Below are positions 1-39,622 of a stretch of DNA of 39,622 nucleotides, piece after piece. The stretch is taken from the NCBI GenBank assembly GCA_021813505.1, contig JAKAKI010000091.1:1-39622 (forward strand), written 5' to 3'. Both the position numbers and the translations under genes were made by a program. The notes below the pieces were generated by a model, which was given only the letters and a program-made list of their open reading frames with translations, searched no databases and was not told the DNA's origin. Every line of letters starts with the position of its first letter. The first letter of the stretch is position 1. This stretch comes from a bacterium (GTDB taxonomy: Bacteria > Zixibacteria > MSB-5A5 > WJJR01).

Positions 1-262
1 CATCGGTCAGGACGCTGTCCATTCGCCCGCCCCACGACATCGCCAGTTGCGTAATGAATGACCCCGGCGTAACGGCGCGTATCCTCAAGGGTATGGCCAG
101 GGCCCCCACGGGAGACTCGTTGGTCACGCTGATCCCGATCGGGACATTCTGCGCGTATCGGACCACCGTCTTGGATTCTACCACAACGGAACTTGCGCCC
201 AGCGCCGGGACGGCAGCAAGGCTCATGAATGTCAATACCAGTATGAGTATTCGCGTTTTCAT
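1..262 (-). CDS. Secreted cohesin-like protein, partial (3' end outside window)
   Basis: The minus-strand frame opens with ATG at 262 and runs off the left edge after about 87 residues, so only the N-terminus is visible. It starts with a clear Sec signal peptide (MKTR, a hydrophobic stretch, then a small-residue cleavage site near ALGA). The mature part is a paralogue of the neighbour at 359-1303: both have SVVVES just after the signal, a xVTN motif, and the shared string IRAVTPGSFIT followed by MSWGG or MSYGG. By analogy a dockerin-like C-terminus probably lies beyond position 1. A beta-sandwich cohesin-like fold is inferred from the pattern, not shown. The role is extracellular or surface, substrate unknown. 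Confidence 0.7.
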   Translation of the reverse strand, partial: MKTRILILVLTFMSLAAVPALGASSVVVESKTVVRYAQNVPIGISVTNESPVGALAIPLRIRAVTPGSFITQLAMSWGGRMDSVLTD

Positions 263-358
263 CGTGTTCTCCAATCTCTGCCTTAGGTTCTGCATCTCAC
301 CGACCAAAAGTTGCGATGGCGTTCAAAGTCCGCTTCACGCGTTCATTCCCTTGGTTCC

Positions 359-1303
359 CTAATGCCAATTGGCAGGGTCAACAACTGATGACGAGTGACC
401 CTTTGACGGAGTCAGTTCTGGTCCACCCCAGCCCCGGCTACTCCGCCGCGCCGGTAATTCAGTGCATGGATTGCAAGGCGATGGGCCGCCCGAGAGAGTA
501 GCGGCAATCAGATAGATTACGTCAAAAACGTCGACCGCACCGTCACAATTGACATCACCGCGTTGAGCCGTGCACGTTTCGTCCCACGGCGAGGGACCGC
601 CACTAAAGGCCTCGTAGATCGAACCGAGGACGTCGAAGATATCGATATATTCATTGGCGTCGTAATCCCCCTGCAGGGGACAATTGCATGGCACAATCGT
701 CACCGTGCCTCTCTGGAACACGGGGGTCACTGCCTGCACCGCCGGCCAATTCACCACAAACGTCAGGTGATTGTTCGGGATCATGCAGGCGGTGTCGATT
801 TCAAAGGTGCCCAGTGTCTCGGTGACGTTGACGAAGAGCCACATCGATGGGGTCGTATCAGTCCCGGGCAACAGGTCCCCGCCATTCGACCGCGCCCGGA
901 CAAACAAAGCTCCTTCCGGCGAGGATGACACCGTGCGGCTCCTCCCAATGCTGTCAAAGACCACGTTGCCGTAACCCTCCCCCGCACTGCCCGAGCTGCA
1001 AGTTGTATCCTTGACACCGTGCTGCACGCCGACAATCGCGCCGGCCAGGACATTACTACTCAACCTCCCGCCATACGACATCGACATCGACGTGATGAAT
1101 GATCCCGGCGTTACGGCACGGATTTCCAGCGGGACGACCAGGCCGCACAAAGCGGCACTATTCGTCACGCGAATCCCGACGGCAGCGCCACTGCCTGCAG
1201 GGATGGCGCGCGATTCGACAACAACAGAGTTCTCGGCCCACGTGCTTCCGGTTGTCGCAAGTACGATGAGCATCGCAAGTGTTAATTCGAATATAGCTTT
1301 CAC
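359..1303 (-). CDS. Secreted cohesin-like protein with two dockerin-like repeats
   Basis: A protein of 314 residues begins at a GTG at 1303, preceded by a good GGAGAAGGGAG ribosome site. Longer upstream starts lack both that site and the signal peptide. Residues 1-22 are a Sec signal peptide ending near STWA. Residues 25 to about 205 form a beta-rich domain that resembles cohesin-type sandwiches (VVVESRAIPAG, GIRVTN). Residues 212-280 carry two calcium-binding dockerin-like repeats, GDYDANEYIDIFDV and GDVNCDGAVDVFDV, each followed by an FSGGPSP or LSGGPSP linker. A low-complexity tail of about 34 residues follows. It lies downstream of the subtilase and is paralogous to the gene at the left edge. 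Such tails in FCB bacteria are taken to serve surface attachment or protein assembly; no enzymatic motif is visible. Confidence 0.8.
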   Translation of the reverse strand: MKAIFELTLAMLIVLATTGSTWAENSVVVESRAIPAGSGAAVGIRVTNSAALCGLVVPLEIRAVTPGSFITSMSMSYGGRLSSNVLAGAIVGVQHGVKDTTCSSGSAGEGYGNVVFDSIGRSRTVSSSPEGALFVRARSNGGDLLPGTDTTPSMWLFVNVTETLGTFEIDTACMIPNNHLTFVVNWPAVQAVTPVFQRGTVTIVPCNCPLQGDYDANEYIDIFDVLGSIYEAFSGGPSPWDETCTAQRGDVNCDGAVDVFDVIYLIAATLSGGPSPCNPCTELPARRSSRGWGGPELTPSKGHSSSVVDPANWH

Positions 1304-1385
1304 GTAATGCTCCCTTCTCCAGTGGCTGCCGGGCACTGTGGCACAGCGGCCTGTCCAGGCAGCTTCCGAACTTGCTTGCCATGCG

Positions 1386-3305
1386 TCAGTAGCTGTAACA
1401 GGGCGGAATCGCCCGGCCGTACGAAGCTGCCCCCAGCGTCCGGAGGTAGTCAATGATGTCGGCGTCGTAGTCACCGTCGGTGTCGGCAACGCGCCTATCC
1501 AAGGCCGGCGGATCACCATGACGGAAGCAATACTCCTCCATCTTGCGCACGTCTACGGTGTCAATCCGCGCATTGTTGTCAACGTCGCCGCGAATGATCG
1601 AGAGCAGTGCGCGGTAGGCGTTGGCGCGACCGTAGCCCGTCGCATCATCAAACCCAGCCGGAGGAAGGTCTATCGCGGAATTTCTGATGATATTTCCTAC
1701 GATCAGGTGACATGTGTCCTGCCATCCCTGAGCTGTGTAGAAATCGGGACGACGAGCAAGGATCAATGCGGCGATGCCTGCGATTTGTGGGCAGGCGGCA
1801 GACGTGCCTCCGAAAGTGGCCCTGTAGTTCAGGTTTTGTGGAGGCTCCAAAGAAAAGCACTCGAGTGTTCTGTCAGGGTTCACACCGCGTTCGCCCATTT
1901 GATCCATTGTCCACATGTCGCCGCAGTTCAACACATCTCCAGCGGGTGCAACCACGTCCAATTCGGGACCGGCCCCGCTGTATCCCCAAGCTGAATCATG
2001 TCCTCTCACCTCGGCGCCGGCTGCAAGAACATTCGGATCGGTCGCCAGGATGTTAACCGGCCCGGGCTTTTGACAGTCCGGAGCCCCCCTCTTGTAATTG
2101 CCTGCCCCGAAGACGACAACACAGCTGTACGGTCTGTAAGGCAAGTTAGGTCGCGTGACCTCATTGATTGCCAGCATTACCTCTGGATAAGGGCCCAGCG
2201 CCACGCCACCGCATGTCATTCCGAGCCACCAGCTGTTCGAGATGACTTTCGCGCCTTGAGCTGCGGCAAAAAGGATCGCTTGCACTAGGTAATAGCCTGG
2301 CGCTATGTCGCTTTTCCTATCATCGTAGAAGATCTTCACTGGTATGATTTGGCAACTTCCGAAAACTCCGGCCATCCCGACCCCATTGTGCGAGGCCGCA
2401 AGAATCCCAGCGCAACTCATTCCGTGGGCATTGTAGTAGCCCGGTCGTGCGTCAAAATCGATCAGCTGGGGATCGCCCGGCTGCACTGGGGCGTAGGGCC
2501 CGGCAGCGTCAAACCCCGGCTCGATCCTACGCCACGGCAGGTCCAAGGCCGTGTCAATTCCGTCGTCAAGAATTGCGACCTTGAGGCTCGAATCGACGAG
2601 CGGGACCATCCAGGCCGAGTCAGCATCGATGTCAACATTGCGGTATGGGTAATCCCGGTCCTTCAGCCAGTAGGCGCGATAGTAATCGGGGTCCGATGGA
2701 TCCGAGAGACGCTCCCCTTTGCTGTAGACCTCCGAGCCCGCCCAGAGCGAACCGGTCAGGAAGCACATTCTATTGGCGTGGTCAAGTGGGCCTGACTTGA
2801 TGCTGTCCTGCAAGGCGCAGAGCCACCAGCCGTGCGACCAGCTCATGGAATCCACGAAGACCAACCCATTTGCCGTTGCCAACGAGTCCATGTTCCCAGC
2901 GGATAGGCCGGGGTCGAACCGAACTGTAATCAGGTCTGTGACGCGCAATTCCCCGGAATCCGCCTGGCGGATATAGACAGGTATGGCTCGATTAACTGTC
3001 GCGTCAGAAAGGAGGTCCGAAGCAGTAGCGGAGTAGTTGCACTGCTGATGCATCCCGTAGATCCAACATCCGCGCCCAATATATTCCGGCGAGATCGATT
3101 GGTCGAGGCACGGGTGCCTATCGAAGAACGCGCCTGAAGAGAGTGACGTCACGGTGGTGTCGAACTGGATTGTGATGTGCTGGGGCGAAGGGACGACAAC
3201 GATTGAAGAATCCCGATTAATCTGCCAGAGCTCGCACTCGGCATGTGGAGTGAATAGCAAGAAAACACTCACTATTATCAGCGGAAAACCGCACCTCGCG
3301 ATCAT
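1386..3305 (-). CDS. Secreted subtilisin-like (S8) serine peptidase with dockerin-like tail
   Basis: The chosen start is ATG at 3305, preceded by GAGAGGGAGAAC and opening a signal peptide (MIARCGFPLIIVSVFLLF); this gives 639 residues. The catalytic triad is readable: Asp247 in AILDDGID, His294 in NAHGMSCAG, Ser502 in GGTSAACP, with the oxyanion Asn403 in FGAGN. The N-terminal 240 residues form a propeptide-like region containing FDRHPCLD, which recurs in the truncated paralogue at 4542-4952. The C-terminus (about 572-625) has two degenerate dockerin-like motifs (GDVDNNARIDTVDV and ADTDGDYDADIIDY). It sits 47 bp downstream of a beta-propeller lipoprotein on the same strand, probably in one transcript. 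It should be an extracellular or surface endopeptidase; the substrate cannot be read from the sequence. Confidence 0.92.
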   Translation of the reverse strand: MIARCGFPLIIVSVFLLFTPHAECELWQINRDSSIVVVPSPQHITIQFDTTVTSLSSGAFFDRHPCLDQSISPEYIGRGCWIYGMHQQCNYSATASDLLSDATVNRAIPVYIRQADSGELRVTDLITVRFDPGLSAGNMDSLATANGLVFVDSMSWSHGWWLCALQDSIKSGPLDHANRMCFLTGSLWAGSEVYSKGERLSDPSDPDYYRAYWLKDRDYPYRNVDIDADSAWMVPLVDSSLKVAILDDGIDTALDLPWRRIEPGFDAAGPYAPVQPGDPQLIDFDARPGYYNAHGMSCAGILAASHNGVGMAGVFGSCQIIPVKIFYDDRKSDIAPGYYLVQAILFAAAQGAKVISNSWWLGMTCGGVALGPYPEVMLAINEVTRPNLPYRPYSCVVVFGAGNYKRGAPDCQKPGPVNILATDPNVLAAGAEVRGHDSAWGYSGAGPELDVVAPAGDVLNCGDMWTMDQMGERGVNPDRTLECFSLEPPQNLNYRATFGGTSAACPQIAGIAALILARRPDFYTAQGWQDTCHLIVGNIIRNSAIDLPPAGFDDATGYGRANAYRALLSIIRGDVDNNARIDTVDVRKMEEYCFRHGDPPALDRRVADTDGDYDADIIDYLRTLGAASYGRAIPPCYSY

Positions 3306-3352
3306 TGTGTTCTCCCTCTCATGTTGTTCTCTTTGGCGGCTGCACCACCATG

Positions 3353-4486
3353 TCAGCGGGGCTGCGGGCCATAGCCCATTGCCCCGATCCAAGCGAACCC
3401 GGTGTCGGGCCAGACGACCTCCTCGACTTGGAGAGCGGTCAGGTCGATAACATGCACCCACCCGGGGGTTGCCGACCGGGGGGCCACGATCAGCCTCCTG
3501 CTGTCAGCGGTAAAACAGATTTGTGAAAATAGGTCCCACGAGTTGACCCCGAAGTCAGTCGGTCGGAATCGCTTGAGATGGCTGAGGTTGCGGAGGCCGA
3601 TAATATCGATGCCAGGCTCAGGCGCTTCAGGGTGGCCGATGTAGCTGGGATCGCTTATAGCCGCGAATGCACCATCCGGGCTGATTGCAATCTCTCCATT
3701 GCACCCCTCACGGTCGAATTGAAGCAGTGTCTCCCCGTTAGTAACGTCGCCTACCAGCACACAGCACCCACTCAATGAGGGACCTGCGACGATGACGCGC
3801 CGATTATCCGATAGTAGCATGACTTGGTAGGCCCCGACCTGTTCGCCAGATTGCATGTGTGGAACATAGCTCCCTGTCAATTCGCCCGTCTGAAGGTCGA
3901 GGACCCGGATAAGACTTGGGCCTTCGAGCCCACCCGGATGAAAACCGACTGCGATCCTCATGCCGGCTCCTGGCCCATCGCGCCATCGCAGTGAGTCATT
4001 TGACCTACGCTCATCTGATAGGGTGGTGGCACTCAGCGTTCCTCCATAGAAATAGCCGTTCCCCCAAAGGATGACTTCGCCATTCTTCAGCATTCCCAGC
4101 TTCTGGGATCCCCCGCCCGGACGTGCTGCGCTCTGTTGTCTGGTTTGACTATTGACTTTCAAGAGGGGATTCGCATCGAGAGGAGATGACCTCGACACAT
4201 AGAGCCACTGACCATCGGGCGACACAAGCATGTCCAGGCTGCTGCCCAGACCCGGGATAGAATCGCGGACAGTGAGGCTGTCGGAGTCGAGAATGTACAT
4301 CTGATCGGTCTGCGTGTTCCCGATGTAGATATTGTATCTAACGGGCTTGGGCTTGCTGGACTTACTGCAGCCGGTCAGCAATAGACTCACGCCGACCGCG
4401 GCAATGCAGCCCAGCATGGCGACACGACATACGATCTCGATGCAATCCCACGACACACACCAGATATTCGACTTGTGGCTTGCCAT
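3353..4486 (-). CDS. Beta-propeller lipoprotein (YVTN-like repeats), copy A
   Basis: A 377-residue protein starts at ATG 4486 behind an AAAGAGGAG ribosome site. A lipobox LLTGC with Cys40 follows a hydrophobic segment, so it is predicted to be a lipid-anchored envelope protein. The N-terminal 23 residues before the hydrophobic core are unusually long for a lipoprotein signal; Met24 is an alternative start. The mature part contains repeated WD/YVTN-type blades (YIGNTQTDQMYILD, VSPDGQWLYVS, ISPDGAFAAISD, FTADSRRLIVAP), suggesting a seven-bladed propeller for protein binding. A paralogue lies at 5005-6126, and the two share a nearly identical upstream leader. It precedes the subtilase in a probable operon. 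No catalytic residues were recognised. Confidence 0.85.
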   Translation of the reverse strand: MASHKSNIWCVSWDCIEIVCRVAMLGCIAAVGVSLLLTGCSKSSKPKPVRYNIYIGNTQTDQMYILDSDSLTVRDSIPGLGSSLDMLVSPDGQWLYVSRSSPLDANPLLKVNSQTRQQSAARPGGGSQKLGMLKNGEVILWGNGYFYGGTLSATTLSDERRSNDSLRWRDGPGAGMRIAVGFHPGGLEGPSLIRVLDLQTGELTGSYVPHMQSGEQVGAYQVMLLSDNRRVIVAGPSLSGCCVLVGDVTNGETLLQFDREGCNGEIAISPDGAFAAISDPSYIGHPEAPEPGIDIIGLRNLSHLKRFRPTDFGVNSWDLFSQICFTADSRRLIVAPRSATPGWVHVIDLTALQVEEVVWPDTGFAWIGAMGYGPQPR

Positions 4487-4664
4487 ACGACTCCTCTTTC
4501 ACGCTTAAGGTTATCGCGCTAGCTGAATCAGGCTCTTGAGGTTACATTCTGGGTGCCTCCTTTCTACTACGAGGCCCGCCCAGGCGCTCCGGGATTGCTT
4601 GCGTGCTTTCGATGGAGCGCCGGGCGGTTTCCGTTTGTCTCTTTGTCTTACCGTGATTGAACGT
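4487..4664 (-). repeat. Duplicated leader, copy A
   Basis: These 178 nt upstream of the propeller lipoprotein copy A match 6127-6304 with only three visible differences (near 4512, 4522 and 4540). The element contains a strong imperfect hairpin: CCGCCCGGCGCTCC on the minus strand pairs with GGAGCGCCTGGGCGG, separated by about 23 nt. It also contains an AGGAGGCACC-like stretch. It would be the 5' untranslated leader of the lipoprotein gene. The right boundary at 4664/4665 is also the breakpoint where the truncated subtilase reading frame begins. Confidence 0.85.
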
Positions 4665-4952
4665 TGTTACTCTTATGCCAATGCCGGGCACGTGGGGCGC
4701 GCGTTCGATCGGCCCGCATTGCTTCATGTCCTCCGGCGAAACGGCTGGATCGAGACAAGGATGGCGGTCAAACATGGTGCCTGACATGATCTGCGTAACG
4801 GTCGAATCGGCTTGCACGGCAATCCGTTCTTGAGACGGCTGGATCGCAACCGTTGAATCCTTTGTGGGATGATAGATCTCCGCGTGAGGCTTCGAAGTCC
4901 CTGAGATTAGGAGCAAGAATGTTGCGAAAACGAGTATGGTTCTTGTATGCAT
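4542..4952 (-). pseudogene. Truncated subtilase-family N-terminus (remnant)
   Basis: ATG at 4952 follows GGAGGAATCC and opens a signal peptide (MHTRTILVFATFLLLISG). About 95 residues follow that are homologous to the N-terminal region of the subtilase at 1386-3305. The shared elements are a Val-rich stretch with TVTQIMSGTMFDRHPCLD and SPEDM, against TVTSLSSGAFFDRHPCLD and SPEYI. After about residue 96 the homology stops at the border of the duplicated leader, and the frame runs through leader DNA to a stop at 4542 (136 residues in total). No Asp/His/Ser triad is present. It is best read as a protease copy truncated when the lipoprotein-leader unit duplicated. A secreted propeptide-like inhibitor is possible but unsupported. 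Confidence 0.75.
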
Positions 4953-5004
4953 GGATTCCTCCATTGCCGCACCCACGGGTACGGCTGAATACTGCGTACC
5001 GAGA

Positions 5005-6126
5005 TCATTGCTTTGGACGCAGACCAGTTCCTATTGCCCCGGTCAGCGGGACATCACCCGGTAACCAGATCGCCTTCTCTTCCTGGAGGGTCACCAGGTT
5101 GATCACATAGAACGGACTGCCTTTGCCGGGAGGCGGCGCCAGGACGGCGCGTTTCCCGTCGGCCAGGAACTGAATCTGCGCGTTGTAGACCCAGTCGCTG
5201 AAGTCGTCCTCGTTGAATCGCTTCAAGTGCGTGTTTGTGGTCAGGTCAAACACATCAGTCGTTAGAGGAGGGAACTCCGGACGACTGATATTGCTGGGAT
5301 CAGTCACAATCGCATAGTGGCCGTCGTCGCTGATAGCAACCCTTCCCCCAGGTGCGGAGAGTCGCTGTTGCAGCAAAGTGCTGTCGGTAATGACATCCCC
5401 GATGACAAACCACACCGCTTTCGAGGCAGATGGACCCATCACCAAGACACGTTTGCCATCGGGATGGAGTGATACCTGGTATGTCGAGATGGTCACTCCC
5501 GATTGTAGCCTGGGTATGTAATTGCCATAAACCTCACCCGTCTTCAAATCGAGAACGCGGACACGGTGGTCATTCCCCGGTGCAACGACTGCGATCTTGG
5601 ATCCGGATTGTGGGCCATCCCGCCAGTAGAGCGAGTCATCGATTTGGCTCGTGACGGTCAGAGTGGTTGGGTCGATGATCTCCTCGTAGAAGGTGGGGTT
5701 GCCTCTAAGCAGCAATCGTCCATCATCTAGCCCCCTGATTACGATTGGCCCGTTGCTCGGGAGAATCCCTGCGACCTGCTTGCTCGATGCATCGAGCTTG
5801 ACGAGCACGTTTCCGCCACGATTGTACTTTCCCTCGACGAACAGCCACCGCCCGTCAGGCGATACGACCATGCTGTAGCTGTTTCCAAGCCCCGGGATCG
5901 AATCGATGAGCGTGAGGCTGTCCGCGTCGTAGACATACATTTGATCGGTGTTGTTGCAGCCGACATAGATGTTGTACTTGAGGGGCTTCGGCTTGTCGGG
6001 CTTACTGCAGCCGATCAGGAATAGGCTGACCCCGATCGCGGCGATGCAGCCCAGCATGGTGACACGACCTACGGCCCCGACCCAATCCCACGACACACAC
6101 CAGATATTCGACTTGTGGCTTGTCAT
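5005..6126 (-). CDS. Beta-propeller lipoprotein (YVTN-like repeats), copy B
   Basis: A 373-residue paralogue of the protein at 3353-4486, starting at ATG 6126 with the same AAAGAGGAG site. The first 14 residues differ by one position from copy A, and the lipobox FLIGC places Cys40 as the lipidated residue. Blade motifs include YVGCNNTDQMYVYD, VSPDGRWLFVEG, LHPDGKRVLVMG, ISDDGHYAIVTD and FLADGKRAVLAP. The bodies of the two copies have diverged clearly while the upstream leaders are almost identical. It heads the minus-strand cluster and is followed 52 bp later by the truncated subtilase. The predicted role is an envelope-anchored protein-binding propeller of unknown partner. Confidence 0.85.
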   Translation of the reverse strand: MTSHKSNIWCVSWDWVGAVGRVTMLGCIAAIGVSLFLIGCSKPDKPKPLKYNIYVGCNNTDQMYVYDADSLTLIDSIPGLGNSYSMVVSPDGRWLFVEGKYNRGGNVLVKLDASSKQVAGILPSNGPIVIRGLDDGRLLLRGNPTFYEEIIDPTTLTVTSQIDDSLYWRDGPQSGSKIAVVAPGNDHRVRVLDLKTGEVYGNYIPRLQSGVTISTYQVSLHPDGKRVLVMGPSASKAVWFVIGDVITDSTLLQQRLSAPGGRVAISDDGHYAIVTDPSNISRPEFPPLTTDVFDLTTNTHLKRFNEDDFSDWVYNAQIQFLADGKRAVLAPPPGKGSPFYVINLVTLQEEKAIWLPGDVPLTGAIGTGLRPKQ

Positions 6127-6304
6127 ACGACTCCTCTTTCACGCTTAAGGTCATCGCGCTTGCTGAATCAGGCTCTTGATGTTACATTCTGGGTGCCTCC
6201 TTTCTACTACGAGGCCCGCCCAGGCGCTCCGGGATTGCTTGCGTGCTTTCGATGGAGCGCCGGGCGGTTTCCGTTTGTCTCTTTGTCTTACCGTGATTGA
6301 ACGT
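6127..6304 (-). repeat. Duplicated leader, copy B
   Basis: This is the second copy of the 178-nt leader (see 4487-4664), immediately upstream of the propeller lipoprotein copy B. The hairpin arms are intact and identical to copy A. The copies are offset by exactly 1640 bp and similarity ends abruptly after ACGT at 6304. A promoter for the cluster may lie in or just upstream of it, but I could not identify one convincingly. Confidence 0.85.
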
Positions 6305-6902
6305 GAATGCTCCTTTGCATGTGCTGGCTCGTAGGGGCGCACTCGTTAAGACTGCGCCGCGTCATCCGTTGCCGTCATTGCCGAAGTTGACATTGGCATC
6401 TTGACGAGGAGCCCTCGGTCGGCTGTGATCAATCACGACTTGGATCCTCTCCTGGTCGGGATTTCATCTGCTTTACACCACTCGTTGTCAGGACCAATAC
6501 AACCCAATGCCACCGATATTCCCGTTTCCTTCCAAAATCGTGGACTTGGATTTGAGAATCATTGCCATCCGTCAAGCCGACATCCCACGCAGACGAAACT
6601 TGCCCACCGCGCCGGCTCACCAAGGCATGAACATCTCACGCCTGCGCACAAGCCTACGCTACCTACGACTATGCCAGCGCCCGAATCTCTGCAGGAGTGG
6701 CGCCGATAATTACTCTCACCGAGAACCATAGTGAGCGGGAGAGATGCACTATATCAAGAAGAATTTCGCCAAACCCTGGCTTGTGACAGAAGCAGTGATT
6801 CGCCTTCGCGGAGAGGCAAGACTATCGCGGCTGGATTGAGGAGGAAGTGGAGCGGGTGGATGAAGTGGACATTGAGAAGAGCGCAGGCCGACACTTCGAA
6901 CT
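6305..6902. other. 598-bp stretch without a confident gene
   Basis: No open frame here has convincing protein character. Near 6329 there is a GTAGGGGCG motif of the type that also occurs near 32364. From 6744 a plus-strand frame begins with MHYIKKNFAKPWLVTEAV after a GAGCGGGAGAG site. It stops at 6837, but a neighbouring frame continues with WIEEEVERVDEVDIEKSAG to about 6920, which could be the remains of a frameshifted small gene. The left half probably holds the promoter for the minus-strand lipoprotein cluster. Confidence 0.4.
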
Positions 6903-7640
6903 TCAGAAGTGCCAGGTGACGGCGACGCGCAGTTCGTCATCAGGAGCGAAGTTCGCCTGGCCGCCCCAGTAGTCGTCGCCCATTTTGCGCGTGTTTTCCA
7001 GCGTCAGCAGATAGCAATCTGCATAGGCATCGAACATAGAGATGAACGTCGTGATGCCGGCCAGCCAGTAGAAATAATTCCGGCTGTTGCGCGCCGAATC
7101 GTAGCTGCTGAACGCCTCACGCAACGCCGTCTCATTTGTGGGGTCGGTGTTCTCCCAAGTGCGGAGACGGTCGGAGGCGCGGTGCCGCCAGATCAGGGCC
7201 TTGGTCAGGAAGAACGTTTCGATTCCGAAGTAGACGGCCGCCTTCTGCTTCTTGCCGTTGCTCCACTGTCCCCATCCGGGGAATGCCACCGATTTCAGGA
7301 GGGTCCCGGTCGGGGAGCGGAAGAATCCGCCGGGCCTGGGGGGGAGGCCATGACCGGCGCGATGTTCAGATGTTCTCGGACCGGGAGCTTTGGCGGCATG
7401 AGCCGACGAGTCGCGTGGCAAAGAGAGCGAATCGCGCAAGAGTGGTGCGAGGATCCGGGAAGAGTCAGTTTGAACCGCAGGATCAACGAGCAGGGTGTAG
7501 CCAATGTCATTCCCACTCACCGTCTCGCTTGGCCCGGCGCTGGCTGTGGGGGGAATGAGACTCAGAGCGACGAGGAGAATCGCCGGAATCACCAGGGCCA
7601 CGCCTGTTGTGTGTTTTGTGCTCTGTGCAGCCTTAATCAT
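6903..7640 (-). CDS. DUF5683 domain membrane/envelope protein
   Basis: A 245-residue protein. ATG 7640 is preferred over an upstream in-frame TTG because it opens directly into a signal or anchor segment (VALVIPAILLVALSLIPP). The C-terminal half carries the DUF5683 hallmark PGWGQWSNGKKQKAAVYFG, followed by a second hydrophobic segment (FYWLAGITTFISMFDAYAD). It ends in aromatic VTWHF, reminiscent of outer-membrane C-termini. The family is common in FCB bacteria and its molecular role is unknown. The ribosome site is weak (AAGAGG almost abuts the start). It stands alone, convergent with no close partner. Confidence 0.8.
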   Translation of the reverse strand: MIKAAQSTKHTTGVALVIPAILLVALSLIPPTASAGPSETVSGNDIGYTLLVDPAVQTDSSRILAPLLRDSLSLPRDSSAHAAKAPGPRTSEHRAGHGLPPRPGGFFRSPTGTLLKSVAFPGWGQWSNGKKQKAAVYFGIETFFLTKALIWRHRASDRLRTWENTDPTNETALREAFSSYDSARNSRNYFYWLAGITTFISMFDAYADCYLLTLENTRKMGDDYWGGQANFAPDDELRVAVTWHF

Positions 7641-7758
7641 CCTCTTGTTCTCACCCCGGCACCTCAATATGGTTTCCTTCTCGGGGGAGGTCCAGCAATG
7701 TCGCGCGGCACCCTGGTTTCCCGCTTTCGGACGTTTTGAGAAAGTCGGAGCCTATACA

Positions 7759-7894
7759 GGGTGCCACGGACGAGCGGGTTCTCCGGTTCTTTGGAGAGCC
7801 CACTTGTCCGTGTCCTTTTCGGTACATCCAAGAAAGACACGGACAAGGAAGTCCGAGCGATAAAGCCGCTCGGTCTTCCTTGTCCGTGGCACCC
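7759..7894. repeat. Nested inverted-repeat element with alternative hairpins
   Basis: Outer arms GGGTGCCACGGAC (7759-7771) and GTCCGTGGCACCC (7882-7894) are perfect complements. Inside, CTTGTCCGTGTC (7803-7814) pairs perfectly with GACACGGACAAG (7836-7847). A 19-nt arm at 7841-7859 also pairs with 7867-7885 with one mismatch around a 7-nt loop. The GGACAAG segment is therefore shared by two mutually exclusive hairpins. The whole may be a non-autonomous mobile repeat or a structured RNA; it lies between divergent genes. Confidence 0.8.
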
Positions 7895-8027
7895 ACTCAA
7901 TTCGGGTGTCGTTACGGGTGAAGAGCCTCTTTCAACGCCCTTTCGCGGGAAAGACATCTTTCCGTTGTCTTTCCCATGTCGTTGTTGCCGCTTGGGAAAG
8001 CGGTCTCGAATCGTTATCTTTGCTGCG

Positions 8028-8831
8028 ATGTCCCGGATCGTCATCTCGGAACGGCTGACTGAGGTACTCACGGCAGATCATGTCCGCGTCGTCGTCCTCA
8101 CGGGCGCCGGAGTCTCGGCCGAGAGTGGCATACCGACATTTCGCTCGGCGGGTGGGTACTGGAAGTCGTATCGGCCGGAGGATCTCGCCACGCCGGAGGC
8201 GTTCGCTCGCGATCCCCAGACAGTCTGGGAGTGGTATGAGCATCGGCGCAGGCTGGTAGCAGGGGCACAGCCGAATCCGGCTCATATTGAATTGGCGCGC
8301 TGGGAGCGGACATTGGCGGAATTCACTTTAATCACTCAGAATGTCGATGGCTTGCACCGTCGCGCCGGGTCGAGGCAACCCCTTGAATTGCATGGGAATA
8401 TCACCGAATCCACTTGCCACCGATGCCGACAATCTCAAGGGAGTGTGGGATTGGGGCCAAAAGGCGAGCTGCCCACCTGCGAGTGCGGCGGCATGATCCG
8501 TCCGGCAGTTGTCTGGTTCGGGGAACCTTTGCCCCAGCGGACCCTACAATTGGCTGGTGAGGCAGCAGAACGGGCAGACGTATACTTCTCCATCGGCACG
8601 TCGAGCATCGTACAACCGGCAGCCGATCTGGCGTATGTGGCCAAGGAGGCGGGGGCGTATCTGATTGAAATCAATCCCGAAGAGACGGCGATGTCGCGTG
8701 TGTTCAATGAGTGCCTGCGCGGTCCCGCGGGTGAGATTGTTCCCGAGGTCGGAAAGCGCGTTTTCACTGGGGAGAATCGCGGCATCACCTCAGATGTGAA
8801 AGACATTCATGTTGAGAGTCATGAGTCCTGA
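8028..8831 (+). CDS. cobB: NAD-dependent protein deacylase, Sir2 family class III
   Basis: A 267-residue sirtuin that removes acyl groups from lysine using NAD. Motifs are GAGVSAESGIPTFR (from residue 26), TQNVDGLH (103-110), catalytic His122 in LHGN, and a zinc knuckle of Cys130, Cys133, Cys151 and Cys153. Tyr70 and Arg73 in WYEHRR match the Tyr-x2-Arg pair that in SIRT5 and E. coli CobB binds succinyl or malonyl groups, so desuccinylase or demalonylase activity is predicted. ATG 8028 is chosen because upstream codons lie in repeat DNA. There is no ribosome site, but TTGGGA at 7992 and TATCTT at 8015, 17 nt apart, would place transcription start at the ATG, suggesting a leaderless message. 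It overlaps the next gene by 23 nt. Confidence 0.93.
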   Translation: MSRIVISERLTEVLTADHVRVVVLTGAGVSAESGIPTFRSAGGYWKSYRPEDLATPEAFARDPQTVWEWYEHRRRLVAGAQPNPAHIELARWERTLAEFTLITQNVDGLHRRAGSRQPLELHGNITESTCHRCRQSQGSVGLGPKGELPTCECGGMIRPAVVWFGEPLPQRTLQLAGEAAERADVYFSIGTSSIVQPAADLAYVAKEAGAYLIEINPEETAMSRVFNECLRGPAGEIVPEVGKRVFTGENRGITSDVKDIHVESHES

Positions 8832-9810
8832 ACGCACTCCGAAGACCGGCGCCGGCCGGGCAGCCGTTCGTCCTCGTGCCCTGTCGGACCGGAAGCCGCC
8901 GGTGGGCCCCCGCCTGTTGGACCCGGATTCCGCCGAGGCGGCGCAACGTGTGCGGCAGGCGATGGCGATGTTGGGGGCGTGTTCGGTTTGTCCCCGGATG
9001 TGCGGAACCGCCCGGCTGGCGGGAGAGATCGGCTTGTGCCGTGCCGGGGAGGAACTCAAGATCGCCAGTTGGAATCTGCACCGAGGTGAAGAGCCGCCGA
9101 TTTCCGGGCACAGCGGGTCGGGCACTGTCTTTCTCTCCGGATGTTCGTTGCGCTGCCTCTACTGCCAGAATTATCCGATTTCGCAGTATGGCGCGGGCGA
9201 CGGACACAGTGTCGAGCGACTGGTGGAGATCATGCTCCAGCTTGCCGGGATGGGTGCGCACAACATCAACTTCGTGACGCCCACGCACTACGCGCCGCAG
9301 ATTATGGATGCGATACTGCGGGCGCGGCGGCAGGGGATGGCCATCCCGATCGTCTGGAACACGTCCGGCTACGAGCGCGTGGAAATGCTGGAATTGCTGG
9401 ACGGGATCGTGGACATCTATCTCGCCGACATGCGCTATGGGGACGACAACCAGGCGCGCAAGTACTCGAAGATTCCAGACTATGTGGATGTCAACCGGGC
9501 GGCGATTGCCGAGATGCACCGCCAGGTGGGCGTGCTGGCACTCGATGAGGATGGTATTGCGCAACGCGGTCTGCTGGTCCGGCATCTGGTGCTGCCCGGA
9601 GGAGTGGCCGGTTCCGCGAAGGTTTTCAAGTTCCTGGCGAATTCGATATCGCCGGAGACCGCAGTGAGTGTGATGAGCCAGTACTTTCCGGCGCACAAGG
9701 CGGTCGATGATTCGCTGTTGAAGCGCCGCTTGACCGAAGACGAGTACCGAACTGTTCTGGCCGAATTCGACGCGGCGGGACTAGAGAATGGATACTGCCA
9801 GGACTATTAG
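8809..9810 (+). CDS. Radical SAM protein of the PflA/PflX (COG1313) type
   Basis: A 333-residue radical SAM enzyme. The cluster-binding motif is C112-SLR-C116-LY-C119 within FLSGCSLRCLYC. An additional upstream set of cysteines (C58, C61, C65, C77) resembles the N-terminal Cys-rich part of the COG1313 family, which is related to pyruvate formate-lyase activating enzymes. Downstream motifs NFVTPTHYAPQI, WNTSGYE and YLADMRYGDD are typical of that family. The physiological target is unknown. ATG 8809 has GAAAG at suitable spacing; ATG 8821 is an alternative. The gene overlaps the sirtuin and abuts the lipoprotein gene, consistent with one transcript. Confidence 0.88.
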   Translation: MLRVMSPERTPKTGAGRAAVRPRALSDRKPPVGPRLLDPDSAEAAQRVRQAMAMLGACSVCPRMCGTARLAGEIGLCRAGEELKIASWNLHRGEEPPISGHSGSGTVFLSGCSLRCLYCQNYPISQYGAGDGHSVERLVEIMLQLAGMGAHNINFVTPTHYAPQIMDAILRARRQGMAIPIVWNTSGYERVEMLELLDGIVDIYLADMRYGDDNQARKYSKIPDYVDVNRAAIAEMHRQVGVLALDEDGIAQRGLLVRHLVLPGGVAGSAKVFKFLANSISPETAVSVMSQYFPAHKAVDDSLLKRRLTEDEYRTVLAEFDAAGLENGYCQDY

Positions 9811-12555
9811 ATGGTGAAGGGTATTCCCATAGCACACAAGACTCATCGGCGGATCTCCCGGGCATTCGGGCTGTCTCAGGTGGTGGCGTTGCTTGTGCTT
9901 TCGATTCTCCTGAGCGGGGGGTGTGCGTATTTCAATACTTTCTATCATGCCAAGAAGGCGTTCAACGAGGGGGAGTCGGCGCGCAAGAGCATGCTCCAAC
10001 CGAATTCGGCCATCAGTGCCGGGAAGGTCTCGTACGAACGTGCCATCGAGAAGGCGAACAAGATTGTCGAGAAGCATCCCAAGAGCAAATACCACGACGA
10101 TGCGCTGTTTGTGATCGGGGTGTCGTATTTCCGGATCAACAATTTCACGAAATCCGAAGCAGCGTTTCGCGAGCTCCTGGCGCTGCACCCGAAGTCGGAT
10201 CTGGCCGAGGAATCGCAACTGTATCTGGCGCGCTGCCGGATCGAACTCGGGGACGAAGTCGACGGATTCCACACCTTCTCCGCTCTGGCGGAGACCGGGC
10301 GCAAGAAGGAGTGGCGCGCCGAGGCGACCTTCCAGCGCGGCGAACACTTCTTCCGCAATGCGATGTACGATTCGGCGGCAGTCGCCTACGAAAGAGTGTT
10401 CACCGAGTTCAAGGACGGCGAACGTGAGGTCGAGTCGCGGCAGAAGGGCGCGGATGCGTTGCGGCATCTGGGGCAGTATGATTCCGCGATCACGCTGTAC
10501 TCATCGCTGATCGAGCACAAGCAGCCGGAGATCCGCTTTCAGGCCTTGCGGGGGATGGGTGAGGCGTTGTACGAAGCGAAGCGCGTGGACTCCGGGATAG
10601 CGATCTTCTCCAGCATGACGGAAAAGGAAGAGTACGCCGACTCGCTGGGGAGTGTACGGCTGGATCTGGCGCGGGGGCTCGACGAGAGCGGAGACGCCGA
10701 TGCGGCGTGGCGGCAGTATGAGCAAGTCGCGGCTCTCTTTGAGAAGACCAAATGGTCAGCCGAAGCGCTTTTCCGGATGGCCGAGATCAAGCAGTTCCGC
10801 GAGAAGGACCTCGTGCGGGCCCGGGAGCTGTATGAGAAATCACGGCTGGAGAGCGCTGTCGGATCGATGTCGCAGTTGGCCCTGACCCGGTCGGCCAACA
10901 TCACGAAGCTGGAGCAATTCCGCAAAGAACTTGGCCGCGGGCAGCTCAACCCATCGGAACAAAGCCGGGCCGCCGGAGAGCTGTACGATCCGGCCAGGCT
11001 TCCCCGGTTGGAGCGGCTTCTGACCTATTCGCCGCGCGAGGCTCGTCCGCCGGGCTACGAACCGCCGCCGCCACCCGACACGACCAAGCCAGTGTTCGGC
11101 CCCGAGACGCCGCGAGAAATCGTTATCGCAGATTCGCTCGCCAGGATCGTGAAGGACACCTTGGGTCCAGCAACACCGGCTTGGGCGGATTCGGTAAGAT
11201 TGGCTCTGACGCTGCAGGGGCCGCCGAGTTCGCTGATTCCCTTCCTGGGGCCGCCGTTTAGCGCGGCAGACCTGGCCTACAATCAGCGGATCAGCGAGCT
11301 GTTACCAGATGCCGTCTGGCAGTCGCTCGCTCCGGTTGAGCCGGTCTATGGCCCGCCCTCACCGGTAACCCGGGCGTACGGACCGCCGTCTCCGGCCTAT
11401 CTGTACGAGTTTGGCACGGGGAATTTGCTGGGTCCGCCGACACCTCTCGATACGATCGCCCCTTCGCTGGTGGAGACGTCTCCGGATTCCGTTGAGGCGC
11501 TGGAACGCGTGGAGCGGGATTCGTTGCGGGCGGCACGGATGTCGGAGCTGGATAAGGTCAAGTCGGCCGCGAATACTCAGATGCAATTGGCGGAGCTTTA
11601 CCGCTTCGATCTGGGCTATCCTGACTCGGCGCTGACCGAGTACGATAAGCTGGTGGAACGTTACCCCGGTACTCCCTATGCCGCCAAAGCGCTGCTTGGG
11701 GCCGGTGACGTTTTGATGGAGTCGCTGGGTGACACGGTCGCCGCGAAGGCTCGGCTGCATCGGATTCTGGAGGAGTATCCATACTCCGATTATGCCGGAG
11801 ATGCGATTGTGCGGCTGCATCTGGAGGGGACGCCGGCGGATACCGCGCATCCGCGTCTGGCCTATCAGAAAATCGAGCGGGCCCTGGAGGAGAGGCGCAC
11901 CGGCAAGCACACGTTGGAGCAATTGGAGCAGTTCATTGACCGTTACCCGGAATCGCGGCTGGTCCCCAATGCCGAATTCGCCATCGCCGAGTTGCGGGAG
12001 AGGCATCTTGCCGCCGAAGATTCCTCGGTCGTCTACGCCTACAAAGCGATTACAACCAAGTACCCGAACACGCCATTCGCAATCGCAGCCACCGAGAAGC
12101 TGACCACAACCGTCAAGCGTCCGCCAAAACGGGCAGCCCCGAAGATTCTGGATTCGACAGCGGCCGCCGGACCAAAGTTGGCCAGCGCTGATGCGGATTC
12201 GGCCGCTAAGAAGTCCGCGTTGCCCAAGGCCCCGACTAAGATCAAGAGGAAAGGGGAATTCATCTACCCCGAGTCCGAAATCAGCAAAGGATGGAAGGGG
12301 AAAGTGGTCTACCGGATTGAAATCGATTACTCCGGGCAGATCTCCCGCTATGAGCTTCTCGGCAAGTCGCCCTACCCGGCCATCGATGAGGCGGCACGCC
12401 AGGCGGTCGAGCAAACGTCGTTCTTTTTCGATTCGATACCACCGGAATCGTTGAATATGCCGTACTTGTATGAAATCGACGTGATGCCACCGGCGCAGGC
12501 GGTCGATCCGCTCAACCTGATGGGTGTGCCCGCCTTCGACCCCAATAAACCATGA
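9811..12555 (+). CDS. TPR-repeat lipoprotein with TonB-like C-terminal domain
   Basis: A 914-residue envelope protein. Its ATG directly follows the upstream stop codon, with AGGA 7-8 nt before it. A hydrophobic segment ends at LLSGGC (Cys38), predicting lipidation. It then reads CAYFNTFYHAKKAFNEG, a BamD-like opening common in FCB lipoproteins. Multiple TPR units follow (about 75-370 and 575-790), resembling BamD or CpoB-type periplasmic scaffolds. A Pro-rich linker at roughly 395-550 contains repeated YGPPSP and GPPTP. The C-terminus (about 825-900) has KGWKGKVVYRIEIDYSGQI and PAIDEAARQAV, resembling the TonB C-terminal domain. The stop overlaps the pyrK start by 4 nt (ATGA), so translation is probably coupled. 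A role in outer-membrane assembly or energy coupling is inferred. Confidence 0.85.
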   Translation: MVKGIPIAHKTHRRISRAFGLSQVVALLVLSILLSGGCAYFNTFYHAKKAFNEGESARKSMLQPNSAISAGKVSYERAIEKANKIVEKHPKSKYHDDALFVIGVSYFRINNFTKSEAAFRELLALHPKSDLAEESQLYLARCRIELGDEVDGFHTFSALAETGRKKEWRAEATFQRGEHFFRNAMYDSAAVAYERVFTEFKDGEREVESRQKGADALRHLGQYDSAITLYSSLIEHKQPEIRFQALRGMGEALYEAKRVDSGIAIFSSMTEKEEYADSLGSVRLDLARGLDESGDADAAWRQYEQVAALFEKTKWSAEALFRMAEIKQFREKDLVRARELYEKSRLESAVGSMSQLALTRSANITKLEQFRKELGRGQLNPSEQSRAAGELYDPARLPRLERLLTYSPREARPPGYEPPPPPDTTKPVFGPETPREIVIADSLARIVKDTLGPATPAWADSVRLALTLQGPPSSLIPFLGPPFSAADLAYNQRISELLPDAVWQSLAPVEPVYGPPSPVTRAYGPPSPAYLYEFGTGNLLGPPTPLDTIAPSLVETSPDSVEALERVERDSLRAARMSELDKVKSAANTQMQLAELYRFDLGYPDSALTEYDKLVERYPGTPYAAKALLGAGDVLMESLGDTVAAKARLHRILEEYPYSDYAGDAIVRLHLEGTPADTAHPRLAYQKIERALEERRTGKHTLEQLEQFIDRYPESRLVPNAEFAIAELRERHLAAEDSSVVYAYKAITTKYPNTPFAIAATEKLTTTVKRPPKRAAPKILDSTAAAGPKLASADADSAAKKSALPKAPTKIKRKGEFIYPESEISKGWKGKVVYRIEIDYSGQISRYELLGKSPYPAIDEAARQAVEQTSFFFDSIPPESLNMPYLYEIDVMPPAQAVDPLNLMGVPAFDPNKP

Positions 12556-13379
12556 ATCATTCCCGCCCGGCCGCGCTGCTCTGGACTCGCCAAGTCGCCC
12601 GCGACGCATTCCATCAGCGATTCGCCGAGCCCTATATCGCACGCCACGCCCGTGCCGGACAGTTCGTGCATCTGCTGCCGGGGACGCGGCATCTCTTTCG
12701 CCGGGCACTTTCGGTCTACGCGACCGATGCGAAGGCCGGGACATTCGATGTGCTGCACCAGGTCCTGGGCGAAGGCACGCGCTGCCTGTCCCAACTGAAG
12801 AAGGGACAGACAGTCGATGCCCTGGGACCGCTGGGGAATCAATTCCCTGTTCCTGACTCGGGACGACGCGCCGTTCTCGTGGGCGGTGGATTGGGAATGG
12901 CGCCGCTGCGATTGTTCGCGCTGGAGTTGAATCAGAAGCTGCCGAAGCGATCGCCGCGAAAGAACGCGCTGGAGCGGACGCCGATTCTCCTTCTTGGCGC
13001 ACGGACCGGTTCCCTCGCGATCGCACCATTCGAATTAAGCGGAATCGGGATACGCGCGTCGTGGGCATCTGACGATGGCTCACGCGGGTTCCACGGGACG
13101 GTGGTGGCGTTGCTGGCCGATCAGATTGCCGATGGCCGGATCTTGCCGGAGCAATCCGTGGTGTACGGCTGCGGCCCAGAGCCGATGATGGCGGCGCTGG
13201 CGAACTTGTGTGCGCAACATCAACTCCCCTGCTGGGTATCCCTCGAGCGTTCCATGCCGTGCGGCTACGGGGTGTGCATGGGTTGCGTGATCAGGAGCAA
13301 GACTGGAACGGGATACGAGACGTTTAGGCGAGTCTGCCGGGATGGTCCGGTGTTTGACTCAGCACAAATCGTATTTTGA
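12552..13379 (+). CDS. pyrK: Dihydroorotate dehydrogenase B electron-transfer subunit
   Basis: A 275-residue FAD/[2Fe-2S] protein that passes electrons from the PyrD flavin to NAD in pyrimidine synthesis. The FAD-binding part has AGQFVHLLPG and RRALSVY (51-56), and the nucleotide-binding part has GGGLGMAPL (111-119) and YGCGPEPMM. The iron-sulfur ligands are Cys237, Cys242, Cys245 and Cys262 (C-x4-C-x2-C-x16-C), the expected PyrK spacing. The start overlaps the preceding stop (ATGA). The next gene is its catalytic partner, pyrD. Confidence 0.93.
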   Translation: MNHSRPAALLWTRQVARDAFHQRFAEPYIARHARAGQFVHLLPGTRHLFRRALSVYATDAKAGTFDVLHQVLGEGTRCLSQLKKGQTVDALGPLGNQFPVPDSGRRAVLVGGGLGMAPLRLFALELNQKLPKRSPRKNALERTPILLLGARTGSLAIAPFELSGIGIRASWASDDGSRGFHGTVVALLADQIADGRILPEQSVVYGCGPEPMMAALANLCAQHQLPCWVSLERSMPCGYGVCMGCVIRSKTGTGYETFRRVCRDGPVFDSAQIVF

Positions 13380-13384
13380 ATAGT

Positions 13385-14314
13385 ATGCCAAAGACAACAG
13401 CGCCAGCGCCGGACCTGCAGGTTTCGATCGCGGGAGTCACTTTTGCCACACCGATCTGGACGGCATCTGGAACCGCCGGGACCGGCGAGGAGATCGAGCA
13501 GTGGTGCGATCCGGAAAAACTGGGGGCGATGGTTACCAAATCGGTCTCGTTGAAACCGCGTTCCGGCCATCCGTATCCGCGAACAGTCGAGACAGCGGGC
13601 GGCATGCTCAACTGCATCGGTCTGCAGAACAAGGGAATCGAGGCGTTCATCACCGATGAACTGCCCCGGCTGCAGCGGATGCCGACGCGCGCCGTCATCA
13701 ACATCGTCGGTGAGAGCATCGAAGAATATGTGCAGTTGGCCAGGCGTCTGAACGATGTTGATGGCGTCGATTGCCTCGAATTGAATCTTTCCTGTCCCAA
13801 CGTCGCGCGGGGAATCGATCAGGGATCCGACCCGATGTGGGTGAGCCAGTGTGTGCACGATGTCCGCAGTGCGACCCGGCTTCCCCTTTTTGTGAAGACC
13901 ACACCGAACACGAACGACATTGTTTCGCTGGCACGGGCGGCGGCGGACAATGGCGCCGATGCGATCTCGGCGATCAACACGCTGGTGGGTATGGCGATTA
14001 ATCACAACACGTTCAAGCCGCGTCTCTCGAATATTACCGGCGGGCTCTCGGGCCCGGCGATCAAACCGGTGGCGCTGGCCGCGGTCTACAAGATCGCGCG
14101 CGCCGTAAAGATCCCGGTGATCGGCATCGGGGGCATCATGACCGGCACCGACGCCGCCGAGTTCCTGATTGCCGGCGCCAGTGCGGTGCAGGTGGGCACG
14201 GCCTTGTTCCGCAATCCTACGGCACCGATTCAGATTGCCGGCGAGCTCGCCCTTTACCTTCGCGCCAAGGGGATCCCCCGGGTTAGTGATTTGGTGGGGC
14301 GGCTGGCGGTGTAG
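13385..14314 (+). CDS. pyrD: Dihydroorotate dehydrogenase, class 1B catalytic subunit
   Basis: A 309-residue FMN enzyme oxidising dihydroorotate to orotate. The class 1 active-site base is Cys137 in ELNLSCPNV. Other motifs are TKSVSLKPRSGHP (Lys52 region), the FMN-phosphate segment IPVIGIGGIMTG and AGASAVQVGTALF. Pairing with pyrK makes it class 1B (NAD-linked). ATG 13385 is preferred; a TTG at 13376 in the same frame would overlap the pyrK stop. The gene is followed by repeat DNA, which separates it from pyrF. Confidence 0.95.
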   Translation: MPKTTAPAPDLQVSIAGVTFATPIWTASGTAGTGEEIEQWCDPEKLGAMVTKSVSLKPRSGHPYPRTVETAGGMLNCIGLQNKGIEAFITDELPRLQRMPTRAVINIVGESIEEYVQLARRLNDVDGVDCLELNLSCPNVARGIDQGSDPMWVSQCVHDVRSATRLPLFVKTTPNTNDIVSLARAAADNGADAISAINTLVGMAINHNTFKPRLSNITGGLSGPAIKPVALAAVYKIARAVKIPVIGIGGIMTGTDAAEFLIAGASAVQVGTALFRNPTAPIQIAGELALYLRAKGIPRVSDLVGRLAV

Positions 14315-14358
14315 TCCGGTTAATTCGAGCTTCCGATTTTCACTGACAAGTTGGGCCT

Positions 14359-14453
14359 GCTGGGAGGGTGAGGCTCCCGCCGAGCCTTGTTGCCGCGCGT
14401 GAGTCGGTTTTTCGCGCGGAACCATGGCTCGGCGGGAGCCTCGCCCTCCCAGC
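14359..14453. repeat. REP-like inverted repeat (28-bp arms)
   Basis: The left arm 14359-14386 starts GCTGGGAGGGTGAGGCTCCC and the right arm 14426-14453 ends GCCTCGCCCTCCCAGC. They are complementary with one mismatch. A second internal stem, CCGCGCG (14393) with CGCGCGG (14413), makes a two-tier hairpin. The two strands translate to EGEAPAEP and GSAGASPSQ, peptide strings I associate with a widespread dispersed repeat family in environmental bacterial genomes. It is likely a non-autonomous transposable repeat. Confidence 0.85.
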
Positions 14454-14730
14454 GTTATAAGGTGGTCATGCATCACAGCGGATGCATCGCTCCCTGCGGT
14501 CGCTCGCATGACAGGGTGAGGAAAGTCGCTGAGCATGACATAGTGGTTGGTGCCGTCACCTATCGCTCGGAGTCGGCGCTCCAGCTGTCACCCTGAACGA
14601 GCGGAGCGAGTGAAGGGTCCGCTGCCCGTTCCCATAGTGGGGTGAATTCCACTGGGGTCTAGCCAAGGTCTACGCAGAACTTATCGTTCTGCCATTTCAC
14701 ACCAGCACAGCAGATGCTTCGCTCCCTTCG

Positions 14731-14811
14731 GTCGCTCAGCATGACAGGGTGAGGAAAGTCGCTCAGCATGACAGGGTGAGGAAGGTCGTTCAGCATGACA
14801 GGGCGGGGCGC
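14731..14811. repeat. 27-bp tandem repeat array (three units)
   Basis: The unit GTCGCTCAGCATGACAGGGT plus GAGGAAA occurs at 14731 and 14758, and a diverged third copy starts at 14785 (GTCGTTCAGCATGACAGGGC). A still more decayed piece follows (GCTGGGCATGATAGGGC). The array is preceded by a 39-bp segment (14707-14745) that recurs at 39162-39200. The units are contiguous without spacers. Confidence 0.8.
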
Positions 14812-14934
14812 CGCTGGGCATGATAGGGCCGGCTTGCAGATCAGAGTCGGCGTTATCCTTAAGTCGGGGGTGTATTCTTATTGATTGCGCAAAAATCCGG
14901 GTTCGCTACCTTCCCGCCCAGAGCGGGGGATAGC

Positions 14935-15768
14935 ATGGGCTTTTTGGAGAAATTGACTGAACGGCAGCGGGTAACCGGAGGCATACTTTGCGTCGGGCTG
15001 GATCCCGATTTGGAGAAGATGCCCCCAAAGATTGCGTCGTCACCCAAGCCATTGTATGAGTTTTGCCGCCGCATTGTCGAGGCGACGTCGCCGTACGCGG
15101 TGGCCTACAAGCCCAACCTTGCGTTCTTCGAGGCCTCCGGATCGAGCGGGATATCGCAGTTGGAACGCCTGATGGCGGAAATGCCCGCAGGGATTCCCAC
15201 AATACTGGATGCGAAGCGCGGTGACATCGGCAACACCGCGCGCATGTATGCGCACTTTCTGTTCGGACACCTCGGCGGAGATGCCGCGACCGTGAATCCA
15301 TTCCTGGGACGCGATTCACTCGATCCGTTTTTCGAGTATCCCGACAAGCTCCCCTTCGTGCTCTGCCTGACCTCCAACCCCGGCTCGTCTGATATCCAGA
15401 TGGTGATGGCGGGTGAGCAGCGGATCTACCAGCGGATCATTGTCCTGTTGCGGCGTTTCCACAAGCCGTGCGGATTGGTTGTTGGGGCGCGGCATACGCC
15501 GATGCTGGAGGATGTGCGCCGTCTTGCCGGCGACTGGCCGATCCTGATTCCCGGAGTCGGTGCCCAGGGCGGGGACCTTCACGATGCGGTCACGACCGGC
15601 ACCGCCGGCGGCATATTGCCGGCGCTGATCAACATCTCCCGCGATGTTCTGTATGCATCGCAGGGGGACGATTTCGCCGAGGCCGCCGCCGCCAAAGCGC
15701 GGTGGTACACTGAAGAAATGGCGAAATCGCTCAAGAGGCCCCCGGCGCCGCGCAAAGGCCCGGTTTGA
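14935..15768 (+). CDS. pyrF: Orotidine 5'-phosphate decarboxylase (type 2)
   Basis: A 277-residue enzyme converting OMP to UMP, the last step of de novo pyrimidine synthesis. The catalytic array is Asp92, Lys94 and Asp97 in LDAKRGDIGN. Other family motifs are CVGLDPD near the N-terminus, KPNLAFFE, NPFLGRDSL and LIPGVGAQGGD. The length and DAKRGDIGNTA form fit the longer bacterial type 2 group. ATG 14935 follows GCGGGGGATAGC; upstream in-frame starts lack conserved sequence. It lies downstream of pyrK-pyrD but is separated by a repeat-filled gap, so it may have its own promoter. Confidence 0.95.
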   Translation: MGFLEKLTERQRVTGGILCVGLDPDLEKMPPKIASSPKPLYEFCRRIVEATSPYAVAYKPNLAFFEASGSSGISQLERLMAEMPAGIPTILDAKRGDIGNTARMYAHFLFGHLGGDAATVNPFLGRDSLDPFFEYPDKLPFVLCLTSNPGSSDIQMVMAGEQRIYQRIIVLLRRFHKPCGLVVGARHTPMLEDVRRLAGDWPILIPGVGAQGGDLHDAVTTGTAGGILPALINISRDVLYASQGDDFAEAAAAKARWYTEEMAKSLKRPPAPRKGPV

Positions 15769-15794
15769 CGCCGGTGTGACGGGATCGACCTGCG

Positions 15795-17363
15795 ATGAAG
15801 CCGTCCGAACTCCCCAGAATCGTCACCGCCGCCCAGATGCGCGCGATCGATGAGCGTGCCATCCAGGGCATGAACATCTCCAGCCTGACGCTGATGGAAA
15901 ACGCCGGGCGGTGTGTGGCCACGCTGGTCCGCGACAAGGTTTTCGAGGGTAGCATTACAGGCAAGCACATTGCCGTCGTGTGCGGCCGGGGGAACAACGG
16001 CGGCGACGGATTTGTCGCCGGACGTATTCTGGCCGAATGGGGGGCGCGGGTCACATTCTATTTGATCGGTGCGCGCAGCACGATCAAAGGCGATGCCAAG
16101 ATCAACTGCGAGAAGCTGGTCAAAGTTCATCTGCCGGTCGTCGAGATCGGCGAGACCGGGGCCAGACCGGCGTTCAATGAGTTCGATCTGCTGCTCGATG
16201 GGATTTTCGGCACGGGATTCCACGGTCCGATCACCGGGGCCGCCGCCAGTGTGGTCGATGCGATGAACAAATCCGGTGCGAGAATCGTCGCCATCGATTC
16301 GCCCTCCGGCTTGAATGCCGATACCGGCGAATGCGACGGCAGCGTGATTCGTGCCTTCCAGACTGTGACCCTGGCGTGCTCCAAGAAGGGGCAGTGGTTG
16401 TGGCCGGGACGGTCGCACGCCGGCATGCTTGAGGTCGTCGATATCGGAATCCCCCGCACGGCGGTGGACGCGGAAAACGCGCGCCTCGCGCTGGTGACGG
16501 AGACCTTTGTTCGCCAGGCGCTCCCCGCGCGTCCGCCCGATGCGCACAAGGGAACATTCGGCAAGGCGATGATTATCGGCGGGTCGGTGGGGATGTCGGG
16601 GGCGATTGCCCTGGCGGCCAACGCCTGCATGCGCAGCGGAGTGGGATTGACCTATGTGGGCTGTCCGGAATCGCTGGCTGATCTGGTTGATATGAAAGCC
16701 ACCGAACCGGTGGTGTTGCCGCTTCCCGAAGTGCGCCCGAAACGGGTGCTGGCTCGGCGCGCGATCGGGGAGATCGTGCAACACTTCCAGCGTGTCGATG
16801 CCGTTGGCATTGGGCCGGGACTATCCACCCATCATGAAACACAGGAGCTTGTCCGACGGCTTGTGGCCCGCCGCATTCGGCCAACGGTTCTTGACGCCGA
16901 TGGGCTTAGTGCATTTGCCAAATCTCCCGCGGAATCAGCCGGGAAGGCCGAGGTTCCATTGATCATCACGCCCCATGTGGGCGAGATGGCAAGACTGCTG
17001 GAGAGTTCACCCGAGACGATCGCATCGGACCGCGAGGCGGCGGCACGTCAGGCGGCGGAGAAGTTCGGCTGCATCGTGGTCATGAAAGGTGCACCGACGT
17101 TCATTGCCGAGCCGGGCGGGCAGATCTACCTGAATCCCACCGGCAATTCGGGGATGGCTTCGGGTGGCGTCGGTGATGTGCTCACCGGCATGATCGTGTC
17201 GTTCCTGGCGCAGGGATGTGAGCCTCTGACGGCAGCGCTGCTCGGCGTCTTCATCCATGGTCTGGCTGGAGATTATGCCGCCGCCGAGAAGGGCGAGCGT
17301 TCTCTGGTGGCCTCCGATCTCGTGGAGGCATTGCCGGAAATGCTGCAACTTCTGGATTCCTGA
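15795..17363 (+). CDS. nnr: Bifunctional NAD(P)H-hydrate repair enzyme (epimerase + dehydratase)
   Basis: A 522-residue fusion that repairs hydrated NADH and NADPH. The N-terminal half (about 1-220) is the NAD(P)HX epimerase, with MENAGR, CGRGNNGGDGF (about 63-73), DGIFGTG and AIDSPSGLNADTG. The C-terminal half (about 235-520) is the ADP- or ATP-dependent dehydratase of the ribokinase-like fold, with HKGTFGKAMIIGGS, GIGPGLS, LDADGL and the catalytic NSGMASGGVGDVLTG motif near 450-464. It begins 26 bp after pyrF and is followed closely by the LapA-like gene, so they probably share a transcript. Confidence 0.95.
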   Translation: MKPSELPRIVTAAQMRAIDERAIQGMNISSLTLMENAGRCVATLVRDKVFEGSITGKHIAVVCGRGNNGGDGFVAGRILAEWGARVTFYLIGARSTIKGDAKINCEKLVKVHLPVVEIGETGARPAFNEFDLLLDGIFGTGFHGPITGAAASVVDAMNKSGARIVAIDSPSGLNADTGECDGSVIRAFQTVTLACSKKGQWLWPGRSHAGMLEVVDIGIPRTAVDAENARLALVTETFVRQALPARPPDAHKGTFGKAMIIGGSVGMSGAIALAANACMRSGVGLTYVGCPESLADLVDMKATEPVVLPLPEVRPKRVLARRAIGEIVQHFQRVDAVGIGPGLSTHHETQELVRRLVARRIRPTVLDADGLSAFAKSPAESAGKAEVPLIITPHVGEMARLLESSPETIASDREAAARQAAEKFGCIVVMKGAPTFIAEPGGQIYLNPTGNSGMASGGVGDVLTGMIVSFLAQGCEPLTAALLGVFIHGLAGDYAAAEKGERSLVASDLVEALPEMLQLLDS

Positions 17364-17374
17364 TCCCGATTGCT

Positions 17375-17593
17375 ATGACTTCCAAAGGACTCATCGTCGG
17401 CGTGCTGGCAGTACTCTTCCTGGTTATTCTGGGCCAAAACACAGAGATCGTGACGGTTCGATTGCTGCTCTGGAAGATCAGCATGTCGCGGATCGTGCTG
17501 ATGCTGGGATCGGCGCTGGTGGGGATGCTGGTGGGAGTGGTGCTGGCGCACCGGCTACGCTCTTCCAAGAAGCCGGCGCTTCACAAACCTTGA
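17375..17593 (+). CDS. LapA-domain (DUF1049) small membrane protein
   Basis: A 72-residue inner-membrane protein with two predicted helices, LIVGVLAVLFLVILGQN and IVLMLGSALVGMLVGVVLA. It has the LapA-family pattern FLVILGQNTEIVTVRLLLW between them and a basic cytoplasmic tail (HRLRSSKK). The E. coli LapA/LapB pair controls lipopolysaccharide assembly, but this family is broad and a role here is only inferred. It starts 11 bp after the NAD(P)HX repair gene. Confidence 0.75.
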   Translation: MTSKGLIVGVLAVLFLVILGQNTEIVTVRLLLWKISMSRIVLMLGSALVGMLVGVVLAHRLRSSKKPALHKP

Positions 17594-17617
17594 TAAGACC
17601 TATTTGTCCTATAGGAC

Positions 17618-18028
17618 CTATGCCACGTACCCGGCCAGGGCCGCGTGCATCTCGGGCGGGAGCGCCATGGGCTTCATCGTGGCTGTGCTGACGCAGACGT
17701 GGCGGGTCGTGATGGTTGCGCGTTTGATGTCGTCCGGGCCGACTAGCTCCATCTTAACCGTAAACGAGGCCTGCCGCAATTCGGTGAGAGTCAGCCGCGC
17801 GGTGATCATCTCTCCGTGGCGCATGGGGCGGAAGTAGTCCGCCTCGGAATGGGCGATCGGAATGATGTACTCCCCGTCATCGATGGCTTTGGGGATGCCG
17901 TGGCCGATGTCCTGCAGGAAGTGCTCATAGGTGTCATGGGCCAGAACGAAGTAGTTGGCGAAGAAGACGATCCCGACCGCATCGACGTGGTGGATCAGAA
18001 TCGGGAATGTGCGCGTGTAGGTTGTCAT
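17618..18028 (-). CDS. Acyl-CoA thioesterase, 4HBT hotdog family
   Basis: A 136-residue hotdog-fold enzyme that hydrolyses acyl-CoA thioesters. The catalytic region HHVDAVGIVFFANYF (Asp16) matches the 4-hydroxybenzoyl-CoA thioesterase/YbgC pattern, and the long helix follows with HDTYEHFLQD. Later motifs RPMRHGEMITARLTL and TTRHVCVS fit the family. ATG 18028 is the first Met at the start of the fold; the upstream frame lies in a dispersed repeat. The gene is convergent with the LapA-like gene and has no operon partner. The substrate is not determined; 1,4-dihydroxy-2-naphthoyl-CoA hydrolases are close relatives. Confidence 0.88.
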   Translation of the reverse strand: MTTYTRTFPILIHHVDAVGIVFFANYFVLAHDTYEHFLQDIGHGIPKAIDDGEYIIPIAHSEADYFRPMRHGEMITARLTLTELRQASFTVKMELVGPDDIKRATITTRHVCVSTATMKPMALPPEMHAALAGYVA

Positions 18029-18062
18029 CGTGTGGTTCCTGACTCTTGCAGTCCGCCGTCCG

Positions 18063-18170
18063 ACAATGTGGCGCGGCCGCTCTCGGCTGCGTGCGCCCGC
18101 TCCCGAGCGAGCGCGGTTGCAGGTCACTGCTTCGCAGCGACCGCAGGCGAGGGCGCCTGCGCCACATTGC
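18063..18170. repeat. Dispersed repeat with inverted termini, overlapping the RecQ stop
   Basis: The termini ACAATGTGGCGC (18063-18074) and GCGCCACATTG (18159-18169) are inverted copies. The interior is GC-rich with CTCTCGGCTGC, GCTCCCGAGCGAGC and ACTGCTTCGCAGCGACCGCAG. The element sits between the RecQ body and the divergent thioesterase start and supplies the last 15 codons of the RecQ frame. Confidence 0.75.
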
Positions 18171-20331
18171 GAAGGCACGCCAGGCCTATCCGAATCAAAG
18201 CATAATCGACCGTTCCGCCAAGAGAATCGAAGAGCGGCTTGAGCCGGTCGGTGCCGTGTTCTCTGGCTGCGTCGCGAATCCGGGCAAAAGTCCTGGCATC
18301 GACCCATGGCGCCGGGTCTGTGATCCGGTTAATGGTGATGTATTGTTCGAGATAACCGGATGTGGTGCTGCGCGCCCGTCCGATGGCCAGGGCGATATCG
18401 TCCAGGGAACCGCCGCGCGAAAATAGCTCGAACGCGAGCCTCGCCGCGACACTCGCGACGCCCGGTTCTGCCTCACTCTCCAGTGGCACGAGGGACGCAT
18501 TGGTCAGATCCACATCGGTCGCCACCGAGTTTTGCCGGCAATGGGTCGTGATGCACTCCAGAAACCGTTTGCCGTAGTCCGCGCGCTTTCGCTCGCCGAT
18601 ACCGGATACTCGGAGCAGACCATCCCAGGTTGAGGGGCGCCGCCGCGCCATGTCGCGCAGAGTGGCATCGCTGAGGACAACGAATGCCGGGACGTTCAGG
18701 CTGTCGGCGATGGCGCGCCGCAACGTGCGGAGCGCTTCGAAGAGCCGGTCATCGACGCCGTCCCATGAATCAGAGGCGATGCGTACCCGGCGCGTACGCG
18801 ATTTCTTGCGCTCACTCGGAATGGAGAGGCGCGGTTTCTCCTCCCCTCGGATCACCTTCCAACCCTTGGGGGTGACGGAGAGCACACGGAATTCGCCATT
18901 GCGTTCGAGGTACTCCTCGGCGACGAGCTGCTCAATCCAGGTGCGCACCTGTTGCCGCGTGACCGAAGAGAGAGCGCCGTATGTCTTCAGCTTGCCGTGG
19001 CCGCGCTCTTCGATCCGGGGATCATCCGAACCGGTGAGCACGGTGGCAGTGTAATCCGCCCCGTAGCGTTCCTCCAGTCGCCGGACGCAGGAGAGAATCT
19101 TCTGTGCGGTGACCAGCGAATCCGGGAATGTGTCCGTGGCCTCGAGGCAGACATCGCAGGCGGAGCACGAGGCACCGGCGAATTCCTGGCCGAAGTAGTT
19201 CACCAGCGCCTTGTGGCGGCACGCGGTGCTCGCGCAGTAAGCCTCCATTTGCCGGAGTTTCTTCACGGCGATCGTGTGCGCCTCGTTCGGCAATTCGCGC
19301 AGCAGATATCGCCAAATGCCAAAATCCCCACCGGAGTAGAGCAACACGCATTCGGCCTCGAGGCCATCGCGTCCGGCGCGACCGCTCTCCTGTTGGTAGT
19401 GCTCCAGCGACTTGGGGGCGGCGGCGTGGATCACGTAGCGGACGTTAGACTTGTCGATCCCCATCCCGAACGCCACTGTGGCGACGATGATATCGGCATC
19501 CTCGTGGAGGAACGCCTCCTGGTTTTTCTTGCGATCGTCGTCCTGCATCCCGGCGTGGTAGGGCAGGGCGCGATATCCCGCTGTGACCAGCATGGCGCTC
19601 AAGGTGTCGACATCCTTGCGGCTGATGCGGTAGATGATCCCGGATTCCTTCCGATGGCGCCCGATGATTGCGCGTATCTGATCCCAGCCGTCGCCTTCAC
19701 GAGGTTCGGCGCGATAATACAGATTGGGGCGGTCAAATGAACCGACCAGGAATTCCGGCTCGCGTAACGTGAGCTGCGCCGCGATATCGGTTCGCACCTG
19801 CTGGGTGGCGGTTGCTGTGTAACCATGGACGGCCAGTTTCGGGAAGGTCTTGCGCAGAATCTTGAGCTCGCGGTAGTCCTTGCGGAAATCATGTCCCCAC
19901 ATGCTGATGCAATGGGCTTCGTCGATGGCGAAGAAGGACACGTTACTCTGTTTCAGCAAATCGAGGAAGCCATCGGAGGTCAGACGTTCGGGCGCTACAT
20001 ACAGGAGCTTGAGTTCGCCTTTGCGCAGCCGTTCGAGCGTGCTTCGCCGGTCCGCTGTGGATTGGGTGCTATTAATGAACGCCGCGGGAACGCCATTGCC
20101 GATGAGTGCGTCGACCTGGTCCTTCATTAGCGAGATCAAGGGCGATACTACGACGGCGACACCGGGCAAGGCCATCGCCGGAATCTGGAAGCAGAGCGAC
20201 TTGCCGCCCCCGGTGGGGAGCACGACCACGGTATCGCGATGGGCCATCACGGCTTTGATCGCCTCTTCCTGCAACGGCCGGAACGAGTCGTATCCCCAAT
20301 GTTTCTTCAGCAGGCTCTTGAGTTGTTCCAT
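18124..20331 (-). CDS. recQ: ATP-dependent DNA helicase RecQ with HRDC and C-terminal HTH
   Basis: A 735-residue superfamily 2 helicase that unwinds DNA 3' to 5' in recombination and repair. Motifs: Walker A PTGGGKS (39-45), DEAH box (137-140), and motif VI QQESGRAGRDG near 313-323. The RecQ zinc site is Cys371, Cys389, Cys392 and Cys395, matching E. coli spacing, with an extra Cys366. A winged helix follows (about 400-490), then an HRDC domain (about 525-600: DDRLFEALRTLRRAIAD, VSGIGERKRADYG) and a C-terminal HTH_40-like helix-turn-helix (about 635-715: LSLDD-type region, STTSGYLEQYI). The final residues, NVAQAPSPAVAAKQ, are translated from a dispersed repeat, so the native C-terminus was probably replaced. 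Confidence 0.95.
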   Translation of the reverse strand: MEQLKSLLKKHWGYDSFRPLQEEAIKAVMAHRDTVVVLPTGGGKSLCFQIPAMALPGVAVVVSPLISLMKDQVDALIGNGVPAAFINSTQSTADRRSTLERLRKGELKLLYVAPERLTSDGFLDLLKQSNVSFFAIDEAHCISMWGHDFRKDYRELKILRKTFPKLAVHGYTATATQQVRTDIAAQLTLREPEFLVGSFDRPNLYYRAEPREGDGWDQIRAIIGRHRKESGIIYRISRKDVDTLSAMLVTAGYRALPYHAGMQDDDRKKNQEAFLHEDADIIVATVAFGMGIDKSNVRYVIHAAAPKSLEHYQQESGRAGRDGLEAECVLLYSGGDFGIWRYLLRELPNEAHTIAVKKLRQMEAYCASTACRHKALVNYFGQEFAGASCSACDVCLEATDTFPDSLVTAQKILSCVRRLEERYGADYTATVLTGSDDPRIEERGHGKLKTYGALSSVTRQQVRTWIEQLVAEEYLERNGEFRVLSVTPKGWKVIRGEEKPRLSIPSERKKSRTRRVRIASDSWDGVDDRLFEALRTLRRAIADSLNVPAFVVLSDATLRDMARRRPSTWDGLLRVSGIGERKRADYGKRFLECITTHCRQNSVATDVDLTNASLVPLESEAEPGVASVAARLAFELFSRGGSLDDIALAIGRARSTTSGYLEQYITINRITDPAPWVDARTFARIRDAAREHGTDRLKPLFDSLGGTVDYALIRIGLACLRNVAQAPSPAVAAKQ

Positions 20332-20537
20332 TCAGCCGACCCCGTGTCGCACTTGCCCACGTTATCGACAAGCAATACTGCGGCGCCATCCGAGGTCAAT
20401 CATCATTTGTTCAGCTAAAATCCGTTCAATTTTGCCCCGATTTGCCGCGTAGAAGCAGAAGACCCGGCCTGGATGAGACCGGCGGGTGTTATATTGGCGA
20501 CGATTGATGGGAGTGATGGGATTAAATGGGAGGAGTG

Positions 20538-21452
20538 ATGCAACACACACGAAAGTTGATTGGTGCTGCCGCTTTAATGGCCGCGCTGGCATTGCTGGCG
20601 CCACCGTCTCAGGCGGCGGACGAACCCGAGGTCAAATGGGACCATGTATTCTCCGGCCATGAGATGTGGCTGAGCTCGCTCGATTCGGGTCTGGCGGTAT
20701 CGGCGCGCGAAGGCCGTCCGATGCTGGTGGATTTCTACAGCCGCCACTGAGGGGGATGCCGGACTCTGGCAGAGTCCACGTGGGCCGACCCCAAGTTTCA
20801 GGCGTGGGCCAAAGAAAAGAAGTTCGTTCTCGTGAAAGTCCACACGCTCGACCAACCCGAAAAACGCAAGGAATACAAGATTGCCGGCCTGCCGACGGTC
20901 ATCACGGCCAAGCCCGGCGGTGAGGAAATCGACCGCACATTGGGATACATCAAGACCGCGAACTTCATTACCACCGTCGACGATTATCAGAAGGGGATTG
21001 GCACGCTGGGGTCCATGCTGGCCGAGGAGAAATCCAAGTCCAAGGACCCCGAGTTCCTTTACAAATTGGGCAAGAAGCTGTTCACGCACAGCCGCTGGGA
21101 CGACGCCGATCAGCGGTATGCCGCTGTCGTTGCGGTTGATCCGGATAATCAGTCGGGGAATGCCGACGACGCCCAGTTGGGACGCGCCAATGCCGCCGGA
21201 AAGAAGGAAGATTACGCCGGCGCGGTGGCGCAATGCCGCGAAATCGGCAAGCGCTGGCCCAAGAGCGATCTCGCTCCCGATGCCCTCAGCTATATGGGCT
21301 GGTACGCTACTCAGGGCGGCATGACCGAGGAAGCGATCGCCGCGTTCACCGACTATCTGAACCGGTGGCCCGAGGGCGAAGACGCCGAGTTCGCCAAAGA
21401 AGAACTGGCGAAGCTGAAGAATCCGGAAAAGGCGAAGACGAAGACGAATTGA
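20538..21452 (+). CDS. Putative selenoprotein: exported thioredoxin-like protein with U-G-G-C active site and TPR tail
   Basis: ATG 20538 follows GGAGGAGTG and opens a signal peptide (LIGAAALMAALALLAPPSQA). The frame meets TGA at 20748-20750, then stays open to 21452. If the TGA is read as selenocysteine the product has 304 residues with Sec71-Gly-Gly-Cys74 at the thioredoxin active site (LVDFYSRH-U-GGCRTL), plus the expected cis-proline Pro119 in IAGLPTV. The TlpA-like protein at 22883-23494 has the all-cysteine version CGGC. A perfect 7-bp hairpin begins 10 nt after the TGA. Residues about 160-290 form TPR-like helices (FLYKLGKKLFTHSRWDDADQRY, APDALSYMGWYATQGG). It should be a periplasmic redox protein. 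Alternatives are a nonsense mutation or a sequencing error at a Cys codon, but no other lesion is visible. Confidence 0.8.
20748..20792 (+). promoter_or_regulatory. In-frame UGA codon with candidate bacterial SECIS hairpin
   Basis: UGA occupies 20748-20750. GGACTCT (20761-20767), loop GGC (20768-20770) and AGAGTCC (20771-20777) form a perfect stem-loop. The loop begins exactly 17 nt after the UGA and has G at its first two positions, agreeing with the known bacterial SECIS design (for example E. coli fdhF). Outer pairings are possible: GCC 20758-20760 with GGC 20783-20785, and GGGG from 20751 with CCCC 20789-20792. Confidence 0.7.
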
Positions 21453-21458
21453 CAAGAG

Positions 21459-21485
21459 GTAGGGTGCGTTATTAACGCACCCTAC
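21459..21485. terminator. Bidirectional hairpin between convergent genes
   Basis: GTAGGGTGCGTTA (21459-21471) and TAACGCACCCTAC (21473-21485) form a perfect 13-bp palindrome around one base. It lies 7 bp after the thioredoxin-like gene and overlaps the stop of the convergent CMD-like gene. No T-tract follows on either side, so it may be a REP-type palindrome acting as an mRNA end rather than a classical Rho-independent terminator. Confidence 0.6.
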
Positions 21486-21835
21486 GACGCGGAGCTTCGG
21501 GCCTCGGCGAGTGTCCCGGCGGCGCGGCGCAGATGCGGGATCGTGATCGATCCACCCACCACCAGCGCCACTGAGAATATCTCATCGAATTCCGCATCGG
21601 TAACGCCTCGTTCAGCGCACTGCAGGATGTGGTAGGTGATGCAGTCATCGCAGCGCAGGACAATCGACGCCGCCAGTCCCAGCATCTCTTTTGTCTTTGC
21701 CGGCAGGGCGCCATCGAGATAGACGCCGTTGTCGACATTGAAAAAGCGCTGGATGTACTTGTGCTGCGATTTCAGCAGGACTTCGTTGAGCGCGAGGCGC
21801 TCGGCTTTGAATTCGGCGATGGTTTTGCGGGTCAT
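21482..21835 (-). CDS. Carboxymuconolactone decarboxylase / AhpD-like protein
   Basis: A 117-residue protein of the CMD superfamily. The redox motif Cys62-Asp-Asp-Cys65 with His69 (LRCDDCITYHILQC) is the AhpD-type active site that reduces peroxidase partners by thiol-disulfide exchange. The helix IFSVALVVGGSITIPHLRRA follows, as in the family. The start at 21835 is preceded by AAGAAGGAGCC. The frame ends inside the hairpin between the convergent genes. A peroxide- or disulfide-reducing role is inferred; the partner is unknown. It is convergent with the thioredoxin-like gene. Confidence 0.88.
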   Translation of the reverse strand: MTRKTIAEFKAERLALNEVLLKSQHKYIQRFFNVDNGVYLDGALPAKTKEMLGLAASIVLRCDDCITYHILQCAERGVTDAEFDEIFSVALVVGGSITIPHLRRAAGTLAEARSSAS

Positions 21836-22089
21836 TCGTGCAGGCTCCTTCTTGATGATTCACTGACTCTCGGGCGGAACTCAAACGCAAACAAGTAATT
21901 GCCGGAAACCGGTATGTCAAACGTCCCGTTGCAGTTCGGGCCGGATGCCTGAAGATCTTTCCGGCGAAATGGCCGGCGGGACGATTCATAGGCAATCGAA
22001 CCAAAGACATATTCCCCTTACAGTGAGCAAGGGGCTGCCTGAAACTCTTTTCTCGGGGGAGTGGAAAAGACGGCAAGAACAAAAAGTCT

Positions 22090-22119
22090 TTGCGCGGGCA
22101 GCTGAATTGTACGTATAAT
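22090..22119 (+). promoter_or_regulatory. Candidate sigma-70 promoter for the ArsR-rhodanese operon
   Basis: A perfect TATAAT lies at 22114-22119, 18 nt after a weak TTGCGC (22090-22095). The predicted start would fall near 22126, about 25 nt before the ArsR ATG at 22152. The AT-rich content here contrasts with the surrounding GC-rich DNA. Confidence 0.55.
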
Positions 22120-22134
22120 CAATTGATCGATTGA
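22119..22134. promoter_or_regulatory. Candidate ArsR operator palindrome
   Basis: TCAATTGATCGATTGA is palindromic at 14 of 16 positions and sits on the edge of the -10 box and the predicted transcription start. AT-rich dyads in this position are typical autoregulatory sites of ArsR/SmtB repressors, so the downstream ArsR-rhodanese protein is the natural candidate to bind it. Confidence 0.5.
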
Positions 22135-22151
22135 ATAATTGAGTATCAGCC

Positions 22152-22832
22152 ATGTCGACAGCCCGCGAAGTCAAAGACAGACTCTACTCCCAGTTTGCGC
22201 AGTTGGGGCACGCCCTCGCCAGCCCCAAGCGGCTGGAGCTTCTCGATCTGCTTTGCCAGAGCGAAAAAACCGTGGAAACCCTCGCCGGGCACTCAAGCAT
22301 GTCAGTGGCCAACACCTCTCGCCACCTGGGGGTGCTCCGTGGTGCGAGATTGGTCGACCGTCGCCAGGAGGGCGTGTTTGTCTATTATCGCCTGGCCGGG
22401 AGCGAGGTTTGCGATTTCTTCCGGGGTCTTCGCCGGCTCGCGGAAAGCCGCATGGCCGAAGTCGACCGCATCATTTCCGACTACTTCGAACCCTCAACGC
22501 GCCTGCAGCCCATCGATCGGAAGACGTTGCTCAAGCGGGCGCGGGTGGGCGAAGTCGTCATTCTTGACGTTCGGCCGGAAGACGAATTCAGTGCGGGGCA
22601 CCTGCCATTGGCCGTGTCGGTTCCACTCTCCCAGTTGCTGAAACGGCTTAGGGAGTTCTCACCTGACAAGGAGATCGTGGCGTACTGCCGCGGTCCCTAC
22701 TGCGTTCTCGCGCAGGAAGCTGTGTCTCTGCTGCGGTCCAAGGGCTTCAAGGCGTACAGCCTCTCCGACGGGATCGCTGAATGGAAGGACGCAGGGCTGC
22801 CCGTGGAGCCAATGCCCGCAACCCGAAAGTAG
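22152..22832 (+). CDS. ArsR-family transcriptional regulator fused to a rhodanese domain
   Basis: A 226-residue regulator. Residues 1-100 are an ArsR winged helix (LASPKRLELLDLLCQSEKTVETLA, then recognition helix SVANTSRHLGVLRGARLV and wing RRQEGVFVYYRL). Residues about 120-220 are a rhodanese domain with LDVRPEDEFSAGHLPLAV and catalytic loop C179-RGPY-C184. The usual ArsR ELCVCDL metal site is absent; Cys35 and Cys87 in the DNA-binding part could form a thiol switch (inference). The rhodanese suggests sensing or handling of sulfane sulfur or persulfide. It heads an operon of at least nine co-directional genes and probably represses it through the palindrome at 22119. Confidence 0.92.
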   Translation: MSTAREVKDRLYSQFAQLGHALASPKRLELLDLLCQSEKTVETLAGHSSMSVANTSRHLGVLRGARLVDRRQEGVFVYYRLAGSEVCDFFRGLRRLAESRMAEVDRIISDYFEPSTRLQPIDRKTLLKRARVGEVVILDVRPEDEFSAGHLPLAVSVPLSQLLKRLREFSPDKEIVAYCRGPYCVLAQEAVSLLRSKGFKAYSLSDGIAEWKDAGLPVEPMPATRK

Positions 22833-22882
22833 TGCCTGATGGCCGCGATGACCTTGCCCGTTTCACTTAAGAGGAGAGCCAA

Positions 22883-23494
22883 ATGAAGAAGCCCCCACGG
22901 ATGTCCCTCGTCGTCTTGATGCTCTGGACATACATGTCCGTACCTTTCGGTGAAGCCAGGGTGCGAGCGGGCACACAGCCATCGCATGCGGAAGAACGGC
23001 GCCCCAGTGGGCGGAGTCTTGAAGTCGGCGACCGCGCGCCCGAATTCACCCTGCCGAGCTTGGGCGGGAAGACGGACACACTGTCTTCTCACAAGGATGA
23101 GACAGTTCTCCTGTGGTTCACCAATCTTTGCGGCGGCTGCCAAGCAGCCCTTCCAGAAGTGCAAAACCTGGGTCGACGGTACGCGGCCAAGGGTGTATCG
23201 GTATTGGCCGTCAGCCTACTTGGTGGAGATACGACGACCGTCTCCAGCATCGCGCGAAAGCAACGCGTGACGTTCCCCATGCTGATTGACCCCGAAGGCA
23301 GGGTGTACGAACAGTACGGCGGTGTGAAGGTGCCGCCGGGCACCTGTCCGGCCAATCCGCAGTTCTTCATCATCGACAATGGATTGATTGCCTATGCCGC
23401 GCATTTTCCAGGTGCCCCAATTGATGAGATTCGTAAGGAGGTTGACAGTCTGATCGGGGCGCGTAAACCTCATCCGCCACGAGATCCCAATTGA
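22883..23494 (+). CDS. Exported TlpA/peroxiredoxin-like thiol-disulfide oxidoreductase
   Basis: A 203-residue protein with an AGGAGAG ribosome site and an N-terminal signal or anchor (MSLVVLMLWTYMSVPF). The thioredoxin fold begins at GDRAPEFTLPSLGGK; the active site is Cys83-Gly-Gly-Cys86 in LLWFTNLCGGCQAALPEV. SVLAVSLLGGD and CPANPQFFIID follow, the latter with the cis-proline. It acts in the periplasm, reducing or transferring thiols, perhaps for cytochrome maturation or sulfur handling given its neighbours. It is the second gene of the ArsR-rhodanese operon. Confidence 0.88.
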   Translation: MKKPPRMSLVVLMLWTYMSVPFGEARVRAGTQPSHAEERRPSGRSLEVGDRAPEFTLPSLGGKTDTLSSHKDETVLLWFTNLCGGCQAALPEVQNLGRRYAAKGVSVLAVSLLGGDTTTVSSIARKQRVTFPMLIDPEGRVYEQYGGVKVPPGTCPANPQFFIIDNGLIAYAAHFPGAPIDEIRKEVDSLIGARKPHPPRDPN

Positions 23495-23559
23495 GAAGAC
23501 CGATGAGGGTCCTTGATTCACGAGTGTAATTCGATCTCAATCGATTGCTGGGAGGGTAT

Positions 23560-24174
23560 ATGACTGCGAAAGAACTGTGCGCCGTGGGCGTCGCCGTTTC
23601 CGTGCTGGGCACGATAACTGCAGCATCCGCGTATCCGCCCGCCGTGGGAATTCTCGGCGCATCCAAGTCGTGCAATTCCTGTCACGTTAATAACGGGCCC
23701 TGGACCGACGAATCGAAAACAATCGTGGACATCATCGACAAGGGAACTGGCAGGTCTCTCCGGCAGAAAGACGGCAGTTTCCTGATTGAAGCGAAGCGCT
23801 TCGAGTCGAAGACTGTGATCACCATAATCGGCCGGGCCAAAGAAGACACTTTATCAGGTCCGTACCGGAACGCATGGCTCTACATCGATCCGGCCCAGAT
23901 CGGCACCACATCGTTGTCGAAGTTTCCGCCGGGATGGTCAGTGGACCTGCCTATGGCGTGCCGTCTCGTCGGCGACAAGTCACACGTCTATGAAGGCGCA
24001 AGAGTGACCGTTCTGCCCATGACGGTCCAGCCGCTCGACGGTGCTGAAGCGGCGACCCTCGACATCCATGTGATGCTCACGTCCGGTGAGTCTGTCAAGG
24101 GTGACGCAACGAAGGGGATGCTGTCGAATTATCTCGTCCGCACCGTACGGCTAACGGTTATCGACGCGAAATGA
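23560..24174 (+). CDS. Exported protein with one CxxCH haem-binding motif
   Basis: ATG 23560 follows GGGAGG at good spacing and gives 204 residues. A signal peptide (LCAVGVAVSVLGTITAASA) is followed almost at once by Cys38-Asn-Ser-Cys41-His42, a canonical covalent haem c attachment motif. The rest is beta-rich and does not resemble a classical cytochrome c fold: DKGTGRSLRQKDGSFLIEA, FESKTVITIIGRAKED, KFPPGWSVDLP, and a conserved-looking TLDIHVMLTSGE. I do not recognise the family. It overlaps the DsrE-like gene by 4 nt (ATGA), so translation is coupled. Electron transfer with the adjacent thiol and sulfur proteins is inferred. Confidence 0.75.
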   Translation: MTAKELCAVGVAVSVLGTITAASAYPPAVGILGASKSCNSCHVNNGPWTDESKTIVDIIDKGTGRSLRQKDGSFLIEAKRFESKTVITIIGRAKEDTLSGPYRNAWLYIDPAQIGTTSLSKFPPGWSVDLPMACRLVGDKSHVYEGARVTVLPMTVQPLDGAEAATLDIHVMLTSGESVKGDATKGMLSNYLVRTVRLTVIDAK

Positions 24175-24521
24175 AGTACCTATTTATCCTAAACGACCCC
24201 GCATATGGGACCGAGCGGTCCTACAACGGCCTTCGGCTGGCGCTCGCATTGCGAAAGCAAGTGGACGCTCAGCTTCGAGTCTTCTTGATGGCGGATGCGG
24301 TCGGGTGTGGGAAATTGGGACAGAAAACGCCAGACGGATACTACAATTTGGAACGCATGATTAAAGGTCTGGTTGCTGCCAATGCCCCCGTTGCGGCGTG
24401 CGGTACCTGCGCCGACGCCCGCGGGATATCCGAAAACGAGCTCATCGAGGGTGTCCATCGCGGTTCGATGGAAGAGCTCACCGAGTGGACGATTTGGGCG
24501 GATAAAGTCATTGTCTTCTGA
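24171..24521 (+). CDS. DsrE-family sulfur-relay-like protein
   Basis: A 116-residue cytoplasmic protein of the DsrE/YchN fold. It opens with the typical strand KYLFILNDPAYGTERSYNGLR, has a helix LALALRK, and carries cysteines at 46 (DAVGCGK) and in the conserved CGTCADARG segment (Cys77, Cys80). DsrE-like proteins carry persulfide sulfur in sulfur oxidation and tRNA thiolation pathways. The position between a CxxCH protein and a membrane protein, in an operon with a rhodanese regulator, supports sulfane-sulfur handling. Confidence 0.88.
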   Translation: MKYLFILNDPAYGTERSYNGLRLALALRKQVDAQLRVFLMADAVGCGKLGQKTPDGYYNLERMIKGLVAANAPVAACGTCADARGISENELIEGVHRGSMEELTEWTIWADKVIVF

Positions 24522-24542
24522 AGCTGAAGGAAGGGCTGCAAG

Positions 24543-25127
24543 ATGGAGTGGCACTCAATCCTTGTTTTCACGCATGTGATTACGGTCGTCTTCATGTCTG
24601 TGCCGCTCTACAACCTGGTTGTGGTCAACGAGCGCGGACGAATGGGAAAGGATGCCGGTGTGAACGTCGACCGGTATTTTGAAAACATCATTCGGGGAGG
24701 GGCAAAACGCTGTTTTGTCTTCCAACTGACCGTGATGCTCTCTGGAGTCGCGCTTGTCCTGGTCGACGGGATTGGATTCTCGGGACTTTGGAGCGACTCG
24801 GTGCTCGCGTTGAAGACGGTCCTACTTGTGGCGCTAATGGGGCTGCTCTCTCACATCCATTTCTCTGTGCAGCCCCGTATCGATGCGTTGCTGGCGTCCG
24901 TCACTGGCGACTCCATTCCCCCCGAGACCGGCGGGCGGATGGCCCCGTTGCGGCTCCGACGCAAACGCCTGGCCGCGGTTTGTCTGTTCTTCCTTATCAC
25001 TGAGGTGGCACTGGGGATGCAGGTGTTTTCTCACTGGCCGATGCCGGGTGTGCTGGTCGTGGAGATTCTAGCAGGACTGTTCGCCTGGCGCGCCTATAAG
25101 AGCGTCGTTCCCTTCGGCTGGGTTTGA
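24543..25127 (+). CDS. Four-helix integral membrane protein of unknown function
   Basis: A 194-residue protein with an AAGGAAGGG ribosome site. Four hydrophobic helices are visible: about 4-26 (ILVFTHVITVVFMSVPLYNLV), 58-80 (VFQLTVMLSGVALVL), 86-110 (VLALKTVLLVALMGLLSHIHF) and 140-180 (LAAVCLFFLITEVALGMQVF, then VLVVEILAGLFAW). Histidines His4, His11, His103 and His105 lie near helix ends and could bind haem or metal (inference); the layout resembles DUF2269 or CopD-like proteins, but I cannot assign it. It lies between DsrE and the RND transporter. Confidence 0.7.
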   Translation: MEWHSILVFTHVITVVFMSVPLYNLVVVNERGRMGKDAGVNVDRYFENIIRGGAKRCFVFQLTVMLSGVALVLVDGIGFSGLWSDSVLALKTVLLVALMGLLSHIHFSVQPRIDALLASVTGDSIPPETGGRMAPLRLRRKRLAAVCLFFLITEVALGMQVFSHWPMPGVLVVEILAGLFAWRAYKSVVPFGWV

Positions 25128-25178
25128 ACCCCAACCGGCTTCTCCGCATCTATAATGAAATTGAAACATGAGGCGCAC

Positions 25179-27491
25179 ATGAAACACGCTGGTCGTCACA
25201 TTGTCGAGTTCTCCGTCGACCACCCCAGGCTTGTGATCGTTCTGTCTATCGTTATCTCACTTGCTTTGGCAGCCTTTTTCCCTAAGGCGGTGATCGACAC
25301 CGACCCAAAGCATATGCTCCCGGTGAGTTCGCCGGTGCGCCAATACAACGACAAAGTCGAGAAGGATTTTGGACTCCACGCCGACGTTATCGTCCTGGGG
25401 ATCGTCAACGAAAACGGTATCGCCAATCGCGAGACCCTTTCTCGCATTGTGGCATTCACCGGCAAAATTCAGGACATCCCGGGCGTGATTGCTGTAGATG
25501 TGGTCAGCCTGTCCACGATCGACGACATCGAGAGCCAAGGCGAGGATCTTGTTGTCCACCCTGTGCTGCGCGACATCCCCGGCACCGACGATGAGTTGAA
25601 GGATTTCCGCGGTACGCTTTTATCAAACCCCTTGTTCGTGAACCGCATTGTTTCTGGCGACGGGACCGCAACAGCCATCTACGTGCCCATCGAGCCGGGA
25701 GCCAACGGGAAAGAAATTGCCGACCGCATCCGGCAGATCCTCCCCACAGAATCATCAGGCGACCAGTACTACCTGGCTGGCGACCCGGTCGCACGGGACA
25801 CGTTCGGATCCCAAATGTTCCGTCAAATGGGCCTTTTCTCCCCCATTGCCGGACTGGTTCTGTGCATAGCTGTCTGGCTGATGTTCAGAAGCCTCATGCT
25901 TGTTGTCGCGAACATGGCGGTGGCCATGATCGGCATCATCTGGTCGATGGGGATCCTGATCGGCCTTGGCATTCCTGTGCACATCATGAGTTCGATGATT
26001 CCTGTCTTCCTGATGGCCATCGCGACCGACAGCGTTCACATCTTCAATGAATTCGCATTTCGTTACGGTGAAGCGCGAAACAAGCGCCAGGCGGTCCTCG
26101 AGACCATGTCGGCGGTCGGGGGGCCAATCTTCTTTTCCGATCTGACTACGGCGGTCGGGTTCGCGGCTCTGGCAACCGCGACCATTGTTCCAGTGAGAGT
26201 CTTCGGACTTTTCGTCGCGTTGGGCACGCTGGTGATCCTGCTCATGAGCTTCACACTCCTGCCGGCGATCCTGATTCTCCTGCGAGAGAATCGTATCCCC
26301 CGAGTGCCTCAGGCGGCTGGTCGCGAGGCCAATTCCCACAGGGGATCGCATTTGTTCCGTCTCGGGATCTTCTGCGTTCGTCACGCCAAGAAGATCGCCC
26401 TCCTGACCGGTGCATTGCTGATTGTCTCGGCAGTCGGGATGATCCAGATCAAGATCAACAACAACATGGTCCACTGGTTCAAATCCCGAAGCACGGTACG
26501 GATCGCGGATCGTGTGATGAACGAGCATCTCGGCGGCACATCAACCGGCTATCTCGTCATCGCGGGACCGTCGGAGGGGGCGATGAAGGACCCGGCCATG
26601 CTCCGCAATATCGAGGGACTCCAACGCGAACTGGAAAAGGATCCAATGGTCGGCAAGACGTTCTCCATGGTGGATTATGTCAAACGGATCAACCTGGTGC
26701 TTCATCACAAGGATCTCGCCTTTGAGCGGCTCCCAGACTCGGCCCGCGAGATTGGTCAGGACCTGTTCCTCTTCGAGATGTCCGCCAAGCCCACCGACCT
26801 CGCCAATGTCGTCGACTATCCTTACCAGTCGGCCAACATCTTTCTTTGGCTCAAGAGCTGGGACGCTGGAGTAATGCGCCGGATAATGGCGACGACCGAC
26901 AGCTATCTCACAACACACCCAATGCCGGGTTCAGCGACAGTACGGCCGGCTGGGATTGCCTATTTCAACCTCGTGTGGAGCGATGAGGTTTTGTGGAGCA
27001 TGATCGATAGTTTTCTTGTCGGACTGGTGCTTGTCCTGATGCTTCTGGTGGTCCAGACACGCTCGATCCTCTGGGGTCTCCTGATGTTTGTGCCACTGCT
27101 GGTCACGATCGCCGTTCTCTATGGAGTCGTGGGACTTGTCGGTAAAGATTTTGATATGCCGGTGGCCGTGCTCTCCACTCTGTCGCTGGGTCTGGCAGTT
27201 GATTTCGCCATTCACTTTGTCGCGCGTTTCCGGCAGCGTTATCGCGAGAATCCGGACCTGGAGAAGGCACTGGTGTGGACTGTGGCGCGTCCGGGACGGG
27301 GGATTTTCCTCAACGCCATCCTCTTTGGCCTTGGCTTTGCGGTCATGATCCTTGCCGATTTGACGCCGTACGTCACGGTGGGGGTCTTCATGGCGGCCAT
27401 CATGCTTCTGTCCGCGGTGCTAAGCCTGGTGCTCCTTCCTGGCCTCATCCATCTTTTTCAAACAGTTATGATCAAAGGAGGCAAATGTTAA
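25179..27491 (+). CDS. MMPL/RND-family exporter
   Basis: A 770-residue transporter when started at ATG 25179, which has GAGG five nt upstream; ATG 25155 in the same frame lacks a site. There are 12 predicted helices in two halves, each with a large periplasmic loop (about 50-210 and 430-590). MMPL signatures appear as DTDPKHMLPVSSPV, MFRSLMLVVANMAVAMIGI, IPVFLMAIATDSVHIFNEF and its duplicate LSTLSLGLAVDFAIHFVARF. The Asp and His residues in helices 4 and 10 fit proton-coupled export. The family moves lipids, hopanoids or hydrophobic compounds. The stop overlaps the next start by 7 nt, and the AAAGGAGG of the next gene lies inside this one. Confidence 0.92.
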   Translation: MKHAGRHIVEFSVDHPRLVIVLSIVISLALAAFFPKAVIDTDPKHMLPVSSPVRQYNDKVEKDFGLHADVIVLGIVNENGIANRETLSRIVAFTGKIQDIPGVIAVDVVSLSTIDDIESQGEDLVVHPVLRDIPGTDDELKDFRGTLLSNPLFVNRIVSGDGTATAIYVPIEPGANGKEIADRIRQILPTESSGDQYYLAGDPVARDTFGSQMFRQMGLFSPIAGLVLCIAVWLMFRSLMLVVANMAVAMIGIIWSMGILIGLGIPVHIMSSMIPVFLMAIATDSVHIFNEFAFRYGEARNKRQAVLETMSAVGGPIFFSDLTTAVGFAALATATIVPVRVFGLFVALGTLVILLMSFTLLPAILILLRENRIPRVPQAAGREANSHRGSHLFRLGIFCVRHAKKIALLTGALLIVSAVGMIQIKINNNMVHWFKSRSTVRIADRVMNEHLGGTSTGYLVIAGPSEGAMKDPAMLRNIEGLQRELEKDPMVGKTFSMVDYVKRINLVLHHKDLAFERLPDSAREIGQDLFLFEMSAKPTDLANVVDYPYQSANIFLWLKSWDAGVMRRIMATTDSYLTTHPMPGSATVRPAGIAYFNLVWSDEVLWSMIDSFLVGLVLVLMLLVVQTRSILWGLLMFVPLLVTIAVLYGVVGLVGKDFDMPVAVLSTLSLGLAVDFAIHFVARFRQRYRENPDLEKALVWTVARPGRGIFLNAILFGLGFAVMILADLTPYVTVGVFMAAIMLLSAVLSLVLLPGLIHLFQTVMIKGGKC

Positions 27492-28309
27492 AGACACCAA
27501 TTCGTTCTGGAGCCGCAGCCCTGTGCGCCGTTGCCCTTCTGACAGCGTACCCGCCTGGGCCGGTTCACGCGCAGACATCGGCGGCTCTGGATCTGATGAA
27601 TCAGTCTCACCTTGCCTACTACTACGCTGGTGACGGAGGGCAGGCACGCGTTGTGATGGTCCTTACCGACGCACAAGGGAAGATGCGTACAAGGGAGTTC
27701 TGGATTGCACGGCGCGATATCGCCGACATGGGTGACCAGCGATACTATACATATTTCCTCAAACCCGCCGATGTGGCTCGTACAGCTTTTCTTGTCCACA
27801 AGAAAGCCCAGGCAAACGACGACCGCTGGCTCTACATCCCGACCCTTGATCTGGTCAAGCGTATCGCCGCTGATGACCGGCGCGCCTCGTTTGTCGGGTC
27901 CGATTTCACTTACGAAGATATCTCCGGCCGTCTGCCGGCGCTCGACAACCACGAAATCATTGGTCCTGACACAGCGATGGGCCGTTCGGTGACCAAGGTG
28001 AAGAGCACACCGAAGGATCCGAAGACCGCCGATTACGCCTACCGGTTTACTTGGGTTGACGATGAGACCAATCTTCCCCTGAAGGAGGAGTACATCGACA
28101 AGAAGGGCGTCGCGGTGCGACAATTCCAGATCGACAGCGTGGAAACAATCGAGGCAATCCCCACGGCTGTCGTGCGAACGATGTTCAATCTGGAAACGGG
28201 TCGTAAGACCACGATCAGTTTTACCAACGTCTCCTACAAGACTAATCTGAAGGCCGATGATTTCAACGAGCGACTGCTTAAGAATCCCCCGGCGGACTTC
28301 GCGAGGTGA
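27485..28309 (+). CDS. Periplasmic LolA-like outer membrane lipoprotein-sorting protein
   Basis: A 274-residue exported protein with a strong ribosome site (AAAGGAGG) and signal peptide (SGAAALCAVALLTAYPPGPVHAQ). The body is LolA-like as in the lipoprotein-sorting family often found beside COG1033 RND exporters: ARVVMVLTDAQGKMRTREFW, TYFLKPADVARTAFLV, DDRWLYIPTLDLVKRIAADDRRASFVGSDF-type central strands, and a C-terminal TTISFTNVSYKTNLKADDF. It would ferry a hydrophobic molecule across the periplasm between the RND exporter and the outer membrane barrel. Any role with lipoproteins proper is not shown. Confidence 0.88.
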   Translation: MLKTPIRSGAAALCAVALLTAYPPGPVHAQTSAALDLMNQSHLAYYYAGDGGQARVVMVLTDAQGKMRTREFWIARRDIADMGDQRYYTYFLKPADVARTAFLVHKKAQANDDRWLYIPTLDLVKRIAADDRRASFVGSDFTYEDISGRLPALDNHEIIGPDTAMGRSVTKVKSTPKDPKTADYAYRFTWVDDETNLPLKEEYIDKKGVAVRQFQIDSVETIEAIPTAVVRTMFNLETGRKTTISFTNVSYKTNLKADDFNERLLKNPPADFAR

Positions 28310-28313
28310 TCTT

Positions 28314-29570
28314 ATGCGAACGAGCGTCATTCTGCTGGTCATAACATGCGTGTGGGTGACACGCGTGACGTCGCAGCCGATTATCGGCGGATTCGTGGAG
28401 ATCAACCAGGCCATCCGTGTCGAGAAGAACTCCGCCCTCGGCGATGGAACGCTAAGCGCACGCTCGTACCCCCGCAGCGAAGTTCGTGCCCAGATGACCC
28501 TCCGCGGCACCGGCGAGCGCGAGGAGTTCTTTCTGCGTGCTGATTTGGCCAGCGACGCGACCACCGCGACTCGCTCCATGGTCGATCTGCGCGAGGCCTA
28601 TATCAAGATGCACCTGACCGACTGGCTTGACATCAAACTCGGGCGTCAGGTAGCGACCTGGGGAACTGGCGACTTCGTTTTCGCCAACGATCTGTTTGCC
28701 AAAGACTGGGAAGCGTTCTTTACCGGGCTGGACGATGCCTACCTGAAACCGCCGCAGGATCTATTGCGGACCAGTGTCTATCTCAGCGGCGTGACCATTG
28801 AAATCGCTGCGTCCCCCTACTTCACTCCCGACAATATTCCCGACGGACGGCGGCTGTCCATCTACAACCCTTTCCTCGGGCGTGTGGTGGGGAGTTCGGA
28901 GGCGCCGACGATCCTGCCTGTCGGCAAGAAGCTGAATAATGGCGAGATATTCGGACGTCTCGCCGGGACGCACGGTGGCGCCGAATGGACTCTCTATGGC
29001 TACAGAGGTTTCTGGCCGACGCCGCAGGGTATGACTGTGTCGGGCGAGCTTTTCTATCCACGATTGTGGTCGGCGGGCGGAAGCTTGCAAGTTCCGGTGG
29101 GATCATTTCTGGCACACGCCGAGGCCGCGGCCTATGTCTCACAGGACGATACCGATGGCAGGAACCCTCTAATCCCAAACTCGCAGATTCGCGGCTTCGC
29201 CGGCGTGGAGAAAAGCCTCGGCATCGACTGGACAGCCGGCGCCCAATACTACGCAGAGTTCATGCTCGATCATGATCGCTACGCCACCGGACTGCCCGCA
29301 GGTGCGCCAACGTTTGACGAGCTGCGTTCCACCGTAACGGGGCGCATCACCAAGCTCCTGCACAATCAAACCATTATCGTGTCCGCGTTTGCCTACTGGG
29401 GCGTCTCCGATGAGGACTGGCACCTGCGCACGTCGGTGGGCTACAAAATTACTGATGCAATCAACTGGACCGTCGGGGCCAGCCTGATAGGCGGCAACCG
29501 GCCCTACACGATGTTCGGGCAGTTCCGCGACAATTCGAATGTGTATACGCGTGTACGATACAGCTTTTAG
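28314..29570 (+). CDS. Outer membrane beta-barrel protein (DUF1302-like)
   Basis: A 418-residue protein. ATG 28314 sits behind GAGGTGAT. A signal peptide (SVILLVITCVWVTRVTS) precedes alternating strands such as EVRAQMTLRGTGEREEFFLRADLAS, LDIKLGRQVATWGTGD (a DUF1302-type signature), YAEFMLDHDRY and ITDAINWTVGASLIG. It ends in YTRVRYSF, with the C-terminal Phe typical of Bam-assembled barrels. It forms a three-part exporter module with the RND and LolA-like genes upstream, only 4 bp from the latter. Substrate unknown. Confidence 0.87.
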   Translation: MRTSVILLVITCVWVTRVTSQPIIGGFVEINQAIRVEKNSALGDGTLSARSYPRSEVRAQMTLRGTGEREEFFLRADLASDATTATRSMVDLREAYIKMHLTDWLDIKLGRQVATWGTGDFVFANDLFAKDWEAFFTGLDDAYLKPPQDLLRTSVYLSGVTIEIAASPYFTPDNIPDGRRLSIYNPFLGRVVGSSEAPTILPVGKKLNNGEIFGRLAGTHGGAEWTLYGYRGFWPTPQGMTVSGELFYPRLWSAGGSLQVPVGSFLAHAEAAAYVSQDDTDGRNPLIPNSQIRGFAGVEKSLGIDWTAGAQYYAEFMLDHDRYATGLPAGAPTFDELRSTVTGRITKLLHNQTIIVSAFAYWGVSDEDWHLRTSVGYKITDAINWTVGASLIGGNRPYTMFGQFRDNSNVYTRVRYSF

Positions 29571-29654
29571 GAGCAGTCGCCACACGTCGCGACCCTCGAA
29601 ACAACCCTGGGATTGAGACTTGTTCGCTACCCCTGAAGAAACGGAGGAAAGAGA

Positions 29655-29873
29655 GTGACTATGGAAGGCGCAAACCGCGCCATCGCCGGGACTTTCGTCC
29701 TGGTGAGCCTCGCCTTGGGGTGGTTTGTCAGCCTCTATTGGTTTCTGTTTACCGCCATTGTCGGGCCGAATCTCCTGCGATCATCGCTCACAAAGTGGTG
29801 CCTTATGGAGGATATCCTGAAGAAGCCCGTATTCGCGGGACGGAAGCATCTCTCTGCCGAGGATGTTGCCTGA
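29655..29873 (+). CDS. YgaP-like transmembrane (DUF2892) protein
   Basis: A 72-residue membrane protein. GTG 29655 is preferred because GGAGG ends 8 nt upstream; ATG 29661 is the alternative. It has two helices around a short loop: RAIAGTFVLVSLALGWFV and YWFLFTAIVGPNLLRS. These are followed by the signature SLTKWCLMEDILKK, the same layout as the C-terminal membrane part of E. coli YgaP. In YgaP this part is fused to a rhodanese; here it is separate, while the operon regulator carries the rhodanese. It is the last gene of the operon. Confidence 0.8.
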   Translation: MTMEGANRAIAGTFVLVSLALGWFVSLYWFLFTAIVGPNLLRSSLTKWCLMEDILKKPVFAGRKHLSAEDVA

Positions 29874-29940
29874 AGAGGGCGCGCTCGCCCCCCCCCCCGG
29901 CATTCCACTGAAAGCAGGATGCCACCTACCCTGCATCTGG

Positions 29941-29960
29941 ACTCCCGCTTGCGCGGGAGT
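29941..29960. terminator. Hairpin after the ArsR-rhodanese operon
   Basis: ACTCCCGC, loop TTGC, GCGGGAGT forms a perfect 8-bp stem. It lies 68 bp after the last operon gene and ahead of the convergent carboxypeptidase. No T-tract follows, and the sequence resembles dispersed GACTCCCGC/GCGGGAGTGAC repeats, so a terminator role is inferred. An 11-base C run at 29888-29898 precedes it. Confidence 0.45.
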
Positions 29961-29988
29961 GACATCCTCAGAGCCAGACCACACGCAA

Positions 29989-31503
29989 TCAGAATCCGTA
30001 CAGCTCGCCATACTTGCGCGTCATGTAATCGATCAAGGGCTTCGAGCTGAGCGGCTGGCCGGTTACGCGCTCAATCAATATGTTAGAGCGGTAACGGCGG
30101 CCATGACGATGGATGTTCTGGCGCAGCCATGACTTCAATGCACTGAAGTCACCCTTGGCGAACTGCGCATCCAGGTCCGGAATGTCCTGCTGCGCCTTGG
30201 CAAAGAACTGCGCGGCGAACAGATTGCCCAAGGCGTAGGTCGGGAAATAGCCGATGTACCCGGCGCTCCAGTGCACATCCTGCAGGCAGCCTTCCTTGTC
30301 GTTGGGCGGTGTGAGCCCGAAATACGATTTGAACTTCTCGTTCCAGGCACCGGGGATGTCGTCAACCGACAGGCCGCCGGAAAAGAAGGCGCGTTCCATT
30401 TCGAAGCGCAGGAGAATATGCAGATTATAGGTCGCCTCGTCGGCTTCGACACGAATCAGCGAGGGCCGAACGTCATTGATCGCCCAGTAGAATTCGTCGG
30501 CTTTGACATTGCCCAGCGCTTCGGGGAATGTCTTTTGAGCTTTGGGGAAGAAGTGCGTCCAGAACGGGCGCGAGCGGCCGACGAGATTTTCCCACATGCG
30601 CGATTGCGACTCGTGGATGCCCAGCGAAATCATCTCGCCCATCGGCGTGCCGAAGTGTTTCGGGTCGAGGCCCTGATCATAGATCCCGTGGCCCGCTTCA
30701 TGGAGAATTCCGAAGAAGGCGCAGGGGAAATGATGAGCGTCATAGCGTGTCGTGATGCGCACATCGCCCGGCCCGATGCCGGAGCAGAACGGGTGGGTCG
30801 TGATATCCAGCCGTCCCTCGGTGAAGTCGAAGCCGATGGCGGTGGCCGCCTCGGTGCCGAATTGCTGTTGCCGCTCGACGGGATATTCACGGGTGATGAT
30901 GCCGACATTGGGCGAGCGTCCGGAGCCGCGAATCTTGTCGAGCAGAGCCACCAATTCGTTGCGCAGGGGGGTGAAAGTCCTCTCGATTGAGGTAACGGTC
31001 GCGCCGGGCTCGTAGGTATCGAGCATGGCGTTGTACGGATCGTCTTTGTATCCGACGGCCTGCGCTTCCTGTTTCTTGAGATCGATGACCTTTTGCAGCC
31101 AGGGTTTGAAGGCCGCGAAGTCGGAGTTGGCACGCGCCTCTGCCCACTTGCCCTGGGCGAGGGTCGTGACCCGGGTGATCTCCTCGACCAGCGCCTGAGG
31201 GATCTTCACTTCACGATCGTAGATTCGTCCCACTTCACGCGCCATCACTGAGGCGTCGTCATCGCCGCCATTGGTGTTGCCGCTGGTGCGCAGTGTATTG
31301 ATGAGATCGCCGATCCGGGGATCGACCAGGCGCGAGTGGGACAGTCCGGCCAGAAACGCGAGTTGCTCGGCGCGGTGTTCCGCCCCCTTGCGCGGCATGT
31401 AGGTTCGCTCGTCCCAGCCCAGCAGGGAGCCGCACGAATCGATAATCGAGATCTCACGGCACTGGCGGACGAGTTCTGTCAGTGTGTCCTGGGTGGTGGC
31501 CAT
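29989..31503 (-). CDS. Carboxypeptidase Taq-type metallopeptidase (M32)
   Basis: A 504-residue cytoplasmic metallocarboxypeptidase removing C-terminal residues from peptides. The zinc motif is HEAGH (268-272) in ILHEAGHGIYDQG, with Glu298 in GIHESQSRMWENLVGRS as third ligand. Other family blocks are the DERTYMPRKGAEHRA N-terminal segment, DVRITTRYDAHHF and IRVEADEATYNLHILLRFE. ATG 31503 is preceded by AAGGAG. Length and motif order are standard. It stands alone between convergent and divergent neighbours. Confidence 0.95.
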   Translation of the reverse strand: MATTQDTLTELVRQCREISIIDSCGSLLGWDERTYMPRKGAEHRAEQLAFLAGLSHSRLVDPRIGDLINTLRTSGNTNGGDDDASVMAREVGRIYDREVKIPQALVEEITRVTTLAQGKWAEARANSDFAAFKPWLQKVIDLKKQEAQAVGYKDDPYNAMLDTYEPGATVTSIERTFTPLRNELVALLDKIRGSGRSPNVGIITREYPVERQQQFGTEAATAIGFDFTEGRLDITTHPFCSGIGPGDVRITTRYDAHHFPCAFFGILHEAGHGIYDQGLDPKHFGTPMGEMISLGIHESQSRMWENLVGRSRPFWTHFFPKAQKTFPEALGNVKADEFYWAINDVRPSLIRVEADEATYNLHILLRFEMERAFFSGGLSVDDIPGAWNEKFKSYFGLTPPNDKEGCLQDVHWSAGYIGYFPTYALGNLFAAQFFAKAQQDIPDLDAQFAKGDFSALKSWLRQNIHRHGRRYRSNILIERVTGQPLSSKPLIDYMTRKYGELYGF

Positions 31504-31653
31504 ATCGTGTACTCCTTCATGACGGGGATGGGTCTGTGCGCCCCCCGATCACACGAATTCGGGGCGCCGAACACTGGATCGGGAAGATACTTCCTGGGGA
31601 AGCACAAAACAACCGTCCCCGTGGCCGTCGGATTTCGCTATCCTTTTGGCAGT

Positions 31654-32340
31654 ATGCGAAACGTGACCGTCGATGACTCGATTGCCCGGCTTTGGCGGGG
31701 AGCCGCGGTGCTGACCATTTGCGAAATGACCGTTGACGCCAGCGAGTTTGCCTCCGACAGCGAATTTGCCGGCGAAGTCCGGGGGCTGGAAGAGGAATTG
31801 AAAGCGCTGGGCAAGGATGTGCTCCAGGAGGGCCGGGTGCAGGCGATGCGCGCCATGTTTCGAGCGATGCCGGATATGGATCCGACACGCTACCGGCCAT
31901 CGTCGGAGGCGCTGGTGCGGCGGTTTTCCGACAGCGGGTTTTTCCGCATCAACCCGCTTGTGGATACAAATAATCTGCTTTCGGCGCGGTTGCGGATTCC
32001 GTTGGGAATCTATGATCTGGATCGTTTGCCCCAATCGCCGTGGGTGTATCGCATCGGCCAAGACGGAGAATCGTATCTCACGTTTTCAGGGCAGCCGAAG
32101 AACGCGGCGGGGAAACTGATCCTGGCCGACTCTGATGGTGTGTTTGGCAGTCCCGTGGCCGACTCGGGGCGGGCTTCGATCTCTCCTGAGACCCGGCATC
32201 TGGCCGTTGTGGGGTATCTCCCGCTCGATATCGCCGCCGGGGAAGCGGACCGCGTAGTGGGTGTGATTGAGGATGGTTTCAATCGGTATTTCAAACCGAT
32301 CAGCCAGGGGCGACAGGTCATCCTGAATCCAGCATTGTAG
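31654..32340 (+). CDS. Stand-alone B3/B4 tRNA-binding domain protein (COG3382-like)
   Basis: A 228-residue protein resembling the B3/B4 domain of phenylalanyl-tRNA synthetase beta chains found alone in bacteria. Recognisable segments are RPSSEALVRRF, NPLVDTNNLLSARLRIPLGIYDLD and GVFGSPVADSGRASISPETRHLAVVGYLP. Stand-alone members are thought to edit or bind mischarged tRNA. ATG 31654 is the first sensible Met; longer upstream frames run through the divergent intergenic region. No ribosome site is seen, but TATCCT at 31639-31644 could be a -10 element of a nearly leaderless message. Confidence 0.82.
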   Translation: MRNVTVDDSIARLWRGAAVLTICEMTVDASEFASDSEFAGEVRGLEEELKALGKDVLQEGRVQAMRAMFRAMPDMDPTRYRPSSEALVRRFSDSGFFRINPLVDTNNLLSARLRIPLGIYDLDRLPQSPWVYRIGQDGESYLTFSGQPKNAAGKLILADSDGVFGSPVADSGRASISPETRHLAVVGYLPLDIAAGEADRVVGVIEDGFNRYFKPISQGRQVILNPAL

Positions 32341-32610
32341 GCAGTCGGAGCGGGCAGCCATCGGTAGGGGCGCCCCTGCGCCCGTGTGTGCGTGGCAGAC
32401 AGACGGCCACATAGGGCCGCCGCTACGATGCATCGGACTGGATTCGCATGAGACCGTTATCCTGCGTCGCAAGGGGCTGAAAGCCCCTTGTCCGCACCGG
32501 ACAGACGCCGCGCAACCGATTGACAAACCACTGTTTTGACCGATATTCCACACAGGAGTCACTGTCAACCGCCACCTCCCGGCGATTGATGGACAACAGG
32601 CGGGCAATCG
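32341..32610. other. 270-bp gap with a hairpin and repeat-like DNA
   Basis: No gene is visible. CAAGGGGCT, loop GAA, AGCCCCTTG (32470-32490) is a perfect 9-bp hairpin that could terminate the B3/B4 gene transcript, though no T-tract follows. The segment near 32365 (GTAGGGGCGCCCCTGCGCCC) looks like a dispersed repeat. Confidence 0.55.
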
Positions 32611-34641
32611 ATGTCTAACCGGTCACGTCAATTGGCCATTCGCCTCTTGCGCGGCGTTGTTCTCGCCGGGCTGGTCGCGTTTGTGGCGGCGCCGGTCTCA
32701 TCGAAACGCGCTCCGTCGGTTCCAGCGCGGACCAGTATGGCCGCTGCGGCGCTTCCCCGTCCGGCGCGCGCTCCCCTCGCCACCGCCGTGCAGGCGGTCA
32801 ATGCTCTTCAAAGACAAGCTTTTCGCCCGTGGAATGTCCGTTGGAGCGGCGAGACCGGCCTGCCGCGCATGATGATGGCCGGGCAGTCTCGTGCATACAC
32901 AGGAGGGGTGGCCGAAGCCGCCGCCTCGTTCCTCGACGATCATCGAACACTATTTGCCTTGGACACTGGTGCCGGCCGGATGATCTCGGCAGTGCGGCCG
33001 CTTGATCAGCAACAACTACCGGAGGGCACCAAAGTCACGTTCGAGCAGGCGGTTGGCCGATTTGCGGTCGTCGATGCGCAGATCGGGGTGATTGTCGATG
33101 GGAGTGGCTCGGTCATCCACATCAGCTCCAGCGCCCGGCAGATTCCCGCCGTGGACACAGTCCCCGCATTGTCCGGCACGACCGCTGTTGCTGTGGCCGC
33201 TGCCGCGGTTGGCAAACCTCGCATTACCGGATCCGATCCGGCGCCACGCCTGGTGATTTACCCGTCTGATCCGCCGCGTCTTGCTTATGAAATCCGTCTG
33301 ACGTTCGACGCTGGTTATGGCGAGCCGTGGCGGTTTGTGGTCGATGCACACGATGGCGCGGTTCTCCTGCAGCGCCGAATGGTCTTGGACGCGGATACTT
33401 CGTTTGTGTTCGATCCCAATCCGGTGGTGACGCTGAACGATACGACGCTTCTGGACCATAACGACAGTGACAGTGCCGTGCCGCTGGCGGGATACCGCAC
33501 AGTCGTACTGCAACATCTCGATCCGGCGGTGGGCGGGGTGTACTCGCTTGAGGGATCGTACGCGGTGATGCAGAACATGGAGGCGCCGAATAATACGCCG
33601 CCGACCTCGCCGGACAGCAGCTTTCTGTTTCTCCGCAAGAACAACGACTTCGAAGAAGTGATGGTGTACTACACCATCACGAAGAGCCAATTGTACATCC
33701 AGTCACTCGGGTTCACCAATGCCGACAACCGCCGGCACCAGCTTGACGCGCACGGCTACGGCGGCGCCGACAATTCGCACTATGTTCAAAGCGTCGTGGG
33801 TGCGGGGTATATCGCCTATGGCGATGGCGGTGTCGATGATGCCGAGGACGCCGACATCATCCTGCACGAGTACGGGCATTCGATCCAGGACAACTCCTCG
33901 CACGGGATCTATTTCGGGATCGCCAACCACGGGTACGGCGACGAGACCGGGGCGATGGGTGAGGGATTCGGCGACTACTGGGGGGCATCGGCCGGGTATG
34001 ATTCGTCGGTGGCCCACGGATTCCCGGCGGCGTATGTCGGCGAGTGGGATGCGAAGGGGTACACCGCGGCCGGTGAGCCATACCTGCGCGTGGTCAACTC
34101 CGGCAAGGTCTACCCGGCGGATATGTCCAACGAGGTGCACGCCGATGGCGAGATCTGGTCGGCGGCGTTGTGGGATTTGTTTGGGTCGGTGGGCCGGACA
34201 GTCGCCGACCGGCTGGTGCTTTACTCGCACTTCCTGGTGCCGACCCCTCCCGACTTTGCTGATGGCGCCAACGCGCTTCTGGCGGCCGATGCGGTTCTGT
34301 ATCCGGCCGCGGCCAAATCCGGCGCCGTGGTCTACGGAATTCACTACGATCAAATCTGCAGCGCGATGTCGGCGCACGGAATTCTCAATTGCCCGCCCAT
34401 CTGCGACTGCTCGCACACCGGCGATCCGAACGATGACGGTGTGATCGACCTGTTCGATATCATCCTGACCATCGACGAAGTCTTCTCAGGCGGCCCCCAG
34501 GCCCCCAAAGACCCGTACTGCCCCCACCTCTCGCGCAGCGACTACAACTGCGACAACTCGATCGACGTCTTCGACGTCGTTCACGCGATCGAGTACGTCT
34601 TCAGCGGGGGGCCGGGGGCGTGTGATCTGTGTGGGGGGTAG
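32611..34641 (+). CDS. Secreted M36-like (fungalysin/thermolysin-type) metallopeptidase with dockerin-like repeats
   Basis: A 676-residue secreted zinc protease. The signal peptide is within the first 30 residues (LLRGVVLAGLVAFVAAPVSS). An FTP/PepSY-type propeptide follows (about 60-260; FVVDAHDGAVLLQRRMV). The catalytic domain has HEYGH (419-423) with Glu451 in GEGFGDYW as third zinc ligand. The C-terminus (about 603-676) has two dockerin-like repeats, GDPNDDGVIDLFDI and SDYNCDNSIDVFDV, each followed by VFSGGP. These are the same type as in the cohesin-like protein at 359-1303. It is probably an extracellular protease attached or assembled through this tail. Confidence 0.92.
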   Translation: MSNRSRQLAIRLLRGVVLAGLVAFVAAPVSSKRAPSVPARTSMAAAALPRPARAPLATAVQAVNALQRQAFRPWNVRWSGETGLPRMMMAGQSRAYTGGVAEAAASFLDDHRTLFALDTGAGRMISAVRPLDQQQLPEGTKVTFEQAVGRFAVVDAQIGVIVDGSGSVIHISSSARQIPAVDTVPALSGTTAVAVAAAAVGKPRITGSDPAPRLVIYPSDPPRLAYEIRLTFDAGYGEPWRFVVDAHDGAVLLQRRMVLDADTSFVFDPNPVVTLNDTTLLDHNDSDSAVPLAGYRTVVLQHLDPAVGGVYSLEGSYAVMQNMEAPNNTPPTSPDSSFLFLRKNNDFEEVMVYYTITKSQLYIQSLGFTNADNRRHQLDAHGYGGADNSHYVQSVVGAGYIAYGDGGVDDAEDADIILHEYGHSIQDNSSHGIYFGIANHGYGDETGAMGEGFGDYWGASAGYDSSVAHGFPAAYVGEWDAKGYTAAGEPYLRVVNSGKVYPADMSNEVHADGEIWSAALWDLFGSVGRTVADRLVLYSHFLVPTPPDFADGANALLAADAVLYPAAAKSGAVVYGIHYDQICSAMSAHGILNCPPICDCSHTGDPNDDGVIDLFDIILTIDEVFSGGPQAPKDPYCPHLSRSDYNCDNSIDVFDVVHAIEYVFSGGPGACDLCGG

Positions 34642-34686
34642 GGGGGGAGAGTAATCGTCCAAAGGCCGTTGGCGGGACCCAAGCTG

Positions 34687-36351
34687 TTACGTGTCTGCAG
34701 TCCCGTCTGGTTCTGAGGTTCCTGCTTCAAGCAAGGACTCCAGTTCCAAGTCCGGGATGGCTGCAAGAGAACGACCTATGATCCCTTGGAGATCGCCATA
34801 AAGGCCAACCGTCCCAGTAACACTGAGTTCGAGCTGCTTCTCTCGTTTATCCCATTGCTTCCGGATCACCTTCTTTTCAAGATCCAAATCGCGCTTCATC
34901 GAGGTGAAGGCATCGACAATTGCCTCAACCCGTCTCTTGAATCCCGAACTGGTCAGGTAGCCGTAAACAGCTTCGCTCTTCTGGGACATTCCCTGAGAGG
35001 CGATTCTTGCAGTTGCTACTTGGATCATCGTGGTGCGGAGAATGCTTGCCAAGGTTACGGCAAGCTTTGGTTCCGTGATCCAGATTCCATCGCGCTGATC
35101 GATTGGCCCGGCATCTTTAGGCAGGACGTTTGAAGCAATCACGCCAACATCACCTTTGATCGCATCAAGGTCCGCCTTGAGTTTTGGAATCCAGGAGTCG
35201 CTCCAGTTCTTGGTGTTCTTGACTTCCCACACAATGGCGCCACACCGATTTCCCAGCTGATCATTTACAGTATGTACAATGTCTGCTCCTCGGATCCCAG
35301 TGGGAACGGGTTCGATGACGTCATAAGGAAAGCTGATTGCCAGTACATTCTCGATGTTCGTCTCTAGGATGTCGCCTTGAAGTTGCTGCGAGCCCTGGAT
35401 CAGTCGGTTGCGCATCTCTTCAACTTGCCTTTCCATGTCCTTGAGCTTGCGGTCTTTTTCGTCATCCTTCAGGCGATGCTCTTCTGCCACTCGAATCCGA
35501 ATTGACTCCTCGAGAGGCCTGACTCCTTCGGACAATCGTCTTGAGACCTCTAGCTCGATTTCAGCCGCACGCTCCTCTAATTCACGTTCGCGCTTGCGCC
35601 AAGCCAACTCCCTTTCCTGTGACTCCTTGAGCAATTCCTTCTTTTGAACAAGATCTGCCGTGAGTTCCTTCAACTTCACACCAAACTCCAGCTTGAGATT
35701 CTCTTGGATATGCTCCTTAATGACGGCTTCCTTCTTCTTCGCTTCCTCGGCAATGCGCTGCTCGATACCGTCCAGTTTTGTTTGTAGTTCGCGCGCTTTC
35801 TGGTCCACGGACTTCTCGCGTTGCGAAAGTTCGCGTTCTCTTGACTCGGTCGCGACCTGTTTCTGGCGTTGCTCTTCCTCCAATCTCTTCCGAATCGTGG
35901 CTTCAAGTGATGCTCTCTCTTCAGCCACTTTCCTTGCCACCTCCAATTCGATTGTTGCAGACTGCTCCTCCAACTCTCGCTCGCGCTTTCGCCACGAAAG
36001 TTCTTTGGCCTGCGACTCTTTCAATTGATCTTTCTTTGCCGTCAGTTCATCTGATATAGCCTTCAGTTTCAAGGCGAATTCGCCTCCTAACTCCTGCTGA
36101 ATTGTCGCCCTAATCAAGACCTCCCTCTTTGAGGTCTCCTCGCTTATGTGCTCCTCGAGGCTGTCGCGTTGTTGCTGCAACTCTTGCGCCTTCTTGGAAA
36201 GAGCCAAATCTCGCTGAGAGAGTGCAAGCTCCTTAGAGCGTGCCTCAGACTCCACCTTGTCGCGAAGGGTCTTCTCAATATCTTGCCGGAGCAACTGATC
36301 GAGGGGAAAGCTCGCCTCACACTTAGGACATGTAATGATTGTTTCTGCCAT
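34687..36351 (-). CDS. DUF2130 (COG4487) coiled-coil protein with PD-(D/E)xK-like nuclease motif
   Basis: A 554-residue protein from ATG 36351 (AGGG upstream). The N-terminus has a half zinc-ribbon, Cys8-Pro-Lys-Cys11. Residues about 20-315 are a long charged coiled coil with an internal duplication: about 107-145 and 227-266 share LKESQ, LxWRKRERELEE and IELEV. The C-terminal DUF2130 domain shows Glu330, Asp357 in RGADIVH and Glu376-Val-Lys378 in WEVKNT, a PD-(D/E)xK restriction-nuclease-like pattern (my reading). Base composition is clearly lower in GC than flanking genes. It lies 74 bp downstream of the OLD-type gene on the same strand, so a shared defence role is inferred. Confidence 0.85.
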   Translation of the reverse strand: MAETIITCPKCEASFPLDQLLRQDIEKTLRDKVESEARSKELALSQRDLALSKKAQELQQQRDSLEEHISEETSKREVLIRATIQQELGGEFALKLKAISDELTAKKDQLKESQAKELSWRKRERELEEQSATIELEVARKVAEERASLEATIRKRLEEEQRQKQVATESRERELSQREKSVDQKARELQTKLDGIEQRIAEEAKKKEAVIKEHIQENLKLEFGVKLKELTADLVQKKELLKESQERELAWRKRERELEERAAEIELEVSRRLSEGVRPLEESIRIRVAEEHRLKDDEKDRKLKDMERQVEEMRNRLIQGSQQLQGDILETNIENVLAISFPYDVIEPVPTGIRGADIVHTVNDQLGNRCGAIVWEVKNTKNWSDSWIPKLKADLDAIKGDVGVIASNVLPKDAGPIDQRDGIWITEPKLAVTLASILRTTMIQVATARIASQGMSQKSEAVYGYLTSSGFKRRVEAIVDAFTSMKRDLDLEKKVIRKQWDKREKQLELSVTGTVGLYGDLQGIIGRSLAAIPDLELESLLEAGTSEPDGTADT

Positions 36352-36425
36352 ACTGTACCCTGTTGCAGAATTGGTGATCAACCTCAAATTAGGTTCGGAA
36401 AGTGTTCAATCCCTTTCATGATGGT

Positions 36426-37307
36426 TCATATCGCTGTTGCGATTGACCGTACATTCTCGAGAATGGTGCGCAGTTCGTCAGGAATATCCCGCCCTGAAGT
36501 GTACATCGCGCGCCCAGCTAGTTCGCCGAACTCCACCTTGAAGCGTTGAAAGCGTGCCCCCGGTCCCTTCTTTTCATTCATCACTCGTTGAAACTCCGCT
36601 TCTCTGTTCTTTTCGGGGCAGATGTCAGAGATGGTAATACTCAAACCCTCCGGATGACGTTTGTTAATCAGATCTACAGCTAAGTCAAGTGGAATGTACC
36701 GCTCGAACTGCCCTTCATTGAGACAAAAAACGGACTTAAGATTCTGATAGCCTCGTGCGTTGATAGAACGCCTCAGGTTCGCCGCTTGTTTCTCTGCGTC
36801 TTTGTCTAGGACAACAACCACAGGTATCCTGTAGCACTCCAAGACCTTTAAGAGGCTCCGGATTGTCGATTCATTCGAACAGTTTGCTGGGACAATTGAA
36901 ACACCTAGTTCCCGATGGTTCATGCCTGCCATTGTGAAAAGCCATGGGTACGCGTGCAGTTCTGTCTGCCCCTCGACAATTAGAGCGCAGTTGCCCCCTC
37001 CACTGAGCAGTGCATCGCTGATACGAATACCCATTATCTCGCGGAGTCCCTCATAGTCTTCGGTTGAGAAAGATCGTGCAATCGTGTTTCCCTTTGGAGT
37101 TCGCGTCAATACTATATTGTCTTCGAGACTTCCTAGATCTAAGAAGACGCTGGAATGCGTGGTGCAAATCACCTGTGCTGCCTTCGATAGATTTTGCAAC
37201 GCCCAGAGCATTTCACGCTGCCCTCTCGGGTGCAGGCTATTTTCCGGCTCCTCTATTGCCAGTATGAAATCTGTTGCACCCTTCAATGCTAACAACCTAG
37301 AACTCAT
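36426..37307 (-). CDS. OLD-family nuclease, C-terminal part (Walker B, TOPRIM)
   Basis: A 293-residue frame starting at ATG 37307, overlapping the upstream stop (ATGA). It begins just before Walker B of an ABC-type ATPase (FILAIEEPENSLHP, Glu19-Glu20) and the H-loop TTHSS (His61). It then carries an OLD-type TOPRIM nuclease domain with Glu112 in LIVEGQTE, Asp168 and Asp170 in VVVLDKDAE, and EGQFERYIP. It lacks its own Walker A, which is in the upstream frame 37304-38329, so the two must work as one protein or one complex. The frame before this ATG stays open for about 38 codons (IFG, ELARPSNS and so on), suggesting a frameshift split. Confidence 0.85.
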   Translation of the reverse strand: MSSRLLALKGATDFILAIEEPENSLHPRGQREMLWALQNLSKAAQVICTTHSSVFLDLGSLEDNIVLTRTPKGNTIARSFSTEDYEGLREIMGIRISDALLSGGGNCALIVEGQTELHAYPWLFTMAGMNHRELGVSIVPANCSNESTIRSLLKVLECYRIPVVVVLDKDAEKQAANLRRSINARGYQNLKSVFCLNEGQFERYIPLDLAVDLINKRHPEGLSITISDICPEKNREAEFQRVMNEKKGPGARFQRFKVEFGELAGRAMYTSGRDIPDELRTILENVRSIATAI

Positions 37308-38329
37308 CCCAAAAATCGAATTTGAGGGACGGGCAAGTTCAAAGCCCTCGTCATTCCACCTATGAGAGTCACCGAAGCAAACGACATGCCAGAACCCCGA
37401 ACGTGAATTTTGGGATGGCTTCTAAACATTGCTAGGATTAGATTGTTATGCACACCAGCCCCTCGGTTGGACATGGGGATGTTGCGCGCCCGCTCATCGT
37501 CCATTCCGAATTCGAAGTCCACGCCTTTCATAAGATCAAGGTCAACTGCGTGTGTGAGGGAAACCGATGGATTGTTCATCTGTTCACGCATCAGTTCTTC
37601 TAAACTCGAAACCGTCGCCCCGACACTCTTTCGGAGGAGAGTGCAAATATTGGTCAACGCTGTTTGGATGCTGGTCTCTGAAAGCGTCCCGCGGAAAAGC
37701 GGCTTGAACAGTTTGCCAAATAGAGACGTCTCCGTCATTTTCGTATGCAAATCAAAGTCCCGTGTTACCGGAACGAGGACAAAGTCCGGGACGATCTTAT
37801 TGAATTCTCTTTCTGAGAGTTCAATCCGCGATTCCTGGAAGTCGTGAACATTTTGTGTCATCCAGTCTCTTATTTTGGATTTCACGTCGTCTTTGGCGAG
37901 TTTTGACGAATCCTTACTTCCGGAGACGTCATTCCAGATGCTCCGCAGATCTGATAGGTTCTTCGAGTCGAGGTCCCTAAATCGACTCTCCTTGGGCTGC
38001 TGCGAGATCACTTCGATAAGTCGCGGTGAATCGAACTCGTAACGGGCTCGCAACGTCAGCCGCCCTTGAGTCAAATACGGTTTCTGAGATTCATTTGGGT
38101 GGTCGAGACAGAAAGACAGTTCGATCAGTACAGGCAGGGTATCGTCCCCCATGAAGATATCTGTTTTGCGGTCGATCTTGTTGGCTTCAAAGAAAGTTCG
38201 AAGTGCGAACATACAAGAAGACTTCCCAACATCGTTTTCTCCAATGATCGTCGTCATTGGATGCAGCGTGACGCGAAGACTCTGTAGCGCACGGTAGTTC
38301 TCAATCTTTAGAGTTTCGATCCGAATCAT
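37304..38329 (-). CDS. OLD-family ATPase, N-terminal part (Walker A, signature)
   Basis: A 341-residue frame starting with MIRIETLKIENYRALQSL, the standard opening of RecF/OLD-type ATPases. Walker A is GENDVGKSS (30-38). The ABC signature region SNRGAGVHNN starts near 287. The frame stops at 37304 before Walker B, which is in the overlapping next frame. In intact OLD proteins Walker B follows the signature by a few dozen residues in the same chain. Known relatives are GajA of Gabija and P2 OLD. The gene has lower GC than the genome and stands next to a DUF2130 gene rather than the GajB helicase. It is either frameshift-inactivated or a natural two-chain form. Confidence 0.85.
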   Translation of the reverse strand: MIRIETLKIENYRALQSLRVTLHPMTTIIGENDVGKSSCMFALRTFFEANKIDRKTDIFMGDDTLPVLIELSFCLDHPNESQKPYLTQGRLTLRARYEFDSPRLIEVISQQPKESRFRDLDSKNLSDLRSIWNDVSGSKDSSKLAKDDVKSKIRDWMTQNVHDFQESRIELSEREFNKIVPDFVLVPVTRDFDLHTKMTETSLFGKLFKPLFRGTLSETSIQTALTNICTLLRKSVGATVSSLEELMREQMNNPSVSLTHAVDLDLMKGVDFEFGMDDERARNIPMSNRGAGVHNNLILAMFRSHPKIHVRGSGMSFASVTLIGGMTRALNLPVPQIRFLG

Positions 38330-38977
38330 GAGATTGATCCTCTGAATGGTGGAAAGTCAATTCATGGCAGATCTGTAACTAGTTAACTCCTATTCCCATT
38401 CTCGCGCCCCGAATCATGTCCAATTGATTCGAAAGTTCTTGCTGAACGTCAAGTTCGATCTCGGAATGGCGACTATGGTGGAAAGAGCCAGTTCTTTCGA
38501 GAACATGCTGTTGCCAACTTGAGCATAGCGACCTGGTTGGGCTTGGAATTGGGCGAGCCAACTAACATGATCCCCATGGGCGTCTGCGATTCTGCAATTC
38601 GTAATTGCGTCCTTATCCCCTCCACGCGCTGCCTGGACATAAAAGGCCGACTTCGCGGGGGATGAGCACTTGGACTTCGCCGCCGTGGACACCCTGCGCG
38701 ATGGTACCCTGACGCAATAGGCGTGCTGCTGCAAACTTCTATGTCTACTACTACTCCAGCGCCCTGGGCTGCTTGCTGTGATGGGCGCCGGACATGGCTC
38801 TCACTGGGGGAGATTATCGCGAGTTCGATATCGCGATGTCAAGACAAAAGTCGTCACGGATGAACTTGTGACAAGGTCGATCTGGGGACGGAGTGTTGGC
38901 AGGTCAGCGTTGCGGGTTGGGAGAGGGGGAGATTGCTTCGCTTCGCTCGCAATGACGATTCCTGGATCTGGGTCAAG
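38330..38977. other. 648-bp region without a confident gene
   Basis: It runs upstream of the OLD gene to the tRNA. A minus-strand frame 38414-38734 (106 codons) contains GDKDAITNCRIADAHGD and similar but matches nothing I recognise. On the plus strand, near 38663, a short GC-rich fragment DFAAVDTLRDGTLTQ ends in a stop and could be a gene remnant. GGGAGATTGCTTCGCTTCGC at 38928-38947 is a dispersed-repeat type motif. The promoter of the OLD/DUF2130 pair should lie at the left end. Confidence 0.4.
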
Positions 38978-39061
38978 CGGAGGGGCGGGGACTCGAACCC
39001 CGATAGGCTTTCGCCCGGCGGTTTTCAAGACCGCTGCCTTACCAGTTAGGTCTACCCCTCC
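38978..39061 (-). tRNA. tRNA-Ser (anticodon UGA)
   Basis: An 84-nt class II tRNA. The 7-bp acceptor stem is GGAGGGG with CCCCTCC and discriminator G73. The anticodon stem GCGGT/ACCGC encloses CTTGAAA, giving anticodon UGA for UCA codons. A long variable arm (GGGC GAAA GCC) and T-arm CGGGG TTCGAGT CCCCG follow. No CCA is encoded. The D-arm is unusual, CCT AACTGGTA AGG, offset from the usual serine form. It is not a selenocysteine tRNA, whose anticodon would be UCA. Confidence 0.92.
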
Positions 39062-39530
39062 GAAGGTCTGCGCGATTACGCGCTTGCGGCGCCGCCGTGG
39101 GGAAGATCGAATTTGGCGGGGTCTGAGTCAACCGTGGCGTGGGTCTGCGCCGCCGGGGCGGACAGCAGATGCTTCGCTCCCTTCGGTCGCTCGGCATGAC
39201 GGCGGGCGGTGGTGGCCCACCAGGAATCCAGTCGCCGCAGGCGACAGGATGGATGGTGGGGCTCTTCGCGGGAGGGCGGCGTTCGCTCGTTGCCCTGCCG
39301 CGCCCCACCATCCGCCCATTCGCCTCCGGCGAATTGGCTCCTGGTGGGCCACCGTGTCGGGGAGGTTGTTGAGAACAAAGCCTGTCGTGCCCACGGATGT
39401 GCCCTCACCCCGACCCTCTCCCTGAGGGAGAGGGGGTTGCCTGCCGTGAAGCATAGGTGATGTGTGAAAGTCTTGTATCAATGTGATGCTTTTCACCCCT
39501 CTCCCTCTGGGAGAGCAACTGTGTTTCCGA
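39062..39530. repeat. Repeat-rich intergenic block (469 bp)
   Basis: A 39-bp segment at 39162-39200 matches 14707-14745 with one mismatch. A large imperfect inverted repeat occupies 39208-39354: the left arm reads GGTGGCCCACCAGGA..TCGCCGCAGGCGA..GATGGTGGGGC and the right arm is its complement with scattered mismatches. CCCTCTCCCT G AGGGAGAGGG (39414-39434) is a 10-bp hairpin, followed by a further CCCTCTCCCTCTGGGAGAG copy near 39497. No gene is credible here. Confidence 0.75.
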
Positions 39531-39622
39531 TCAGGCCGCCATGGCCCGGGTGTGTTGCCAATGGACGCCGTCCCGGACCATCGCATTCAAGATAACGAGC
39601 AATTTGCGCATGCAGGCCACGT
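39531..39622 (-). mobile_element. IS110-family transposase, C-terminal end (partial)
   Basis: The minus strand from the right window edge reads VACMRKLLVILNAMVRDGV, then HWQHTRAMAA and a stop at 39531-39533. The MRKLLVILNAMVRDG string matches the conserved C-terminal end of IS110/IS1111 transposases (DEDD-type site-specific recombinase-like enzymes). The catalytic parts lie beyond 39622, so intactness cannot be judged. Its presence beside a tRNA and repeats marks an insertion-prone spot. Confidence 0.75.

Follow-up and report, generated by a model that had tools for sequence, protein, structure and literature searches.

A probable selenoprotein with thioredoxin and TPR domains in Zixibacteria and related lineages

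The reading frame and its product

The window (the whole stretch of DNA analysed here, 39,622 nucleotides from a Zixibacteria genome) carries on its forward strand a frame that, when TGA is translated as a residue, gives a protein of 304 aa with a single internal TGA at codon 71. The features recognised along this gene are as follows.

20538..21452 (+), predicted selenoprotein CDS, 304 aa with Sec71 (translation with TGA read through, TGA-bearing orthologues, dN/dS)
20538..20615 (+), signal peptide, residues 1-26, MQHTRKLIGAAALMAALALLAPPSQA (read directly from the sequence)
20667..20978 (+), thioredoxin-fold domain, residues ~44-147, with cis-Pro P119 (Pfam, AlphaFold, Foldseek)
20748..20750 (+), UGA codon for the predicted Sec71, which opens the redox motif U-G-G-C (homologue column)
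20751..20792 (+), bSECIS-type hairpin (fold energy, codon identity, enrichment in Sec vs non-Sec genes)
21006..21419 (+), C-terminal TPR solenoid, residues ~157-294 (Pfam TPR_6, predicted helices, likeness to 2xev)

The coordinates that the initial annotation had given for the frame and for the TGA at 20748 were exact when translated. The long open continuation that it described after the TGA is also there, its figure of 234 codons having to be read as 233 sense codons plus the stop, which is itself a TGA (21450-21452). An in-frame ATG at 20526 is an alternative start. The residues around the putative selenocysteine (LVDFYSRH-U-GGC-RTL) contain the redox couple U71-G-G-C74, and this thioredoxin context, together with the cis-Pro motif IAGLPTV, is present as had been described. 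The protein thus shows the defining traits of the thioredoxin superfamily, i.e., the fold, a UxxC at the first helix and the cis-Pro loop. Among the Pfam models, Thioredoxin_7 was matched above its cut-off at residues 44-109 (3.6e-13), and Thioredoxin, Thioredoxin_2 and TPR_6 exceeded theirs as well.

The AlphaFold model (pLDDT 93.2) consists of a thioredoxin fold followed by a TPR solenoid (helices 157-294), with an N-terminal helix (4-19) of low confidence, as expected for a signal peptide. Many homologues have lipobox-like N-termini instead. Because of the signal peptide and of these lipobox-like N-termini the cell envelope is the most probable site of action, and we infer that the protein is exported to the periplasm.

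Conservation of the TGA and exchange with cysteine

Standard gene calling yields only an ORF of 206 aa (20832-21452, starting at GTG 20832) from which the active site is missing; gene callers halve such Sec genes and lose the catalytic part. Taken at face value, this result would favor a true stop at 20748, the locus being then a pseudogene, the product of a sequencing error, or a TPR protein translated separately from GTG 20832. The distribution of the TGA argues against all of these. In the taxonomic family of the window, the six orthologues, one in each of six genomes, have exactly one TGA, always at the same column, over identities of 44-95%. At the level of the phylum, a homologue with E <= 1e-30 was found in 38 of 132 genomes. 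The alignment of 41 Zixibacteria homologues has TGA in 20 and Cys or Ser (two Ser) in the other 21 at the column of residue 71, and every TGA in it falls at this one column. In a scan of named genomes, the 79 readable sites at this column were TGA (18), TGC (44), TGT (15) or Ser (2), and not one further in-frame stop was found in 18,499 aligned codons of these 79 homologues. The column is therefore occupied by TGA or Cys, and rarely by Ser, as would be expected from the claim that the TGA sits at the first redox position, and random stops elsewhere are absent across the aligned codons. A TGA kept at this single column throughout a phylum goes beyond chance.

Selection points in the same direction. 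Between the genome of the window and a genome of the same genus (G005), dN/dS was 0.20 for the part before the TGA and 0.045 for the part following it, so that the stretch after the apparent stop is the more constrained one. The UGA is thus in frame, is flanked on either side by conserved coding sequence under strong purifying selection, and is aligned to Cys in homologues, and a break at this point would cut the thioredoxin fold in two. A true stop is accordingly very improbable, and pseudogene and sequencing error were rejected given the conserved TGA and the constraint on both sides.

On these alignments the gene belongs to a predicted family that is widespread and has both Sec and Cys members. 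The motifs of the Sec forms were UGGC, UGSC, UGAC, UKWC, USWC, UTWC, UTYC, UKYC and UPWC, and those of the non-Sec forms included CKWC, CTWC and CRWC, among others. The homologues from named genomes came from Candidatus Zixiibacteriota, Neomarinimicrobiota, Ignavibacteria and others, with the Sec forms in Zixibacteria, Neomarinimicrobiota and MAGs labelled, for example, "uncultured bacterium" or "FCB group bacterium". One Sec form is labelled Gammaproteobacteria and has a sequence nearly equal to an FCB one, possibly coming from a misbinned contig. Two homologues of family f18, L042 and L045 (L109, L099), carry Ser in place of the first redox Cys or Sec (SAYS, SPWC), a feature reminiscent of the SxxC in Escherichia coli CnoX.

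The exchange between Sec and Cys has been repeated. On a maximum-likelihood tree of the homologues, for which the Sec residue had been masked, the simplest history of the Sec/non-Sec label takes six changes, of which well-supported branches force at least four. One Cys form (L032) and one Sec form (L036) are sisters with full branch support, and in the genome of the window a Cys paralogue (CKWC) exists alongside the Sec gene. Such repeated switches in close relatives (pairs 78% identical) offer a natural system for studying why Sec persists.

The hairpin and the selenocysteine machinery

Immediately after the UGA there is a core stem-loop, 5'-GGACTCT-GGC-AGAGTCC-3' (20761-20777), with a perfect 7-bp stem (20761-20767 / 20771-20777) and the loop GGC at 20768-20770. 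Folding of the 42-nt structure (20751-20792) gave -20.2 kcal/mol and confirmed the earlier description of a bSECIS-like hairpin whose loop begins with G and lies 17 nt from the UGA. The published bSECIS rules are a loop of 3-9 nt, a G within its first two positions, a distance of 16-37 nt from the UGA and an MFE <= -7.5 (PMC13188914), and the hairpin of the window agrees with all of them. In five orthologues, conserved residues were encoded by identical codons in 5 of 8 cases within the hairpin stretch vs 7 of 55 elsewhere (p=0.005). Against synonymous-codon shuffling the hairpin of the window alone was marginal (p ~0.06-0.08). Over the family, a bSECIS-compatible hairpin (E <= -7.5) was found in 27 of 33 Sec genes vs 12 of 71 non-Sec genes, and the median p against synonymous shuffling was 0.07 for the former vs 0.86 for the latter, values that come from related sequences and are not independent. 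Three of the 33 Sec homologues (L037, L051 and L068) had no hairpin under the strict rules. The Rfam model SECIS_1 (RF00031) gave no match in the whole genome, and none of 14 controls was matched either.

The genome of the window (3.89 Mb, 97% complete) has the four genes needed, selA, selB, selC and selD. The first two (490 and 324 bits, respectively) and tRNA-Sec (68 bits) are side by side on one contig (C61), and selD (L082, G000:C11:7297-8220) has one in-frame TGA at GG-U-AAK, the known Sec site of SelD. SelD was itself a selenoprotein in the eight genomes tested. Over the phylum tRNA-Sec was found in 105 of 132 genomes; of the 20 genomes that carry a TGA homologue, 18 have it. The exceptions are G104, with only a broken piece of selB at a contig edge, and G003 (L020, L066), called 100% complete, where selA, selB and tRNA-Sec were all absent above cut-off. 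Since both are draft assemblies and both keep a Sec-type SelD, missing contigs are the simplest reading of these gaps. The strongest hairpin of the family is that of G003.

A conserved gene with an in-frame TGA that is read through could also be produced by a genome-wide reassignment of UGA (e.g., to Trp, Gly or Cys), the residue then not being Sec. The gene, however, uses TGA as its own terminator, there is a single TGA per gene and only at the Cys site, none was seen at Trp or Gly columns in the family, and the genome encodes the full Sec machinery with a Sec-type SelD. A code change was rejected on the terminator, the single TGA per gene and the machinery, and we regard it as the least probable of all the readings considered. 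Selenocysteine remains the reading that we prefer: we put at about 0.95 the probability that this gene encodes a selenoprotein with UGA 20748 read as Sec, and the data point strongly to insertion at residue 71.

Relation to known proteins and predicted function

The 2026 catalogue of prokaryotic selenoproteins lists 119 families, among them several thioredoxin-like ones with UxxC and one Trx7/PDZ with CxxU (PMC13188914). A thioredoxin-TPR family is absent from its 119 entries, in agreement with the earlier statement that this form was undescribed. The catalogued UxxC thioredoxin and thiol:disulfide interchange selenoproteins (PF00085, PF13098; PMC13188914 Table 1) likewise have Sec as the N-terminal residue of UxxC and an in-ORF bSECIS, but the window protein matches best as Thioredoxin_7, is predicted to be exported and has a C-terminal TPR, and no row of the catalogue is alike. 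No NCBIfam selenoprotein model reached its cut-off with the window protein or with three Marinimicrobia members. The best match to these models among 36 aligned members was TsoB (E 5.6e-21), a hit about as strong as those of the Marinimicrobia members, which scored 60-70 bits where the cut-off is 805. The C-terminal domain of TsoB (NF045694), with DsbD gamma, is the nearest thioredoxin domain both by profile (42 bits for the window protein) and by fold; these are, however, domains of membrane fusion proteins without TPR. The Trx7/PDZ (seleno)protein NF041199 shares with the window protein a Thioredoxin_7 domain within a multidomain selenoprotein, but has CxxU and PDZ instead of UxxC and TPR (24 bits, cut-off 300).

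In Foldseek, the first domain was matched by DsbD-gamma and thioredoxins, and the TPR domain superposed at 1.7 A (TM 0.88 by target length) on that of YbgF/CpoB (2xev, TIGR02795), a protein without thioredoxin domain and with a Tol-Pal rather than redox function. We found no thioredoxin-TPR selenoprotein of Zixibacteria or Marinimicrobia in the literature searched; neither that literature nor the catalogue is exhaustive, so an earlier mention as plain "thioredoxin" is possible. By architecture and lineage this would be a new selenoprotein family, with decoding that appears to be of the ordinary bacterial Sec type, and it would add to the catalogue a family from lineages known solely through environmental genomes.

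The signal peptide suggests a selenol/thiol oxidoreductase of the cell envelope, and we propose the following scheme, its redox steps being deduced from the predicted fold and location. SelB with Sec-tRNA(Sec) would be recruited by the hairpin just 3' of the UGA and Sec placed at residue 71. The product would then be exported via its signal peptide and fold as a thioredoxin domain (Sec71-x-x-Cys74) plus a TPR solenoid. Sec71 would attack a client disulfide, another oxidised thiol or a peroxide, the TPR domain presumably holding or recruiting the client, and Cys74 would resolve the mixed selenosulfide. The resulting selenenylsulfide would be reduced again, the most likely donor being the DsbD-type membrane reductase encoded in the genome, and the protein would work in the reductase direction. 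The chances that the protein acts as a disulfide reductase seem to us about even.

Two other roles for the same selenoprotein have to be weighed. One is that of a holdase similar to the chaperedoxin CnoX, shielding oxidised envelope proteins rather than reducing disulfides in general. CnoX unites thioredoxin and TPR (PMC8129009), and CnoX/YbbN (3qou, 3qdn) was the top Foldseek match by E-value and the best over the full-length architecture. The superposition of the full chains was nevertheless poor (TM 0.3, rmsd 22 A), reflecting an unlike placement of the domains; CnoX is cytoplasmic and passes its clients to GroEL, while the window protein is predicted to be exported; and CnoX/YbbN has SxxC (as in E. 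coli) or CxxC, against UxxC here. No Sec form of CnoX/YbbN was found in the literature searched. We consider the holdase a serious alternative, though less probable than not. The other role is a Sec-dependent envelope reductase of the peroxide or methionine-sulfoxide type. Selenoproteins that reduce peroxides typically attack with a selenol, but the fold is like that of thioredoxin and DsbD-gamma, and there is no peroxiredoxin or Msr domain, which makes this role rather unlikely. Returning to the selenoprotein as a whole, a more speculative proposal would be that of the first recognised thioredoxin-TPR selenoprotein family, an envelope "seleno-chaperedoxin" of Zixibacteria and Marinimicrobia, both in the FCB group, with repeated Sec/Cys switching, in which the TPR would hold oxidised envelope proteins and the selenol repair them; we judge it possible, with the odds against it. 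Whatever its exact role, the predicted selenoprotein would carry the thioredoxin-TPR layout of CnoX over to the envelope and to selenium chemistry.

The gene neighbours of the Sec gene are not conserved outside the genus, so that no pathway can be drawn from gene context, and a plasmid search by protein gave no match. Beside the Sec gene, at 21482-24521, there are Cys-type relatives of known selenoprotein families: a CMD/AhpD-like gene, an ArsR-rhodanese fusion, a TlpA-like protein (22883-23494), in which the CGGC motif mentioned in the initial annotation is present, and a DsrE-like protein. From this cluster, only the CMD gene still adjoins the Sec gene in G005.

Elsewhere in the window, two adjacent and clearly similar exported lipoprotein-like genes (3353-4486 and 5005-6126, both on the minus strand) share an M[AT]SHKSNIWCVSWD... 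start and beta-propeller-like repeats and represent a tandem duplication. A short gene at 4542-4976 (-) is related to the N-terminal part of the S8-like peptidase (1386-3461, -), with ...DRHPCLD...SPE... in both, and seems to be a truncated copy that arose in the same duplication. Two exported proteins far apart in the window (359-1519, minus strand, and 32611-34641, plus strand) have dockerin-like C-terminal repeats, GDxNxDGxVDxFDVxxxIxxxxSGGP.
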